Made by a program: the position numbers and the translations under genes
Shown here: positions 1 to 64,000 of the stretch, in pieces
How positions within the stretch are numbered: the stretch's first letter is position 1
Layout of the letters: each line of letters opens with the position of its first letter
The notes under the pieces: generated by a model
Database searches by the model: none
What the model saw: only the letters and a program-made list of their open reading frames with translations
Told to the model about the DNA's origin: nothing
Assembly: GCF_000158955.1 (NCBI RefSeq)
Contig: NZ_GG657757.1
Span: 2,581,465 to 2,645,464 of the forward strand
Length of the DNA: 64,000 nt
From: Streptomyces viridochromogenes DSM 40736
GTDB taxonomy: Bacteria; Actinomycetota; Actinomycetes; Streptomycetales; Streptomycetaceae
Reading direction: 5' to 3'

Positions 1-324
1 CTGCTCTTGCTGGACGAACCGACCCGTGGCCTGGACTACGCGGCGAAGGCCCGCCTGGTGACCGTGCTGCGCGATCTCGCCGCCGAGGGGCACGCCATCG
101 TGCTGGCCACGCACGACGTGGAGCTGGCGGCCGAGATCGCCGACCGGGTGGTGCTCCTGGCCGACGGGGAGGTGATCGCCGACGGTCCGACGGCGGACAT
201 CGTGGTCTCATCCCCGTCCTTCGCCCCGCAGGTCACCAAGATCCTGGCCCCGCAGCACTGGCTCACGGTCTCCCAGGTCCGCGCGGCGCTGCAGCCGGAT
301 CCTCGTCCCCTGGCCGGCTCGTGA
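1..324 (+). CDS. ECF/ABC transporter ATPase, C-terminal part only
   Basis: The window opens inside this gene; only the last 107 residues are present. They begin at the Walker B segment (LLLLDEPT) and D-loop (RGLD), followed by the H-switch (LATHD), so this is an ABC ATPase of the energy-coupling-factor type. The Walker A and signature motifs lie upstream. Its TGA overlaps the GTG of the next membrane gene by four bases, which points to translational coupling and a vitamin or cofactor uptake role. The substrate cannot be read from this part. Confidence 0.85.
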   Translation: MLLLDEPTRGLDYAAKARLVTVLRDLAAEGHAIVLATHDVELAAEIADRVVLLADGEVIADGPTADIVVSSPSFAPQVTKILAPQHWLTVSQVRAALQPDPRPLAGS

Positions 325-1145
325 ACTCCCAGAAGCAGGCCCGGGCCGTCCGTCTCGGCCCCCGCTCGCTCGCCGCCCTGGTCCTCGTCAGCGCGGTGGG
401 TGTCGTCGGCTTCGGCTGGCCGTTCCTGGCCCCACCCGGCTCGCGGCTCGGCGCCCACGCGCAGGACGCGCCCTGGCTCTTCGCGGGTCTGCTGGTGCTG
501 CTCGTGGCGGTGGTGGCCGCGGCGATCTCGGAGTCCGGTCTCGGCCCGAAGGCGGTGGCGATGCTCGGTGTGCTGGCCGCCACGGGGGCGGCGCTGCGGC
601 CGATCGGCGCCGGTACCGCCGGTGTCGAGCCGATGTTCTTCCTGATGGTGCTGAGCGGGCGGGTCCTCGGGCCGGGCTTCGGGTTCGTCCTCGGCTCGGT
701 GACGATGTTCGCGTCCGCGCTGCTCACGGGCGGGGTGGGCCCGTGGATGCCGTTCCAGATGCTGGCGATGGGCTGGTTCGCGATGGGCGCGGGCCTGCTG
801 CCCGGCCCGGACCGGCTGCGCGGCCGTGCGGAACTCGTCATGCTCGCGGCCTACGGCTTCCTCGCCGCGTTCGTCTACGGCACGGTGATGAACATGGCGG
901 GCTGGCCCTTCATGAGCGCCCTCGCCTCCACCGTGGCCTTCGACCCGCAGGCGGCGGTCGCCACGAACCTGGCCCGTTTCCTCGCGTACTGCCTGGCCAC
1001 CTCGCTCGGCTGGGACCTGGGCCGGGCCGTCGTCACGGTGGTGCTGACGCTGCTCGTCGGCCCGGCCGTGCTCAGGGCGCTGCGGCGGGCCACGCGCCGG
1101 GCGGCCTTCGAGACGCCGGTCACGTTCGAGGCGCCCCGGCAGTGA
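321..1145 (+). CDS. ECF transporter S component-like membrane protein
   Basis: The product has 274 residues with a short basic N-terminus and about six hydrophobic helices (around residues 17-35, 50-68, 73-95, 105-140, 150-200 and 220-245). It has no catalytic motif. Its length, helix pattern and four-base overlap with an ABC ATPase fit the substrate-binding S component of an ECF transporter. The natural substrate is unknown; cobalamin or another cofactor is possible but unsupported. The GTG start is chosen because of the GTGA overlap. A strong bidirectional hairpin follows at 1293-1329. Confidence 0.75.
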   Translation: MNSQKQARAVRLGPRSLAALVLVSAVGVVGFGWPFLAPPGSRLGAHAQDAPWLFAGLLVLLVAVVAAAISESGLGPKAVAMLGVLAATGAALRPIGAGTAGVEPMFFLMVLSGRVLGPGFGFVLGSVTMFASALLTGGVGPWMPFQMLAMGWFAMGAGLLPGPDRLRGRAELVMLAAYGFLAAFVYGTVMNMAGWPFMSALASTVAFDPQAAVATNLARFLAYCLATSLGWDLGRAVVTVVLTLLVGPAVLRALRRATRRAAFETPVTFEAPRQ

Positions 1146-1292
1146 GGCCCCCCACATGACCCACGTCACGTACGAAGCGAGGTCGTAGGAAAAAGTCCCC
1201 GGTCACCCGGGCGAAGCAGCGCCCGACATGCGGCCCGGCCTAGTAAAGGGGGCCTTTGCGGCCACGGGCCGGGCCCTGTTTCTCTGGTCGGC

Positions 1293-1329
1293 AAGGCGGC
1301 GGCCCCCCGATCCCCGGGGCCGCCGCCTT
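1293..1329. terminator. Bidirectional hairpin terminator
   Basis: Perfect 14-bp arms AAGGCGGCGGCCCC (1293-1306) and GGGGCCGCCGCCTT (1316-1329) surround a nine-base loop. The hairpin sits between the convergent ECF and P450 genes, so it can end transcription from both sides. Confidence 0.85.
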
Positions 1330-1350
1330 TCCCCTGTCCGGCCCGGTACG

Positions 1351-2586
1351 TCAGCCCGTACTCACCCGGAGTTCCTTCACGCCGTTGATCCACGCCGACC
1401 GCAGCCGGCGCGGGTCCTCGACCAGCCGCAGACCCGGCATGGCGTCGGCGACGGCGTTGAAGATGAGGTCGATCTCCAGCACGGCGAGGGACTTCCCCAG
1501 GCAGTAGTGCGGGCCGCCCCCGCCGAAACCCAGGTGCGGGTTGGGGTCGCGGGTGACGTCGAAGCCGTCGGGCTCGTCGAACACCTCGGGGTCGTGGTTG
1601 GCGGAGGCGTAGAACAGCCCGACCCGGTCGCCCGCGCGGATCCGCTTGCCGCCGAGCTCCGTGTCCTCGGTGGCGGTGCGCTGGAAGGCGGCGACCGGGG
1701 TCGCCCAGCGCACGATCTCCTCGGCCGCCGTCGCCGGGCGCTCCCTCTTGTACAGCTCCCACTGCCCGGGGTGGGTGAGGAAGGCGTGCATGCCGTGGGT
1801 GATGGCGTTGCGGGTGGTCTCGTTGCCCGCGACGGCCAGCATCAGCACGAAGAAGCCGAACTCGTCGGAGTTGAGGTTGCCCTCGTCCTCCGCCGCCACG
1901 AGCTGCGTGACGATGTCGTGGGCCGGGCACTGCTTACGGTCGGCGGCCATGTTCATCGCGTAGGCGATGATCTCCGTGGCCGACTCGGCGCCGACCTCCT
2001 CCGTGATGGCGTACTCGGGGTCGTCGTACGCGATCATCTTGTTGGACCAGTCGAAGATCTTGTCCCGGTCCTCCTGCGGGACGCCGATCAGTTCGGCGAT
2101 CGCCTGGAGCGGCAGTTCACAGGCCACCTGGGTGACGAAGTCGAACGGCTCGGTGTGCGCGCGGGCCTTCTCGACGATGGCGTGGGCCCGGTTCCGCAGC
2201 CTCTCCTCCAGCGCCCGGATCGCCCGGGGCGTGAACCCGCGCTGCACGATCTGCCGCACCCGCGTGTGCTCCGGCGGGTCCATGTTGAGCAGGATGAACC
2301 GCTGGGCGTCGATGGCGTCGCGCTCGATGTGCTCGTTGAAGCGGATGATCGCCGTGTTGAGGTACGACGAGAACAGCTCCGGGTGCGTGGACACGTACTT
2401 GACGTCGGCATGCCGGGTGACCGCCCAGTACCCCTCGTCCTGGAAGCCGGCGAGACCGGCCGGCTGCGGCACCCAGCAGACCGGCTCCACCCGGCGCAGC
2501 TCGGCGAACTCCGGCAGGGGCACGCGGTGGTGCAGCAGATCCGGGTCGGTGAAGTCGAACCCGTCGGGCAGCGCGGGACAGGGCAT
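1351..2586 (-). CDS. CYP125-like cytochrome P450 (steroid C26/C27 monooxygenase)
   Basis: The protein has 411 residues, a normal length for a soluble bacterial P450. Visible motifs are the I-helix AGNET (253-257), K-helix ExxR (290-293) and heme loop FGGGGPHYC with ligand Cys362. Long stretches match what I remember of M. tuberculosis CYP125, for example FDFTDP near residue 10, CELPLQAIA at 156-164, GVPQEDR and WATPV. CYP125 enzymes oxidise the terminal carbon of the sterol side chain. The ATG at 2586 has GGGAG just upstream; the longer frame to 2709 lacks support. The divergent neighbour is a FadA5-like thiolase, which strengthens the steroid side-chain call. Activity on cholesterol is inferred, not shown. 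Confidence 0.88.
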   Translation of the reverse strand: MPCPALPDGFDFTDPDLLHHRVPLPEFAELRRVEPVCWVPQPAGLAGFQDEGYWAVTRHADVKYVSTHPELFSSYLNTAIIRFNEHIERDAIDAQRFILLNMDPPEHTRVRQIVQRGFTPRAIRALEERLRNRAHAIVEKARAHTEPFDFVTQVACELPLQAIAELIGVPQEDRDKIFDWSNKMIAYDDPEYAITEEVGAESATEIIAYAMNMAADRKQCPAHDIVTQLVAAEDEGNLNSDEFGFFVLMLAVAGNETTRNAITHGMHAFLTHPGQWELYKRERPATAAEEIVRWATPVAAFQRTATEDTELGGKRIRAGDRVGLFYASANHDPEVFDEPDGFDVTRDPNPHLGFGGGGPHYCLGKSLAVLEIDLIFNAVADAMPGLRLVEDPRRLRSAWINGVKELRVSTG

Positions 2587-2657
2587 GGGCGGCTCCCACC
2601 ACTCGTACCGACTCTGAGTCTGACGGCCCATCAGCTGTGCGGAGTTGCGGTGACGGT

Positions 2658-2671
2658 AGTAACGGGTTCTA
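2658..2671. promoter_or_regulatory. KstR-like operator, box 1
   Basis: The 14-mer AGTAACGGGTTCTA fits the mycobacterial KstR consensus TnnAACnnGTTnnA at all but the first position. It lies 72 bp upstream of the P450 start, within the divergent intergenic region. KstR is the TetR-type repressor of cholesterol genes. That it acts here is inference. Confidence 0.5.
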
Positions 2672-2751
2672 CAAGTAGCAAGAGGCACGAGCCCCCCAAT
2701 TGCCCGCACGACCCTTGCGGTCGACGAGCAGCCCTCAGCACACTGCTGACA

Positions 2752-2773
2752 GAACTAGAACGCGTACTAGTTC
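2752..2773. promoter_or_regulatory. KstR-like operator, box 2 (palindrome)
   Basis: Arms GAACTAG (2752-2758) and CTAGTTC (2767-2773) form a perfect inverted repeat around eight bases. The core TAGAACGCGTACTA (2756-2769) matches TnnAACnnGTTnnA except for one base. It ends 30 bp before the thiolase ATG, a position suited to repression. Confidence 0.6.
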
Positions 2774-2779
2774 CGCTGA

Positions 2780-3973
<1,194 letters not shown>

Positions 3974-4068
3974 TCGTCGTCCAGTCGACGAAGGTGCTGA
4001 ACGCGGCGGGATCGAGCGGGAGCATATGCCGCGCAGGCTGCTCGGCTCGGTGAGACGGCTGTGCCCTG

Positions 4069-4494
4069 TCAGCAGAAGGGCGCACCTGGCGCGTTGGCCC
4101 AGAAGGAAAGGAACGACCAGGTCTGGGCTCCGATACGGCCGTCGACGACGATGTGGGCGCACCGTTGGAAGGCCTTTGTCGCGGATTGCGTGACTGGGCC
4201 AAAATCTCCGTCCTCGTCGAGGCCGGCGCCGATCGCTTGATTCATGTAGCACTGGGCTTGCTGGACTGCCGCCCCGGATGACCCCACGCTAAGGCTGGGT
4301 CGACTAGCGGTGTAGTTGCATACGTCGACCGGTCGTTGAGTCACCAGGGTTGTTGGACGATTCAATGTGTGTGCGGCCTGGGCGCTGGTCACCGCAGAGT
4401 GCGCGGAAGAGCCGTGTGATGCCGCTACAGCTGGTGCTCCCGCGAGGGAAATTGGAAGAGCCAGTGCCGCTACGGCGGTGAGCACACGTCGCAT
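4069..4494 (-). CDS. Secreted peptidoglycan-binding domain protein
   Basis: The 141-residue product starts with a Sec signal peptide (MRRVLTAVAALALPISLAG, cleavage likely after AVA near residue 25). A single PG_binding_1-type repeat follows, with LSVGSSGAAVQQAQCYMNQ, the DGDFGPVTQSATKAFQ core and a terminal DGRIGAQTWSFL. Four cysteines could form disulfides outside the cell. The ATG at 4494 has GGAGGT seven bases upstream, so the longer frame to 4644 is rejected. There is no catalytic domain; it probably only binds cell wall. It converges on the thiolase gene. Confidence 0.82.
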   Translation of the reverse strand: MRRVLTAVAALALPISLAGAPAVAASHGSSAHSAVTSAQAAHTLNRPTTLVTQRPVDVCNYTASRPSLSVGSSGAAVQQAQCYMNQAIGAGLDEDGDFGPVTQSATKAFQRCAHIVVDGRIGAQTWSFLSFWANAPGAPFC

Positions 4495-4610
4495 CTCGAT
4501 CACCTCCAGAAAGGGGGTCCTTTTCTCATCGTCCGTGGCTCTTACCGGGGCTGCATCTCGAGGAGGGGTACGTCTCTGAGTGAACAGTCCTGCTGAGCTC
4601 GCGCGACCTC

Positions 4611-4706
4611 CTATGTGAAGGCTGCTGCGTTGCGCGCGGCCCACTCGGCGAAGGTGCGGGGCGGGCGGCCGAGGACCTGCTCGACATCGGGACTCACCCT
4701 GGTCAC
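4611..4706 (-). pseudogene. C-terminal remnant of an NmrA/NAD(P)-binding protein
   Basis: The last 31 residues of a minus-strand frame (VTRVSPDVEQVLGRPPRTF followed by AEWAARNAAAF) match the usual C-terminal end of NmrA-type SDR proteins. No Rossmann domain is present upstream; the frame dissolves into low-complexity sequence by about 4850. This is probably a decayed gene end left between the secreted protein and the glycosyltransferase. I see no intact gene in 4707-4984. Confidence 0.55.
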
Positions 4707-4984
4707 AGCGGCCCCCAAACCGTCACCGAGGGCACGGACGCGATCGTCGCTCTCGCCACCGAGGGCCCCGGCGCCGGCAGCGGCCGCTTCGTCTCCCGCC
4801 ATGGCGAGATCGCCTGGTCCTGACACCGGCCGCGCCCTGGAGGCCGGCACCGGGCCAGGTGTGCGGCCGCCCCGCGGCGTGGGCCCGGAACGTCGGGGGG
4901 GAGCGACTCGTCATCTGGGTACGGGTTTTCGTGCCGCGGCGTGTTCGCTCTCGGCCGCGGCGCCGGTGGCGGCTCGGGCGTCTA

Positions 4985-6175
4985 TCAGGGACACACGTGT
5001 TTTTCGCCTCCCGAGTCCGCGACACCGGCTCCAGGACTGCGGCCCAACTCACCGGCGCTGCGGCCCATCTCACCGGCATCGATGAGCGTGCCGATGGCGC
5101 GCCTGCGCAAGCCGTTCCGCCGGCTGGTCTCGTTCAGGGATTCAACGGCGTCGCACCAGATGTCGAGGTCGGGAGCCGCACTCAGTTCGATGGAGCGGGC
5201 CTTGGCCCGGCGGGAGGCCCGGGCCCAGTTGCCCGGGTCCCGCAGGAACGTCAGGGCCTCGGTCCACGCGTTGAGGTCGTCTCGGTAGGCGAAGATCCCG
5301 GCTTCGCCCAGGGACTCGACGAGCCCGGGCGTGGGATGGGCGATCACCGGGATGCCCGAGGCGAACGCCTCCACCGCCACCCGTCCCCATGACTCGTACA
5401 AGCTCGGCATGAGTATCACGCGCGCCCTGCTGTAGACGTGTTCGCGCATCATCTGTCCCGGCACCCCGTCGACAACTTCACAGTTGGGCAGCCGTGGTGG
5501 CGGCATGACTTGCTGCCCGTAGGCGCCGCGGACACCGAGGAACCTCCATTCCGGCGTCCACGCGGCGATCTGCCAGAAGATGTCGCCGCCTTTGTCGGCG
5601 TTCAGGTTGACCAGGGTCGCGCAGTCACCCGGTGTGGTGTGGTACTCCTCGGCGATCACGGGAGGGCGGACGACGATCGTGCGCCGGGGCAGAAACTCGG
5701 GAGGGTACCGCGCGTAGAAGATCTCGCCGTCCCGTCGGATCCACTCGCTGTTGTAGACCACGAGATCGGCACCCGCCGCGTTGTGGAAGCTCGTGGCGAA
5801 ATTGTCGTGGCAGATCACGACCACGGGTATCCGGCGGGCTCGGGCAAGTCCCGACACGAGGGGGACATTCTCGAAATGGGACAGGAGTACGTCTGCCCTT
5901 TGGACCTCGGCGGCGAAGTCCGCGCCCTCCTGATAGGGCACGACCCGTACTCCGTCGATGTCATAACTCTTCTGCATGCTTCCGGGATGCGACAGCCAGA
6001 CCGTCACCCGGTGGCCGCGCTCGCTCAAGGGACGAAGCATCGAGTGGAGCATCCACTCGGATCCCGCGTTGTGGGCCGGGGGATATCCGTACACCCGGGC
6101 CATGATGGACATGCTCCGCGACCTGGCCGGTGTGGCCGGAGCGGGCCTGTGGGGGCGAGACGCCACCGTATCCAC
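4985..6175 (-). CDS. GT4-type glycosyltransferase
   Basis: The product is about 396 residues with a GT-B fold pattern. The N-terminal half carries HNAGSEWMLHSML and a Rossmann core, with VVICHD in the middle. The C-terminal nucleotide-sugar domain has LMPSLYESWGRVAVEAFASG and PVIAHPTPGL, where the Glu of the ExxxxxxxE motif sits in SLYES/AVEAF. Acceptor and donor are unknown. The GTG at 6175 follows AAGGGAG; an upstream GTG at 6211 lacks a ribosome site. It stands alone, next to the NHL gene, in a stretch that looks accessory. Confidence 0.8.
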   Translation of the reverse strand: MDTVASRPHRPAPATPARSRSMSIMARVYGYPPAHNAGSEWMLHSMLRPLSERGHRVTVWLSHPGSMQKSYDIDGVRVVPYQEGADFAAEVQRADVLLSHFENVPLVSGLARARRIPVVVICHDNFATSFHNAAGADLVVYNSEWIRRDGEIFYARYPPEFLPRRTIVVRPPVIAEEYHTTPGDCATLVNLNADKGGDIFWQIAAWTPEWRFLGVRGAYGQQVMPPPRLPNCEVVDGVPGQMMREHVYSRARVILMPSLYESWGRVAVEAFASGIPVIAHPTPGLVESLGEAGIFAYRDDLNAWTEALTFLRDPGNWARASRRAKARSIELSAAPDLDIWCDAVESLNETSRRNGLRRRAIGTLIDAGEMGRSAGELGRSPGAGVADSGGEKHVCP

Positions 6176-6238
6176 CTGTAGGTACTCCCTTTGTTGAGGA
6201 CAAGACGGCACTGCACCGGCGCGACGCCCTCGAACACC

Positions 6239-6285
6239 CTGCCCGCGCGGGTCCGCAGGACGCGGGCCGCGGACCCCGCGGGCAG
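6239..6285 (-). terminator. Hairpin terminator after the NHL gene
   Basis: Long arms CTGCCCGCG/GGGTCCGC (6239-6256) and GCGGACCC/GCGGGCAG (6269-6285) pair around a 12-base loop, with one bulged base. It lies about 43 bp beyond the stop of the NHL-repeat gene. Confidence 0.75.
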
Positions 6286-6327
6286 GCTGTCTCTCGTGGT
6301 GTCACTTCGGCGGGGAGACCCCGGCGG

Positions 6328-7824
6328 TCACGCCGGGGGCGGCTCCTCGACGCGGATGGTCGTGGAGTCCGAGAGCCGGTCGCCGATGCGGAACGTCAGC
6401 CTGGTGTCTCCCAGCCGGGCACCGGCGGGGGCTTTCACCGCGACCCATACGGCGGACACCGAATCCCTTCCCGACAGGGCCAGGTCGACATTGTCGAAGG
6501 TGAGGCTCTGCCCGTCGGGCGACACGGTCCCGTAGTAGGAACGCGAGGTCCCGGCGGCGGGCAGTACGGTCAGCGTGTACCGGGGTTCGCCCACGAACTG
6601 CAGACCCACTCCCGCGGGGAGATCCACACGGACGTTCTGCGGAGCGATCGTGCCGTCGTCCTCGGCGCGTACTTGCACACCCGGGTAGCCGGTGTTGCCG
6701 GCACGTTCCAGCCTCACATCCGGCGGCCCCCCGGGTGCCACCGAGAACCGGGCGGTGGACGCGACATCACTCACCTTCCGCACCCGATAGTTGGAGGCGT
6801 CGGCGATGAAGAGACCGCCGCCGGAATCCACCGCGACCCCTACGGGAGAGTTGAGCTGGACACCGATGGCCGGCCCACCATCGCCGTTGAAACCGGCAGT
6901 GCCGATCCCCGCGACCGTGGTGATCTGCCGGGTCGCCGCATCCACCCTCCGCACCCGATGGTTGGAGGTGTCGGCGATGAAGACGTTGCCGCCGGAATCC
7001 ACCGCGACAGTGTGGGGAGCGTTGAGCTGGGCGTTGACGGCCGGCTGGTTGTCGCCGTTGAAGCCGGCGATGCCGGTCCCCGCGACCGTGGTGATCTGCC
7101 GGGTCGCCGCGTCCACCCTCCGCACCCGATGGTTGGCGTAGTCGCCGATGAAGAGGTTGCCGCCCGCATCCGCCGCGACACCAACGGGACCGTAGAGCTG
7201 GGCGTTGACCGCCGACTGGTTGTCGCCGTTGAAGCCGGCGGTGCCGGTCCCCGCGACCGTGGTGATCTGCCGGGTCGCCGCATCCACCCTCCGCACCCGC
7301 TGGTTGTTGAAGTCGGTGATGAAGAGGTTGCCGCCCGCATCCACCGCGACACCGATGGGACTGTTGAGCTGGGCGTTGACGGCCGGCTGATTGTCGCCGT
7401 TGAAGCCGGCGATGCCGGTCCCCGCGACCGTGGTGATCTGCCGGGTCGCCGCGTCCACCCTCCGCACCCGATGGTTGTTGCAGTCGGCGATGAAGAGGTT
7501 GCCGCCCGCATCCACCGCGACACCACGGGGATAGTGGAGTCGGGAATAGACGGCCGGCTGGTTGTCGCCGTTGAAGCCGGCGGTGCCGTTACCCGCGACC
7601 GTGGTGATCTGCTGGGTCGCCGCGTCCACCCTCCGCACCCGATGGTTGCTGTAGTCGGAGAAGAAGAGGTTTCCGCTGGAATCCACCGCGACTTTGCGGG
7701 GATAGTTGAGTTGGGCGCAGACGGCCGGCCCATAGTCGCTGCTAAAACCAGCGGTGCCGTTACCCGCGACAATGTAGATGGCGGGTTCACGCGTGACGAC
7801 ACGCATGGTTTCGAGACCGGTCAC
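6328..7824 (-). CDS. Six-bladed NHL beta-propeller protein
   Basis: The 498-residue product is built of six NHL repeats of 57 residues each (about residues 20-360), with the recurring pattern VAVDxxGNLFIxD, NHRVRRVDAATRQITTVAG and GTAGFNGD. A separate beta-rich C-terminal domain (about 365-498) has no recognised motif. Six units would close one propeller. There is no obvious signal peptide or enzyme domain, so a binding or scaffold role is the most that can be said. The GTG start follows AAAGGA. The repeats are near-identical in DNA, which suggests recent internal duplication. It is monocistronic, with its own terminator. Confidence 0.85.
   Translation of the reverse strand: MTGLETMRVVTREPAIYIVAGNGTAGFSSDYGPAVCAQLNYPRKVAVDSSGNLFFSDYSNHRVRRVDAATQQITTVAGNGTAGFNGDNQPAVYSRLHYPRGVAVDAGGNLFIADCNNHRVRRVDAATRQITTVAGTGIAGFNGDNQPAVNAQLNSPIGVAVDAGGNLFITDFNNQRVRRVDAATRQITTVAGTGTAGFNGDNQSAVNAQLYGPVGVAADAGGNLFIGDYANHRVRRVDAATRQITTVAGTGIAGFNGDNQPAVNAQLNAPHTVAVDSGGNVFIADTSNHRVRRVDAATRQITTVAGIGTAGFNGDGGPAIGVQLNSPVGVAVDSGGGLFIADASNYRVRKVSDVASTARFSVAPGGPPDVRLERAGNTGYPGVQVRAEDDGTIAPQNVRVDLPAGVGLQFVGEPRYTLTVLPAAGTSRSYYGTVSPDGQSLTFDNVDLALSGRDSVSAVWVAVKAPAGARLGDTRLTFRIGDRLSDSTTIRVEEPPPA
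6750..7780. repeat. Tandem 171-bp repeats inside the NHL gene
   Basis: The string TGATCTGCCGGGTCGCCG recurs at 6921, 7092, 7263, 7434 and, with one change, 7605. Every step is exactly 171 bp. The units encode the 57-residue NHL blades. Confidence 0.9.
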
Positions 7825-8296
7825 AGCATTTGTCCTTTCTCTCCGGACAGCAGGGACTCCCCCAGCACAGACCGGCTGTGCGAAGGGCGAACTGGAAGAA
7901 ATGCGGTATGGAATCGCCGGGCACGGGCATCTGGTTCAATATCCGGTTCACATGCCCGGATCAGAGCCTGCTGTTACCCCAAAGAGCGGGCTATCGGCTG
8001 CGCTATGACGCTCTCACTCATGCGCACACCTCCCACTGCCCGCGTCACAGATGACTGCGAAAACGTTCGAATATGCAGTCTTTATCGTGCTCGGAAAGAC
8101 TGCCCGATTCCTGGCCTCTGCAAAAGAGGAATCCGTCTGTACGAATACCGTTCCTGCCACACGGACAGCCCGCCGAGCCGGCATCAACTGACGGCATCTG
8201 TCACACGCAGACCGCGCGAGTTCCGCGTCACGCTCCCAGGCGCCCCACAGCACAGCCTCATCTCCTCCGCCACGGAGGAGATCCCACGCCGAGGAC
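7825..8296. other. 472-bp AT-richer intergenic stretch without a convincing gene
   Basis: This region is clearly lower in GC than its surroundings. Short frames on both strands have no recognisable motif and no ribosome site. It probably holds the NHL promoter and the 3' region of the GT87-PAP2 gene, or decayed foreign DNA. Confidence 0.5.
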
Positions 8297-10339
8297 TCAC
8301 GATGGCCGGAAGCCGCTCGTGCAGGACGGACGCAGGACAGGGGCAGGCCGTGCGACCGTCGCCCGCGGCCCCGTCAGCACGTACACGAGCCCGAAGCCCA
8401 CCCCGACGGCGACGGCCCCGCCCACCGCGTCGAGCACCCAGTGATTGCCCGTCGCCACGATCGAGCAGCCGGTGAGCAGCGGGTGCAGCACTCCCAGGGT
8501 CTTCACCCACCACCGGCGCGCCAGGACGGCGATCACGATGCCGCACCACAGCGCCCAGCCGAAGTGCAGGGACGGCATGGCCGCGTACTGGTTGGTCAGG
8601 TGGGTGAGGGTGCCGTAGTCGGGCTGGGAGAAGTCCTGGACGCCGTGGACGGTGTCGATGAAGCCGAGTCCGGGCATCAGGCGCGGCGGGGCCAGGGGGT
8701 AGAGCCAGAAGCCGGCCAGGGCGAGCAGGGTGGCGAAGCCGAGGGCGGAGCGGGCCCAGCGGTAGTCGGCCGGGCGGCGCCCGTACAGGACGGCGAGGAC
8801 GGCCAGCGGGACGACGAAGTGGAACGACACGTAGTAGTGGTCGAGGAACTCCCGTAGCCAGGCGGTCCCGGCGACCAGATGGTTGGCCCAGCGCTCGACG
8901 TCGATGCGCAGGGCCCGTTCCAGGCCCAGGATCTGCCGGCCGTGCTCCTCGGCCCCGGCCCGGCCGGAGGAGTTGCTGCCGCCGGTGGCGGCGAGCCGGA
9001 TCTCGGAGTAGGCGGCGTAGGCGACCCGGAGGAGGAGCAGCTCCAGGAGGAGGTTGGGCCGGTTGAGGGCCCTGCGCAGGTACGGCACCAGCGGCACGTG
9101 GCGGAGTCGGGCCGGGACGGCGGGGGCGTACTGGGCCGGCAGGGGCGACCGGTAGTACGGCGAGGCGCGGGAGAGGAACGGCACGGCCACGGCGGCGGCG
9201 ACGGCGGCCAGCAGGACGAGGTTGTCGCGCAGCGGGTCCAGTGACGACATCTCGGGCAGCAGCATGCCGGCCGGCAGGGTCATGACCAGGACGACGGCGA
9301 CCGGCCACACGTACCGGTCGCAGGCCCGTCGGCCGGCCCGGCCGACGACCGCGAGCAGCAGCCACAGCAGCTGGTGCTGCCAGGCCGTGGGCGAGACGAC
9401 GATCGCGGCGCAGCCGGTGATGGCGACGGCCAGGAGGAGCTGGCCGTCGTCGAAGCAGCGCACGGCGCGGCGCAGGGCCAGGACGGCGACGACCGTGCCG
9501 AGCGTGAGGAAGAGCGCGACCTCCAGGGTGCCGTTCAGGCCGAGCCGCAGCAGGGCGCCGTGCAGGGACTGGTTGCCGAGGCCGTCGGCCCGGCCGCCGA
9601 GGCCGACGCCGGCCAGGTGGTGGACCCAGTAGGTGTGGGAGTCGTGCGGCATCGCGGCCCAGGCGAGCGCGGTGCCGGCGGCGAAGGTGACGCCGGTGGC
9701 GAGGGCGGCGCGTCGGCGGCCGGTGAACCACAGCAGGGGCGCGAAGAGCAGCAGGGTGGGCTGGAGCGCGGCGGCGACGCCGATGAGCAGGCCGCTGGTG
9801 CGCTGACCGTGGACGACGAAGCAGCCGAGCAGGACGAGCAGGACCGGGACGATGCTGGTCTGGCCGAGCCACAGGGCGTTGCGCACCGGCAGGGACAGCA
9901 TGAGCAGGCCGATGGCGACGGGCGCGGCCAGCAGGGCGGTGCGGCGTCCGACGGGCGGGGGCAACGCGCGGGCGGCGATCAGGCCGAGGGCGACGACCAG
10001 CAGCAGCGTGCCGAAGGTCCAGCCCCAGCCGAGGGCCTGTTCGGCCGAACGGGTGAGGGGTTTGAGGACGAGCCCGCTGAAGGGGGTGCCGGTGAAGCGG
10101 GTGGAGTCGTAGAGGGAGCCGTTCACGTGCAGCACGCCGTTCGGCCCGACCCAGGTCTCCAGGTCCGTCAGCCGCTTCCCGCGGGGGGAGCCGAGGACGA
10201 CGGCCATCTGCCGTGCGGCGAGGGCGGCGACGGCCAGCCACAGCCCGAGGCAGACCACACGCAGACGTGCGCGGGCTCCGCCGACGGCAGTCGCTCCGAG
10301 GACTTCCGTCGGCCGTCCGCTGCGCTCCGCATTCGTCAC
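8297..10339 (-). CDS. GT87 mannosyltransferase-PAP2 phosphatase fusion
   Basis: The product is about 680 residues with two membrane modules. The N-terminal half (about 1-400) is a polytopic GT87 (DUF2029) glycosyltransferase of the kind that uses polyprenyl-phosphate sugars; it shows the early TRFTGTPFSG loop and LWLGQTSIVPVLL. The C-terminal half (about 440-665) is a PAP2_3/inositolphosphotransferase-like domain with MPSLHFGWAL and NHWVLDAVGG, matching the two catalytic His motifs. The fusion could add a mannosyl group and handle a phosphate or inositol head group in lipid-glycan synthesis. GTG at 10339 follows AGAAGG; the longer frame to 10492 is rejected. Confidence 0.85.
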   Translation of the reverse strand: MTNAERSGRPTEVLGATAVGGARARLRVVCLGLWLAVAALAARQMAVVLGSPRGKRLTDLETWVGPNGVLHVNGSLYDSTRFTGTPFSGLVLKPLTRSAEQALGWGWTFGTLLLVVALGLIAARALPPPVGRRTALLAAPVAIGLLMLSLPVRNALWLGQTSIVPVLLVLLGCFVVHGQRTSGLLIGVAAALQPTLLLFAPLLWFTGRRRAALATGVTFAAGTALAWAAMPHDSHTYWVHHLAGVGLGGRADGLGNQSLHGALLRLGLNGTLEVALFLTLGTVVAVLALRRAVRCFDDGQLLLAVAITGCAAIVVSPTAWQHQLLWLLLAVVGRAGRRACDRYVWPVAVVLVMTLPAGMLLPEMSSLDPLRDNLVLLAAVAAAVAVPFLSRASPYYRSPLPAQYAPAVPARLRHVPLVPYLRRALNRPNLLLELLLLRVAYAAYSEIRLAATGGSNSSGRAGAEEHGRQILGLERALRIDVERWANHLVAGTAWLREFLDHYYVSFHFVVPLAVLAVLYGRRPADYRWARSALGFATLLALAGFWLYPLAPPRLMPGLGFIDTVHGVQDFSQPDYGTLTHLTNQYAAMPSLHFGWALWCGIVIAVLARRWWVKTLGVLHPLLTGCSIVATGNHWVLDAVGGAVAVGVGFGLVYVLTGPRATVARPAPVLRPSCTSGFRPS

Positions 10340-10630
10340 ACCCCGTTGACCTTCTACCCGATATGACCCCCTTCGTCCGGTTGACGATAGTGCGCGAGGC
10401 GTGCGGCTGCCTCCCGTGAACGCGAGAAGGATCACATCAAGATCATGCGGGAACCGTTCCCGGCCGGGCAGACGTGCCTGCACAACCGGCATTTAGATGC
10501 AGCCTGCAACGAAAGGCATACCGCCCGTGAACGGGCATTCTCCGCCTATCGTCGCTTTTTCGGCCCGTACGACAGCGCCGCCGCGCGGACCGCGTCCCTG
10601 TCCCCGTCGAAAGGTAGGCGAGCGAATCTT

Positions 10631-12001
10631 GTGACTGCCTCAGTCATCGCTCCTACGTCCCTGATCAAGAGCCGCACCGCGAAGGCCCCCGACACCACCG
10701 TCACCGATCCCGCGCTCGTCAAGCGCGCCGTGAAGGCGGCGGCGCTGGGCAACGCGATGGAATGGTTCGACTTCGGCGTCTACAGCTACATCGCGGTCAC
10801 GCTGGGCAAGGTCTTCTTCCCCTCGGGCAACCCCACCGCCCAGCTGCTGTCCACGTTCGGCGCCTTCGCCGCGGCCTTCCTGGTCCGCCCCCTCGGCGGC
10901 ATGGTCTTCGGCCCGCTCGGCGACCGCGTCGGCCGCCAGAAGGTCCTCGCCCTGACCATGATCATGATGGCCGCGGGCACCTTCGCGATCGGTCTGATCC
11001 CGTCGTACGCGACGATCGGTGTCGGCGCGCCGATCCTGCTCCTGGTGGCCCGGCTCGTGCAGGGCTTCTCCACCGGCGGTGAGTACGCGGGCGCCTCCAC
11101 GTTCATCGCCGAGTACGCCCCCGACAAGCGGCGCGGCTTCCTCGGCAGCTGGCTGGAGTTCGGCACGCTGGCCGGCTACATCGGCGGCGCGGGCCTGGTC
11201 ACGATCATGACCGCCCTGCTCTCCGCCGACGACCTGACCTCCTGGGGCTGGCGCATCCCGTTCCTGATCGCGGGCCCGATGGGCATCATCGGCCTCTACC
11301 TGCGCATGCGCCTGGAGGAGACCCCGGCGTTCGCGGCCGAGGCGGAGAAGGCCGAGAACAACCGCCCCAAGACGCCGCTGCGCGAGATGGTCACCGGCCA
11401 GTGGCGCGCGCTGCTGCTCTGCGTCGGCCTGGTGCTGGTCTTCAACGTCACCGACTACATGCTGCTGTCGTACATGCCGAGCTACCTGACCGGTCAGCTC
11501 CACTACGACGAGACGCACGGTCTGCTCGTCGTCCTCGGCGTGATGGCGCTGATGATGATCGCCCAGCCGTTCGTCGGCGCGCTGACCGACCGGGTCGGCC
11601 GCCGCCCGGTGATCGCCACCGGCTGCGCGGGCTTCCTGCTGCTGTCCGTCCCGGCCCTGCTGCTGATCCGCCAGGGCAGCCTGCTCGCCGTCGGACTCGG
11701 GATGGGCGCCCTCGGCATGTTGCTGGTGTGCTTCACGGCGGCGATGCCCTCGGCCCTGCCCGCGCTGTTCCCGACGAACGTGCGCTACGGCTCCCTGTCC
11801 ATCGGCTTCAACGTCTCCGTGTCCCTCTTCGGCGGTACGACGCCGCTGGTGGTCACCGCTCTGATCGGCGCGACCGGGAACATGATGATGCCCGCCTACT
11901 ACATGATGGCGGCGGCCGTGATCGGCGGTTTCGCGGTGTGGCGCATGGCGGAGTCGGCGGGTCGTCCGCTGCCGGGGTCGGCACCCTCCGTGGAGCGGTG
12001 A
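10631..12001 (+). CDS. MHS-family MFS transporter (ProP/KgtP-like)
   Basis: The 456-residue protein has 12 predicted helices. MHS hallmarks are NAMEWFDFGVYSY at the first helix, the loop GPLGDRVGRQKVL after helix 2, and LQGFSTGGEYAGA-like RLVQGFSTGGEYAG in helix 4. A second DRVGRRP motif marks the C-half. Family members are proton symporters for betaine, proline or dicarboxylates. The GTG at 10631 is preferred because the upstream extension to 10445 is not membrane-like and has no homology signature. A compact hairpin (12007-12024) follows the stop. Confidence 0.85.
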   Translation: MTASVIAPTSLIKSRTAKAPDTTVTDPALVKRAVKAAALGNAMEWFDFGVYSYIAVTLGKVFFPSGNPTAQLLSTFGAFAAAFLVRPLGGMVFGPLGDRVGRQKVLALTMIMMAAGTFAIGLIPSYATIGVGAPILLLVARLVQGFSTGGEYAGASTFIAEYAPDKRRGFLGSWLEFGTLAGYIGGAGLVTIMTALLSADDLTSWGWRIPFLIAGPMGIIGLYLRMRLEETPAFAAEAEKAENNRPKTPLREMVTGQWRALLLCVGLVLVFNVTDYMLLSYMPSYLTGQLHYDETHGLLVVLGVMALMMIAQPFVGALTDRVGRRPVIATGCAGFLLLSVPALLLIRQGSLLAVGLGMGALGMLLVCFTAAMPSALPALFPTNVRYGSLSIGFNVSVSLFGGTTPLVVTALIGATGNMMMPAYYMMAAAVIGGFAVWRMAESAGRPLPGSAPSVER

Positions 12002-12006
12002 GACAC

Positions 12007-12024
12007 GCCGGGTGAAAACCCGGC
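12007..12024 (+). terminator. GNRA-loop hairpin after the MHS transporter
   Basis: Arms GCCGGGT and ACCCGGC pair perfectly around a GAAA tetraloop, five bases after the stop codon. Confidence 0.7.
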
Positions 12025-12106
12025 TGACAGTCGACGCGCGCACCAACTATCTTCGTCGGCGCCACTGGTTAGGGAAGCTAACTATGCGTACGAAAGGTAC
12101 AGGTGC

Positions 12107-12778
12107 ATGAGCGAGTCGCACGTCTGGGACGAGGTCGACGCCTACTTCACCGCTCACCTCGCCCCGGACGACGAAGCCCTGGCGGCAGCCCTGCGTGACA
12201 GCGACGCCGCCGGGCTTCCGCACATCAACGTCGCGGGCAACCAGGGCAAGCTCCTGCAGCTCCTGGCCCAGATCCAGGGCGCCCGCCACATCCTGGAGAT
12301 CGGCACGCTCGGCGGCTACAGCACCATCTGGCTGGCCCGTGCCCTGCCCGCCGACGGGCGGCTGGTCTCCCTGGAGTACGACCCCCGGCACGCCGAGGTC
12401 GCCGTCCGCAACATCGCCCGCGCCGGCCTCGACGAGCTCGTGGAGGTGCGGGTGGGACCGGCCCTGGAGTCGCTGCCCAAGCTGGCGGACGAGAACCCGC
12501 CGCCGTTCGACCTGGTCTTCATCGACGCCGACAAGGTCAACAACCCGCACTACGTGGAGTGGGCCCTGAAGCTCACCAGCACGGGCAGTCTGATCGTCCT
12601 CGACAACGTCGTACGAGGCGGCCGGGTCCTGGACGCGGACAGCACCGCCCCGGACGTGACGGGCACCCGCACCGCGATCGAACTGATCGCCGGCCATCCG
12701 AGGCTGAGCGGCACGGCGATCCAGACGGTCGGCATGAAGGGCTACGACGGCTTCGCGCTGGCGCGCGTACTGGCGTGA
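12107..12778 (+). CDS. Class I SAM-dependent O-methyltransferase
   Basis: This 223-residue enzyme belongs to the Methyltransf_3 (caffeoyl-CoA/catechol OMT-like) family. The SAM site is seen in LEIGTLGGYSTIWLA (from residue 63) and the acidic SLEYDP, and the metal site in FIDADK (138-143). The methyl acceptor is unknown. The start has GAAAGG upstream. A small inverted repeat GTTAG/CTAAC (12068-12082) overlaps the likely promoter and could be an operator. Confidence 0.9.
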   Translation: MSESHVWDEVDAYFTAHLAPDDEALAAALRDSDAAGLPHINVAGNQGKLLQLLAQIQGARHILEIGTLGGYSTIWLARALPADGRLVSLEYDPRHAEVAVRNIARAGLDELVEVRVGPALESLPKLADENPPPFDLVFIDADKVNNPHYVEWALKLTSTGSLIVLDNVVRGGRVLDADSTAPDVTGTRTAIELIAGHPRLSGTAIQTVGMKGYDGFALARVLA

Positions 12779-12905
12779 TCCCCGGCGGACACGCCAGCAG
12801 GCCTTCCGCGCCAGGCCGTCGCACCACAGACCACCGCGCCGCGGGTCACCGCGCCGCGGGCGGTCGCGCGGAAGGCCGGGGCGGTCACGCCGAAGGCCCG
12901 GGGGG

Positions 12906-13298
12906 TCACGCCTCGTGGAAGAAGCCCACGTTGACGCTGCGCGGGGCGGTGCGGTCCTGGATGATGACCTCGCCGCTGCCGCCCCTGGGCAGCGGGACGG
13001 TGCCGCCGTAGGCCAGGGGCTGGGCGTACTCCCCGACCGTCAGCCGGACTTCGGAGGACGGGTCGGGCTGGGAGCCACGCAGCCAGGTCAGCTGCCAGGT
13101 CCCGTCGGGGCCGCACAGGAACTCCAGGTGGACGCGGGAGACGAACAGCCAGTCGTCCGGCGTCGTGAGCCGGCACACCGACTTGTCGCGGCCCACCCGC
13201 AGCACGGCGCCCGGCTCGCTGGGCGCGTCGGCCATGAGCATGCCGGCCGTGGCACCCTCCTCCGCCGCGGACACGGCGGCCATGGTGAGTTCGAGCAC
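12906..13298 (-). CDS. FHA-like phosphopeptide-binding protein
   Basis: The 130-residue product has the FHA pattern: LRVGRDKSVC, then LFVSRVHLEF, a hydrophobic strand WQLTW and a C-terminal GGSGEVIIQDRT. FHA domains bind phosphothreonine. There is no second domain. GTG at 13298 has a perfect AGGAGG seven bases upstream, so the longer frame to 13346 is rejected. It is divergent from the DUF1992 gene, with which it shares a short promoter region. Confidence 0.75.
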   Translation of the reverse strand: MLELTMAAVSAAEEGATAGMLMADAPSEPGAVLRVGRDKSVCRLTTPDDWLFVSRVHLEFLCGPDGTWQLTWLRGSQPDPSSEVRLTVGEYAQPLAYGGTVPLPRGGSGEVIIQDRTAPRSVNVGFFHEA

Positions 13299-13387
13299 GT
13301 GCGCTCCTCCTGAGACGTCCCAATAGGTCTGCGAAGCCCGCCGCATGATAGAACGCCCGGCCGCGCGGTGTCCGGCACAATGGCCTC

Positions 13388-13825
13388 ATGACCGAGCGAA
13401 AGCCACCTGGCGTCGACTTCGAGTCCTGGGTCGACCGGCAGATCCGCGACGCGGAGGCACGCGGGGAGTTCGAACGGTTGCCGGGAGCGGGCGAGCCGCT
13501 CCCGCGCGACGTGGAGAGCACGTACGACGAACTGTGGTGGGTCAAGCGGAAGATGGCCCGCGAGGGCTTCTCCGTGCTCCCGCCGGCGCTGGCGTTGCGC
13601 AAGGAGGCGGAGGACGCGCTCGAGGCCGCGTACGCGGCCCCTTCCGAGCGGATCGTCAGGAAGATCATCGGCGAGGTCAACGACAAGATCCGCGAGATGA
13701 TGTTCAAGCCGCCGCCCGGCCCCCCGCTGGGAAAGAAGCCGTACGACGTCGAGGACGTCGTACGGCAGTGGCGGGAGCGCCGGGCGGCGCAGCAGCCGGG
13801 TGGTTCGCCCCGGTCAGACGTGTAG
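13388..13825 (+). CDS. DUF1992 (DnaJ-C28-like) protein
   Basis: The 145-residue protein carries the DUF1992 core: WVDRQIRDAEARGEFERLPG, GKPL-like GAGEPLPRD, and LRKEAED later on. This domain also occurs in eukaryotic DNAJC28. The biochemical role is unknown. The 3' end overlaps the convergent gene by 12 bases. Confidence 0.85.
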   Translation: MTERKPPGVDFESWVDRQIRDAEARGEFERLPGAGEPLPRDVESTYDELWWVKRKMAREGFSVLPPALALRKEAEDALEAAYAAPSERIVRKIIGEVNDKIREMMFKPPPGPPLGKKPYDVEDVVRQWRERRAAQQPGGSPRSDV

Positions 13826-14404
13826 CAGTCGTTCCGCCAGTTCCCGGTAGTCCTTCAGGGCCAGCCGCAGCTGCTCGGTGTCGGCGCTCGACACGGGCTT
13901 GCCCTCGCCGCTCTCGACGGACTGCCAGGAGTGGCGCAGGGTGCGGCGGCGCTTCGTCACGGCCTCGGTGAAGCGGGCCGCGATCTCCTCCAGCACGTGG
14001 TCGGCCTCCTCGACGGCGGCCCGGGGCCCGTCGACGAACCCGGCGACGGCGTGCTGCAACTGCGAGCCGAGCTTGTCGGACTCGTCGTGGGCGAGGAGGT
14101 GGGAGCCGGAGGCGCCCGTCTTGTGGGTGCCGGTGAGGTCTCCCGCGTGGGTGCCGGTCCCCGCGCCGGTGGCGCCCTCCGGGCCGGTGCCGTAGGAGTC
14201 GCCGCGGGGCGCTTCCGTACCGTGCAGGTCCGTGGCGTGCACGTCCGTGCCGTGCCTGCCGGTGCGGTCCGTGTCCACGCCACGGTCCGTGCGCGGTGCC
14301 GTCGTGCCGTGGCCGGTGCCCAGGGCGGTCTCGCCGCGGGCGTCAGGGGCGGTGGGGTCGCCGGCGACGGAGGGGTCGCCGGGCTGGCGGGTCATGTCGG
14401 ACAT
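13814..14404 (-). CDS. Hypothetical protein with a Gly/Thr/His-rich N-terminus
   Basis: The first 100 of 196 residues are low-complexity (G, T, D, H, R). The folded part (about 108-196) contains VAGFVDGPRAAVEEADHVLEE, which mirrors VDSPREAVAEADRLLAE in the upstream gene, so the two are paralogues. There is no signal peptide or membrane segment. Start and upstream stop are three bases apart, implying one transcript. Function is unknown. Confidence 0.75.
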   Translation of the reverse strand: MSDMTRQPGDPSVAGDPTAPDARGETALGTGHGTTAPRTDRGVDTDRTGRHGTDVHATDLHGTEAPRGDSYGTGPEGATGAGTGTHAGDLTGTHKTGASGSHLLAHDESDKLGSQLQHAVAGFVDGPRAAVEEADHVLEEIAARFTEAVTKRRRTLRHSWQSVESGEGKPVSSADTEQLRLALKDYRELAERLLHV

Positions 14405-14407
14405 GGC

Positions 14408-15121
14408 TCAACTCTCCTTCGCCTGACGTCGGTGGAGCGCCCACGGCATGTGCCCGCCGCGGGCGGACGGGGCCTCGCGGCCGCCGTTCAGTCCGGCACG
14501 GTGCCGTCCGCTGTCCTCGCGTCCGCCCTCGTGCCGTGCGCCGGTGTGGCCTCCGCCGTCGTGGCGGGCCGGCCGGACCAGCTCCTCGAACAGGGCGCGG
14601 GCCGCCACCATGGCCTCGCGCATGTCTTCCGTACCGGTGCCGCCGTCCCGGGCGTCCTCCGCCCGCAGATGCGCGGCACGGTGGACGCGCCGGTAGCCGT
14701 CGACGTGGTGGGCGTGGTGCACGGACAGCGCGGCGAGCTGCTCCTCGTACTGCCCGCCGTCCGGGAAGCCCCGGGCGCCGGCCAGCTCGGCGAGCAGCCG
14801 GTCCGCCTCGGCGACCGCCTCCCGCGGCGAGTCGACGAACCGCTCCTGGGCGGCCGTCCAGCGCGCCTCGTACCGCTCGCGCTGCGCCGGCTCCAACGCC
14901 CGTTCGCGCAGGTCGCCGTGGCGGTGCACACGCTCGGTGAGTTCACGCTCGGCGGCCTTGGCGTCGCCGTCGTGCCGGGCGACGGCCCGGTCGTACTCGG
15001 GTCCGAAGCGCCGCTTGAGGCTCGGGCCACGCCGAGGCCCTCGGGCGCGCAGGGTCATGGCGGCCGCGATGATGACGACCGCCGCGATCACGATCAGAGC
15101 AATGATCAGGCCAGTGGACAT
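14408..15121 (-). CDS. Membrane-anchored paralogue of the downstream hypothetical
   Basis: The 237-residue protein starts with one N-terminal helix (LIIALIVIAAVVIIAAAMT). A soluble alpha-helical part follows, with SLKRRFGPEYDRAVARHDGD, ALEPAQRERY and FVDSPREAVAEADRLLAEL. This layout is a common conserved hypothetical in Streptomyces. The ATG at 15121 has GGAAGG five bases upstream. The same frame stays open far upstream through the MFS gene, but the ribosome site and helix mark the true start. Confidence 0.82.
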   Translation of the reverse strand: MSTGLIIALIVIAAVVIIAAAMTLRARGPRRGPSLKRRFGPEYDRAVARHDGDAKAAERELTERVHRHGDLRERALEPAQRERYEARWTAAQERFVDSPREAVAEADRLLAELAGARGFPDGGQYEEQLAALSVHHAHHVDGYRRVHRAAHLRAEDARDGGTGTEDMREAMVAARALFEELVRPARHDGGGHTGARHEGGREDSGRHRAGLNGGREAPSARGGHMPWALHRRQAKES

Positions 15122-15280
15122 GAATGCCTTCCGGGTTCTCGGCCCAACCGGCTCTCCTCGCGAGCCGGTTCGCCGATCGGGTAGCCCGGAAGCCCGCCCC
15201 CAAACGGCACCCTCGGCCTGCCCACGCCCGAACACCCCCTGGTTTATCCGGTTGCGGGCGAGGTAGGGCGGCCGCCGAGA

Positions 15281-15864
15281 ATGCCGGACATGACCTGGAC
15301 CGTGACCCCGGAGCCGTACGACTCCCCCGTCGCCGCCGCCCTCTGGCGGGCCTACTACACGGAGGTCAGCGACCGCTGGTACCTGCTGCACGAGGGGCGC
15401 CGGACCGACCCGGACGAGCTGGAGCGGGAGATCGCCGCCCGGCCGGGCACCGATCTCGCGCCGCCGCGCGGGCAGCTGCTGGTCGCCCGGTACGGCGGTG
15501 AGCCGGCCGGCACCGCCGGGGTGCGGCTGCGGGAGGGCTCGACCGGCGAGCTCACGCGGGTGTTCCTGCGCGAGGCGCTGCGCGGCAGGGGCGGCGCCGC
15601 GCTGCTGGTCCGGGCCGCCGAGGACGCCGCCCGGGCCCTCGGCGCCACCCGGATGGTCCTCGACACCCGCGGTGACCTCGTAGAGGCCCGTGCCCTCTAC
15701 GCCCGCCTCGGCTACACGGAGACCGAGCCGTACAACGACGACCCGTACGCCGAGCACTGGTTCGCCCAACACCTGGGCCGGAACCCGGGCGCCCTCACCC
15801 CAAAGGTTCCCGGGGGCGGTTCGTGCGGACGCTCCTGCCTCGATCCGCACAGTTCCGCCGCTGA
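15281..15864 (+). CDS. GNAT N-acetyltransferase, 3' end uncertain
   Basis: The acetyl-CoA site is visible as VFLREALRGRGGAALLVRA, followed by LGATRMVLDT and ALYARLGYTE, which covers the whole GNAT fold by about residue 165 (15776). The frame then has no stop until 17884, antisense to the MFS gene, which cannot be real. If one base is missing in 15777-15861, the frame would end at TGA 15862-15864, the end given here. The substrate is unknown. The gene starts back to back with the paralogue gene at 15121. Confidence 0.7.
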
Positions 15865-17866
15865 GCTCGTGGACGAGCTGCACCAGGTCGGTGGGCCGGT
15901 CGGGCCCCCACCAGTCGCCGAGCAGCTCGGCGAGCGACGCCTCACGGGCCTGCGCCAGCCGCTCGGCGACCTCGCGCCCCTGGCCGGTCAGGACCAATTC
16001 GCCCCCTCCGCGTTCGACGAGCCGCCGTTCCTCCACCTGGCGTACGGCGTCCATGATCACGCCGAGCGGGACGGGCATGCGGTCGGCCAGCACGCCGGGC
16101 TCCACCGCGCCGTGCCACCGGATCCGCAGCAGCAGCCAGCCGGCCGCGGGCAGCAGGTCGTAGCCCGCCCTCGCGATGATCTGCTGATAGATCTCGCGCC
16201 GTCCCGCGCGGGTGCCGAGCACCGACAGCGCGCGGCACACCTCGTCGTAGGAGGACCGCTCCACGGGGTTGCTGGCCAGGGTCTCGGTGCCGTCGGGCGC
16301 GGTGACCGAGGCGCGCAGCCGGTCCTCCTTCAGGAACCAGGCCAGCACGAAGCCGAGGAGCGCGACCGGGGCGGCGTACAGGAAGACGTCCGTGATGGAG
16401 ACGGCGTAGGCGTGCAGGGCGGGCGGGCGCAGGTCGGGCGGCAGGGCGGCGATGCCGCGCGGGTCGGCCTCCAGCGCGTCCACGGAGGCTCCGGGCGGGA
16501 GCCGCGCGCCCCGGAAGGCGTCCGTGAGCTGGTCGCCGAGCCGGCCGGCGAAGATCGTGCCGAAGACGGCGACGCCGAACGAGGCGCCGATGGAGCGGAA
16601 GAAGGTCGCGCCGGAGGTGGCGACGCCCAGGTCCTCGTACGGGACGGCGTTCTGCACGATGAGCACGAGGACCTGCATCACCAGGCCGAGACCGAGTCCG
16701 AAGACGAAGAAGAAGCAGCTCAGCTCGATGCCGGGACTGTGTTCGTCGATCTGGTGCAGCAGGAGCAGACCGAGGGTGGTGACGCCGGTGCCGGCGACCG
16801 GGAACACCTTCCAGCGGCCGGTCCGGCTGACGATCTGCCCGGAGACCGTCGAGGCCAGCAGCAGGCCCAGCACCATGGGCAGCATGTGCACACCGGACAT
16901 GGTGGGGCTGACGCCCTGCACGATCTGGAGGAAGGTCGGCAGGTAGGTCATCGCGCCGAACATGGCGAGGCCGATGACGAAACTGATCACGACGGAGAGC
17001 GTGAAGGTGCGGACGCGGAAGAGCGTCAGCGGCAGGACGGGTTCGGCCGCCCGGCGCTCGACGACCACGAAGGCGACGGCGAGGACGACGCCCAGGACCG
17101 CGAGCGTGACGATCTGCGCGGACCCCCACCCCCAGGTGGTCCCCCCGAGGGAGGCGACGAGCACCAGGCAGGTGGCGACGGCGGCGATGAGGAAGGTGCC
17201 GAGGTAGTCGATGACGTGCCGCTGGGTCCGGCGCGGGATGTGCAGCGCGGTCGCGATCACGGCGAGCGCGACGATGCCGACGGGCAGGTTGACGTAGAAC
17301 ACCCAACGCCAGCTCAGATGCTGGGTGAGCACTCCGCCGAGCAGCGGCCCGAGCACACTGGTCGCTCCGAAGACGGCCCCGAACAGCCCTTGGTAGCGCC
17401 CTCGTTCACGCGGCGGGACGAGGTCGCCGACGATCGCCATGGACAGCACGATCAACCCGCCGCCGCCGAGCCCCTGCACGGCCCGGAAGGCGATCAGCTG
17501 GGCCATGTCCTGCGCGGTGCCGCACAGCGCGGAGCCGGCCAGGAAGATCACGATCGCCGTCTGGAACAGCCTCTTGCGCCCGTACTGGTCGCCGAGCTTG
17601 CCCCACAGCGGGGTCGCGGCGGTCGCGGCCAGCAGGTACGCGGTGACCACCCAGGACAGGTGCTCCATGCCGCCGAGGTCGCTGACGATGGTGGGCAGCG
17701 CGGTCGACACGATGGTCTGGTCGAGGGCGGCGAGCAGCAGGCCGAGGAGCAGGGCGCCGATGGAGACCAGCACGTTCCCGGAGACCCGCTCCTGAGCGGG
17801 AATGCCCTGGTCCGGCGGTGTGGCGGCGCGCGCGTCCTCGGCCTCGAAGACCTCGTCCCCTGCCAT
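15795..17866 (-). CDS. DHA2-type MFS exporter with C-terminal winged-helix domain
   Basis: About 14 membrane helices carry DHA2 motifs: LDQTIVSTALPTI in helix 1, GKLGDQYGRKRLFQ, and GAVFGATSVLGPLLGG (motif C of drug-proton antiporters). After about residue 530 a soluble tail resembles a MarR-like winged helix (YDLLPAAGWLLLRI, VERGGGELVLTGQGREVAE). The ATG at 17866 follows GGGAGG. The 3' end is uncertain: as read, the frame runs on into the gene at 14408. A one-base correction would end it at 15795; shifting the other way gives a tail ending at 15712. Likely a multidrug or metabolite exporter. Confidence 0.8.
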
Positions 17867-18025
17867 GCGTCCTCCCAGGGCTGATGTGACGTTTTCCATC
17901 GTGACCGGTGTGACCCGCTATGGCCTGCCGAGCCCCTTTGGAAGCAGTCGTTCCGGGGGCTCGCCGGCCGCACTGTGGAGAAGATCTGGATAATCTCTGG
18001 AGTTCGCGAGGGGAGGGAGTGACGC

Positions 18026-19611
18026 GTGGACCAGCCGAACGGCCACCCGTGCCCGGAGTGCGGCGCGCCCAGACGCCCGGACAACACCCCTTCCTGCGCC
18101 TGCACCCACCGCGCCGCTGAGGCCCTCCGCGACGCCCGTACGGCCCAGGCAGCGGCGGCGGAGGACTTCGACCCCCTGCGCATCCGGCCGTACGTCGAAC
18201 TCGACCCGAAGACAGGGCCCGAGCGGGCTACGGCGGACGGGACCGCGCCGCGACACCCCGCCGGGGGCGACCCGGCCGTCTCCGCGCACGAGCAGCCCCC
18301 GGGCTCCGGCCGTCCGGCAAGCCCGGCGCCCGAAGACGCCACGCGCCGCACTCGGGTGGACGGCCGGCCCGCACCTCGGCGGGCGGAGCCCTCCCACGCA
18401 GGGCGGACCGCCGGAGACTCAGCGGGCCCCTCCGGCGGCGACGGCCTCACGTCGACACCCGAAGGCTCCCAGCCGCCTCCTCGGCCGGACGCCCCGGCCG
18501 CACACCCGCGGGGACCCGAGCGGTCGCTGTCGGCGCAGGGCGGGGCCACGCCGCCGCTGCACGTACGGACCTCGCCCGGCGAGGGTTCCGCCCGAGCGGC
18601 CGAAGGCGCCCCGCACCCGTCCCACCCGAACGGGCCCCGCCACACCCCCGTATGCAAAGGCCCGCGCGCAGACGGTCCGGCCGGACCCCGAAGCCGACCC
18701 CCAGCAGACCGTTCGCGAACCCTGCCGACGCCTTCCGCGCCGAGGGCGCCGCCGCTCCGCCGCCCTCCCCCGCCGACACGACCATGCCCCTGCGCCCTGT
18801 CGACCCGGATGCCACCACCGCGCTGCCGACCGCGCAGGACACCACAGTGCTGCCGGTCTCCCCGGACACCACCGTGCTGCCGACGCCCCTGACGTCCGCC
18901 GCGAGCGAGCCCAGCGTGACGGACCTGCGGCTCTTCGACGGGACGTCCGGGGAGGGCGTCCCGGGGGCGGCCGAGCCCGACGGCGGGCCCCGTCGACGGC
19001 GTCGTGGCGTGCTGCTCGCCGCTGCCGCCGCGGCCTGTGTCGCGGTCGTGGCGGCGGCCGGTTACGCGAGCGGACTGTTCGCCTACGAGGCGCCGTCGCG
19101 GGACACCGCGCTGCCGGACGACATCCGGGCGAGCGTGCCGGACGGCCCGTCGAGCAGCGCGGCGTCCACACCGGCCGAGCGGAGCGCCCCGGGCACTGAG
19201 TCCGCACCCGCGGCACCGCCGCCGTCGCCGTCGGCCACCAGCAGCCCGTCCGCCTCCCCGTCGCCGTCCACGCCGAGCGCCTCACCGAGCCCGTCGCGGT
19301 CGGCCATCCCCTCGGCGCCGCAGACGTCCGCCACACCGACCGGCCCCGGGCAGGCACCCCCGGACAACTCCCGCCAGAACGGCGGCCCCACCACCCTGCG
19401 GCTCGGCGACCGCGGCCCGGAGGTCACCGAACTCCAGCTCCGCCTGCGCCAGTTGTCCCTCTACGTCGAGGACGACGACGGCACCTACGACGAAGGGCTG
19501 GAGGACGCCGTCCGCACCTACCAGTGGTCCCGCGGCATCCAGGACGACGACCTCGGCGTCTACGGCCGGGGGACCCGGACCAGGCTGGAGTCGGAAACCA
19601 AGGAGCCGTAG
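18026..19611 (+). pseudogene. Frameshifted membrane-anchored peptidoglycan-binding protein
   Basis: The 5' frame encodes a zinc-ribbon-like head (HPCPECGAPRRPDNTPSCAC) and AEDFDPLRIRPYVEL. The 3' frame encodes a basic stretch, one membrane helix (RRGVLLAAAAAACVAVVAAAG), a long Ser/Pro/Thr-rich spacer and a PG_binding_1 domain ([20 protein letters not shown]). In families I know, these belong to one protein. The reading frame changes between about 18600 and 18750, with the middle part PYAKARAQTVRPD in yet another frame. GTG at 18026 has GGGGAGGGAG upstream. It could be a true lesion or base-calling error. Confidence 0.65.
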
Positions 19612-19637
19612 GCCGCCCGAAGCCGTACGGTGGCGCG

Positions 19638-20177
19638 ATGACCACTCAGGTGATCGTCCTCAACGGCGGTTCGAGCTCGGGCAAGTCGGGGATCGTACGG
19701 TGCCTGCAACAGGTGCTGCCGGACCCGTGGCCGGCCTTCGGCGTCGACTCGTTCGTCGAGGCCCTGCCCGCGAGGATGCACGGCTCGGACGAGGGCATCA
19801 CCTTCGCCGCGGACGGCGGCGTGCGCGTGGGGGCGGAGTTCCGCGCGCTGGACGCGGCCTGGACCGAGGGCATCGCGGCGATGGCCCGCGCCGGCGCCAG
19901 GGTCGTCGTCGACGACGTCTTCCTCGGCGGACCGGCGTCGCGACAGCGCTGGGAGAAGGCTCTGGTGGGGCTCGACCTGCTGTGGGTCGGCGTCAGATGC
20001 GACAGCGCGGTCGCCGCCGGGCGTGAGATCGCACGGGGCGACCGGGCCCGGGGCATGGCCGCGTCACAGGCGCACCTGGTGCACGAGGGCCTGCGCTACG
20101 ACCTGGAAGTGGACACGACCCACACCGAGTCCCTGGAGTGCGCGCGCGTCATCGCCGAGCGCGTCGGCCGGGGCTGA
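19638..20177 (+). CDS. Chloramphenicol phosphotransferase-like P-loop kinase
   Basis: The 179-residue protein has a P-loop GGSSSGKS (10-17), the [10 protein letters not shown] Walker B strand, and a CPT-family central part ([32 protein letters not shown]). Family members phosphorylate chloramphenicol or unknown small molecules. Most Streptomyces homologues outside S. venezuelae have no proven drug substrate, so resistance should not be assumed. It stands alone and converges on the HAD gene. Confidence 0.8.
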
Positions 20178-20868
20178 CCGGCCTCGGACCACGGATGCGG
20201 GCGGCCGTCACCCCACGTGCAGGCGGACCGTCCCGTCCCCCACGGCCTCCACGCGCACCTTTCGTGAGGTCCGCCACGACCACGTCGGGCTCGTGGGCCG
20301 CGGCGCGCGGCCCGACGCCGACGACCGTCATCCCGGCGGCGCGCCCCGCCGCGATCCCGGCTCCGGAGTCCTCGAACACCACGCAGTCCGCGGGTGCCAC
20401 ACCCAGCTCGGCGGCCCCCTTCAGAAAGCCCTCTGGGTCGGGCTTGCTCGCCCCGACGGACTCCGCGGTAACCCGCACCTCGGGCTGCTCCAGCCCGGCG
20501 GCGGCCATCCGCGCCGTCGACAGGGCGACGTCGGCGGAGGTCACGAGCGCGTGCGGCAGTCCCCGCAGCGAGGCCAGGAACTCCGGCGCCCCGGGAATCG
20601 CGACGACACCCTCGGTGTCGGCCGTCTCCTCGGCCAGCATCCTGGCGTTGTCGGCGTGGTTCTGCTCCATGGGACGGCCGGGCAGCAGCAGCGCCATCGA
20701 GGCGTATCCCTGCCTGCCGTGGACGACCTTCATGACCTCGTCGCCGTCCAGCCCGTGCCGCTCGGCCCAGCGCCGCCAGACGCGTTCGACCGAGGCGTCG
20801 GAGTTGACGAGGGTGCCGTCCATGTCCAGCAGGAGGGCGCGGGCGGTGAGCACGGCGGTGGCCGTCAT
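20149..20868 (-). CDS. HAD-family sugar or glycerol phosphatase with frameshifted tail
   Basis: HAD motifs are [10 protein letters not shown] (Asp15/Asp17), ALVTSA (motif II), KPDPEGF (motif III) and [18 protein letters not shown] (motif IV). It resembles phosphatases acting on 2-deoxyglucose- or glycerol-phosphate. After ADLTK the annotated frame becomes low-complexity. Removing one T from the run 20260-20262 restores a natural end ([16 protein letters not shown]) with a stop at 20208. As read, the ORF overlaps the kinase gene by 29 bases. ATG at 20868 has GGAG six bases upstream. Confidence 0.82.
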
Positions 20869-21083
20869 CGGCAGCTCCAAGGCTCAGGGCGGGAGAGGCG
20901 CGCGACGGTTTCGCGGCACCCCCGGAGGGACAAGGCGGCCCCGCCCGCCGGTCAGGGAAAACGGGCGAGGGCCACTTTGTTCCCCCACGGTACAAAAGAA
21001 GGCCATGATTGCGCCAGGGGCCCCGGCGGACGTTCACCCACCGTTCAGCTCCCCGGGTCGGCACACCCAGCGACTCAGCCGGC

Positions 21084-21665
21084 TCAGCCGGTCACGGCCT
21101 CCCACAGGCTCCACACCCCGAGCCCGAGCATCACGAGCGCCGCGATCTGCGTGATCAGCCGCAGCGGCACCTTCTTCATCAGGGCCTTCCCGCCGACGAT
21201 GCCGATCCCGGCCACCGCCCACAGCGCGAGCACCGCGCCCAGGGCGACGGAGAGCGGGTCGTCGTAGCGGGCGGCCAGGTTCGCCGTCATGATCTGGGTG
21301 AGATCGCCGAACTCGGCGACCAGGATGAGCATGAAGCCCGCGCCCGAGACCTTCCAGAAGGACTGGTTCTCCGGCTTGCGGACCTCCTCCTCGTCCTCGC
21401 TCTTCTTCAGCAGCAGCACCGCGGCCCCGCCCAGGAAGAGCACACCCGTCAGCGCCTGCACGAGCTGCTGCGGCAGCAGCGTCAGCACGCTGCCCGCCGC
21501 GACGGCGAGCGCGACGTGCAGCGCGAAGGCGGCGGCGACACCGGCGAAGACGTAGGAGGCGCGGTAGCGGGTGCCGAGGACGAGGCCGGCGAGGGCGGTC
21601 TTGTCCGGCAGTTCGGCGAGAAAGACGACACCGAAGACGACGGCCGTCACGGTCAGGCTGATCAA
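21084..21665 (-). CDS. GDT1/TMEM165 (UPF0016) family cation transporter
   Basis: The protein has about 193 residues and six helices in two repeats, each with the signature acidic motif: VFLAELPDKTALA in the first half and VAEFGDLTQIMTA in the second. Members export or import Mn2+ or Ca2+. A charged loop with EDEEEVRKPENQ separates the halves. The TTG at 21665 is preferred because GAGGAA lies four bases upstream. A strongly structured leader (21710-21830) precedes it. Confidence 0.85.
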   Translation of the reverse strand: MISLTVTAVVFGVVFLAELPDKTALAGLVLGTRYRASYVFAGVAAAFALHVALAVAAGSVLTLLPQQLVQALTGVLFLGGAAVLLLKKSEDEEEVRKPENQSFWKVSGAGFMLILVAEFGDLTQIMTANLAARYDDPLSVALGAVLALWAVAGIGIVGGKALMKKVPLRLITQIAALVMLGLGVWSLWEAVTG

Positions 21666-22051
21666 GGGTTCCTCAATCGGTCGGGCTGCCCCACCGAGAG
21701 TGCTGAACATCACCCAAGACACCTCGGCACGGCAGCACACTCGGAACCCGTGCCGTCGGGCACGGGCGTGCACTGCTTGCCGAAGGTCTCGCTGGCAGGT
21801 CCTGGAAGGACCGGCCTCCGGGCGCCGGCTCAGGCTGGCTGAGCAGTATGTCGACGGTCCGGCGAAGAGCTACTCCCCTTCTGCGCCGTCCATGGTACGT
21901 GACGCTCCAGGAGTGAAAAGTTCCGGCTTGAATCTTGTCATGTCATGGCCGCGTCACTAACTTCTCACCGGACGCACACCTCCCCGCAACACGGCGCGGC
22001 GAGCATTCTCCCGCTCGCCGCCCAACACCCCCACCCCACAAGGGAGTTCGC
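21666..22051. promoter_or_regulatory. Structured leader of the GDT1 gene and upstream region of the HNH gene
   Basis: On the minus strand the leader contains an 8-bp perfect hairpin (CCCGTGCC and GGCACGGG, 21747-21766) inside longer pairings involving GCAG/CTGC and TCGGCA/TGCCGA. Mn2+ riboswitches often precede such transporters, but I do not find the conserved yybP-ykoY loop here. The right half carries the HNH gene promoter, which I cannot define. Confidence 0.4.
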
Positions 22052-22696
22052 ATGCCCAAGTTCTACGCGCGTCGACGACTCAGCGTGCTCGCCGGCCTCA
22101 CCGGCCTCATAGCCTCGGCCGGACTGATCAACGGTCCGGCCGCCTCCGCCGCCCTCCCCACCCCCGTGAGCGCCGCCACCGCCCGCTCCTACCTCTCCTC
22201 GCTCACCGTGGCCACCGAGGACCGCACCGGCTACGACCGCGACCTCTTCCCGCACTGGATCACCCAGTCCGGCGCCTGCAACACCCGCGAGGTCGTCCTC
22301 AAGCGCGACGGCACCAACGTCCAGCAGGACTCCTCCTGCGCCGCCACCAGCGGCAGCTGGTACTCCCCCTACGACGGCGCGACCTGGTCCGCCGCCTCCG
22401 ACGTCGACATCGACCACCTGGTCCCGCTGGCCGAGGCCTGGGACTCCGGCGCCGACTCCTGGACGACGTCCCGCCGCCAGTCCTTCGCCAACGACCTGAC
22501 CCGTCCGCAGCTCATCGCGGTCACCGACAACGTCAATCAGGCCAAGGGCGACCAGGACCCGGCCACCTGGATGCCCTCCCGGACGGCGTACCGCTGCACC
22601 TACGTGCGCGCCTGGGTCCAGGTGAAGTACTACTACGGCCTCTCGGTCGACTCCGCCGAGAAGTCCGCGCTGACGAACTACCTCGCGAGTTGCTGA
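22052..22696 (+). CDS. Secreted HNH-type nuclease (DUF1524-like)
   Basis: The 214-residue product has a signal peptide (RRRLSVLAGLTGLIASAGL, cleavage near ASA at about 34). The nuclease core has DIDHLVPLAEAWDSGA, where Asp-His is the metal/catalytic pair, and later RPQLIAVTDNVNQAKGDQDP, with the Asn and Lys typical of this family. Cysteines near residues 75, 93 and the C-terminus may pair outside the cell. It probably degrades extracellular nucleic acid. AAGGGAG precedes the ATG. Confidence 0.85.
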   Translation: MPKFYARRRLSVLAGLTGLIASAGLINGPAASAALPTPVSAATARSYLSSLTVATEDRTGYDRDLFPHWITQSGACNTREVVLKRDGTNVQQDSSCAATSGSWYSPYDGATWSAASDVDIDHLVPLAEAWDSGADSWTTSRRQSFANDLTRPQLIAVTDNVNQAKGDQDPATWMPSRTAYRCTYVRAWVQVKYYYGLSVDSAEKSALTNYLASC

Positions 22697-22776
22697 CATA
22701 CAGGTAATTCCGGTCGGCGTCTCCCCGCCGACCTCCGTCGTTCCGTACCGTACGGGGCGACGGAGAGGGGATCACC

Positions 22777-24416
22777 ATGGCCGGACTGCGCCTCGGACCA
22801 CTGCTGAGGTACACCGACGGCTCGTCCGCGACCGTATGGGTCGAGACGAGCCGTCCGTGCACCGCCGAGGTGCGCTGCGCCGACGGCTCCGGTGGCACGG
22901 CCCGCACCTTCCAGATCGCCGGCCACCACTACGCCCTGGTCCCGGTGACCGGCCTCACGGCCGGGACGAGCACGACGTACGAGGTCCTGCTCGACGGCGG
23001 CCGGGTGTGGCCGCTGCCCGGCTCGCCCTTCCCGCCCTCGGCGATCCACGCGCCGGGGCCGGAGGGCGGCCTCCGTGTCGCCTTCGGCTCCTGCCGCTGG
23101 GCCTCCCCGCCGGCGGGCGGGCACGACCCGGTCGGCCCGGACGCCCTGGACGCGCTGGCCACCCGTCTCTCATCCGACCCGGAGGGCGAGCGGCCGGACG
23201 TCCTGCTGCTGCTCGGCGACCAGGTATACGCCGACGAGACCTCCGACGGCACCCAGCGCTGGCTGGCGGCCCGCCGCGACCTGAACGACCCGCCGGGCAA
23301 CGGGGTCGCCGACTACGAGGAATACACGCACCTCTACTACGAGTCCTGGCTCGACCCGCGCATCCGCTGGCTGCTGTCGACCGTGCCCAGCTTCATGATC
23401 TTCGACGACCACGACGTCATCGACGACTGGAACACCTCCGCCGCCTGGCTCGCCGACATGCGGGCCACCGACTGGTGGCGGGAGCGGCTGCTGAGCGGGC
23501 TGATGTCGTACTGGGTCCACCAGCACCTCGGGAACCTCTCCTTGGAGGAGCTGGCGGCCGACCCGGTGTACGAGCAGGTCCGGAAGCTGCCCGACGGCAC
23601 CGATGTGCTGCGCACCTTCGCCGCCCGGGCCGACGCCGACCCGGCCACGGTCCGCTGGAGCTACCGCCGTGACTTCGGGCGCGTACGCCTGCTGATGGTG
23701 GACAGCCGGGCGGCCCGCGTCCTCGACGAGCAGGGCCGCTCGATGCTCGACCCGGGCGAGGAGGCTTGGCTGCGCGAGCAGGTGCTGGACTCGCCCGGGG
23801 CGTACGACCACCTCCTCGTCGGCACCTCGCTGCCCTGGCTGCTGCCGCATCTGGTGCATGACGCCGAGGGGTGGAACGCGGCGCTGTGCCGGGGCGAACG
23901 GGGTCCCCGCTGGGCCCGGTTCGGCGAGAAGGTGCGGCGGGCCGCCGACCTGGAGCACTGGTCGGCCTTCCCCGAGTCCTTCGCCCGGCTCGCCGGCCTG
24001 ATCGCCGAGGCCGGCTCGGGGCCGGACGCGCCGGCGACCGTGTGCGTGCTGTCGGGGGACGTGCACCACGCCTACGTCGCCGAGCCCTCGTGGTCCGCTG
24101 TTCTTGGCCCGGCGCCCGGGTGGTGCAGCTGGTCTGCTCCCCCGTCCACAACTCGGTGCCGCTCTCCATGCGGCTGGCCTTCCGCATCGGCTGGACCGCC
24201 GTGTCGCGCGGCATCGGCCGCTGCCTCGCCCGGCACGGACGACTCGCGCCACCGCCGGTCACCTGGCGCAAGACCGACGGCCCCTGGTTCGGCAACCAGC
24301 TCATGACACTGACCTTGCGCGGGCGTTCGGCACGGCTGCGGCTGGAGCGGGCACGGGCGCGAGAGGGAGCGGGCCCGCGGCTCGCGACGCTCCTGGACTC
24401 CGAGCTCGCCCCTTGA
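22777..24416 (+). pseudogene. PhoD-like alkaline phosphatase, frameshifted near 24.1 kb
   Basis: The first 440 residues are a PhoD-type metallophosphatase: FGSCRW, LLLLGDQVYADE, FMIFDDHDVIDDW, DSRAARVLDEQG and SGDVHHAYVAEPSW with the metal ligands in order. After about 24095 the frame continues as nonsense to 24306. The next frame carries the natural continuation (ARVVQLVCSPVHNSVPL, GPWFGNQLMTLTL) and ends at 24416. A single missing base around 24097-24107 would join them. There is no signal peptide, so this is the cytosolic-looking Streptomyces subgroup. The gene may be intact in reality if this is a base-calling error. Confidence 0.75.
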
Positions 24417-24433
24417 CGTGCTCCCTGGCTTCA

Positions 24434-24720
24434 TCACCAGGGGATCCGGCCTGGGTCGGCTGACCCTCCGGGGCTTCCCGCTTCACCGCGCCGTGCCGGG
24501 ACTTTCGCCCTGGTCTTACCGGCGCTCCACGAGGCGTTTGGCGTCCGGGCCCGTCCGGCGGCGACGATGCGGCGTCCTTCGAAAAGGACGTTGCGGGCTG
24601 CGTTGTGGTCCCGGTCGTGCACGGCGCCGCATCCGGATCCCGGCATTCCACCCGTTCCGTCCGCTTGTCGCCACTGTGCCCCACGATGCTCGTGACGCAT
24701 GCCACAGCGAGCGTCCGTCC
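24434..24720 (-). mobile_element. TnpB (IS200/IS605-type) C-terminal remnant
   Basis: A minus-strand frame contains GCGAVHDRDHNAARNVL, then EGRRIVAAGRA and a typical tail. This is the last zinc-finger and third catalytic Asp (DRDxNAA) region of TnpB RNA-guided nucleases. Upstream, the finger and the RuvC domain are missing or scrambled. The terminal segment, which in intact elements also encodes the guide (omega) RNA scaffold, is retained. No TnpA or complete ends are visible. Confidence 0.7.
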
Positions 24721-24831
24721 TTCCCACCGGACTCGGTTCCGGCTCCCGACGACGGCATGATGAGGCGGACCGTCCGCTTCCCGACCGGCGGACCCGCCGA
24801 CACGCGCCCCACACGCCCGGGAGTCCCACCC

Positions 24832-26766
24832 TTGCCTGCGTCGACCGAGGAATCCGTACCGGAAGATCACCCCCCGCCCTTCGCCGTCGCCCTGGTGGGC
24901 GCCGGGCCGCGCGGCACCAGCGTGCTGGAGCGTCTCTGCGCCTCCGCCCCGGAGCTCCTCCCGCCCGGTGCCCGGCTGACGGTGCACGTGATCGACCCGG
25001 ACCCGCCCGGCCCCGGCCGCGTCTGGCGCACCGGCCAGTCGTCCGAGCTGCTGATGAACACCGTGGCCTGCCAGGTGACCCTGTTCACCGACGACAGCGT
25101 GGACTGCTCGGGCCCGATCCGCCCGGGTCCGAGCCTGCACGAGTGGGCGGGCGGCACGCTGGGCCCGGACGAGTACCCGGCCCGGGCGGACTACGGCCGT
25201 TACCTGGAGTGGGTGTTCGCGCGGGTCGTACGGGACGCTCCGGCGGCCGTACGCGTCGAGACGCACCGGGCACGCGCGGTCCGGCTCGACGACGCCCCTG
25301 ACGGCCACCAGGACCTCGCCCTCGACGACGGCCGTGTCCTCACCGGCCTGTCCGCGGTGGTCCTGGCCCAGGGGCACCTGCCGACGACCGCGGACCCGGA
25401 CCAGCGGCGTCTGGCGGCCCACGCCGCACACCACGGCCTGTGCCACGTCCCGCCCGCCAATCCGGCCGACGTCGACCTGTCCCGCGTACCGTCCGGCGAA
25501 CCCGTCCTGCTGCGCGGCCTCGGCCTCAACTTCTTCGACCACGCGGCCCTGTTGACGACCGGCCGCGGCGGCCGCTTCGTACCGGACGCGCGGGGCCTGC
25601 GCTATCTCCCCTCCGGCCGCGAACCGCGGCTGTACGCGGGGTCGCGGCGCGGGATCCCGTACCAGGCACGGGGCGACAACGCGAAGGGGCCCTACGGCCG
25701 GCACGTCCCGCTGGTCCTCACGCCGGAGGTGATCGCGGGCTTCCGCAAGCGCGCCGACTCCGGGGAGGCGCCGGACTTCCTGGCGGAGGTGTGGCCGTTG
25801 GTGGCGAAGGAGGTGGAGGCGGTCTACTACGCCGCGCTGCTCCAGCGGCCGGGAGCGCCCGGGCGACGGCGGGGCCGCGAACTCGTCGAGCGTTTCCTGG
25901 CCGTACCGCATGGCGACCCCCAAGAGGCTTTGCTGCTGGACGAGTTCGGCGTGCCGCAGGAGGAGCGCTGGTGCTGGGAGCGGCTCTCCCGCCCGTATGC
26001 CGGACGGCACTTCGCGCACCCCGGCGAGTGGCGCGACTGGCTGCTGTCGTACCTGCGCGAGGACGCGGCGCAGGCCGCCCTGGGCAATGTGCGCGGCCCG
26101 TCGAAGGCGGCCCTCGACGTGCTGCGCGACCTGCGCAACGAGCTCCGGCTGATCGTCGACCACGGCGGCATCGCCGGCGCCTCCCGCCGGGACCACCTGG
26201 ACCGCTGGTACACCCCGCTCAACGCCTTCCTGTCGATCGGCCCGCCCCGGCGCCGTATCGAGGAGCTGGCGGCGCTGGTGGAGGCGGGTGTGGTGCGGGT
26301 GCTCGGGCCGCGGCTGCGGGTGGCGGAGGTGGACGGAGCCTGGACGGCGTACTCCCCCGACATACCGGGCTCGTCGGTCCGCGTGAAAACCCTCATAGAG
26401 GCCCGTCTGCCGGAGCCCGACCTGCGGCACACGGCCGACGAACTCCTCGCGGGGCTGCTGCGGACCGGGCGGTGCCGGCCGCACACCGTCGACGGTCACG
26501 AAACAGGGGGGTTGGATGTGACCCCGCGCCCCTATCATCTGATTGACCGTCAAGGAGCCGCGCACGCACGGCGGTTCGCTTTCGGGGTGCCGACGGAGGG
26601 CGTGCACTGGGTGACCGCGGCGGGGGCCCGGCCGGGGGTGGATTCGGTCACACTTTCGGACGCGGATGCAGTGGCGAGAGCCGCCCTACGTGCAGTTAGG
26701 GGCGCGAGAGGGCCGCAATCAGAGGTAAACCAGTGGCCAAATGTTGAACTTGCAAGCATCAATTAG
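24832..26766 (+). CDS. FAD/NAD(P)-binding protein (NAD_binding_9 type)
   Basis: The product is about 644 residues. The N-terminal dinucleotide fold is VALVGAGPRGTSVLERL (GAGPRG at 23-28), then VHVIDPDPPGPGRVWR. It continues with the family features NTVACQVTLF, DYGRYLEWVF, VVLAQGHLP and RGLGLNFFDHAALLT. Such proteins are predicted flavoenzymes of unknown substrate, often near siderophore or amino-acid genes. The TTG at 24832 has GGGAG nine bases upstream; an in-frame ATG at 24757 has none. The stop codon overlaps an iron-box-like palindrome. Confidence 0.78.
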   Translation: MPASTEESVPEDHPPPFAVALVGAGPRGTSVLERLCASAPELLPPGARLTVHVIDPDPPGPGRVWRTGQSSELLMNTVACQVTLFTDDSVDCSGPIRPGPSLHEWAGGTLGPDEYPARADYGRYLEWVFARVVRDAPAAVRVETHRARAVRLDDAPDGHQDLALDDGRVLTGLSAVVLAQGHLPTTADPDQRRLAAHAAHHGLCHVPPANPADVDLSRVPSGEPVLLRGLGLNFFDHAALLTTGRGGRFVPDARGLRYLPSGREPRLYAGSRRGIPYQARGDNAKGPYGRHVPLVLTPEVIAGFRKRADSGEAPDFLAEVWPLVAKEVEAVYYAALLQRPGAPGRRRGRELVERFLAVPHGDPQEALLLDEFGVPQEERWCWERLSRPYAGRHFAHPGEWRDWLLSYLREDAAQAALGNVRGPSKAALDVLRDLRNELRLIVDHGGIAGASRRDHLDRWYTPLNAFLSIGPPRRRIEELAALVEAGVVRVLGPRLRVAEVDGAWTAYSPDIPGSSVRVKTLIEARLPEPDLRHTADELLAGLLRTGRCRPHTVDGHETGGLDVTPRPYHLIDRQGAAHARRFAFGVPTEGVHWVTAAGARPGVDSVTLSDADAVARAALRAVRGARGPQSEVNQWPNVELASIN

Positions 26767-26776
26767 GCACACCTAA
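26763..26776. promoter_or_regulatory. Iron-box-like (DmdR/IdeR-type) palindrome
   Basis: TTAGGCACACCTAA has perfect TTAGG/CCTAA arms and equals the inner 14 bases of Streptomyces iron boxes such as that of desA, with one change. The outer five bases do not match. It overlaps the stop of the flavoprotein gene and lies 70 bp upstream of the doxX start. Confidence 0.55.
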
Positions 26777-26846
26777 CGTGGGCTACTCATCGGTTCTGTC
26801 CCCCGACCGGCCTTCCCCGGGCCGGCCGTCCGAAGGAGACCCCCAC

Positions 26847-27299
26847 ATGACCGCTCGCCTCAACGGCGCACAGCCGTACGCTCTCGGACTGTTCCGGATC
26901 GTCATCGGCCTGCTGTTCGCCTGCCACGGCGCCGTCGCGCTCTTCGGCGTCCTCGGCGGCGCGGACGGCAAGGGCGGCACCGCGCCGACCGGCGCCTGGC
27001 CCAACTGGTATGCGGCCGTCATAGAACTCGTCGGCGGCATCCTGGTGCTGCTGGGCCTCGGCACCCGCGTCGCGGCCTTCATCTCCTCCGGCGCCATGGC
27101 GTACGCCTACTTCAAGGTGCACCAGCCGCAGGGTCTGTGGCCCATCGAGAACAACGGCGAGGGCGCGGCCATGTACTGCTGGGCCATGTTCCTGCTGATC
27201 TTCACGGGCTCCGGCGCGTTCGGCGTCGACCGGCTGTTCGCCAAGCGCACCTCGACGCAGGGACAGCGGTCCACGGACCAGACCCCAGTGGCCGCCTGA
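26847..27299 (+). CDS. DoxX-family membrane protein
   Basis: The 150-residue protein has four helices with DoxX features: RIVIGLLFACHGAVALFG, WYAAVIELVGGILVLLGLGTR and AYFKVHQPQGLWPIENNGEGAAMYCW. DoxX proteins are linked to redox or thiosulfate chemistry and membrane stress responses, often without a known reaction. AAGGAG precedes the ATG. A long hairpin terminator follows. Confidence 0.88.
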   Translation: MTARLNGAQPYALGLFRIVIGLLFACHGAVALFGVLGGADGKGGTAPTGAWPNWYAAVIELVGGILVLLGLGTRVAAFISSGAMAYAYFKVHQPQGLWPIENNGEGAAMYCWAMFLLIFTGSGAFGVDRLFAKRTSTQGQRSTDQTPVAA

Positions 27300-27325
27300 G
27301 CCGCCCGGCCGGCACCTCGCGCGAC

Positions 27326-27355
27326 GGCGCCTTCCCGCGATCGCGGGGAGGCGCC
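27326..27355 (+). terminator. 30-bp near-perfect palindromic terminator
   Basis: The sequence reads GGCGCCTTCCCGCGA followed by its near-exact complement to 27355, with one T-G pair. It lies 27 bases after the doxX stop. Confidence 0.8.
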
Positions 27356-27411
27356 TTCCCATGTGGGCCGGGGTGGGCGCCTTCCCATGTGGGCCGGGGT
27401 GGGCGCCTTCC
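27351..27411. repeat. 26-bp tandem direct repeat, 2.3 copies
   Basis: Unit 27351-27376 (GCGCCTTCCCATGTGGGCC onward) is repeated exactly at 27377-27402, and its first nine bases again at 27403. It abuts the doxX terminator and seems to grow from the hairpin's right arm. Confidence 0.9.
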
Positions 27412-27572
27412 GCGTCCGCGGAGGTGAACAAGTGGTACCGAACGTACGAGCCCCCCGTGAACCGCCCGTCACACCCCCGGCGTACGCTGTATGGCTGTCA
27501 TCGGCCGCCCTTGCCGCTCCCCCGCGACACCGCGGCACGGTCCGGCCCACGGGGGAGTCACGGGGAGTTGCG

Positions 27573-28178
27573 GTGCTGGAGCAAGTGGGGGTGTTGGCCA
27601 CCAGTCCGTGGATCTACGGGGTGGTGATCCTGTCGGTCCTGCTCGACGTGTTCCTGCCGGTGCTGCCCAGCGGCGTCCTGGTGATCACGGCCGCCACGGC
27701 GGCGGCCGCGGGGTCGGCGACCGACGTGCCCGACATCCTGGTCCTGACCCTGTGCGCGGCCACCGCCTCCGTCCTGGGCGACCTGGCCGCCTATCGCCTC
27801 GCCTGGCGCGGCGGCGACCGCCTGGACCGGGCGATCTCCCGCTCCCGCCGCCTGACCACCGCGCAGGAACGTCTCGGCGCGGCCCTCGCCCGGGGCGGCG
27901 GCGCCCTCGTGGTCCTCGCCCGCTTCGCCCCCGCCGGCCGCTCGGTCGTCTCCCTCGGCGCGGGCGCCGCCCACCGCCGCGCCCGCGACTTCCTCCCCTG
28001 GTCGGCCCTGGCGGGTCTGACCTGGGCCGCGTACAGCGTCGCCCTCGGCTGGTTAGGCGCCCACTGGCTGGGCGCGAGCTGGCTGGCGACGGCGGTGTCG
28101 GTGGGGGCGCTGTTCGGCGCGGGGGCCGGGGCGACGTACCTGATGCGCCCCCGGCCGCAGGTGTCGGAGGCGTCGTAG
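27573..28178 (+). CDS. DedA-family membrane protein
   Basis: The 201-residue protein has the DedA/SNARE-associated pattern: an early amphipathic part (LLDVFLPVLPSGVLVI), an inner loop GDLAAYRLAWRGGDRL, and ARFAPAGRSVVSLGAGAAH in place of the usual RF-x-P-GxR motif. It probably acts in lipid scrambling or proton-dependent envelope maintenance. GTG at 27573 has GGGGAG upstream. Confidence 0.82.
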   Translation: MLEQVGVLATSPWIYGVVILSVLLDVFLPVLPSGVLVITAATAAAAGSATDVPDILVLTLCAATASVLGDLAAYRLAWRGGDRLDRAISRSRRLTTAQERLGAALARGGGALVVLARFAPAGRSVVSLGAGAAHRRARDFLPWSALAGLTWAAYSVALGWLGAHWLGASWLATAVSVGALFGAGAGATYLMRPRPQVSEAS

Positions 28179-28294
28179 GCCCCAGACGCCGGCCGAAGGT
28201 GTCGGAGGCGTCCGTAGGCCTCAGCCGGGCCGGTGTCCTGATGCCACGGCAGGCAACGTTTGCCCGTCGAGGAGCGGCGTCCGGTGCGTGCTCT

Positions 28295-28414
28295 GGGGGT
28301 ACCCCCTGCTCGAAGAGCTTGGGGAGTGCCGGCCGGACGTCCTCGTACGGGACGTACTCAGGCTTTCGGCCGGTGCGGCGAGTGGGGGTACCCCCTGCTC
28401 GAAGAGCTTGGGGG
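28295..28414. repeat. Pair of GGTACC-type Streptomyces dispersed repeats
   Basis: Copies at 28295-28324 and 28384-28414 share the palindrome GGGGGTACCCCC followed by a hairpin with arms GCTC/GAGC and a GAA loop. They are 89 bp apart in direct orientation. This element is widespread in Streptomyces intergenic DNA. No gene is seen in 28179-28459. Confidence 0.8.
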
Positions 28415-28459
28415 AGCGTGCCGGGCGTCGCGACGGGGCGAACGTCGCCTGTCGGGGCA

Positions 28460-28690
28460 CTAGCTCGCCTGCCGGGCGCCGGCTCCCCTGATCTCCAGTC
28501 CGTCCAGCAGTTCGGCCGTGGCCTGCGCGACGGCCTCCACGGCGCGTTCGAACACCTCCTGGTTGTGAGCGGCGGGGGCGCGGAAACCCGAGACCTTCCG
28601 CACGTACTGCAGCGCGGCGGCCCGGATGTCCGCTTCCGTGGCCTCTTCGGGCATCGCGGGCGGACGCAGGGTCTTGATACTCCGGCACAT
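28460..28690 (-). CDS. DUF2277 family protein
   Basis: The 76-residue protein opens with MCRSIKTLRPP, the family hallmark, then ATEADIRAAALQYVRKVSG and HNQEVFERAVEAVAQAT. It is a small helical protein conserved in actinobacteria and some proteobacteria. Function is unknown. It is monocistronic and divergent from the ketopantoate reductase gene. Confidence 0.88.
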   Translation of the reverse strand: MCRSIKTLRPPAMPEEATEADIRAAALQYVRKVSGFRAPAAHNQEVFERAVEAVAQATAELLDGLEIRGAGARQAS

Positions 28691-28792
28691 GCCCCCAGTC
28701 TCGCCCTTTCGGCCCCGCCACGACAGAGATTCCTGTCATGATCACTCAAAGGCGGCCACCGTTCCGGGGCCGACCGGAGAGAGGGAACCGAC

Positions 28793-29779
28793 ATGGGAAA
28801 CGAACTCACCGTGGCCGTCCTGGGCCCGGGCGGCGTGGGCGGCCTCCTCGCCGCCCTGCTCTCCCGCGCAGGTCACCGCGTGATCTGCCTGTCCGGCGAG
28901 GAGACGGCCGAGGTCCTGCGCGCTGACGGCGTACGGGTCCGCAGCGCACGCTTCGGCGACTTCACGGCCGGGGTGGAGGCCGACACCCGGCTGCGCGAAC
29001 CGGTCGACGCGTGTCTGGTGACCGTCAAGCACACCGCTCTCGACACCGCCCTGGCGCGCGTGCCCGCCAAGGCGCTCGCCGACGGCCTCCTCGTGCCGTT
29101 CCTGAACGGTGTGGAGCACCCGGCCGCCCTGCGCGCCCGCTACCGCCCGGGCCGCGTGGCCCCCGCCGTCATCCGCGTCGAGTCGACCCGGGTCGCCCCG
29201 GGCGTCATCGAACACGCCAGTCCCTTCGCCGAGGTCGACCTGGCCGGTGCGCAGGCGCCCCGGGCCCGCCTCGAGACCCTCGCGGCGGCCATCGCCGCCG
29301 CGGGTCCGGCGACCCGCGTCCAGGACGACGAGACGGCGGCCCTGTGGGCGAAGATGTCGTTCCTCGCCCCGTTCGCCCTGCTGACCACCCGCTACGGACT
29401 CCCCCTGGGCGACGTTCGCACCCTCCACCGCGAGGAGCTGACGGCCCTCGTGGAGGAGACGGCCGCGATCAGCCGCGCGTGCGGCGGACCGGCGGACCCT
29501 GCCCAGGCCCTCGCCCGTTACGACGCCTTCCCACCGGCGACGAAGTCGTCGATGCAACGCGACGCCGAGGCGGGCCGGCCCCTCGAACTGGACGCCATCG
29601 GCGGGGCGCTGCTCCGCGCGGCCGAGCGGCACGGCGTGGCGGCCCCGGTGGCGGCCCGGGTGGTGGGCGAGCTGGCGAAGGAACACCCCCTCGGGGTGAA
29701 CCACGAGACGGAACTCGCCACCCAAAATCGAACAGGCGTATCATTGGGTCGTGGCTGCGACCTACGACTTTCCGAGTGA
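28793..29779 (+). CDS. Ketopantoate reductase (PanE/ApbA family)
   Basis: The 328-residue protein has the NADPH fold at VAVLGPGGVGGLLAALLSRAGH, the VTVKHTALD motif containing the catalytic Lys, and LPFLNGVEHPAAL-like VPFLNGVEH. The C-terminal domain has FALLTTRYGLPLG and PPATKSSMQRDAEAGRPLELD, the substrate-binding signature. It reduces 2-dehydropantoate for CoA synthesis, or a related 2-keto acid. The last 30 residues run into the next gene (29-base overlap) and are not family-typical. Confidence 0.85.
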   Translation: MGNELTVAVLGPGGVGGLLAALLSRAGHRVICLSGEETAEVLRADGVRVRSARFGDFTAGVEADTRLREPVDACLVTVKHTALDTALARVPAKALADGLLVPFLNGVEHPAALRARYRPGRVAPAVIRVESTRVAPGVIEHASPFAEVDLAGAQAPRARLETLAAAIAAAGPATRVQDDETAALWAKMSFLAPFALLTTRYGLPLGDVRTLHREELTALVEETAAISRACGGPADPAQALARYDAFPPATKSSMQRDAEAGRPLELDAIGGALLRAAERHGVAAPVAARVVGELAKEHPLGVNHETELATQNRTGVSLGRGCDLRLSE

Positions 29780-30104
29780 CCTCCTCGCCGGTCAGGAGGA
29801 ACTCCATCAGGTCCGGGCCGAGCTGTCGGCCCTGCTGAAGCGGCTCCCCTGGTCGGTGGAGCCGCTGGACGGCTTCAGTGACGACAACGGCTGGCGCAAG
29901 GTGGAGCGCCCCGCCTCTCCCGGCTGGGGCGCGGACGAGCAGGCCGAGGTGGAGAAGCTGCGGCGGCGGGAGCACGAGCTCGCGGTGTTCGTCAGCACCC
30001 ACCGCTACTGGTCCGAACTCACCGGCTCCGAGCGGGTGGCGGCCCGCTCGGAGCTGAAGCACGCCCACGAGGTTCCGCCGGAGGAGCCCGGCGGAACCTC
30101 GTAG
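29751..30104 (+). CDS. Conserved hypothetical protein
   Basis: The 117-residue soluble protein has two helical segments (LLAGQEELHQVRAELSALLKRLPW, described here in part, and DEQAEVEKLRRREHELAVF) joined by a short basic stretch with GWRKVERP. No recognised domain is present. GTG at 29751 lies inside the 3' end of panE, suggesting co-transcription. Function is unknown. Confidence 0.75.
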   Translation: MAATYDFPSDLLAGQEELHQVRAELSALLKRLPWSVEPLDGFSDDNGWRKVERPASPGWGADEQAEVEKLRRREHELAVFVSTHRYWSELTGSERVAARSELKHAHEVPPEEPGGTS

Positions 30105-30115
30105 CGACCCGGGCG

Positions 30116-30778
30116 TCAGCCCTTGCTGCCGCTCTCGCCGTTGCCCTTGCCGAGGAGCTTGTTCATCTCGCCGATCTCGGCGTTCTGGGCGGTGATGATG
30201 TCCTCGGCCATGGCCTTGGCGGGGCCGTAGCCGCCCTTGCTCTTCTCGACGGTGGCCATCTCCACCGCGCCCTGGTGGTGCTCGACCATCAGGGCCAGGA
30301 ACTTGGTGTCGAAGGCATTGCCCGAGGACTTCTCCAACTCGGCCATGTCGGCCTCGCCCATCATCCCCGGCATCCCGCCGTGGCCCGAGCCGGAGTGGTC
30401 CATGCCCTCCATGCCGCCTCCGGCCGCGGGGACGTCCTCGCCCCAGGACTTCAGCCAGCCGGTCATGGTCTTGATCTCCGGGTCCTGGGCCTTCTCGATC
30501 CGCGCCGCGAGGTCCTTGACCGCGCCGGACGAGGCCCGGCCGTCGGCCAGCCGCGCCATCTCCAGCGCCTGCCGGTGGTGCGGGATCATGCCCTGCGCGA
30601 AGGAGACGTCCTGGGCGTTGTGGGCACCGGCCGTGGCTTCGGACGCGGAGGCGTGCGCCCCGTGCCCGCCGCCGTTGTCGTCACCACTGCCCCCACCACA
30701 CGCGGTGAGGACGAACCCGGTGCCGACGGCCGCCACGACGAGGGCGGCCCGGCGGGTCAGGGTACGGATGCTGCTCAT
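30116..30778 (-). CDS. DUF305 lipoprotein
   Basis: The 220-residue product has a signal peptide ending in the lipobox LTAC (Cys near residue 27), so it is a lipoprotein on the outer face of the membrane. It has two DUF305 repeats with paired-His motifs: AQGMIPHHRQALEMA and ALMVEHHQGAVEMA. A Met/His/Gly-rich linker (GMEGMDHSGSGHGGMPGMM) separates them. The family is metal-linked, with copper often suggested. It precedes the DUF6153 gene, a pairing common in Streptomyces. Confidence 0.88.
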   Translation of the reverse strand: MSSIRTLTRRAALVVAAVGTGFVLTACGGGSGDDNGGGHGAHASASEATAGAHNAQDVSFAQGMIPHHRQALEMARLADGRASSGAVKDLAARIEKAQDPEIKTMTGWLKSWGEDVPAAGGGMEGMDHSGSGHGGMPGMMGEADMAELEKSSGNAFDTKFLALMVEHHQGAVEMATVEKSKGGYGPAKAMAEDIITAQNAEIGEMNKLLGKGNGESGSKG

Positions 30779-30899
30779 ACGTGAACTCCTGCTTCTGATG
30801 CTTCTGCTGATCCGGAACGGATCAGGAACGGATCAGCAAGGGATTCGGACACGGCGACGCACCGCACCGGCATGGGGCCGGCGCGTTGCGCAGGGGTGT

Positions 30900-31316
30900 C
30901 TAGATCCGCAGAAGCTGGAGTTCGGCGAGGGAGGGCGGGGCACGCGCACCGTCCTGTTCCACGGCCGCGCGATCCCGTACGACGTCCTCCCGTACGCCCA
31001 CGGCGACCGGGGAGGCGACGAGCGCGGGCAACACCGGCCCGCCCCCGACAGCCCCCGAGGCACAGGTCGCGTCGGCGTGCTGGACGTGCCCGCCACCGCA
31101 GTGCCCGCCCTGCCCGCAACCGTCCTGGGCCTCGGAACGCTCGGACGCCTGCACCATGCGCGCCTGCGGCATGTGCTCCTGGCTCGGCATGGCGCCACCG
31201 GGCGCGAGACCGTGCATGGCCAGCAGCCCCGCCAACAGCCCCAGCACGCACAGCACACGCCGGCGCCGGACGGCGGGGCGCGGGGGGCGCGGGACGGGGC
31301 TGTTCACAACGCACAT
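30900..31316 (-). CDS. DUF6153 family small membrane/secreted protein
   Basis: The 138-residue protein has one N-terminal hydrophobic segment (VLCVLGLLAGLLAMHGLAP) and a His/Cys/Gly-rich body (DGCGQGGHCGGGHVQHADATC) that could bind metal. It is transcribed in the same direction as the DUF305 lipoprotein, 121 bp upstream, so a shared metal-handling role is plausible. Start M at 31316 is the best fit; a GTG two codons later is possible. Confidence 0.75.
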   Translation of the reverse strand: MCVVNSPVPRPPRPAVRRRRVLCVLGLLAGLLAMHGLAPGGAMPSQEHMPQARMVQASERSEAQDGCGQGGHCGGGHVQHADATCASGAVGGGPVLPALVASPVAVGVREDVVRDRAAVEQDGARAPPSLAELQLLRI

Positions 31317-31543
31317 CGTAGACAAGCCCTTCGGCGGGCTCGGACGCACATGCCGGAACGCCCTCACAAAGTGAAATCAGTGCCCTTCAAGCCGGAATGA
31401 CTACTTCACCTACGGCGCCGGCATTCACCCACGTCACATGACACGCGCAACATGCGCCCAACATCGCCAGTTACCCCCGGTCCACCACCGACAACCTGAT
31501 GCACTTCGACCTGCACAACAATCATTCCCAGGGGGGGAACCGC

Positions 31544-31714
31544 ATGTCCGACAACGCGCAACTCGCGCAAACCGGCCTCGGCACCGTCGTCATCGGCGGC
31601 ACCGCCTACTACGTCGGCGGATGGATGATCGCCGCCGCAGCAGCAGCGGTCATCGCCGGCGTAGTACTGATCCGCTTCGGCTTCCGCCGTGGACGCAGCG
31701 TGGGCGACGAGTGA
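31544..31714 (+). CDS. 56-residue LAQTG mini membrane protein
   Basis: The product begins MSDNAQLAQTGLGTVVIGG, continues as one long hydrophobic segment (about 12-43) and ends in an RRGRS basic tail. LAQTG plus helix plus basic tail is exactly a class E sortase sorting signal (LAxTG), but with almost nothing in front of it. A GGGGGGG ribosome site precedes the ATG. Its stop overlaps the GTG of the GT2 gene by four bases (GTGA), so the two are translationally coupled. Confidence 0.75.
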   Translation: MSDNAQLAQTGLGTVVIGGTAYYVGGWMIAAAAAAVIAGVVLIRFGFRRGRSVGDE

Positions 31715-33204
31715 GCGCAAAGCGCCGCCGGATGCCGGTGCTGGCCGCCCGCCAGCACCGCTCCGGCACCATCCTCATGGGTATCGTCGTCCTCGCCATG
31801 GCCACCGCGTGGACCGCACACCACGCCCTGACCGCCGCCGCCTTCGACAGCCACACCGCCAGTCGGCTGTCACTCGTATGGCTGGCGCTGTTCCTCGTGT
31901 TCATGATGCAGACGCTCATGTACCACCTCGAGCGGCCCCGCAAGCTCACACCCCGATTGCTGCGCCAACTCGACGAGCTCCACGTCTCCATCCTCGTCCC
32001 CGTCTACAACGAGGATCCCGGCTACCTCAGACTCGGCCTCGAGTCGTTCCTCCGGCAGACCCGGCGTCCCGACAGCGTCCACATCGTTGACGACGGCTCC
32101 ACCAGCAGCGACTACGCCGAGGTACGGGCCTGGTGGGAGCAGGCAGCCCGGCAGGCCGGTGTCGCCGGCACCTGGCAGCGCGTCCCCAACGGGGGCAAGC
32201 GCCACGCCCAGGCGCACGGCGTCGGCGTCAGCCCGGACGCGGACATCTACATCACCTGCGACTCCGACTCCTGCTTCGCGCCGAACGCCGTCGCGGAGAT
32301 CATCGCCCCGTTCGCGCGGCCGCGTGTGCAGTCCGTGGCAGGGATCGTCATCGCTACGAACAACCGCGCCAACCTCCTCGCCCGGATCACCGACCTGTGG
32401 TTCACCACGAGCCAACTCGTGGATCGCTCCGGGCAGTCGGCCGTCGGTGCCGTCACAGTGAACTCCGGGCCACTCGCCGCGTACCGGGCCGAGGTCGTCC
32501 GCGACAATCTCGGCTCGTACCTCAACGAGCGATTCCTCGGCAGACCCGTGATGTTCTCCGACGACAGCCTGCTGACCTTGTACGCGCAAGAGCGCGGCCT
32601 GACCGTCCAGCAGCCCTCCGCCGTCGTGTTCACCGCCATGCCGGAGAAATGGAGCCACTTCACGCGCATGTATCTGCGGTGGATGCGCGGCTCGACGATC
32701 CGCTCCGTGTGGCGGATGAAGTACCTGTCTCCCGCTCGGCCGGCGTTCTGGTTGCACTTGATGCGTTGGTTCCAGGTGTTCCTCGTGCAGATGGTCACGG
32801 CGTGGCTCCTGCTGGTGGAACCGATCGCGTTCGACAACCTGCCTCCGACGAGCATGCTGTGGGTGCCGTTCCTGATCGGCTGGGCACAGGGGCTGCGCTA
32901 CCTCGGCGTGATCCGCAGCGACGAGCGGATCCGCTCGCGCGCGGTGACGTGGCTGATGATGCCCCTGGCGATCATCCTGGCGTGGACGGCGCTGCGCTGG
33001 CTGCGTTGGTACGGCATGGCCACATGTGCCCGCACCGGCTGGGGCACCCGGCAGAACGGCGCTGAGGTCTCCCTCAGTGCCGGCCCCACGTCTGTGCCTC
33101 CTGTGGGTGCTGTGCCCGCTCAGCGTTCCAGCCCCACGCCGGTGGTCAAGCTCCTCGATCCCGAGAGCGAGCAGACGCTGGAGATCGCACTGCCGAGGCG
33201 GTAG
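31711..33204 (+). CDS. Hyaluronan-synthase-like GT2 glycosyltransferase
   Basis: The 497-residue processive-type GT2 has N-terminal helices (about 20-75), then the GT-A domain: ILVPVYNEDPGYL, IVDDGST, the DSDS metal site, and an acceptor motif FLGRPVMFSDDS followed by YLRWMRGSTIRS in place of QxxRW. Four or so C-terminal helices follow (about 345-440). The plan fits type I hyaluronan or chitin-like synthases that make and extrude a polymer. The sugar is unknown. It is coupled to the LAQTG mini-protein. Confidence 0.83.
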   Translation: MSAKRRRMPVLAARQHRSGTILMGIVVLAMATAWTAHHALTAAAFDSHTASRLSLVWLALFLVFMMQTLMYHLERPRKLTPRLLRQLDELHVSILVPVYNEDPGYLRLGLESFLRQTRRPDSVHIVDDGSTSSDYAEVRAWWEQAARQAGVAGTWQRVPNGGKRHAQAHGVGVSPDADIYITCDSDSCFAPNAVAEIIAPFARPRVQSVAGIVIATNNRANLLARITDLWFTTSQLVDRSGQSAVGAVTVNSGPLAAYRAEVVRDNLGSYLNERFLGRPVMFSDDSLLTLYAQERGLTVQQPSAVVFTAMPEKWSHFTRMYLRWMRGSTIRSVWRMKYLSPARPAFWLHLMRWFQVFLVQMVTAWLLLVEPIAFDNLPPTSMLWVPFLIGWAQGLRYLGVIRSDERIRSRAVTWLMMPLAIILAWTALRWLRWYGMATCARTGWGTRQNGAEVSLSAGPTSVPPVGAVPAQRSSPTPVVKLLDPESEQTLEIALPRR

Positions 33205-33358
33205 CGCCGCTCATGCCGCAGACCCCGCCCATCCTCCCGGAGCGGGGCTCCTGCGGGTCACGGGCGACGGGCTCCTCGGCCACGGCGCCGACGCGCCGTA
33301 CGACAGCGAGGTGCTCGGCCGCCCGCCGGGGCATCGCCGTGGTGGACCCGCCCACAGG

Positions 33359-33392
33359 AGAGGCCCCCCAGGGTGATCACTGAAGGGCCTCT
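33359..33392 (-). terminator. Hairpin downstream of tRNA-Val
   Basis: Perfect arms AGAGGCCC (33359-33366) and GGGCCTCT (33385-33392) lie 20 bp past the tRNA 3' end on the minus strand. Confidence 0.65.
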
Positions 33393-33411
33393 GACCTGCT
33401 ACGCAGTACCG

Positions 33412-33483
<72 letters not shown>

Positions 33484-33553
33484 GGCTCCCGGACCACACG
33501 GCCAGGACGAGTCGACAGCCTACATTGCCCGGGGCACGGTCCCGCAAACCCGT

Positions 33554-33733
33554 GTGGAGTCCCGCAGCGGCGACGGCTCCGTGACCATCGCGCTGCCCGA
33601 GGCGGCCTACCGGGTGACCACCGAGACCGGCGACGGCGGCGTGGAGGTGTCCGTGCCCCGCGACGAGACCAGCTCCCACGTGGTGTCCGCCCACACCGGC
33701 GACGGCAAAGTCACGGTCCGAACGGTGAACTGA
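33554..33733 (+). pseudogene. C-terminal fragment of a DUF4097 beta-repeat protein
   Basis: About 60 residues (VESRSGDGSVTIALPEAAY, then VTTETGDGGVEVSVP and SAHTGDGKVTVRTVN before a stop) show the repeated SGDG/TGDG beta-helix pattern of DUF4097 adhesin-like proteins. The N-terminal 200 or so residues expected are absent. The fragment begins about 70 bp from the 5' end of tRNA-Val. Confidence 0.65.
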
Positions 33734-33807
33734 CCGGCCCGTGTGTTCGTCCTTAACCGGTGGGAGAATGACACCGGGCAGGGTGGACCACACCACGGGA
33801 GAGGCAT

Positions 33808-35223
33808 GTGACGGCGACACCAGCACAGCCGTACTCGCCGTCGGTGCCGCGCGCCCACCGCCCGCGCCGCCGCCTCCCGCGCACCCCGGGCCCGCTGCGC
33901 GACACACTCACCCTGATGGGACTGCCGCTGATGGCCGCGCTGGCGCTGTCCGCCGCCTTCGCGGGCGGGGGCACCCGGCGCTGGTTCGGCGGCCGTGCCG
34001 AGAGCCAGCGTGCCGAGGCACAGGCCGCGAAGGACGCCGCGGCGGCCGCCTTCTACGAGCTCGACACGGCGCAGCGCGACCTGCGGATCTCGATAGAGAC
34101 GATCACCGCCGTCGACGACTCCCCCGCCGCCCGGCGTGCCGTCGCCGACTTCGACGCCCTCGGCCGGCGTATCGACGAGGTCAGCCCACCGGTACATCCG
34201 ACGCCCGTCGACCCCTATGACCTCAACCGTGACGAACCTGGAGGCCCTCGGTGGCCCTCGGGGGGCCCCCCGCCGAGGTTGACCCCCCGCCAAGGAGGGA
34301 AACTCGGGCCGGGGTCAAGCAGGACCTGGCCCGGTTCCCCCGACGGCCTCGGCCCGCTGCTCGGCAAGGCCGAGACCCAGCTGGCCCGCCTCGCCCCGGC
34401 GGTCGAGCGCGCCCGCCAGGCCCTGCTCGCCGCCTCCAACGCCCTCGACACGTCGCGATCATCGGGGCTGACGGCGCACGACCTGGCCGCGCGTCTCGCC
34501 GCCCTCTCCCCGGAGCTGACCAAGCTGAACCAGGGCGCCGGCCGGCACGGCGTGCCCGAGACCCTGGAGCGGGCCGAGCGCGTCACACGCGAGGCGGAGG
34601 CGATCCGTGTGGAGGCCGAGCGGCTCCCGGAGCGGGCCGCCGAGATCGACCACCGGCTGGTCTCCCTGCGGACCCGCGCGCAGGCCCTCACCACCCGCTC
34701 CGAACAGGTGGAACCCCTCCTGAGCGAGCTCCGCCGCCGCTTCACGGCCGCCTGCTGGCAGGACCTGCAGCACGTCCCCGACATCGCCGCCGAGAACGTC
34801 CGCCAGGCGGAGACCAAACTGGCCGAGGCGCGCACCGCCCGTGACGAGCAGCGCTGGCCCGACGCGACGTCCCTGCTGTCGACCGTACGGGCCCTGCTCA
34901 ACAGCACCGACGAGGCCGTCTCGGCCGCCGGCGACCGCCTGCACCGGCTGAACGCCGTACAGAAGGATCCCCACCAGGAGATCGAACGCACCCGTTTCGC
35001 CCTCCGCGACGCCCAGCGTCTGGCCATGTCGGGCCGCAACACACCCGACCCGCGCCATGCCCGTCCCCTGGACGAGGCGGTGTCCCGTCTCGATCGCGCG
35101 ATCGCCGGCCTGGAGGGCCGCCACCCCGACTACTGGCACTTCCTGACGGAGACGGAAGCGATCCGGCAGACGGCGGCCGGTGTGGTGGGCCGGATCCGTG
35201 AGGAGCGCGGGGCCGGACACTGA
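33808..35223 (+). CDS. Coiled-coil membrane-anchored hypothetical protein
   Basis: The 471-residue protein has a basic, Pro-rich head, one membrane helix (about 35-52, LMGLPLMAALALSAAFAGG) and long helical coiled-coil segments rich in Glu, Arg and Ala (about 55-120 and 180-460). Residues about 138-172 form a Gly/Pro/Arg-rich interruption encoded by a GC palindrome. No enzymatic motif is seen. Similar proteins are common in Streptomyces, with unknown function. Confidence 0.75.
   Translation: MTATPAQPYSPSVPRAHRPRRRLPRTPGPLRDTLTLMGLPLMAALALSAAFAGGGTRRWFGGRAESQRAEAQAAKDAAAAAFYELDTAQRDLRISIETITAVDDSPAARRAVADFDALGRRIDEVSPPVHPTPVDPYDLNRDEPGGPRWPSGGPPPRLTPRQGGKLGPGSSRTWPGSPDGLGPLLGKAETQLARLAPAVERARQALLAASNALDTSRSSGLTAHDLAARLAALSPELTKLNQGAGRHGVPETLERAERVTREAEAIRVEAERLPERAAEIDHRLVSLRTRAQALTTRSEQVEPLLSELRRRFTAACWQDLQHVPDIAAENVRQAETKLAEARTARDEQRWPDATSLLSTVRALLNSTDEAVSAAGDRLHRLNAVQKDPHQEIERTRFALRDAQRLAMSGRNTPDPRHARPLDEAVSRLDRAIAGLEGRHPDYWHFLTETEAIRQTAAGVVGRIREERGAGH
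34246..34278. repeat. GC-rich palindrome inside the coiled-coil gene
   Basis: CCTCGG (34246) pairs with CCGAGG (34273-34278), enclosing the perfect palindrome GGGGGGCCCCCC (34260-34271). It encodes the low-complexity break in the coiled coil. Confidence 0.6.
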
Positions 35224-35259
35224 GCCCGGCCCCCGCCCGATCTCAGGCCCCGGCCGGAA

Positions 35260-36429
35260 TCAGGTGCGGTAGGCGTAGTAGTACGCCGTCGGGTACGACG
35301 CGACGAGGCTCGCCACCGACCTGCGGAGGGTGTTGTTGGAGTGGTAGGTCACGTACGGCACGCCGCCGCTCTTGTACGTGACGACCATCGTGTGGTCCTT
35401 GGACCCGTCCTTGTCGAAGTCCATCTGGAGGACGTCACCGACCTCCAGTTGGTAGACGTTGGCGAGGGGCTTGGTCCGCTTGGAGTTCTGTGCGAACCAG
35501 GACCACTCGTTGACGCCGACGAACGAGTCCGACTGGATCTCGGCGTTGCCGAACCACTTGGTGTAGTCGTAGACGTAGCCGGGGACGTGCTTCCAGCCGC
35601 CCGCCTTGAGGGACTGGCTGACGAAGTTGGTGCAGTCGCCGCCGGCGCCGTGTCCGTTGAAGTCCGGGTAGTCCTTGTTGTAGACGTTCCAGTACTTCTC
35701 GGCGTAGGCCGCCATGGCCTTGTAGTCGTACGTCGTGCCGGTCTTCGGGGCGGCGGCCGGGTTGCGGGTGGTCGCCGCGCGCGGGGCGTCCGGCATGGTG
35801 TCGTCGGCGGTGGTCGCCTTGACGGGGGCGGGCTTGGCGAGCGTGTTCACCGCGAGTCCGCCCTGGTCGGTGTCGCGGATGCCGGTCAGCTGCCAGTCGC
35901 CCTGCCGGTCGGCCCTGAAGGTCAGCTCGTGCCGGGCCTGGAAGCCGGTGGTCCGCGGCGCGTCACCCCGGGCCCCGGCGTAGGTCAGGGTCGTGGTCTC
36001 GGTGACCGCCGCCTTGGCCGTACGCCCCGTCACCCGGGTGGCGTTCAGGGTGACGGTGGTGCTGGCCTTGCGGTACTTCTCGCCGGCCTTGGCCAGCGTC
36101 TCCTTGCGCTGTCCCAGCCCGGACAGGGTGGCGTCCTCGGAGCGGGCCGTGCCGGAGGAGAGCTTGACGTCGCCGGAGAAGCCGTCGGTCAGCGGCTTCT
36201 CGCGGTCCCCCTGCGCGCCGGTGACCAGGGCGTCGGTGCGGTCGGTGAAGACCGCGTCGGCGAGCCGCTGGAAGGTGGCCTTGGTCCGCGCGTCCACGGT
36301 CGGGTCGTCGATGACCGCCGCGCCGGCGCTCCAGTTGGGCAGCAGGGCGACTCCCGCGACGACCGAGGTCGCCGCGGCGCCGAGTATCGAGACGCGGCGG
36401 CGCGTCACGTTCAACTTCCTTGATTTCAC
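35260..36429 (-). CDS. Amidase_6 domain exported protein
   Basis: The 389-residue product has an N-terminal signal or anchor (RRRVSILGAAATSVVAGVAL). A central domain of unknown fold (about 40-220) precedes a C-terminal Amidase_6 (PF12671) catalytic domain with YAEKYWNVYNKDYPDFN, GGDCTNFVSQSLKAGGW (Cys nucleophile) and DHTMVVTY (His), then TYHSNN. This is a putative cell-wall or peptide hydrolase. GTG at 36429 follows GAGGGG. It lies downstream of the deacetylase and PBP genes in the same direction. Confidence 0.85.
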   Translation of the reverse strand: MKSRKLNVTRRRVSILGAAATSVVAGVALLPNWSAGAAVIDDPTVDARTKATFQRLADAVFTDRTDALVTGAQGDREKPLTDGFSGDVKLSSGTARSEDATLSGLGQRKETLAKAGEKYRKASTTVTLNATRVTGRTAKAAVTETTTLTYAGARGDAPRTTGFQARHELTFRADRQGDWQLTGIRDTDQGGLAVNTLAKPAPVKATTADDTMPDAPRAATTRNPAAAPKTGTTYDYKAMAAYAEKYWNVYNKDYPDFNGHGAGGDCTNFVSQSLKAGGWKHVPGYVYDYTKWFGNAEIQSDSFVGVNEWSWFAQNSKRTKPLANVYQLEVGDVLQMDFDKDGSKDHTMVVTYKSGGVPYVTYHSNNTLRRSVASLVASYPTAYYYAYRT

Positions 36430-36542
36430 TGGTGTTTCCCCTCTTGCCCCGGCCAAAGGGTTGCCGGGGGAGAAAATCTTCGCATGAAGTGTGTGGCTGC
36501 TGTGAAGGGTGTTGCCTCTGTTATTTCAGGGTGTTGTCCCCG

Positions 36543-37820
36543 TTACTTCACGACCGTCGACCAGTCGGGCGACTGCGCCGGGTCCAGGGTGCGCAGCCGT
36601 TGCAGCGTCTCGGGCTTCTGCACGTCGAGCCAGTCGGCCAGTTCCCTGAAGGACACGCACTTGACGCCCTTCTTCGTGCACATGTCCTTGACGACCCGGT
36701 CGACGGCCCTCATGTAGATGCCGCCGTTCCAGTCCTCGAAGTGGTTGCCGATGAACAGCGGGGCCCGGCTGCCGTAGTACACGCGGTTGAAGCCCGACAT
36801 GTAGGAGGCGACGGTCTGCTCCTCCCACTGGGGGTATTTCGCCGAGTCGCCCTCGGTCTCGCCGTCGGACTGGTTGTAGAGGAAGTTGAAGTCCATCGAC
36901 AGGCCCTGGTACGTGCCGCCCTCGTACGGGAGCATCTGCAGCGGGAAGTCCCAGATGCCGTTCTTCTTGCCGGGCCATATCTGGAAGTCGCCCGCGGAGC
37001 TGGCGTCGTAGCGCCAGTGGTAGCCCTCGGCGGCCTTCAGCAGGTTCTTCTGGCCCTCAAGGCAGGGCGCGCGGCCGCCGGTGACCTCCTTCCTGATGTC
37101 GAACGGCAGCGGGTCGACGTCCTGGAAGCCGGTGTTGGTCTTCCACTTCTCGACGAAGTCGTAGAACTGGTCGATCTCGCTCTTCCACTGCGCAACGCTC
37201 CAGTCGCCGCCGCCCTTCTTGCCGCAGAAGTGGCCGTTGAAGTGGGTGCCGATCTCGTTCCCGCCCTGCCACGCCTTGCCGAGCTCCTCCACCGTGGTGC
37301 GGATGTGCTCGTCGGTGGCGTAGCTGATCGCCGCCGAGCCCTTGGCGTGCTGGGGCGGGGAGTAGAGGTCCTTCTTGCTCTTGGGCAGCAGGTAGATGCC
37401 CGTGAGGAAGAAGGTCATGTGGGCGTCGTACTGCTCGGCCAGTTCCCGGTAGTGCGAGAAGAGTTCGTCGTCGCCCTGCAGCGCGCCGTCCCAGGAGAAG
37501 ACCACGAACTGGGGCGGCTTCTCGCCCGGCCTGAGCGGCACCGGCTTCAACTGCCCCTTCTGCGGGCCGGTGTAGGAGGTGGAGCCGTCCCCGAGGACCT
37601 TGGTCCTGCCGTCCCAAGACGGTTCCTTGTCCCCCTTCTCCGAGGTTGCCTTACGGGCCCCGGAGGAGGCGGTGGGGGTGGTGGGGTCCGAGCGGTTCAG
37701 GGCCAGGTAGCCCGAGACCAGGGAGGCGACGACGAGGAGGGCCGCCAGGGTCAGTATGCCCGGGGGCGTGGTGCGGCGGGGACCGCGGGGTCGGCGGCGG
37801 CGGCCGGACGGTGACTTCAT
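36543..37820 (-). CDS. Membrane-anchored polysaccharide deacetylase-like protein
   Basis: The 425-residue protein has a basic head and one helix (ILTLAALLVVASLVSGYLAL), then a NodB-like fold. FSWDGAL carries the metal Asp, GNEIGTHFNGHFCG the HxxxH pair, and LFIGNHFEDW a late His-containing motif. The barrel is longer than NodB. It would act on an extracellular glycan, perhaps peptidoglycan. It sits 56 bp from the PBP gene and may share its transcript. Confidence 0.82.
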   Translation of the reverse strand: MKSPSGRRRRPRGPRRTTPPGILTLAALLVVASLVSGYLALNRSDPTTPTASSGARKATSEKGDKEPSWDGRTKVLGDGSTSYTGPQKGQLKPVPLRPGEKPPQFVVFSWDGALQGDDELFSHYRELAEQYDAHMTFFLTGIYLLPKSKKDLYSPPQHAKGSAAISYATDEHIRTTVEELGKAWQGGNEIGTHFNGHFCGKKGGGDWSVAQWKSEIDQFYDFVEKWKTNTGFQDVDPLPFDIRKEVTGGRAPCLEGQKNLLKAAEGYHWRYDASSAGDFQIWPGKKNGIWDFPLQMLPYEGGTYQGLSMDFNFLYNQSDGETEGDSAKYPQWEEQTVASYMSGFNRVYYGSRAPLFIGNHFEDWNGGIYMRAVDRVVKDMCTKKGVKCVSFRELADWLDVQKPETLQRLRTLDPAQSPDWSTVVK

Positions 37821-37876
37821 GCGCGGCTCATTCTGCGAGGGGGGTGGGGGTGGTGGGGTGGTGCCGGGCGCGGGGG

Positions 37877-40018
37877 TCAGCCGAGGCCTCGGGCACCGGA
37901 CCAGACGCGGTACGGGACGCTGTCGTCGGAGGTGCCCGCGATCCCCTGCAACGGCAGCGGTTCGAGGCTCTTGCTGAGGTCGATGCGGTAGGCCACGACG
38001 GCCGTCGACACGGAGTGGGCCGTGCCGACGTACCAGGACGCGGTGTCGTTCTGCACGGTGCCGGCCTTCCCGGCCACCTCGGTGTCCGGGTCCGCCCCGG
38101 GGCGGGCGGTGCGGAAGGCGTCCGTGAGGGCGGACTGGACCGACGCGGCCACGCTCGCCCGCACCGCGCGGCGGGACGCCGGCTTCGCCAGCCGGACCTC
38201 GGAACCGTTGCGGGTGATCCGGGCCACCGAGTACGGCTCGACATGCGTGCCGGCGGCGGCGAACGTGGCGTATCCGCTCGCCATGCGGATCGCGCTGGGC
38301 GTGGCACTGCCCAGGGACATCCCGGGCACTTGCGGGCCGAAGCTGGAGGAGAGCAGGCCCGCCGCCTGAGCGGTGTCGCGCACCTTGTCCAGGCCGGTGT
38401 CCATGCCGAGCTGCATGAACGGTGTGTTCACCGACAGGGCGAGGGCCCGGCTCAGGCTGATCCGCCCGTAGGACCGCTTGCCGTCGTTGTGGGTGGTGAC
38501 CTTTTTGCCGCCGCGGTCCCAGTAGGGCCCTTCTGGGGTCATGACGGGGATGCCGTCGTCCCCGTCGTACAGGGTCTGCGGCGTGACGTCGGTCGCGGCG
38601 CCGTCCCGGGCCTTGTGCACGCCGTGCTCCAGGCCGGCGGCGTAGACGAACGGCAGGAAGGCCGAACCGGCGGGCACGGTGGTCGCGTTCGACTCGTTGT
38701 AGCCCTGCGTGCGGTGGTCGGGGCCGCCGTACATGGCGAGGATCCGCCCGTCGGCGGCCACCGAGGCGGCGCCGAAGTGCAGGGTCTTCGCCTTGGCCGC
38801 GTCGTCCTTCCGTGCCTTCTTACGGGCCTCGGCCACGGCGTCGGTGAGCGCGGTCTCCTGCTTGCGGTCGAATGTCGTGTAGATCTGGAAGCCGCCGAGG
38901 TCGAACTCCTTGGCCGAGATGTGCGCGGCCTTCTTGGCGTACTGGGCGGCCAGTTCCACGAGGTAGTCGCTCTGCTTGCCGGTGTCGTACCCCGGTGTCT
39001 GCTTCAGCGGCTCGGGGAACTCCTTGTACTTGGCCCGCTCCGACTTCGACAGCATGCCGTTGTCGACCATGCGGTCGAGGATCCACGACCAGCGCTCCAC
39101 CGCCCGGGCGTGGTTGGCCTTGCTGAGGGCCGGGTCGTAGAGCGAGGCGCCCTTGAGGAGGGAGGCGAGGAACGCGGCCTCGCCGGCGTCGAGTTCGCCG
39201 ACGTCCTTGCCGTAGTAGGCCTGGGCGGCGCGCTGGATGCCGTAGGTGCCGCGGCCGAACCAGCTCGTGTTGAGGTAGCCCTCGAGGATGTCGTCCTTGC
39301 TCATCCCGTTGTCGAGCTTGAGGGCGAGCATGGCCTCGGTGAACTTGCGGCCGACCGAGCGGTCCTGGTTGAGGTAGACGTTCTTGACGTACTGCTGGGT
39401 GATGGTGGAGCCGCCCTGGGTGTCTCCCTGGCCCACGGTGCGCCACAGGGCCCGGGTGAGGCCGCTGAAGGAGATGCCGGGGTCGCTGTAGAAGCTCGCG
39501 TTCTCCGCCGCCAGCACCGCGTCGCGGACGTCCTCGGGTATGTCCTTCAGCGGCATGGCCTGCCGCCGCACCCAGCCGGTGCGGGCCATGGGTGTCCCGT
39601 CGGACCAGTAGTAGACGTTGTCCTGCTGCGTGGCGTACGAGTTGAGGTTCTCCGGGATGTCGGTGGCGGCGTAGGCGACGCCGAGGAAGCCCAGGGCGAG
39701 GCCGGTGAAGGTCAGCGCGGCACCGAGCCACTGCCGCCAGGAGGGCGCCCAGCGGCGCCAGCCGGTGCGGTCGGCGTGCGGGTACCGGGGCCGCAGGCGA
39801 CGGGCGTGGGGCGCCACGCGGGCGATGAGTGGGGTCAGCCGCGAACCCGCGGCGGCGCGGAGTCGGGACAGCGGGGAAGGCCGGGGGGCCCTGCGCCGAC
39901 GGCGCGACCTGCCGGCCCGCTTCCCACCCGAGGCCGCACGCGAATGCGCGGACTCGTCCGCAAGTTCCGCATCTTCCCCGTATTTCGTATATAGGGAAGC
40001 GGGAGATTTCAACTGCAT
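37877..40018 (-). CDS. Class A PBP with degenerate transpeptidase
   Basis: The 713-residue protein has a basic cytoplasmic head, one membrane helix (about residues 95-120), a GT51 glycosyltransferase domain with catalytic Glu172 (AAENASFYSDPG) and GGSTITQQYVKN, then a transpeptidase-like domain. The expected SxxK is SAFL (452-455): the lysine is leucine. SVN (529-531) is present, and KTG is KAGT (651-654). The glycosyltransferase should work; cross-linking probably does not. GGAAGAG precedes the ATG at 40018. Its neighbours are a deacetylase and an amidase. Confidence 0.88.
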   Translation of the reverse strand: MQLKSPASLYTKYGEDAELADESAHSRAASGGKRAGRSRRRRRAPRPSPLSRLRAAAGSRLTPLIARVAPHARRLRPRYPHADRTGWRRWAPSWRQWLGAALTFTGLALGFLGVAYAATDIPENLNSYATQQDNVYYWSDGTPMARTGWVRRQAMPLKDIPEDVRDAVLAAENASFYSDPGISFSGLTRALWRTVGQGDTQGGSTITQQYVKNVYLNQDRSVGRKFTEAMLALKLDNGMSKDDILEGYLNTSWFGRGTYGIQRAAQAYYGKDVGELDAGEAAFLASLLKGASLYDPALSKANHARAVERWSWILDRMVDNGMLSKSERAKYKEFPEPLKQTPGYDTGKQSDYLVELAAQYAKKAAHISAKEFDLGGFQIYTTFDRKQETALTDAVAEARKKARKDDAAKAKTLHFGAASVAADGRILAMYGGPDHRTQGYNESNATTVPAGSAFLPFVYAAGLEHGVHKARDGAATDVTPQTLYDGDDGIPVMTPEGPYWDRGGKKVTTHNDGKRSYGRISLSRALALSVNTPFMQLGMDTGLDKVRDTAQAAGLLSSSFGPQVPGMSLGSATPSAIRMASGYATFAAAGTHVEPYSVARITRNGSEVRLAKPASRRAVRASVAASVQSALTDAFRTARPGADPDTEVAGKAGTVQNDTASWYVGTAHSVSTAVVAYRIDLSKSLEPLPLQGIAGTSDDSVPYRVWSGARGLG

Positions 40019-40271
40019 GGTCTCTTCCGGTTCCCACCCAGCCCTGGTCACGGCTGCGTCTCCCCTCCCCGCTTTCGATGGTGCTCGCGCGGAAGGGCAT
40101 GACTGCCGTGGTCAACGGCAGCGCGCCCCACATCCCCCCGGCCTTACGGCTCCTCGCGACGATCGAAAGTTACCAGCGGCCTTTACATATTCTCCACACC
40201 GGTTCGGACAAGAATGCTCCAAAGGAATCCGGTAGGGCGGTTTTTCCGTGGCAGCAGATTAATCTGTTCGC

Positions 40272-40499
40272 ATGCCTCGCTACGAGTACCGCTGCCGGAC
40301 CTGCGGCGACACCTTCGAACTGAGCCGCCCCATGGCGGAGTCCTCCGCCCCGGCGGCCTGCCCCTCGGGTCACGACGACACGGTGAAACTCCTCTCCACG
40401 GTCGCGGTCGGCGGCTCTGCCTCCGCCCCGGCACCGGCACCCCGCGCGGGCGCCGGAGGCGGCGGAGGCGGCTGCTGCGGAGGCGGCTGCTGCGGCTGA
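40272..40499 (+). CDS. FmdB-type zinc-ribbon protein
   Basis: The 75-residue protein starts MPRYEYRCRTCGDTFEL, with a CxxC knuckle and a second CPSGH site, the FmdB family hallmark. The tail is Gly-rich and ends CCGGGCCG. It is a putative regulatory zinc ribbon of unknown role. Confidence 0.88.
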   Translation: MPRYEYRCRTCGDTFELSRPMAESSAPAACPSGHDDTVKLLSTVAVGGSASAPAPAPRAGAGGGGGGCCGGGCCG

Positions 40500-40546
40500 C
40501 GCCTTTCCTCAGGAGTTCTTCAGCTCCGGTTTCCTAGCGTGGCGGC

Positions 40547-41368
40547 ATGACAGCCATCGCAGCGGACGTCGGGCCGCAGTGGGTCAACGACCTCATGGAC
40601 GCGCTGGGCGCGCCGGGCGCCGGTCTCGCCATCGCCCTGGAGAACCTGTTCCCGCCGCTGCCCAGCGAAGTGATCCTGCCGCTGGCCGGGTTCGCCGCGA
40701 GCAGCGGCCGGATGAGCCTGCTCGCCGTCCTGCTGTGGACGACGGCCGGCTCGGTGATCGGCGCGCTCGCGCTGTACGGAGTCGGTGCGCTGCTCGGCCG
40801 TGACCGGACGGTGGCGATAGCGGCCCGGCTGCCGTTGGTGAAGGTCTCGGACATCGAGAAGACGGAGGCGTGGTTCCTGCGGCACGGCACCAAGGCGGTG
40901 TTCTTCGGCCGGATGATCCCGATCTTCCGCAGCCTGATCTCCGTGCCGGCGGGAGTCGAACGCATGCGCCTGCCGGTGTTCCTGGGCCTGACCACCCTGG
41001 GCAGCGCGATCTGGAACACCGCGTTCGTGCTCGCGGGCTACTTCCTGGGGGCGAACTGGCACCAGGTCACGGACATCGTCTCCACCTACTCGAAGGTGGT
41101 CCTCGCCGCGGCGGCGCTCGCGGCGCTGGGGTTCATAGCCCTACGGCTGCTGCGACGCCGTGAAGGGGGGCGCCCTGAAGGGGGGCGCCCCAAAGGGGCG
41201 CGGGGCTGTGTCGATCTGCGGCTCCGCCGCGGGGCGCGACAAGCCACAGCGAAGCCGCACCCGCACGACGACCAGGACACCCGAGCTCTCAGGCGCCCCT
41301 CACTGCCCCCAGAAACTCCGTCAGGATCCGCTCCCCGGCGAGAACCCCCCGTTCGGGAAGCGCCCTGA
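40547..41368 (+). CDS. DedA-family membrane protein with repeat-derived tail
   Basis: The 273-residue protein's core (1-215) is typical DedA: LENLFPPLPSEVILPLAG, FGRMIPIFRSLISVPAG (the R-x-P-x-x-R motif) and about five helices. After LRLLRRREGG the frame passes through a dispersed GC repeat and continues as a polar tail, overlapping the convergent HAD gene by 80 bases. The tail is not family-typical. Confidence 0.82.
   Translation: MTAIAADVGPQWVNDLMDALGAPGAGLAIALENLFPPLPSEVILPLAGFAASSGRMSLLAVLLWTTAGSVIGALALYGVGALLGRDRTVAIAARLPLVKVSDIEKTEAWFLRHGTKAVFFGRMIPIFRSLISVPAGVERMRLPVFLGLTTLGSAIWNTAFVLAGYFLGANWHQVTDIVSTYSKVVLAAAALAALGFIALRLLRRREGGRPEGGRPKGARGCVDLRLRRGARQATAKPHPHDDQDTRALRRPSLPPETPSGSAPRREPPVREAP
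41165..41245. repeat. Dispersed GC-rich repeat (GGGGCGCGGGGCTGTGTCG type)
   Basis: Two direct copies of GAAGGGGGGCGCCC (41163 and 41178) lead into GGGGCGCGGGGCTGTGTCGA at 41195 and a GCGGCTCCGCCGC hairpin. Such repeats are scattered in Streptomyces genomes. Confidence 0.7.
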
Positions 41369-42098
41369 TCGAGGGAGCTGTGAAACCGGTGTCGGCCAAC
41401 TCCCCGTGCCCCGGGCGCCAGCCCCGATCCGCCGCGAGGAGCAGATCGGCGTCGAGCAGGGAGTCCCCGGCGGCGAGGGTGAGATCGGCCCCGGTCCGCC
41501 GGGCGACCTCGCGCATCGCCGCGCTCTTGGTGAGCGGCTTGGGCACGGCGTAGATCTTGCGGCCCTGGAGGGACACCGTCCAGCCGCGGTTCTCCGCCCA
41601 CACGGCGAGTTCCTTCACCCAGTCCTCGGGCAGCAGTTCACGCTCGACGACGAGGTAGGCGAAGAGGTCGTCGGCGACGCGGTGCTTGCGCACCCAGACC
41701 GGGTCGGCGGCCCTCAGCAGGTGTTCCTGCACCTCGGCGAGGGGCGCGCACTGGTCGGCGAGCCGTGCGGTCACCTGGGCGTGCCAGTCGGCGTCGGATA
41801 CGCCGTCCACCAGGAGGTGGCCGCCGTTGGCGCAGATCGCGTACCTGGGCTCCGGGCCCGGCAGGTTGATGCGCTGGTACTGCTTGCGCGTCCGGGTCGT
41901 CGTCGGCACGAACACGGCCGCGTCGCCCAGGTCGGTGAGGAGCTGGGCCGCCGTCTCCGTCAGGTACGACAGCGGTCTGCTCTCATGCACCTCCACGCAG
42001 AGCAGCCGGGGCGCCCGGGCGTCCGGCATGGTGAGGGCCAGAGCCGCGGCGGAGTAGATCAGTGTGCGGTCGAGGTCGCTGGCGACGAGTGCGGGCAT
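41289..42098 (-). CDS. Ter-module HAD hydrolase
   Basis: The 269-residue HAD-superfamily protein begins MPALVASDLDRTLIYS, with Asp8/Asp10 as nucleophile and acid. Other motifs are VPTTTRTRKQY (motif II) and LTLAAGDSLLDADLLLAADRGW (motif IV). It resembles the HAD of Ter gene clusters, predicted to dephosphorylate a nucleotide- or sugar-phosphate intermediate. Its ATG shares one base with the TGA of the StiP gene (TGATG), so they are coupled. It is last in the minus-strand metabolic operon. Confidence 0.85.
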   Translation of the reverse strand: MPALVASDLDRTLIYSAAALALTMPDARAPRLLCVEVHESRPLSYLTETAAQLLTDLGDAAVFVPTTTRTRKQYQRINLPGPEPRYAICANGGHLLVDGVSDADWHAQVTARLADQCAPLAEVQEHLLRAADPVWVRKHRVADDLFAYLVVERELLPEDWVKELAVWAENRGWTVSLQGRKIYAVPKPLTKSAAMREVARRTGADLTLAAGDSLLDADLLLAADRGWRPGHGELADTGFTAPSIRALPERGVLAGERILTEFLGAVRGA

Positions 42099-43255
42099 CA
42101 GAGCGTCACCGCCTTGCCGTCGGCGCCGGTCGCGCCCCGGGTGTACCGGGGGTGGATCAGGCCCACGCAGGTGTACGGCAGTGCGTCGACCTCCTCGACG
42201 GGCACGCCGCGCTGCTCGGCCAGCAGGCGTACGTGGTCGAGGTCGCTGCCCGCCCCGGCGCGTGCCAGCACCTTCCAGGGCACGCGGCGCAGCAGCACCC
42301 GGGTGGTCTCGCCGACGCCGGGCTTGACGAGGTTCATGTCGTGGATGCCGTACTCGTCGCTGATGCGCTCGACGGCGGCCCAGCCCTCCCAGGTGGGCGA
42401 GCGGTCGACGGCGAGCAGTTCCTTGGCCTGGACGCAGGCCGCGTCGGCGACCTCCGGGAAGCGGGCGGACACGGCGTCCAGGAAGGTCACCGAGACGTCG
42501 GTGCCGGCGAGTTCGCGGTAGAACTTGGCGCCGTGGAAGTCGTGCGGGCCGACCAGGTCCGCCCGCAGCACGGTCCGTGAGATCAGGCCGGACACGGTCG
42601 AGTTGAGGCAGGCGGAGGGGATGAGGAAGTCCTCGCGGGTGCCGTAGGTCCGTACGCAGGAGCCCGGGTCGGCCAGGACGGCGATCTCGGGGCTGAAGCC
42701 GGTGATGCCGTCGGACTTCTCGAACTCCTCCAGGGCCTGGGCGAGTTCGCGGGTGATGGCGCCCTTGCCGGTCCAGCCGTCGACGAAGACGACGTCCCGG
42801 GGGTCGTGGTGTGCGGCGAGCCAGCGCAGCGCGTTGGCGTCGATACCGCGTCCGCGGACGATCGACACGGCGTAGTGCGGCAGGTCGATGCCGTGCCGGT
42901 ACTGCGCCCAGCGGCGCATGAGGATGCCGACGGGCGTCCCCGCGCGGGCCAGCGAGACCAGGACCGGGCGGGGAGCGCGCTCGGTGAGGACCGTCTCGGT
43001 GACCACGCCGACCGCCTGGGCGATGCGGGCCGCCGAGGTCTCCAGCGCGGCGTGGAACAGGGCCTGGTACTGCTCGTTCGGCTGGTACTCCACGGGCAGC
43101 GACTCGGCGTAGTGCGCGCCGCCGCTCTGGATCGCCTCCTCGCGCTCCTCGGTCGGCGCCTCCAGCGTCACGTCCGAGAGGTCCTGGAGCAGCCAGCCGA
43201 CCTCCTCGGGCGCGTACGAGGAGAAGGCGGGGCCGCGGAGGGGCTCGGGCAGCAT
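42098..43255 (-). CDS. StiP-family PRTase-like protein
   Basis: The 385-residue protein has FSSYAPEEVGWLL near the start, then EEREEAIQSGGAHYAESLPVEY and VLVSLARAGTPVGILMRRW. The PRPP-loop region reads VVFVDGWTGKGAITREL, where the phosphoribosyltransferase acidic-Thr/Gly-Lys-Gly loop can be seen. The annotated name in databases is cysteine protease StiP, but the fold suggests a PRTase-type enzyme. The ATG at 43255 has GAAAGG six bases upstream; the frame is open further up into TRSP. It belongs to the Ter metabolic operon. Confidence 0.82.
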   Translation of the reverse strand: MLPEPLRGPAFSSYAPEEVGWLLQDLSDVTLEAPTEEREEAIQSGGAHYAESLPVEYQPNEQYQALFHAALETSAARIAQAVGVVTETVLTERAPRPVLVSLARAGTPVGILMRRWAQYRHGIDLPHYAVSIVRGRGIDANALRWLAAHHDPRDVVFVDGWTGKGAITRELAQALEEFEKSDGITGFSPEIAVLADPGSCVRTYGTREDFLIPSACLNSTVSGLISRTVLRADLVGPHDFHGAKFYRELAGTDVSVTFLDAVSARFPEVADAACVQAKELLAVDRSPTWEGWAAVERISDEYGIHDMNLVKPGVGETTRVLLRRVPWKVLARAGAGSDLDHVRLLAEQRGVPVEEVDALPYTCVGLIHPRYTRGATGADGKAVTL

Positions 43256-44717
43256 GGAGGGCCTTTCGGGGACGTACGCGTCGGGGACGTACGAGGGGAT
43301 GACGGCGAGCAGCACGTGCGGGGCGTGCGCGGCGAGCCGGGCCAGCAGGCCGTCGGGCGCGTGCAGCGCGGGAGTGTCCGCGGTCGAGTCGACCACCGCG
43401 ACGACGGCGTCGAATCCGGCACCGGCGACGTTGTAGGCGTACCGCTCGCCGGGGCCGTCGGCGGGGTCGTCGTGGGCGGGGAAGGTGAGCCGGGTGCGTA
43501 TCGCGTAACCCGGGTCGTCGACGGCCAGGACGGGTGAGCGGGTGGTGGTGGAGTAACGGACCTCGACGTCGGTCGTGCGCTCCAGCTCGTGCGCGAGCCG
43601 GAGGGGGGTGTACATCAGCTCTTCGAAGCCGAGGATGTGCACGCGGTGTGCGTCGGGGGGCAGGGCGTCGGCGAGCCGGGCGGCCATCTCGGGCAGGGCG
43701 GCCTCCAAGCGCTCCCGATGGGAGGGAGTGAAGCCGTGCCGACCGCCGTCCGGCAGCCCGGCGGGCCAGCGCAGGTCTATGCGGTTGACTTCCGGGTGCG
43801 GGCCGGTGGGGGCTTGTCGCGCGGTTCCCCGCGCCCCCCAGGGGGTCGGCCTCCTGGTCGGCTTCGACGGCAGCGCCATCGTTGGGGGGCGCGGGGAACC
43901 GCGCGAACAACCCCGACGGCGCCGCAGACGGCAGAGCACCTGCCGCGGCGCTCTCGGACTCGTACCGCGCCACCAGCTCCTGCCCTTTCTCCAGCACCCC
44001 CTCGGGCAACCGCACCGCCCCCGACGCCGCCGCGACCAGGTCCACACGGGCGCCGATCTCACGGGCGAACTCCTCCAGCCGCCCGGCGTCCCCCGCCGAC
44101 CGCATGTCGACCAGCGCCACCACGACGTAGCGCCGCCGCGGATACCGCCCATGCAGATCCCGGACGGTGTTCAGCACCGTGTTCCCCGTGGAGAACTCGT
44201 CGTCGACCAGCACCAGCGGCCCGTCACCGGTCAGCAGCACGGGATCCTCCGGCAGCAGCAGGTGGGAGGTGGCGTGCGAGTGGGACTCCTCGAAGCCGCC
44301 GGCCGTGGCGACACCGGCGACGGGGCGGCGGGTGGAGTGCAGGCAGGGGGCGAGACCCAGCCCGTCGGCGACGGAGTGGCCGAGGCCGGTCGCGGTCTCC
44401 GCGTAGCCGAGCACCACCGCCCGGCGTGCCTCGTCGTCGCCCAGCAGCTCACGCACCCGGCGGCCGAGCTCGAACCCGTAGCCGTAGACGACGGACGGGG
44501 ACTGCGGTACGTGCTTGCCCAGCACGTTCGACACCAGCAGGTGGGCCCGCTTGGGGTTGCGGCGCAGTGCCAGCCCCAGCAGGTCGGTCAGCCGGTCGTC
44601 GCCGACTAGCTCGACACCGAGCCGTTCGGCGACCCAGCTGCCGGACCAGACACCGTCGGCGTCGTCGCGCATCTCGCCGTGCTCCCCCTCGTTCACTGCC
44701 TTCTCCGCCTTCTCCAT
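43256..44717 (-). pseudogene. PRTase_2-TRSP protein, frame-shifted in the linker
   Basis: The N-terminal part is a phosphoribosyltransferase (PRTase_2) with VVLGYAETATGLGHSVAD and the PRPP-loop LVLVDDEFSTGNTVLNTV. The C-terminal part is a TRSP domain (HILGFEELMYTPLRLAHEL, VRYSTTTRSPV, YAYNVAGAGFDAVVAVVDST). The two lie in different frames; the switch falls near 43800-43920, inside a 21-bp inverted repeat. The TRSP frame continues without a stop into StiP. Start candidates are 44717, 44696 and 44672; 44696 and 44672 have the better ribosome sites. It could be intact if the shift is a base-calling error. Confidence 0.7.
43819..43904. repeat. 21-bp perfect inverted repeat in the PRTase-TRSP linker
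   Basis: GCGCGGTTCCCCGCGCCCCC (43819 on) recurs as its exact complement at 43884-43904, 44 bp apart. The arm matches the dispersed element seen at 61467-61490. Confidence 0.85.
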
Positions 44718-44721
44718 GCCC

Positions 44722-45888
44722 TCAGCCCGGCAATCCCGCCGCCAGCAGTTCCACGAAGCCGATGTCCTCGCCGGCCACGCCGAAAACCTCGGCACGCAGC
44801 AGGGTCCGCTCGGCCCAGGCCCGATGCGGCTTCACCTCGTTCATCTTGTTCGTGTACGCCGACCTCAGGACACCCCCGCCGCCGCGCTCGGGGCGCAGTA
44901 TGTCCTCGGCGTCCGAGAACTCCTCGTGGCTGACGACCGACAGGGCGTGCACCGGCAGCACGTGCGAGGGGTGGATGCAGGTCTTGCCCAGCAGACCGTT
45001 GGCCTGGTCCAGGGAGATCTCCCGGAGCAGGCCGTCCATGGCGTGCTCAATCAGCTTCTCGCGCAGTTCCGCGGCCTGCACCTCAAGGAAGGGGCTCTGC
45101 CTCAGCTGCGGCTTGAACATGCGCTCCTGGACCCGGAAGTACTCCCACACCGGCCCGGTCACGGTGAAGCCGGTGCCGTCGGCCCGGCCCAGCATGTTCA
45201 CCACGTCGGCGATCACGGAGGCGACGACCTGGACGTCGTACGCGGTCATGTCGGGGCCTCTGCGCAGCCCGTACGAGGAGCAGAAGTCCGTCACGCCGAG
45301 GCGCAGGGCCAGCACGCGGTCGCGGTACTTGTCGACGGCCCGGGAGATGCCCTCCAGGGTCTCCACGCGCGACTCCCGGTAGAGCAGCTCCGGCGACTCC
45401 AGCACCGGCATGGCGAAAAGGCGACGGCCGCTTTCGGCCTCGGCGGTCGCCAGCGCATCGAGGAACGGGATGCCGCGTTCCGCGGTGAACTTCGGCAGCA
45501 CGAACCCGGACAGCAGCCGCACGGCGGGCCCGAGGCGGCGTACGAGGTCGGGGATCTGCTCGGGGACACGGACCCGGATGAACAGCAGCGGCACATCGGC
45601 GTCCGGGAGCCCGGCGAGGCCGGCGAGCTGGCGGACGAGGTTCTCCTCGCCCGGGCCGACCTCCGCGTCGTCGATCGAGTCCTCCAGGCACAGCACCATC
45701 GAGACCACGCCTCGACCGGCCTGCTTGAGGATGTCGTCGGCGAGGCGCGGCCGGGTGGCCGGGCTGTAGAGCGTGGCTCCCAGGGCGGCCGAGAGCAGCC
45801 GGGCCGGGGAGTCCGGGGTGAACGCGCCCGGCTCGCGATGGAAGAGACGCTTCCGCACCTCAGGGGCGACGTGCCCGAAATGACGCAT
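44722..45888 (-). CDS. CitE-like HpcH/HpaI aldolase of the Ter module
   Basis: The 388-residue protein has the CitE/HpcH barrel: LYSPATRPRLADDILKQ at the first strand, VLCLEDSI with the metal acid, LLFIRVRVPEQ, MPVLESPELLY with the second metal Glu, LRLGVTDFCSSYGL, and KTCIHPSHVLPVHA. In Ter clusters it is thought to supply or trim a carbon skeleton. GGGGGAG precedes ATG 45888. The next gene starts 5 bp downstream. This is first in the metabolic operon, divergent from terD. Confidence 0.88.
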   Translation of the reverse strand: MRHFGHVAPEVRKRLFHREPGAFTPDSPARLLSAALGATLYSPATRPRLADDILKQAGRGVVSMVLCLEDSIDDAEVGPGEENLVRQLAGLAGLPDADVPLLFIRVRVPEQIPDLVRRLGPAVRLLSGFVLPKFTAERGIPFLDALATAEAESGRRLFAMPVLESPELLYRESRVETLEGISRAVDKYRDRVLALRLGVTDFCSSYGLRRGPDMTAYDVQVVASVIADVVNMLGRADGTGFTVTGPVWEYFRVQERMFKPQLRQSPFLEVQAAELREKLIEHAMDGLLREISLDQANGLLGKTCIHPSHVLPVHALSVVSHEEFSDAEDILRPERGGGGVLRSAYTNKMNEVKPHRAWAERTLLRAEVFGVAGEDIGFVELLAAGLPG

Positions 45889-46116
45889 GGAACTCCCCCG
45901 TGGTGGTTGTGCGACCTGCGAATCGTCGAAAGCTGGCCGGTAATAGTACGTAGAAGGCGTTGTCAGAGGTTCCCATAGGCCATGAATTTCAGGTAACGCG
46001 GGCAAGCACAGCCAGACTCGGCCATGACGACGGTAGTCCGCGACGGCCGTCGGCGCCGCTCGTGACGCCGCGGCCCCGCGTTGTCGTGAGCAGGACCGAG
46101 AAGGCAGGATGACCGT
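45889..46116. promoter_or_regulatory. Divergent promoter region of the Ter module
   Basis: These 228 bp separate the aldolase operon from terD. The left half is AT-richer (GGTAATAGTACGTAG near 45941), but no certain -10/-35 pair or operator stands out. Confidence 0.4.
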
Positions 46117-47007
46117 ATGACGCACGCGATGCTGAAGGGGTCGAACGTCCCGCTGGAAGCCACCACGGTACGCGCCGTGCTGCGCTGGACGCCCGGGCAG
46201 GGGGTTCCGGACGTCGACGCCTCCGCGCTGCTCCTCGGCCCCGACGGCCGGACGCGCTCCGACGAGGACTTCGTCTTCTACAACCAGCCCCGGCACCCCT
46301 CCGGGAAGGTGTGGCGGCTCGGCAAGAAGCGGGTCGCCGAGGGCCTGACCGACACGATCCAGACGGAGCTCACCGGTGTCGAGTCGGGAGTCAGCCGGAT
46401 TCTGCTGGTCGCATCGGCGGACGGCGTGACCTTCGACCGCGTACAGGCGCTGCGCATTCTGCTGTACGACGCGGCGAGCACCGGGTCGGAAGCGCTGGCG
46501 TACTTCGACGTCAAGCCGGAGACGGGCGAGGAGACCGCGCTGATCTGCGGTGAGCTGTACCGGCGCGGGGAGGGCTGGAAGTTCCGGGCGCTGGGCGAGG
46601 GCTATTCGAACGGGCTGGAGGGGCTCGCGACCGACTACGGCATCTCCGTGGACGAGTCGGAGGCGCTGGAGGAACCGCCGACCACGACCGTTCCCACACC
46701 CCCGACCACGGCCGCGACCATCCAGCATCCCCCGGCCCAGCCCGCCGCCGAGGTGTCCAGGCCACTGCCGCCGGAGCAGCCGACCGCGGTGCCCGCGCAG
46801 CCCGGGTACGGCTATCCGCCCCAGCAGCCGGCCTACGGCTACCCGCAGCCCGCCGGCCAGCCCGCCTACGGCTACCCTCAGGCGCCGGCCACGGCGGGCG
46901 TCACGGGGGCACAGTCGGGATACGGCTATCCCCAGCCCGTCCCCGCCGGGACCCCCGACCCGGACGTCCGTCTGCCCCCTCAGGGCCCGCAGTTCATCGG
47001 CCGCTGA
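46117..47007 (+). CDS. TerD-family protein with Tyr/Pro/Gln-rich tail
   Basis: The TerD domain covers about 1-185: [47 protein letters not shown] and [23 protein letters not shown]. Unlike the two TerDs at 50 kb, it lacks the GDN(x)2GEGEGDDE calcium loop. Residues about 190-296 are low-complexity with five YGYP(Q/P) motifs, suggesting phase-separating or adhesive behaviour. It is the only plus-strand member of the module and ends 14 bases inside the convergent GNAT gene. Confidence 0.88.
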
Positions 47008-47554
47008 CAGCGAGGAAGCCCTGGTCGCCGCCCTCCACGTCCTGCCGGAGGTCCTTCTCCAGCAGCGTGAACGCCTTGGGCGGCCCACCCGGCTGCGGCT
47101 TGCCCTCCTTACGGCCCACGACGCGGTACCCGGCCTGCCGGTAGTAGGCGTTGAGCGGTGCGTTGCCGGCGAGGCAGTCCAGACGCACAAGGGTCCGTCC
47201 CACGGCCGCGACCCGGCGTTCCGCGGCCCTCAGCAGCCGGCGCCCCGTGCCGGGTGAGGCGGTGCTCCGGTCCACCATGAGCCGGTGCACGTATCCGGCC
47301 ACGGGCGGCTGCGGGCCCCAGGCGCTCTCGTCCTCCCACCACAGCTCCCAGGCGCCCGCGACGAGCCCGCCCGACTCCGCGAGCCAGACCTCGCCGTGCG
47401 CCATGACCCGGTGGAAGTGGTCCTCGCCCAGCTCTCCCGGCCGCCACTGCCCCGTGACGCCGCGGGTCAGCATCCAACGTGCCGCGTCGTCGCGGAGGCG
47501 GACGAGGGTGGGAAGGTCGGACTCGATGGCGGGGCGGACGCGTAAATCATTCAC
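46994..47554 (-). CDS. GNAT N-acetyltransferase
   Basis: The 186-residue protein is a complete GNAT fold: [46 protein letters not shown] (acetyl-CoA binding) and [14 protein letters not shown]. The substrate is unknown. It lies inside the Ter cluster but may simply be a neighbour. Confidence 0.85.
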
Positions 47555-47644
47555 CCGGGGATCTTCGCACGAGCACCCGGGGATCCTCGCACGAGCGTCC
47601 GAGCGTCCTCCCTCCGGGCGGCGCCCCGGGCACAGCGGCGGCCC

Positions 47645-48379
47645 TCAGCGATCGACCTTCGTCTTGTACCCCCGGCCCCACTGCAACCCCCACCCGTACA
47701 GCCGGTCGATCTCGGCCTGGAAGCCGTAGACGAACTTCGCCTCGCGGCGCACCACGATCTCGTTCTTGACGTTCTCGATCATGACGACGGCGCAGGAGCG
47801 GGCCTGTGGCTGGCGTTCGTCGAGGTGGATCTCGATGCGCGGCCCGCTGCTCGGGTAGAGGGTGAGGCTGGCGTGGGTGCGGTCAAAGGCCGGCGTCTGG
47901 TCGTAGATGTAGACGAAGACCAGGAGTCGCTTGATGCTCTCGCGGTGGTCGAGGTTGATGTACATCGTCTCGCCGGACCCGGAGCCGAAGCGGTCGTCGC
48001 CGCTGAGCTTGACGTACGGCGGAGCGTTGACGTCGCCGAAGTAGCCCCCGAGGGGCTGGACGACGCCCTTGGTGCCGTCCTGGAGCTCGTACAGACAGCC
48101 CAGGTCGAGGTCGACGTTGACCATGCTCTGGCTGTGGCCGACGACCTCCGGCGGCTTCAGCGCCCGGAAGGGGTGCCGCAGCAGGCTCTCCCGCTGCGGG
48201 CCCCCGATGTCGGAGGTCCGCATCCGCCAGCTCAGGTTGACGCGCAGATGGCCGGTGGCCGCGTCCTGCTTGGTGAGCGATATCTGAGCGCGCCGTTTGG
48301 TCAGTTCGATCGCGTTGGTTGCCGCGTGGCCCGAGTCGAACTGCACATCGCCACGCCGGAGTCCGTCGAACAGGCCCAT
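47645..48379 (-). CDS. TerA-like tellurium-resistance protein
   Basis: The 244-residue protein shows the TerD-fold variant found in TerA: ISLTKQDA, VNVDLDLGCLYELQDG, SGDDRFGSGSGETMYINL, IKRLLVFVYIYD and SCAVVMIENVKNE. It has a basic N-terminus with LTKRRAQ. TerA proteins accompany TerD and TerC in stress modules. Confidence 0.8.
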   Translation of the reverse strand: MGLFDGLRRGDVQFDSGHAATNAIELTKRRAQISLTKQDAATGHLRVNLSWRMRTSDIGGPQRESLLRHPFRALKPPEVVGHSQSMVNVDLDLGCLYELQDGTKGVVQPLGGYFGDVNAPPYVKLSGDDRFGSGSGETMYINLDHRESIKRLLVFVYIYDQTPAFDRTHASLTLYPSSGPRIEIHLDERQPQARSCAVVMIENVKNEIVVRREAKFVYGFQAEIDRLYGWGLQWGRGYKTKVDR

Positions 48380-48508
48380 TCCGCCCCCACGTTCACTTGG
48401 AGACCGCGGGTCACCGTCGTACCCGCGGCCCTTGACGACCGACGGGGCGGCCCCGAGGAGTCGCCTCGGCAGCCGCCCCGCACAGAGCGTTCCTCACCCG
48501 GAGGGGTG

Positions 48509-49654
48509 TCACACCCCGGACGAGACCTCAGTCTTCTCGTCCGAGTCGGCCTTTCCCTCGGCCGCCGCAAGCGCCTTGTTGCGTCGCACGGAGGACCAGA
48601 AGGAGGCGGCGATCAGGACGACGCCGATGAGGCCGGTGATGATCTCGTTGATCTGGTACTGGATGGTGACGAGCAGGAGGACGGCGAGCGCGCCGATCGC
48701 GTAGTGCGCGCCGTGCTCCAGGTAGACGTAGTCGTCGAGGGTGCCCTGGCGGACCAGGTAGACCGTCAGCGACCGGACGTACATGGCGCCGATGCCGAGG
48801 CCGAGGGCCATCAGGACGATGTCGTTGGTGATGGCGAAGGCGCCGATCACGCCGTCGAAGGAGAAGGACGCGTCCAGGACCTCGAGGTACAGGAACATGA
48901 AGAAGGCGGCCTTGCCGGCCAGGGCGACGGCGGAGCGGGGCTTGCCGGTGCGTTCGGCTTCTTCCTCCGCCTCCTGCTCGCGTTCCTCCTCCTCTTCGAG
49001 CTTGTCCTCGAAGTACCCGGAGAGACCGCCGACGATCATGTAAGTGATCAGACCGGCGATGCCGGAGAGCAGGACCGTCTCGGCCTTGTCGACGTGTGCG
49101 CCGCCGTGCTGGTGGGCGTTGGCCGCGAAGGTCAGTGCCGAGATCAGCAGGACGATCAGCGCGATGCAGACCGACAGCATGTCGACCTTGCCGAGCTTGG
49201 CCAGCGGCCGCTCCAGCCAGGCCAGCCACTTGATGTCCCGGTCCTCGAAGATGAAGTCCAGGAAGATCATCAGCAGGAACATGCCACCGAAGGCGGCGAT
49301 CGCCGGGTGGGCGTCCGTCACCAGCTGCTGGTACTGCTCCTTGTCGTTCAGGGCGAGGTTGACGGCCTCGAGCGGTCCCAGCTGGGCACTGATCGCGACG
49401 ATCACGACAGGGAAGACCAGCCGCATGCCGAAGACGGCGATCAGGATGCCGACCGTGAGGAAGATCTTCTGCCAGAAGGCATTCATCTTCTTCAGGATCC
49501 CGGCGTTGACCACCGCGTTGTCGAAGGACAGCGAGATCTCGAGGACGGAGAGAATCGCGACGACGCCGAGCGCGGTCCACCCGCCGAACAGGACCGCCGC
49601 GACCAGGCCGAGCGCGGTGACCGCGAACGACCACCCGAAGGTTTTCAGAACCAC
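48509..49654 (-). CDS. TerC-like integral membrane protein (DUF475 type)
   Basis: The 381-residue protein has about nine helices. Conserved acidic helices ILSVLEISLSFDNAVVNA and LYLEVLDASFSFDGVIGAF are the TerC-family ion-binding sites, one per half. A highly acidic loop (EEEEEREQEAEEEAE, about 230-250) links the halves. Family members move Mn2+ or other cations, or anchor TerD complexes. GTG at 49654 is used. Confidence 0.87.
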   Translation of the reverse strand: MVLKTFGWSFAVTALGLVAAVLFGGWTALGVVAILSVLEISLSFDNAVVNAGILKKMNAFWQKIFLTVGILIAVFGMRLVFPVVIVAISAQLGPLEAVNLALNDKEQYQQLVTDAHPAIAAFGGMFLLMIFLDFIFEDRDIKWLAWLERPLAKLGKVDMLSVCIALIVLLISALTFAANAHQHGGAHVDKAETVLLSGIAGLITYMIVGGLSGYFEDKLEEEEEREQEAEEEAERTGKPRSAVALAGKAAFFMFLYLEVLDASFSFDGVIGAFAITNDIVLMALGLGIGAMYVRSLTVYLVRQGTLDDYVYLEHGAHYAIGALAVLLLVTIQYQINEIITGLIGVVLIAASFWSSVRRNKALAAAEGKADSDEKTEVSSGV

Positions 49655-49779
49655 TGGCTACCCAATCGTGTGTGTACGGGGCTCCCCCGCGCCGTACCCG
49701 GCTTTACGAACTTTTGAAGCCGAAGTCTAGTCGGACCCCCTCGGCACCCCCATGGGCCCCGGATTTTGCTCATATCGCG

Positions 49780-50355
49780 TTATGAGACGTTGACCCCGAA
49801 GTCCAGCGCGATGCCCCGCAGCCCCGACGCGTACCCCTGTCCGACGGCTCTGAACTTCCATTCGCCCTGGTACCGATAGACCTCGCCGAAGATCATGGCG
49901 GTCTCGGTGGAGGCGTCCTCGCTGAGGTCGTAGCGGGCGAGCTCCTGGCCGTCCGCCTGGTTCACGACGCGGATGAAGGCGTTGCTGACCTGGCCGAAAG
50001 TCTGCCCCCGCTCGTCGGCCATGTGGATCGAGACCGGAAAGACGATCTTGTCGCACTGCGGCGGCACCTTGGAGAGGTCGATCAGGAGCGACTCGTCGTC
50101 GCCCTCGCCCTCGCCGGTGAGGTTGTCACCGGTGTGCTCCACCGAGCCGTCCGGGCTCTTGAGCTGGTTGTAGAAGACGAACCACTCGTCCCCGAGCACG
50201 CGTCCGCCGCTGCACATCAGGGCGCTGGCGTCGAGGTCGAAGTCGGCTCCGGTGGTGGAGCGCGCGTCCCAGCCGAGCCCGATCATCACCTGAGTGAGGT
50301 TCGGTGCGGCCTTGGACAGGGAGACGTTGCCCCCCTTGGCGAGTGTGACGCCCAT
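49780..50355 (-). CDS. TerD-family calcium-binding stress protein (copy 1)
   Basis: The 191-residue protein is canonical TerD, with [29 protein letters not shown] and the GEGEGDDE calcium loop, then [10 protein letters not shown] and AIDFGVNV-like LDFGVNVS at the end. ATG at 50355 follows GGGGAGGGA. It is a tandem paralogue of the next gene. Confidence 0.92.
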
Positions 50356-50472
50356 GATTCCCTCCCCGAATGGTGTTTCCCAGGTGGTCCTGCGCGTCCG
50401 GCGCCGCACGTAAACCGCGCGGCGCCGGACGAAAAGACCTTCAGGCCCCGCGAGCGAGGCCTTACGGGCGGC

Positions 50473-51048
50473 TCAGACGTTCACACCGAAGTCCTGCGCG
50501 ATACCGCGCAGGCCCGAGGCGTAGCCCTGGCCGATGGCGCGGAACTTCCACTCCGCTCCGTGCCGGTAGAGCTCACCGAAGACCATGGCGGTCTCGGTGG
50601 ACGCGTCCTCGCTCAGGTCGTAGCGGGCGATCTCGGTGCCGCCGGCCTGGTTCACGACGCGGATGAACGCGTTGCGGACCTGGCCGAAGGACTGCTGGCG
50701 GGTCTCGGCGTCGTAGATCGAGACCGGGAAGACGATCTTCTCCACGTCGGCCGGGACGCCGGCGAGGTCGACCTTGATCTGCTCGTCGTCGCCCTCGCCC
50801 TCACCGGTGAGGTTGTCACCGGTGTGCTCGACGGAGCCGTCCGGGCTCTTGAGGTTGTTGAAGAAGATGAAGTGCTGGTCGTTGCCGACCTTGCCGGAGT
50901 TGTTCAGCAGCAGCGCGCTGGCGTCCAGGTCGAAGTCGGTGCCGGTCGTGGTGCGGACGTCCCACCCCAGACCGATGATGACCGCGGTCAGGCCCGGCGC
51001 CTCCTTGGTCAGCGATACGTTGCCGCCCTTGCTGAGGCTGACTCCCAC
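50473..51048 (-). CDS. TerD-family calcium-binding stress protein (copy 2)
   Basis: It also has 191 residues and all calcium ligands: [31 protein letters not shown] and [16 protein letters not shown]. It is highly similar to copy 1. The two are 117 bp apart, so each may have its own promoter. In Streptomyces, TerD affects calcium-dependent development (known from the genus). Confidence 0.92.
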
Positions 51049-51195
51049 GAGTCCTCCATTGGTGTTCTGGGGCGGGATGCCCCGTTGTGCTCGGATGTCG
51101 GATCAACGAGTCGATCCTAGTGACGGGTTCCCGCCCCTCGCAGTCCCTGAAGGCGACAAATCAGCGGGTGTCGAGCGTGTGCGGCCCGAGCGGCG

Positions 51196-51654
51196 TCACA
51201 GGGCGTCGAGCGCCTTCACGTAGTCGTTCAGGTCGCGCGCGTCCGGCAGGCCGTTGACGATGGTCCAGCGCACGACGCCCTCCTTGTCGATGACGAAGGT
51301 GCCGCGCACGGCGCAGCCCTTGTCGTCGTCGAAGACGCCGTAGGCACGCGAGACGTTGCCGTGCGGCCAGAAGTCCGACAGCAGCGGGTACTCCAGGCCC
51401 TCCTGCTCGGCGAAGACGCGCAGGGTGTGGATGGAGTCGTTGGAGACGGCGAGCAGCTGGGTGTCGCGGTCGGAGAACTGCGGCAGGTTGTCGCGCAGCT
51501 CGCACAGCTCGCCGGTGCAGACGCCGGTGAAGGCGAAGGGGTAGAAGAGCAGGACGACGTTCTTCTCACCGCGGAAGTCGGACAGCTTCACGCTCGCGCC
51601 GTGGTTGTCCTTGAGCTCGAAGTCAGGGGCCTTGTCGCCGACCTGGATCGCCAT
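51196..51654 (-). CDS. AhpE-like peroxiredoxin
   Basis: The 152-residue peroxiredoxin has [17 protein letters not shown], the peroxidatic Cys in PxxxTxxC, and [17 protein letters not shown], plus [14 protein letters not shown] at the end. It reduces peroxides using thiols. ATG at 51654 gives the family-standard [12 protein letters not shown] start. Confidence 0.9.
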
Positions 51655-51761
51655 CGTGGTGGGTGTCCCTTCCTGGGGCTTCGACAGTGGGACCACCCTA
51701 CGCAGGAACCGGCGCAGACCGGTGGGCGGACCGGCAGCGCCGATCCGCCCCGCCCGTGCGG

Positions 51762-52199
51762 CTAGCGCTTGGACTTGGCCGCTTTCGGCGTGGCCAGCCG
51801 GCTGCCGCTCCAGTCCTTGCCGACGCTGACGCTCTTGGACGCCGTCAGACCCGCCGTCGTGGCGGCTTCCGAGATGTCGCTCGGCTCTACGTAGCCCGAA
51901 CGGCCGGTCTTCGGCGTGAGGAGCAGGATGGCACCGCCCTCTTCGATGTACGTGGTGGCGTCGACCAGCGAGTCCGTCAGGTCGCCGTCGTCGTCACGGA
52001 ACCACAGCACAACGGCGTCGGCCACGTCGTCGTAGTCCTCGTCCACCAGGTCGCTCTCGACAATGCCCTCGATGGCCTCGCGGAGCTCCTGATCCACGTC
52101 GTCGTCGTAGCCGATCTCCTGGACCACCTGCCCGGGCTGGAACCCCAGCCTGGCGGCAGGGTTCGTCCGCTCCTCCGCGTGGTCCGCGGTCGCGCTCAC
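51762..52199 (-). CDS. DUF3052 family protein
   Basis: The 145-residue protein has [34 protein letters not shown] and [21 protein letters not shown], which define DUF3052, an actinobacterial family of unknown function. GTG at 52199 has AGGAGG six bases upstream. It usually lies beside aceE in Streptomyces, as here. Confidence 0.9.
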
Positions 52200-52614
52200 G
52201 GGTTGCCTCCTGATCATGTCTTGGGAATATCTCAGCCACGCGCGTGCGCGAAGCATTGGCCGTAGTCCACACGGGCGGGACGGATCGCGCAAGTACCCGG
52301 CCGTTCAGACCGCCGAAACGGTGACGATCCTGGCCGTGTCGCCGCAACTCCAGGCACACCATCATGGTCCGAGGTGACGTACACCACACCTTTCTGCCCT
52401 GTTTGGGCGTTTGGGAATCGTCTGTGGGTACGAGACTCGAAGGTATTCGCCCGATACGTCACGGAGTCGATCTCACGTCTGGGTTACCGGTCGGTAGAGA
52501 TGACGTTTCCCGGCCCCGAGGTGGACCATGGGGAAGGCGCGCCCCAGCGACGACGCCCCGGCGACGACAGCGAAACAGCGGCCCTCGCAGGCCCTCTGAC
52601 AGGTAAGGAACAGC
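52200..52614. promoter_or_regulatory. 415-bp divergent control region of aceE and DUF3052
   Basis: No gene is seen. The stretch 52375-52460 is AT-richer than average, and GGTCGGTAGAGATGACG (52486-52502) could hold the aceE -10, but I cannot prove it. AAGGA precedes the aceE GTG. Confidence 0.45.
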
Positions 52615-55362
52615 GTGGCTTCCGCATCCGATCGCAACCCGATCATCATTGGCGGCCTTCCGAGTCAGGTTCCTGACTTCGATCCCGAAGAGACGCAGGA
52701 GTGGCTCGATTCCCTCGACGCCGCCGTCGACGAGCGCGGCCGGGAGCGGGCCCGCTACCTCATGCTGCGGCTGATCGAGCGGGCCCGCGAGAAGCGCGTG
52801 GCCGTGCCGGAGATGCGCAGCACGGACTACGTCAACACCATCCCGACCAAGAGCGAGCCGTTCTTCCCGGGCAACGAGGAGATCGAGCGCAAGGTCCTCA
52901 ACGCGACCCGGTGGAACGCGGCGGTGATGGTCTCCAGGGCCCAGCGCCCCGGCATCGGCGTCGGCGGCCACATCGCCACGTTCGCGTCCTCCGCCTCCCT
53001 CTACGACGTCGGCTTCAACCACTTCTTCCGCGGCAAGGACGACGGCCTCGGCGGCGACCAGGTCTTCTTCCAGGGCCACGCCTCGCCCGGCATCTACGCC
53101 CGCGCCTTCCTGCTGGACCGGCTCAGCGAGCAGAACCTGGACGGCTTCCGTCAGGAGAAGTCCAAGGCGCCCCACGGCCTGTCGTCGTACCCCCACCCGC
53201 GGCTGATGCCGGACTTCTGGGAGTTCCCGACCGTGTCGATGGGCCTCGGCCCGATCGGCGCGATCTACCAGGCCCGGATGAACCGCTACATGCACGCGCG
53301 CGGGATCGCCGACACCTCCAAGTCGCACGTGTGGGCGTTCCTCGGCGACGGCGAGATGGACGAGCCCGAGTCGCTGGGGCAGCTCACGCTCGCCGCCCGG
53401 GAAGGCCTGGACAACCTGACCTTCGTGGTCAACTGCAACCTCCAGCGCCTCGACGGCCCGGTGCGGGGCAACGGCAAGATCATCCAGGAATTGGAGTCGG
53501 TCTTCCGCGGCGCCGGCTGGAACGTGATCAAGCTGGTCTGGGACCGCAGCTGGGACCCGCTGCTCGCCCAGGACCGCGACGGCGTGCTGGTCAACAAGAT
53601 GAACACCACGCCCGACGGACAGTTCCAGACGTACGCCACGGAGACCGGCGCGTACATCCGCGACCACTTCTTCGGCGACGACCAGCGGCTGCGCGCGATG
53701 GTCGAGGGCATGACCGACGACCAGATCCTGCACCTGGGGCGCGGCGGTCACGACCACCGGAAGATCTTCGCGGCGTACAAGGCGGCCGTGGAGCACAAGG
53801 GCCAGCCGACGGTGATCCTCGCCAAGACGATCAAGGGCTGGACCCTGGGCCCGAACTTCGAGGGCCGCAACGCCACGCACCAGATGAAGAAGCTGACGGT
53901 CGACGACCTCAAGCGCTTCCGCGACCGCCTCCACCTGCCGATCTCGGACAAGGAGCTGGAGTCCGGCGTCCCGCCGTACTACCACCCGGGCCGGGACTCG
54001 GAGGAGATCCAGTACATGCACGACCGCCGCAAGGGGCTCGGCGGTTACGTCCCGACGCGTGTCGTGCGCTCCAAGCCGCTGCCGCTACCCGAGGACAAGA
54101 CGTACGCGACCGTGAAGAAGGGCTCGGGCCAGCAGTCCATCGCGACGACGATGGCTTTCGTCCGCCTCCTCAAGGACCTCATGCGGGACAAGGAGATCGG
54201 CAAGCGGTTCGTGCTGATCGCGCCGGACGAGTACCGCACGTTCGGCATGGACTCGTTCTTCCCGAGTGCGAAGATCTACAACCCGCTCGGCCAGCAGTAC
54301 GAGTCGGTCGACCGTGACCTGCTGCTCGCCTACAAGGAGTCGCCGAACGGCCAGATGCTGCACGACGGCATCTCCGAGGCGGGCTGTACGGCGTCCCTGA
54401 TCGCGGCCGGCTCGGCCTACGCGACCCACGGCGAGCCGCTGATCCCGGTCTACGTCTTCTACTCGATGTTCGGTTTCCAGCGCACCGGCGACCAGTTCTG
54501 GCAGATGTCCGACCAGCTGGCGCGCGGTTTCGTCCTGGGCGCGACCGCCGGGCGTACGACCCTGACCGGCGAGGGCCTCCAGCACGCGGACGGCCACTCC
54601 CAGCTGCTGGCCTCCACGAACCCGGGCTGCGTCGCGTACGACCCGGCGTTCGGCTTCGAGATCGCGCACATCGTGAAGGACGGCCTGCGCCGGATGTACG
54701 GCGGCGACGAGGAACACCCGCACGGCGAGGACGTCTTCTACTACCTGACCGTCTACAACGAGCCCATCCAGCACCCGGCCGAGCCGGAGAACGTGGACGT
54801 CGACGGCATCCTCAAGGGCCTCTACCGCTTCAGCGAGGGCACGGCGGGCACCGTCCCGGCGCAGATCCTGGCGTCCGGGGTGGCGCTGCCCTGGGCGATC
54901 GAGGCCCAGAAGATCCTGGCCGAGGACTGGAACGTCAAGGCCGACGTGTGGTCGGCGACCTCCTGGAACGAGCTGCGGCGCGAGGCCGTGGCCTGCGAGC
55001 AGCACAACCTGCTGCACCCCGAGGAGGAGCAGCGGGTGCCGTACGTGACGCGGAAGCTCGCCGACGCGCAGGGTCCGGTCGTGGCCGTGTCCGACTGGAT
55101 GCGAGCGGTTCCGGACCAGATCGCGCGCTGGGTGCCGCAGACGTACCAGTCGCTGGGCGCGGACGGCTTCGGCTTCGCGGACACGCGCGGCGCCGCCCGC
55201 CGCTTCTTCCACATCGACGCGCAGTCGATCGTGGTGGGGGTGCTGACCGAGCTGGCGCGTGCCGGCAAGGTCGACCGGTCGGTGCTCAAGCAGGCGATCG
55301 ACCGGTACCAGCTGCTCGACGTGGCGGCGGCCGACCCGGGGGCCGCGGGCGGCGACGCGTAA
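52615..55362 (+). CDS. aceE: Pyruvate dehydrogenase E1 component, homodimeric
   Basis: The 915-residue protein has the whole AceE plan: [14 protein letters not shown] near the start, [27 protein letters not shown], and [12 protein letters not shown]. The thiamine-diphosphate motif runs from [14 protein letters not shown] (residue 244) to [12 protein letters not shown] (275). Further on are [26 protein letters not shown] and GFGFADTR at the C-end. It decarboxylates pyruvate for acetyl-CoA. GTG start with AAGGA. A terminator follows at 55380-55425. Confidence 0.97.
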
Positions 55363-55379
55363 CGCGTCCGGCACTCGTC

Positions 55380-55425
55380 AAGGGGTGGTGAGCCTCACGG
55401 GTACACCGTGGGCGCACCACCCCTT
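55380..55425 (+). terminator. Hairpin terminator of aceE
   Basis: Perfect 11-bp arms AAGGGGTGGTG (55380-55390) and CACCACCCCTT (55415-55425), 18 bases after the stop. Confidence 0.85.
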
Positions 55426-55446
55426 CACGTTTCCTACGATTCGGCC

Positions 55447-56181
55447 ATGCAGCAGCAGTCGGCCCAATTCCGTTGGGAACAGCACACGCAACGGCCGCTC
55501 TTCGGCCTGGCCCTCGCCTTCGCCGTCGCCTATGCCGTGCCGATCGTCCGGCCCGACGCGAGCCGGGGCGTGGTGGAGGTGTGCATGGCCGTCGAGTGGG
55601 TGGTGTGGGGCGCGTTCGCGCTCGACTACGCCGTACGGCTCGGGCTCGCCCGGGAGCGGCTGCTGTTCGTACGCACGCACTGGCTCGATCTGGCGGCGGT
55701 GCTGCTGCCGATGCTGCAGCCGATGCGGTTGCTGCGGCTGGTGTCGACGCTGCTGCTGGTCGGGCAGCGGGCGCGGATGGCGTCGCAGATCAGGCTCACG
55801 ACGTATGTCGCCGGTTCGGTGGTCGGGCTGCTGATGTTCGGGTCGCTGGCGGTGCTGTCGGTGGAGCGGGACGCGCCGGACGGGAACATCCGGACGTTGG
55901 GGGACGCGGTGTGGTGGTCCTTCACGACGATGACGACGGTGGGGTACGGGGATCACGCGCCGACGACCGGGTTGGGGCGGATGATCGCGGTCGGGCTGAT
56001 GCTGTCGGGGATCGCGTTGCTGGGTGTGGTGACGGCGAACATCGCGGCGTGGTTCATCGCGCGGTTCGAGAAGGATGACGTGGAGGAGCGGCGGCAGACG
56101 GAGGCGATTCGGGAGCTGGCGGAGGAGGTGCGGGCGTTGCGGGGAGAGGTCGCGGCGCTGAAGGGGACGCGAGTTCAGTAG
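55447..56181 (+). CDS. Voltage-gated-type potassium channel
   Basis: The 244-residue protein has six hydrophobic segments, an S4-like LLRLVSTLLLVGQRARMASQIR, and the selectivity filter TTMTTVGYGDHAP between the last two helices. A C-terminal coiled coil (about 205-240, EERRQTEAIRELAEEVRAL) would tetramerise it. ATG 55447 is chosen over upstream starts within the terminator. Confidence 0.9.
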   Translation: MQQQSAQFRWEQHTQRPLFGLALAFAVAYAVPIVRPDASRGVVEVCMAVEWVVWGAFALDYAVRLGLARERLLFVRTHWLDLAAVLLPMLQPMRLLRLVSTLLLVGQRARMASQIRLTTYVAGSVVGLLMFGSLAVLSVERDAPDGNIRTLGDAVWWSFTTMTTVGYGDHAPTTGLGRMIAVGLMLSGIALLGVVTANIAAWFIARFEKDDVEERRQTEAIRELAEEVRALRGEVAALKGTRVQ

Positions 56182-56250
56182 CCCTCGGGGTCGTCGCTGG
56201 GGGCGGGGTGTTGCGCAGCCCGGCGTAGCAGGGTGCCGCCGCGCCCACCC

Positions 56251-56269
56251 GTGCCGCCTCTGGCGGCAC
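56251..56269. terminator. Small hairpin between convergent genes
   Basis: GTGCCGCC and GGCGGCAC pair perfectly around TCT between the channel and DUF4190 genes. Confidence 0.6.
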
Positions 56270-56287
56270 GCATGCCCGCAGCTGGCT

Positions 56288-56596
56288 TCAGAACAGCATG
56301 CCGTTGCCCGGTGTTGCCGCTCCGGCCAGCCAGATGATGGCCAGGAGCGTGTCGATGGCGCCCAGAACGAGGGCGACCACGGCCGTGGTCGGGCGGGAGC
56401 CCGACCAGGCGCGGCCCATGGCGAGCCAGCCGCAGACGATCGCCGCGGGGCCGAGGATGATCCCCAGCACGAAGAATCCGGCGACCGCGCAGATGACTCC
56501 GATGATTCCGAGCGTCGCGCGATCCGGCCCGGTCCGTGACCACATCCGGCCACGTGAGCGGGGGTGCCTGCGCGTACCGTGTCCGAAGCTCGCCAT
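56288..56596 (-). CDS. DUF4190-type small membrane protein
   Basis: The 102-residue protein has a basic head and two helices (IIGVICAVAGFFVLGIILG, and TTAVVALVLGAIDTLLAIIW) around the family motif GPAAIVCGWLAMGRA. Function is unknown. ATG 56596 has GGGAG six bases upstream. Confidence 0.8.
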   Translation of the reverse strand: MASFGHGTRRHPRSRGRMWSRTGPDRATLGIIGVICAVAGFFVLGIILGPAAIVCGWLAMGRAWSGSRPTTAVVALVLGAIDTLLAIIWLAGAATPGNGMLF

Positions 56597-56835
56597 CATC
56601 AACTCCCGTGAACCCTCAGTCGGTTGGGGTTCGGTTCGGGTACTTGATGGTCGAGTACCCCCCATGCAGGCCCTAATCCCGCTGCCTGCGCGCTGCCCCC
56701 CTCCAGCAGCGCGCCGCAGCGTCCACCCTCCATGCCCTGCGGAGGACTTGACCCACTGTGACCTGCGATGCGCGCCGGAGGGGAGAGTTCGACGGTGCTG
56801 TTCACCCTGATAGGCGAACACCTCGGGGGCGGCCG

Positions 56836-58461
56836 TCAGATGTGCGCCGCGCCCGCGCCGGCCCCCGCGTTCTCACCGCGCTTCGTCAGGAACGCCACCA
56901 GCACCGCCACCACGGCGACCCCCGAGGCGACGAGCGACGCCGCGCTCATACCGGAGATGAACGTGTCGTGCGCGACGCCCGTGATCTTGGCGGCGATCGC
57001 GTCCGGCGTCCCCGGCGCCAGCGGCGGGACACCGACCTGGACGGCCTCGGACGCCTGGTGCTCCTGCTCCGGCGTCAGCGGCGGAAGCCCCGCCTTCTCC
57101 CAGTTGCCCGCGAGGTCGCTGTTGACCTTGGACGCCATCACGGCACCCAGCACGGCCGTACCGAGGCTGCCGCCGATCTGCATGGCGGCCTGCTGGAGAC
57201 CGCCCGCCACGCCGGACAGCTCCATCGGGGCGTTGCCGACGATGACTTCGGTCGCGCCGACCATCACCGGCGCGAGACCGAGGCCGAGCAGGGCGAACCA
57301 GAGCGACATGATGCCGCTTCCGGTGTCCGTCTCCAGCGTCGACATCCCGTACATGGCGATCGCGGTGAGCGCCATACCGCCGGCGAGCGGGATCCGCGGG
57401 CCCACCTTGGTGATCATCGCGCCGGCGAGCGGCGAGCCGACGATCATCATGCCGGTCAGCGGCAGCAGGTGCAGTCCCGCGTCGATCGGGCTCATGCCGT
57501 GCACGTTCTGCAGGTAGAACGTCACGAAGAACAGGCCGCCCATGAAGGCGATGGCCATCAGGACCATCAGCACGACACCGGCGGACAGCGCCACGGACCG
57601 GAACAGCGCGAGCGGGATCAGCGGCTCCTTCACCCTCGTCTCCCAGAAGGCGAAGACCGCGAAGCACAGCACCGAAGCGCCGAGGAATGCCAGGGTCTTG
57701 ACGTCGCCCCAGCCCCACTCGGACGGCGGGGCCTTGATGAGCGCCCACACCAGGCAGAACACCGCGGTCGACAGCAGGGCGATGCCCAGGAGGTCGAAGG
57801 AGCGCGGGGCGTTCTCCGCACGGTGGTCGAGGAGGATCCAGACACCGAGGACGACGGCGAGGACACCGACCGGCACGTTGATGAAGAACACCGACTGCCA
57901 GTTGACGTGCTCGACGAGCACACCGCCGAGGATCGGGCCGCCCGCGGTGGACGCGCCGATGACCATGCCCCAGATGCCGATGGCCATGTTGAGCTTCTCG
58001 GCCGGGAAGGTGGCCCGCAGCAGGCCGAGCGCGGCCGGCATCAGCAGCGCGCCGAACAGGCCCTGAAGGACGCGGAAGGTGACGACCAGCGCGATGCTGT
58101 CGGACAGTCCGATGGCGCCCGAGGCGGCGGCGAAGCCGACCACGCCGATGAGGAAGGTCTGCCGGTGACCGAAGCGGTCGCCGAGCTTGCCCGCGGTGAT
58201 CAGGGAGACCGCGAGGGCGAGGAAGTATCCGTTGGTGATCCACTGCACCTCGGCGAAGGTGGCGCCGAGGTCCTTCTGGATCGCCGGGTTGGCTATGGCC
58301 ACGATGGTGCCGTCGAGGGCCACCATCATGACCCCCACAGCGACGGTGATGAGGGTGAGCCAGGGGTGCCCTCGCAGCCCCTTGCCCGGCGTCGCGTCCG
58401 ACGGCGAAGCCGGCGCGTCGCCCCCCGACCCCGTCGTGTCGATGGTGGTCTGACTAGTCAT
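56836..58461 (-). CDS. DHA2-family (EmrB/QacA) multidrug exporter
   Basis: The 541-residue, 14-helix transporter has ALDGTIVAIANPAIQ in helix 1, GKLGDRFGHRQTFL (motif A), and GIWGMVIGASTAGGPILGG (motif C). The C-end is Ala/Gly-rich. The ATG at 58461 lacks a good ribosome site, so the message may be leaderless. It is divergent from a TetR gene, the classic arrangement for drug-inducible efflux. Substrate unknown. Confidence 0.9.
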   Translation of the reverse strand: MTSQTTIDTTGSGGDAPASPSDATPGKGLRGHPWLTLITVAVGVMMVALDGTIVAIANPAIQKDLGATFAEVQWITNGYFLALAVSLITAGKLGDRFGHRQTFLIGVVGFAAASGAIGLSDSIALVVTFRVLQGLFGALLMPAALGLLRATFPAEKLNMAIGIWGMVIGASTAGGPILGGVLVEHVNWQSVFFINVPVGVLAVVLGVWILLDHRAENAPRSFDLLGIALLSTAVFCLVWALIKAPPSEWGWGDVKTLAFLGASVLCFAVFAFWETRVKEPLIPLALFRSVALSAGVVLMVLMAIAFMGGLFFVTFYLQNVHGMSPIDAGLHLLPLTGMMIVGSPLAGAMITKVGPRIPLAGGMALTAIAMYGMSTLETDTGSGIMSLWFALLGLGLAPVMVGATEVIVGNAPMELSGVAGGLQQAAMQIGGSLGTAVLGAVMASKVNSDLAGNWEKAGLPPLTPEQEHQASEAVQVGVPPLAPGTPDAIAAKITGVAHDTFISGMSAASLVASGVAVVAVLVAFLTKRGENAGAGAGAAHI

Positions 58462-58471
58462 GCGTTCGAGG

Positions 58472-58528
58472 CTAATGACAGCCACTGACAATTGACAAAC
58501 CAATTCACAAGTCGGTAACTGTCAGGTC
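58472..58528. promoter_or_regulatory. TetR operator/promoter region for the exporter pair
   Basis: Between the divergent genes lies the inverted repeat AATTG-N6-CAATT (58490-58505), with TGACA/TGTCA half-sites on both sides (58476, 58486, 58492, 58519). TTGACA at 58492-58497 can serve as -35 for the tetR gene. Confidence 0.5.
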
Positions 58529-58577
58529 ACCCCCGTATAGCCTGAACTGGGCAAACACTTCAGACGAGAGGCACCTC

Positions 58578-59210
58578 TTGAACCTGCGCGAACGCAAGAA
58601 ACGGCGCACCCGGGACGCCCTGCTGCGGGCCGCCCTGGAACTGTTCGCCACGCGCGGGTACGACGAGACGACCGTCGACGACATCGCCGCCGCCGTCGAC
58701 GTCTCGCAGCGCACCTTCTTCCGCTACTTCGCCGGCAAGGAGGAGACCGCGTTCTTCGTGCCGCGCCTCGCGGAGGCACTCGTCGTCGACGCCGTACGGG
58801 CCCGCCCGCCGGGCGAGGCGCCCCTGGAGGCGCTGCGCAGGGCCGTGCTGGAGAGCTGGGACGCGATCAACGAGGCCATCGTGGAGCTCGTGCCGATCGA
58901 GCTCCACATGCGCGTCTACCGGGTGATCGAGTCGACGCCCGCACTGCTCGCCGCGCATCTGCGGCGGTCGGCGGAGCTGGAGGAGCAGCTCGCGCGGATC
59001 ATCGCGGAGCGCGAGGGGCTCGACGTTGACGCGGATCCGCGTCCGAGGATCGTCGTGGCCCTGTTCGGCGGGGTGATTCGCGTCACCGAGCGACTGTGGT
59101 CCACCGGGGACGACCTCACCCTCGACGCGATGCGCCAACTCACCGCGACATACCTGGATCAGGTGGGTCCCGCGCTGGCGGGGAACTGGCATACGGAGCC
59201 CTCCCCTTAG
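58578..59210 (+). CDS. TetR/AcrR-family regulator
   Basis: The 210-residue protein has an N-terminal HTH (RDALLRAALELFATRGYDETTVDDIAAAV, given in part; recognition helix near SQRTFFRYFAGK). The C-terminal ligand domain is unremarkable. TTG start with AGAGG upstream. It most likely represses the divergent DHA2 exporter and itself. Confidence 0.9.
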   Translation: MNLRERKKRRTRDALLRAALELFATRGYDETTVDDIAAAVDVSQRTFFRYFAGKEETAFFVPRLAEALVVDAVRARPPGEAPLEALRRAVLESWDAINEAIVELVPIELHMRVYRVIESTPALLAAHLRRSAELEEQLARIIAEREGLDVDADPRPRIVVALFGGVIRVTERLWSTGDDLTLDAMRQLTATYLDQVGPALAGNWHTEPSP

Positions 59211-59283
59211 CACATACACCGAAACGTGATCCCGGTCACTTGGTTAACGCGAGACCCTCTCGTTCTCCTAGTGTGTCCTTCCA

Positions 59284-60492
59284 GTGACTTCCTTCGACAC
59301 CTCCCCGCAACTGAACGTCTGGCGCGCACTGCTCGCTCTGGCCGTGGTGTTCGTGATGCTGGCGACCACCGGCTGGACGGCCCTGCGCAACCAGCGGGGT
59401 GACACTCCGCTGCAGGCCTCGCTCTCCGCCTGGGAGCACGGCCGGATCGGCGGACACCGGCTGCCGGACCCGCAGTCCCAGCCGACGAAGCTGGCCCGCT
59501 TCTTCGCCTCGCTCACCGAGCGGGAGCGTGCGAGCCTGGTCCGCGCGTACCCGCTCGCGGTGGGCAACATGAACGGCGCCCCGGTCGAGCTGCGTTACCG
59601 CGCCAACCGCGTGGCGCTCGACAAGGCGCGCGACGTCGAGCGGGAACGCATGCACGACAAGCGCCTCACCCCGGCCGGGAAGAGCGACGCCGGCCGCCGG
59701 ATGCACCGCTTCGAAGACCTCATGGAGAAGGGCCGCCACATCCTCGCCTTCGATCCCGAGGGCTCGGGCCGGGTGGCGGAGGTCTTCGGCGACCTGCGCG
59801 AGGCTGACCGGGTGTCGGTCGTGGTGCCCGGTGTGGACACCGACCTGCTCACCTTCCAGCGCACCAACCGCAAGTACTCGGCGCCCGTCGGCATGGCCGA
59901 GTCGCTGTACTCGGCCGAGCGGAGGACGAGCCCCTCGACCCGTACCGCCGTGATCGCCTGGGCCGACTACACGGCGCCCAGCGGGCTCGGCATCGACTCG
60001 GCCACGGCGATGCGCGCCAAGGAGGGTGCGGTACGGCTGAACGCGCTGGTGCGGTCGCTGCCCGGCTCGTCGCCGGTGTCGCTGTTCTGCCACAGCTACG
60101 GCTCCGTGGTGTGCGGGGTCGCCGCGCACACGATGCCGGGCCGGGTGTCCGACATCGCGGTGGCCGGCAGCCCGGGCATGCGCGTCCAGAAGGCCGCCCA
60201 GCTGCACACCAGCGCCCGGGTGTGGGCGATGCGGGACACCGACGACTGGATCCAGGACGTGCCGTACCTGGAGGTCGGCGGCCTGGGCCACGGGGCGGAT
60301 CCGATGTCCGCCGGGTTCGGTGCGCGGGTGCTGTCGGCGCAGGGTGCGAAGGGTCACGCCGGCTACTTCGAGCCGGGTACGGCAAGCCTGATGAATTTCG
60401 CAGAGATCGGCGTTGGCGCATACCGCTCGGTGCACTGCGCGCACGAAGACGGCGTCTGCCGTACCGGTTTGTCCGGCACGGCGGCGGCCTGA
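59284..60492 (+). CDS. DUF1023 alpha/beta hydrolase with N-terminal anchor
   Basis: The 402-residue protein has one N-terminal helix (WRALLALAVVFVMLATTGW), an ERxRxHDKRLTPAG charged middle, and a DUF1023 catalytic part with VSVVVPGVDTD, LFCHSYGSVVCG (Ser nucleophile in a C/GHSYG elbow) and RVWAMRDTDDWIQ. It would be a membrane-tethered extracellular esterase or lipase of unknown substrate. GTG start with weak ribosome site. Confidence 0.85.
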   Translation: MTSFDTSPQLNVWRALLALAVVFVMLATTGWTALRNQRGDTPLQASLSAWEHGRIGGHRLPDPQSQPTKLARFFASLTERERASLVRAYPLAVGNMNGAPVELRYRANRVALDKARDVERERMHDKRLTPAGKSDAGRRMHRFEDLMEKGRHILAFDPEGSGRVAEVFGDLREADRVSVVVPGVDTDLLTFQRTNRKYSAPVGMAESLYSAERRTSPSTRTAVIAWADYTAPSGLGIDSATAMRAKEGAVRLNALVRSLPGSSPVSLFCHSYGSVVCGVAAHTMPGRVSDIAVAGSPGMRVQKAAQLHTSARVWAMRDTDDWIQDVPYLEVGGLGHGADPMSAGFGARVLSAQGAKGHAGYFEPGTASLMNFAEIGVGAYRSVHCAHEDGVCRTGLSGTAAA

Positions 60493-60546
60493 CGCGCGTA
60501 GAGGCGAAGGAACTGCGGTCTGCTCAGGAGGGGGACGGAGGAGCGC

Positions 60547-61419
60547 GTGCCGCATACGATGACCCGCATGGGTGACGTACTGGCCGGATTTCATGCCGCC
60601 TGGGAGTTCGAGTCCGACTCCGTGCTCATCCGCTACGAACGGGGGATTCGAACACCCAAGCTCTTCCAGGCGCTGGGGGAACGGCGTGTCCCCCTGGACG
60701 CGCTCGCCGGGGTGACGCTGACACGCGGGAAACGCGGCACGGTCGTGCTGCGCGTCGAGCCGCGGCCCGGAGCGGACCCGCTGATGGAGGCGGCCGCCGG
60801 GCAGCTGAAGGAGAGCGGCGACCCCTACCGGCTGGTGCTGCCCGCCGAGCGGGAGGTCCTCGCGGAGTACTACGCCGACGAGTTGCGGGGCCTGCTGACG
60901 GAGTCCGGGCCGGCGGAGCGGTTCCTGGTGGAGCCGCCGAAGGGGCCGCTGTCCTTCAAGGCGTACGACGGCAAGGCGTCCTTCGACGGGCGGACCGTGA
61001 ACTTCCGCTGGTTCTGGACGGGGGCCTCGTCGGCGAAGTGGAAGGCCGGCGACCAGACGTTCGGTGTCGGGGAGCTGAGCGGGGTGGAGTGGCGGTCGCC
61101 GGAGGTGTTCGAAGGGCATCTGCGACTGCTGCGGCGCGACGGGGCGGACGACTCTGCCTCGCAGGCCGATCAGGATCCCGCCGCGGTGGTGTTCGGGCTG
61201 GGGTACGGGCCCGTGCACGAGTCCCTGCCGTTCGCGGCCGCCGTGTTGGCCGCGGCGCGGACGTCCAGTCCGGTGGCGGCTGTTCCGGCGGCGGCGCCGA
61301 GGCGGGACCCTGCGGATATCGCCGAGCGGATTCGGCATCTCGGGGAGTTGCATCAGGCCGGTTTGGTGACGGATGAGGAGTTTTCGGTCAAAAAGGCCGA
61401 GTTGTTGGCGGAGCTTTAG
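60547..61419 (+). CDS. DUF4429-SHOCT protein
   Basis: The 290-residue protein has two DUF4429 beta modules (about 12-115 and 125-240, each opening with F(D/E)S-type strands such as WEFESDSVLIRYERG and KASFDGRTVNFRW) and a C-terminal SHOCT helix pair (IAERIRHLGELHQAGLVTDEEFSVKKAELL, given in part). SHOCT often marks oligomerising or membrane-linked proteins. Function is unknown. The GTG follows GGAGGAG; ATG at 60568 is the alternative. Confidence 0.85.
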   Translation: MPHTMTRMGDVLAGFHAAWEFESDSVLIRYERGIRTPKLFQALGERRVPLDALAGVTLTRGKRGTVVLRVEPRPGADPLMEAAAGQLKESGDPYRLVLPAEREVLAEYYADELRGLLTESGPAERFLVEPPKGPLSFKAYDGKASFDGRTVNFRWFWTGASSAKWKAGDQTFGVGELSGVEWRSPEVFEGHLRLLRRDGADDSASQADQDPAAVVFGLGYGPVHESLPFAAAVLAAARTSSPVAAVPAAAPRRDPADIAERIRHLGELHQAGLVTDEEFSVKKAELLAEL

Positions 61420-61466
61420 CGTGTGCGGGGTGCTGCGCGCCGGCGGGTGCGGGTAGTTCGTGGCCG

Positions 61467-61490
61467 GTCGCGCAGTTCCCCGCGCCCCTT
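61467..61490. repeat. Dispersed Streptomyces repeat (GTCGCGCAGTTCCCCGCG type)
   Basis: GTCGCGCAGTTCCCCGCG followed by CCCCTT sits between the DUF4429 and AKR genes. It shares its core with both arms of the 43.8 kb inverted repeat and with 41195. Confidence 0.8.
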
Positions 61491-61499
61491 ATGTCCGAT

Positions 61500-62516
61500 T
61501 CACTCTCGTCCGGCAGAAGTGAACGCCATGTCCGCGTAACGGTTGCCTGCCACCTGAGCGGCTATTCCATCCAGCAGGTCCAGTTGTTCCTCCGTCAGCA
61601 CGATCCTGGTCGCCGCCGTGTTCTCCTCCACCCTGGACGGCTTGCGGGTGCCCGGGATCGGGATCACGGGGAGGTCGTGGATCGAGGCCTGCTGGTGGGC
61701 CCAGGCCAGGGCGATCTGGCCCAGGGAGGCGTCGTGGGCGTCGGCCACCGAGCGGATCAGCTCCAGCAGGGTCGCGTTGGCCGTCGCGTTGTCGCCCGTG
61801 AAGCGGGGCTGCTGGCGGCGGAAGTCGCCGGGGGTCAGGTCCTGGTCGGCGTTGGTGAAGGAGCCCGTGAGGAAGCCTCGGCCCAGGGGCGAGTACGCGA
61901 CCAGGGCCACCCCCAGGTCGCGGACCGCGGGAACCACCTTCGGCTCGATGTCACGGCTGAACAGCGACCACTCCGACTGCACGGCGGCGATGGGGTGGAC
62001 GGCGTGCGCGGCGCGCAGTTCGTCGGCCGTGACCTCGCTCAGGCCGAGATGCTTGACCTTGCCCTCGCGGACCAGGTCGGCCATGGTGCCGACGCTCTCC
62101 TCGATCGGCACGTTCACATCGCGCCGGTGCATGTAGTAGAGGTCGATGACGTCGACGTCGAGGCGCTTCAGGCTGGCCTCGACGGCCTGGCGGATGTAGG
62201 GCGGGTCGTTGCGGATGACCCGGCGTGTCGGGTCGTCCGGGGGTATCGACAGGGAGAACTTGGTCGCGATGACGACCTCGTCGCGGTGGGCCTTGAAGAA
62301 CGGTGACAGGAACCGCTCGTTCTCTCCGGCGCCGTACGCGTCGGCCGTGTCGTAGAGGGTGACGCCCAGTTCGAGCGCGCGTTCCAGGGTGGCGCGGGAC
62401 GCGTCCGCGTCCGCGGGGCCGTAGCCGAAGTTCATGCCCATGCAGCCGAGGCCCTGGACACCCACCTCGGGGCCGTTGTCGCCGAGCCTTGCCGTCGTGA
62501 TCCTGCCGTCCGTCAT
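61500..62516 (-). CDS. Aldo/keto reductase
   Basis: The 338-residue protein has the AKR pattern: GLGCMGMNFGYG, TLYDTADAYGAGENERFL (Asp and Tyr catalytic), VVIATKFSL (Lys) and DLYYMHRRD (His). The C-part holds SPLGRGFLTGSF. It reduces aldehydes or ketones with NADPH; the substrate is unknown. Its ATG overlaps the MerR stop (ATGA), so the two form an operon driven by the MerR promoter. Confidence 0.9.
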   Translation of the reverse strand: MTDGRITTARLGDNGPEVGVQGLGCMGMNFGYGPADADASRATLERALELGVTLYDTADAYGAGENERFLSPFFKAHRDEVVIATKFSLSIPPDDPTRRVIRNDPPYIRQAVEASLKRLDVDVIDLYYMHRRDVNVPIEESVGTMADLVREGKVKHLGLSEVTADELRAAHAVHPIAAVQSEWSLFSRDIEPKVVPAVRDLGVALVAYSPLGRGFLTGSFTNADQDLTPGDFRRQQPRFTGDNATANATLLELIRSVADAHDASLGQIALAWAHQQASIHDLPVIPIPGTRKPSRVEENTAATRIVLTEEQLDLLDGIAAQVAGNRYADMAFTSAGRE

Positions 62517-62977
62517 CGGGACCTCTCCGACGCCAGGGCATGCCCGGCGTCCGCGTAGAAACTGATCTTCCGGTCGAGCACGGCGAGTGTGCCCCGGAGT
62601 TCGTCGATCCTGGCCAGGACGTCCTCGCGGGTCGTCCGGAGCAGCTCGAAGCGCTCGACATAGGTGTGGTCGCCCTCGCGGACCAGTTCCGCGTACCGGA
62701 CCATGTCGGCGACCGGCATGCCCGTCAGGCGGAGCTTGCCGACGAGGTCGAGCCAGTCGAGGTCGCGGTTGCTGTAGCGGCGCTGACCGGTGTGGGACCG
62801 GTCGATGTGCGGCATCAGGCCGATGCGCTCGTACCAGCGCAGGGTGTGCGCTGTGAGGCCGGTGAAGGCGACGACCTCGCTGATCGTGTACCTGTCCTCA
62901 CCGTCCGGGCGCCGGTTCTGCTGCGGCGGGGCGGCGCAGATGTCGGTCCTGGTCCCCGTGGTCTCCATCACCGTCAT
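62513..62977 (-). CDS. MerR-family regulator
   Basis: The 154-residue protein has the MerR HTH (YTISEVVAFTGLTAHTLRWYERIGL), a second wing with HIDRSHTGQRRYSN, and a long dimerising helix to the end. There is no metal-binding cysteine cluster, so it probably senses an organic compound or stress rather than a metal. It autoregulates through the palindrome at 62995-63012. Confidence 0.92.
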   Translation of the reverse strand: MTVMETTGTRTDICAAPPQQNRRPDGEDRYTISEVVAFTGLTAHTLRWYERIGLMPHIDRSHTGQRRYSNRDLDWLDLVGKLRLTGMPVADMVRYAELVREGDHTYVERFELLRTTREDVLARIDELRGTLAVLDRKISFYADAGHALASERSR

Positions 62978-62994
62978 GGCCCCAACGCTAGAAC

Positions 62995-63012
62995 CTTGGA
63001 GTGCGCTCCAAG
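62995..63012 (-). promoter_or_regulatory. MerR operator within a 19-bp-spaced promoter
   Basis: CTTGGAG and CTCCAAG pair perfectly around TGCG. On the minus strand TTGCTT (-35) and TAGCGT (-10) are 19 bp apart with the palindrome between them, the hallmark of MerR-activated promoters. The -10 ends only seven bases before the ATG, so the mRNA is probably leaderless. Confidence 0.85.
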
Positions 63013-63075
63013 CAAGCGCCGACGGTAAGAAATCGGCAGGACGCGTCCTGATCCGGCTGGTTAGCGTACGGAGTC

Positions 63076-63546
63076 ATGAGTTCTGTACGCCGCGCCCGGC
63101 CCGAAGACGCCGAGGAAGTCCTGCGACTGCGCCAGGTCATGATCGACTCGCTGTTCACCGCCGACTCGTCCACCGCCTGGCACGGGGAATCCCTGCCCAC
63201 GCTGAAATCCAAACTGGGCGACCCGGACGCGGACTTCGTGGCATTCGTCGTGGACCACCCGGAGCGGCCGGGGGCGCTGGCGTGCCTGGTGGCCGGGACG
63301 ATCGAGTACCGCATCGGCAGGGCGGCCGACCCGCGGGGCCAGGTGGGCTTCGTCTTCAGTGTGGCCACCGACCCGGACGCGCGGCGCCGCGGGTACGCGC
63401 GCGCGTGCATGACGACGCTGCTGGAGTGGTTCCGCGAGCGTGGCGCCCGGCGCGTGCAACTGACCGCCTCGCCGGAGGCCGAGCCGCTGTACGTGTCCCT
63501 CGGTTTCCGGCCCAAGCCCGACCCCTTGCTGGAGCTCACGCTCTGA
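63076..63546 (+). CDS. GNAT N-acetyltransferase
   Basis: The 156-residue protein has a clean GNAT fold: VRRARPEDAEEVLRLRQVM, GFVFSVATDPDARRRGYARACM (acetyl-CoA loop) and ASPEAEPLYVSLGF. Substrate unknown. It is divergent from the MerR operon and ends before a strong hairpin. Confidence 0.9.
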   Translation: MSSVRRARPEDAEEVLRLRQVMIDSLFTADSSTAWHGESLPTLKSKLGDPDADFVAFVVDHPERPGALACLVAGTIEYRIGRAADPRGQVGFVFSVATDPDARRRGYARACMTTLLEWFRERGARRVQLTASPEAEPLYVSLGFRPKPDPLLELTL

Positions 63547-63557
63547 GCGCATAGGGG

Positions 63558-63600
63558 CCTTGCACTGTGAGCGCCCGACCCGGGCGGGCACAGTGCAAGG
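63558..63600 (+). terminator. Strong hairpin after the GNAT gene
   Basis: Perfect 12-bp arms CCTTGCACTGTG and CACAGTGCAAGG (63558-63569 and 63589-63600) enclose a GC-rich loop that can itself pair. It ends 20 bp before the next start. Confidence 0.85.
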
Positions 63601-63619
63601 ATCCCTTAGGCTCGAACGC

Positions 63620-64000
63620 ATGTCGCTGAAGAGCCTCGCGTTGATCGAGAACTGGCCGGTTCCCACCGCTGCGGCGGGTGTCGTACGAGCGGACGGCACC
63701 GTCCTCGGCACCCACGGGCCGGCCGGACAGCGCTTCCCGCTCGCGTCGGTGACCAAGCCGCTGGCCGCCTACGCGGCGCTCGTCGCGTACGAGGAGGGGG
63801 CGGTCGAGCTCGACGAGCCCGCCGGTCCGGCCGGTTCGACCGTCCGGCACCTGCTCGCGCACACCTCGGGCCTCGCCTTCGACGAGCACAAGGTCATAGC
63901 CCCGCCCGGGGAACGGCGGCTGTACTCCAACGCCGGGTTCGAGCAGCTGGGCGACCACATCACGAAGGCGACCGACATTCCCTTCGCCGAGTACCTGCGG
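63620..64000 (+). CDS. Beta-lactamase/serine-hydrolase family protein, N-terminal part
   Basis: 127 residues are visible before the window ends. They show FPLASVTKPLAAYA (SxxK nucleophile motif), LLAHTSGL and LYSNAGFEQLGDHI (YxN). This is the class C beta-lactamase/esterase family. No signal peptide is present, so it is probably cytoplasmic. No ribosome site beyond GG is seen close to the ATG. Confidence 0.85.
   Translation, partial: MSLKSLALIENWPVPTAAAGVVRADGTVLGTHGPAGQRFPLASVTKPLAAYAALVAYEEGAVELDEPAGPAGSTVRHLLAHTSGLAFDEHKVIAPPGERRLYSNAGFEQLGDHITKATDIPFAEYLR

Follow-up and report, generated by a model that had tools for sequence, protein, structure and literature searches.

Sortases attach proteins, and to our knowledge it is often unexplained how the polysaccharides made by synthases are held on the Gram-positive surface. 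Two-part synthases such as PgaC/PgaD and BcsA/BcsB combine a processive GT2 glycosyltransferase with a membrane partner; compared by description, the pair reported here is built alike, but its partner consists of a single helix that bears a sortase motif. Known class I hyaluronan synthases (HAS), in contrast, are single proteins. The class E sortases of Streptomyces recognize LAXTG and act in aerial growth (PMC5148588). Their substrates, e.g., the chaplins ChpA-C, have LAXTG, a hydrophobic segment, and a basic tail (PMC5148588), as do the small proteins described below, but known class E substrates bring a signal peptide and a secreted domain, whereas these proteins have 4 to 21 residues before the motif and are tied to a glycosyltransferase. 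In exosortase/PEP-CTERM systems, sorting signals are linked with polysaccharide genes (PMC1569441), the targets generally having signal peptides.

Each part of the system has precedents: sortase signals and HAS-like synthases are established, and curated models exist for a small LAXTG protein and for exosortase-associated GT2s. The writer of an earlier note on this DNA knew of no described system of this form. For the pairing of a LAxTG mini-protein with a GT2 this stands, since we found no describing paper in the open-licence PMC literature; the components have not gone entirely unremarked, as NCBIfam already holds a small-LAXTG model and a model for an XrtP-associated GT2.

The mini-protein and its GT2 partner

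The pair lies in a 64-kb window, by which we mean the whole stretch of DNA that was analyzed. Its features are as follows.

31530..31537, plus strand: likely ribosome-binding site of the mini-protein, purine-rich AGGGGGGG (read from the letters only)
31544..31714, plus strand: mini-protein gene, 56 amino acids plus stop, MSDNAQLAQTGLGTVVIGGTAYYVGGWMIAAAAAAVIAGVVLIRFGFRRGRSVGDE (ORF reading; homologues; nonsynonymous divergence, pN, below synonymous divergence, pS)
31562..31576, plus strand: LAQTG motif, residues 7-11, a predicted outward-facing class E sortase signal (sequence; class E specificity from PMC5148588)
31628..31684, plus strand: predicted transmembrane helix, residues 29-47 (hydropathy; a homologue's model, at low confidence)
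31685..31696, plus strand: basic tail RRGR (R48-R49-G50-R51), predicted cytoplasmic (sequence; C-terminal charge distribution)
31711..31714, plus strand: GTGA overlap of the mini-protein stop and the GT2 start (sequence)
31711..33204, plus strand: HAS/NodC-like processive GT2 synthase, 497 amino acids (sequence and motifs; fold of homologues)

The mini-protein ORF runs from the ATG at 31544 to the TGA at 31712-31714, and the GTG at 31711 that starts the GT2 has its GTGA letters in common with that stop. An in-frame ATG upstream (31499) would lengthen the protein to 71 amino acids, but relatives become similar only from 31544, with MSDN[AG]Q.... By hydropathy there is a single hydrophobic stretch, whose top 19-residue window begins at residue 29. 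Coordinates and sequence agree with the earlier note on the 56-residue ORF, its LAQTG at residues 7-11, its helix, its RRGR, and its GTGA overlap with the GT2. A tRNA-Val gene (tac; 33411-33483 of the window, minus strand) follows the pair at a distance of about 200 bp and is a possible integration site.

The mini-protein has the anatomy of a sorting signal, i.e., a pentapeptide, then a hydrophobic segment, then a basic tail. It lacks a signal peptide and an exported domain, for which the stretch ahead of the motif in this family is too short. The LPXTG_anchor model TIGR01167 (cut-off 15.9 bits) did not report the window protein at E<=1, and the nearest relative tested scored 7.8 bits.

Pfam assigns the larger protein to GT2, and the conserved motifs VDDGS, GKR, DSD, DD, RW, and WGTR are present. 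Its top NCBIfam match is NodC (TIGR04242) at 111.2 bits, far below the 550-bit equivalog cut-off, so it is not classed as NodC; among solved structures, hyaluronan synthases are closest in sequence, at about 20% identity. AlphaFold models of the homologues L137 and L148 find their best fold matches in the Chlorella virus and Xenopus HAS (HAS1), with Z 31 over 372 residues at 2.6 A. The processive GT2 motifs and the HAS fold that mark class I HAS are thus both found, the fold on these two homologues, and the hyaluronan-synthase-like reading of the earlier note is borne out by sequence, motifs, and homologues' fold together. The modeled chains are those of homologues with the mini-protein helix in the chain, L137 being a natural fusion and L148 a read-through of two genes joined artificially. 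We do not take these single-chain models as proof of contact between helix and GT2, as the confidence of the helix is too low (pLDDT about 50-68). A paralogue in the same genome (L017, C1:6886404-6887663) is a HAS-like GT2 that adjoins a sugar dehydrogenase and has no mini-protein.

Conservation of the pair and its motif

With the mini-protein as sole query, 13 matches were obtained in 395 same-family genomes. In all 13 the gene directly downstream, on the same strand, is homologous to the window GT2 (40-100% identity), and all 13 keep [LI]AxTG; the motif's A, T, and G make up the only invariant columns of this first alignment. Searching by the GT2 brought up further, divergent pairs whose mini-proteins are very different yet still contain LAxTG. 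A phylum-wide sample contains the pair only rarely beyond a few families, and a phylum-wide profile search with the mini-protein returned 2 true matches and otherwise weak ones only.

Scanning 84,980 species genomes with a GT2 alignment yielded the named collection of 80 loci, from Streptomyces, Kitasatospora, Nocardiopsis, Streptomonospora, Actinomadura, Micromonospora, Actinomycetospora, Actinoalloteichus, Agromyces, Subtercola, Cellulomonas, Luteimicrobium, and some metagenome bins. We defined a mini-protein by L/I/V/M, A/P, any residue, T, G, then a hydrophobic stretch and a basic tail, with a start codon within 32 residues. Such an ORF lies 5' of 65 of the 80 GT2 genes, compared with 3/425 (0.7%) other genes of the same loci; T and G are demanded by the rule in this count, while the 13 family matches came by similarity alone, and at 2 of the 80 loci a contig end leaves the presence of a mini-protein not judgeable. 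L138 is probably a 66th such locus, with LAATG in an apparently shifted frame (a frameshift is probable). At L066, two genes intervene between an LPLTG mini-protein and the GT2; they resemble IS21 istA/istB, suggestive of an IS21-type insertion. At four other loci (L050, L113, L115, and L117) the pair sits amid small ORFs that recur between loci in the manner of mobile elements, and the genes they have in common include, by eye, a WhiB-like protein.

The mini-protein and the GT2 are a conserved genetic unit. The earlier note had named two results that would speak against its reading, a LAQTG not conserved in orthologues and a pair rarely adjacent elsewhere, and neither was observed, given the motif in 13/13 family matches and the adjacency in 13/13 by mini-protein search and at 65/80 GT2 relatives.

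How does the motif vary? Its x position changes freely while L, A, T, and G hold. Position 2 is A in 52/53 non-redundant mini-proteins and P in 1/53, the exchange for P occurring in Micromonospora and G395. Free x with L, A/P, T, and G held is, as far as sequence can tell, the substitution pattern of a sortase motif. The N-terminal tail before the motif has no K or R in 48 of the 53, and most C-terminal tails carry +2 to +6. Under the positive-inside rule, a positively charged tail stays on the inner side, so the N terminus is predicted to face out and the C terminus in. In two of the three groups compared, the N-terminal tail is as conserved as the helix (0.59 vs 0.55 and 0.58 vs 0.39), which argues that the peptide itself matters.

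Helix without motif, and motif beside other synthases

Eight loci (L126, L131, L132, L134, L135, L165, L169, and L170) have, in the place of the mini-protein, a short ORF with helix and basic tail and no LAxTG; that of L135 reads MTYLSQLWPVLIAVVLVSAVALLIRMFWRRGKGVSDT. The GT2 proteins of L130 (Actinomyces) and L137 (a Saccharibacteria bin) carry helix and basic tail as an N-terminal fusion, and in L175 helix and tail form the C terminus of an upstream PMT-like protein; at L133 no such helix was found. A maximum-likelihood tree built from 85 GT2 proteins scatters the helix-only and fused forms over several separate positions among LAxTG lineages. Retention of the helix without the motif, together with fusion, indicates that the helix is probably a core subunit of the synthase, and LAxTG, judged from these sequences, is probably an added outward sortase signal that was lost several times. 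The suggestion in the earlier note of a membrane subunit gains support here, since helix and tail persist in lineages that have lost LAxTG and, in one clade, are part of the GT2 chain. The fusion common to Actinomyces bowdenii (L130) and the Saccharibacteria bin suggests gene transfer; Saccharibacteria often live on Actinomyces.

It is tempting to blame the loss of LAxTG on a missing sortase, but sortases are present in 34/34 carriers tested, including all motif-less hosts. Sortase presence therefore does not discriminate between them. The genome of the window has 9 sortase genes (counted without class E assignment), 3 of them clustered at 4.448-4.451 Mb, and no sortase was seen as a conserved neighbor of the pair in HAS-type loci.

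Neighboring genes were considered as further parts and rejected, as none is conserved save nucleotide-sugar dehydrogenases, with GH26-like or deacetylase genes in some types. The dehydrogenase, the sole frequent neighbor, lies within about 5 kb in 21/80 loci, and one tested copy is of the UDP-glucose 6-dehydrogenase type; a uronic-acid polymer is plausible at dehydrogenase-bearing loci. The window pair itself has no sugar dehydrogenase next to it. GH26-like genes adjoin three deep relatives, and the row at L126 consists of a PMT-like membrane protein, a helix-only mini-protein, the GT2, a GH26-like protein, and a sugar dehydrogenase.

Small LAxTG proteins also occur beside other kinds of GT2. 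NCBIfam release 20 contains NF058583, LAXTG_small_WW, of 54 positions and with a cut-off of 65 bits. The HAS-type mini-proteins tested reach 22 bits at best, below that cut-off, and the window protein is not listed; mini-proteins beside other GT2 types, likewise small LAXTG proteins, score 22-38 bits. Probing 200 genomes with this model revealed more leaderless LAxTG proteins, of 50-57 residues, and at 12 of the 13 loci examined a same-strand GT2 lies no more than about 1 kb away, which is not a blind rate, 4 of the 13 having been picked after a weak GT2 match. With the three arrangements seen there, in addition to that of the window, mini-proteins stand at no fewer than four (at least 4) distinct GT2 types. 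The first arrangement is a sugar dehydrogenase, a mini-protein, and a HAS/NodC-like GT2 27% identical to the window GT2, found at L219, at L221, and in the genome of the window itself (L218; mini-protein of 57 amino acids, C1:4,681,907-4,682,068, minus strand). The second, at L222, is a UDP-GlcNAc 2-epimerase, a mini-protein, an XrtP-like exosortase, and an XrtP-associated GT2 (NF053846, 637 bits; cut-off 520); L223 is arranged alike, the family scans having covered the L222 proteins only, and L216 has a similar mini-protein in a related chromosomal position, where that GT2 is missing. The third, at L211-L215, L217, and L220, is a PgaC-like GT2 followed directly by the LAxTG mini-protein, with a polysaccharide deacetylase next in several loci.

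L222 thus unites a LAxTG mini-protein, an XrtP-like exosortase, and an NF053846 GT2, which resembles exosortase systems, whereas at the window locus no exosortase is encoded and the GT2 falls outside NF053846. Compared with the GT2s of the other types, a paralogue of its own genome that lacks a mini-protein is closer to the window GT2 (33%), which means that the tag joined, or was lost from, several synthase lineages.

Possible roles of the mini-protein

What, then, could a near-pure sorting signal do for a synthase? The reading we prefer, to which we give an even chance, is that the mini-protein is a synthase-helix subunit with an outward LAxTG on which a class E sortase acts, tying the synthase to the wall. 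The two genes would encode a two-part polysaccharide synthase. Its large part, the membrane GT2 of HAS/NodC type, would polymerize and export a polysaccharide, possibly one containing uronic acid; its small part would be a single-pass subunit, N terminus out and basic C terminus in, with a helix that associates with the large part. LAxTG would be cut between T and G by a housekeeping class E sortase, which would pass the 10-residue N-terminal peptide to a peptidoglycan precursor while the helix stays with the synthase, and the synthase, its timing, or its product would become tied to the growing cell wall. Here we infer the topology, the contact of helix and synthase, the sortase cleavage, and its purpose. 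Several observations speak against this reading: the mini-proteins have no signal peptide and so few residues before the motif, unlike textbook substrates; cleavage would free a short peptide only; the helix is poorly placed in the AlphaFold models; motif-less hosts have sortases too; and in the window no dehydrogenase stands next to the pair. In addition, the presence of similar mini-proteins at distant GT2 types may point to the sortase tag, and not to a synthase-specific helix, as what they have in common functionally. The corresponding broader proposal, that each of several processive GT2s has its own LAxTG micro-protein through which a sortase or exosortase attaches synthase or glycan to the wall, we regard as rather unlikely.

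A regulatory role is unlikely. Sortase cutting of the mini-protein would switch the synthase on or off, or recruit it to places where the wall grows, confining polymer synthesis to sites of SrtE activity, and the released peptide itself would, with the same low probability, have no further role. The same anatomy serves this reading, class E sortases do act in Streptomyces aerial growth (PMC5148588), and repeated loss of the motif with the helix kept fits a dispensable regulatory tag. However, the N-terminal tail is conserved in two clades beyond the need of a release site.

The earlier note had also raised the possibility that the mini-protein anchors the polymer on the cell wall. We think it improbable that the mini-protein is such an anchor, a disposable one, its N-terminal peptide being joined to the polysaccharide and a sortase linking both to peptidoglycan. 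A general anchoring role would fit the recurrence of mini-proteins at at least four GT2 types, as well as an N-terminal tail at least as conserved as the helix in two clades. A Tyr or Ser in that tail was considered as a glycan primer and rejected, such a residue not being universal: Tyr is among the first six residues in 22/53 HAS-type mini-proteins, and in L128 (MNGGQLAKTG) none of the residues ahead of the motif is S, T, Y, or K. The lack of a universal attachment residue speaks against a simple glycan primer, an enzyme joining glycan and peptide was not found at most loci, and the helix-only and fused forms would be anchorless.

Even less likely is a purely structural subunit in which LAxTG is an extracellular helix cap and no sortase is involved. 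The helix does appear to suffice in lineages with helix-only or fused forms, but a free x, a mostly fixed L, and exchange of A for P only, across several GT2 types, are the pattern of a sortase motif. Finally, that the mini-protein, short and alanine-rich as it is, could be a spurious or overlapping-frame ORF or a chance motif in GC-rich DNA can be practically dismissed, since pN is below pS in 104/104 mini-protein pairs compared, which marks a protein under selection, and since position and motif are conserved and the control genes stand at 0.7%.

Altogether, the pairing suggests an undescribed way of connecting sugar-polymer synthesis with the cell wall. A near-pure sorting signal tied to several kinds of synthase makes the link between sortases and polysaccharides directly testable. 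If the subunit-and-sortase reading is true, the range of sortase substrates would come to include short N-out peptides that lack a leader, and a small subunit of the synthase, mostly overlooked by gene finders and family models, would have come to light. If the broader proposal of a module shared by several processive GT2s is true, there would be a sortase-dependent anchoring route for a glycan and not for a protein.
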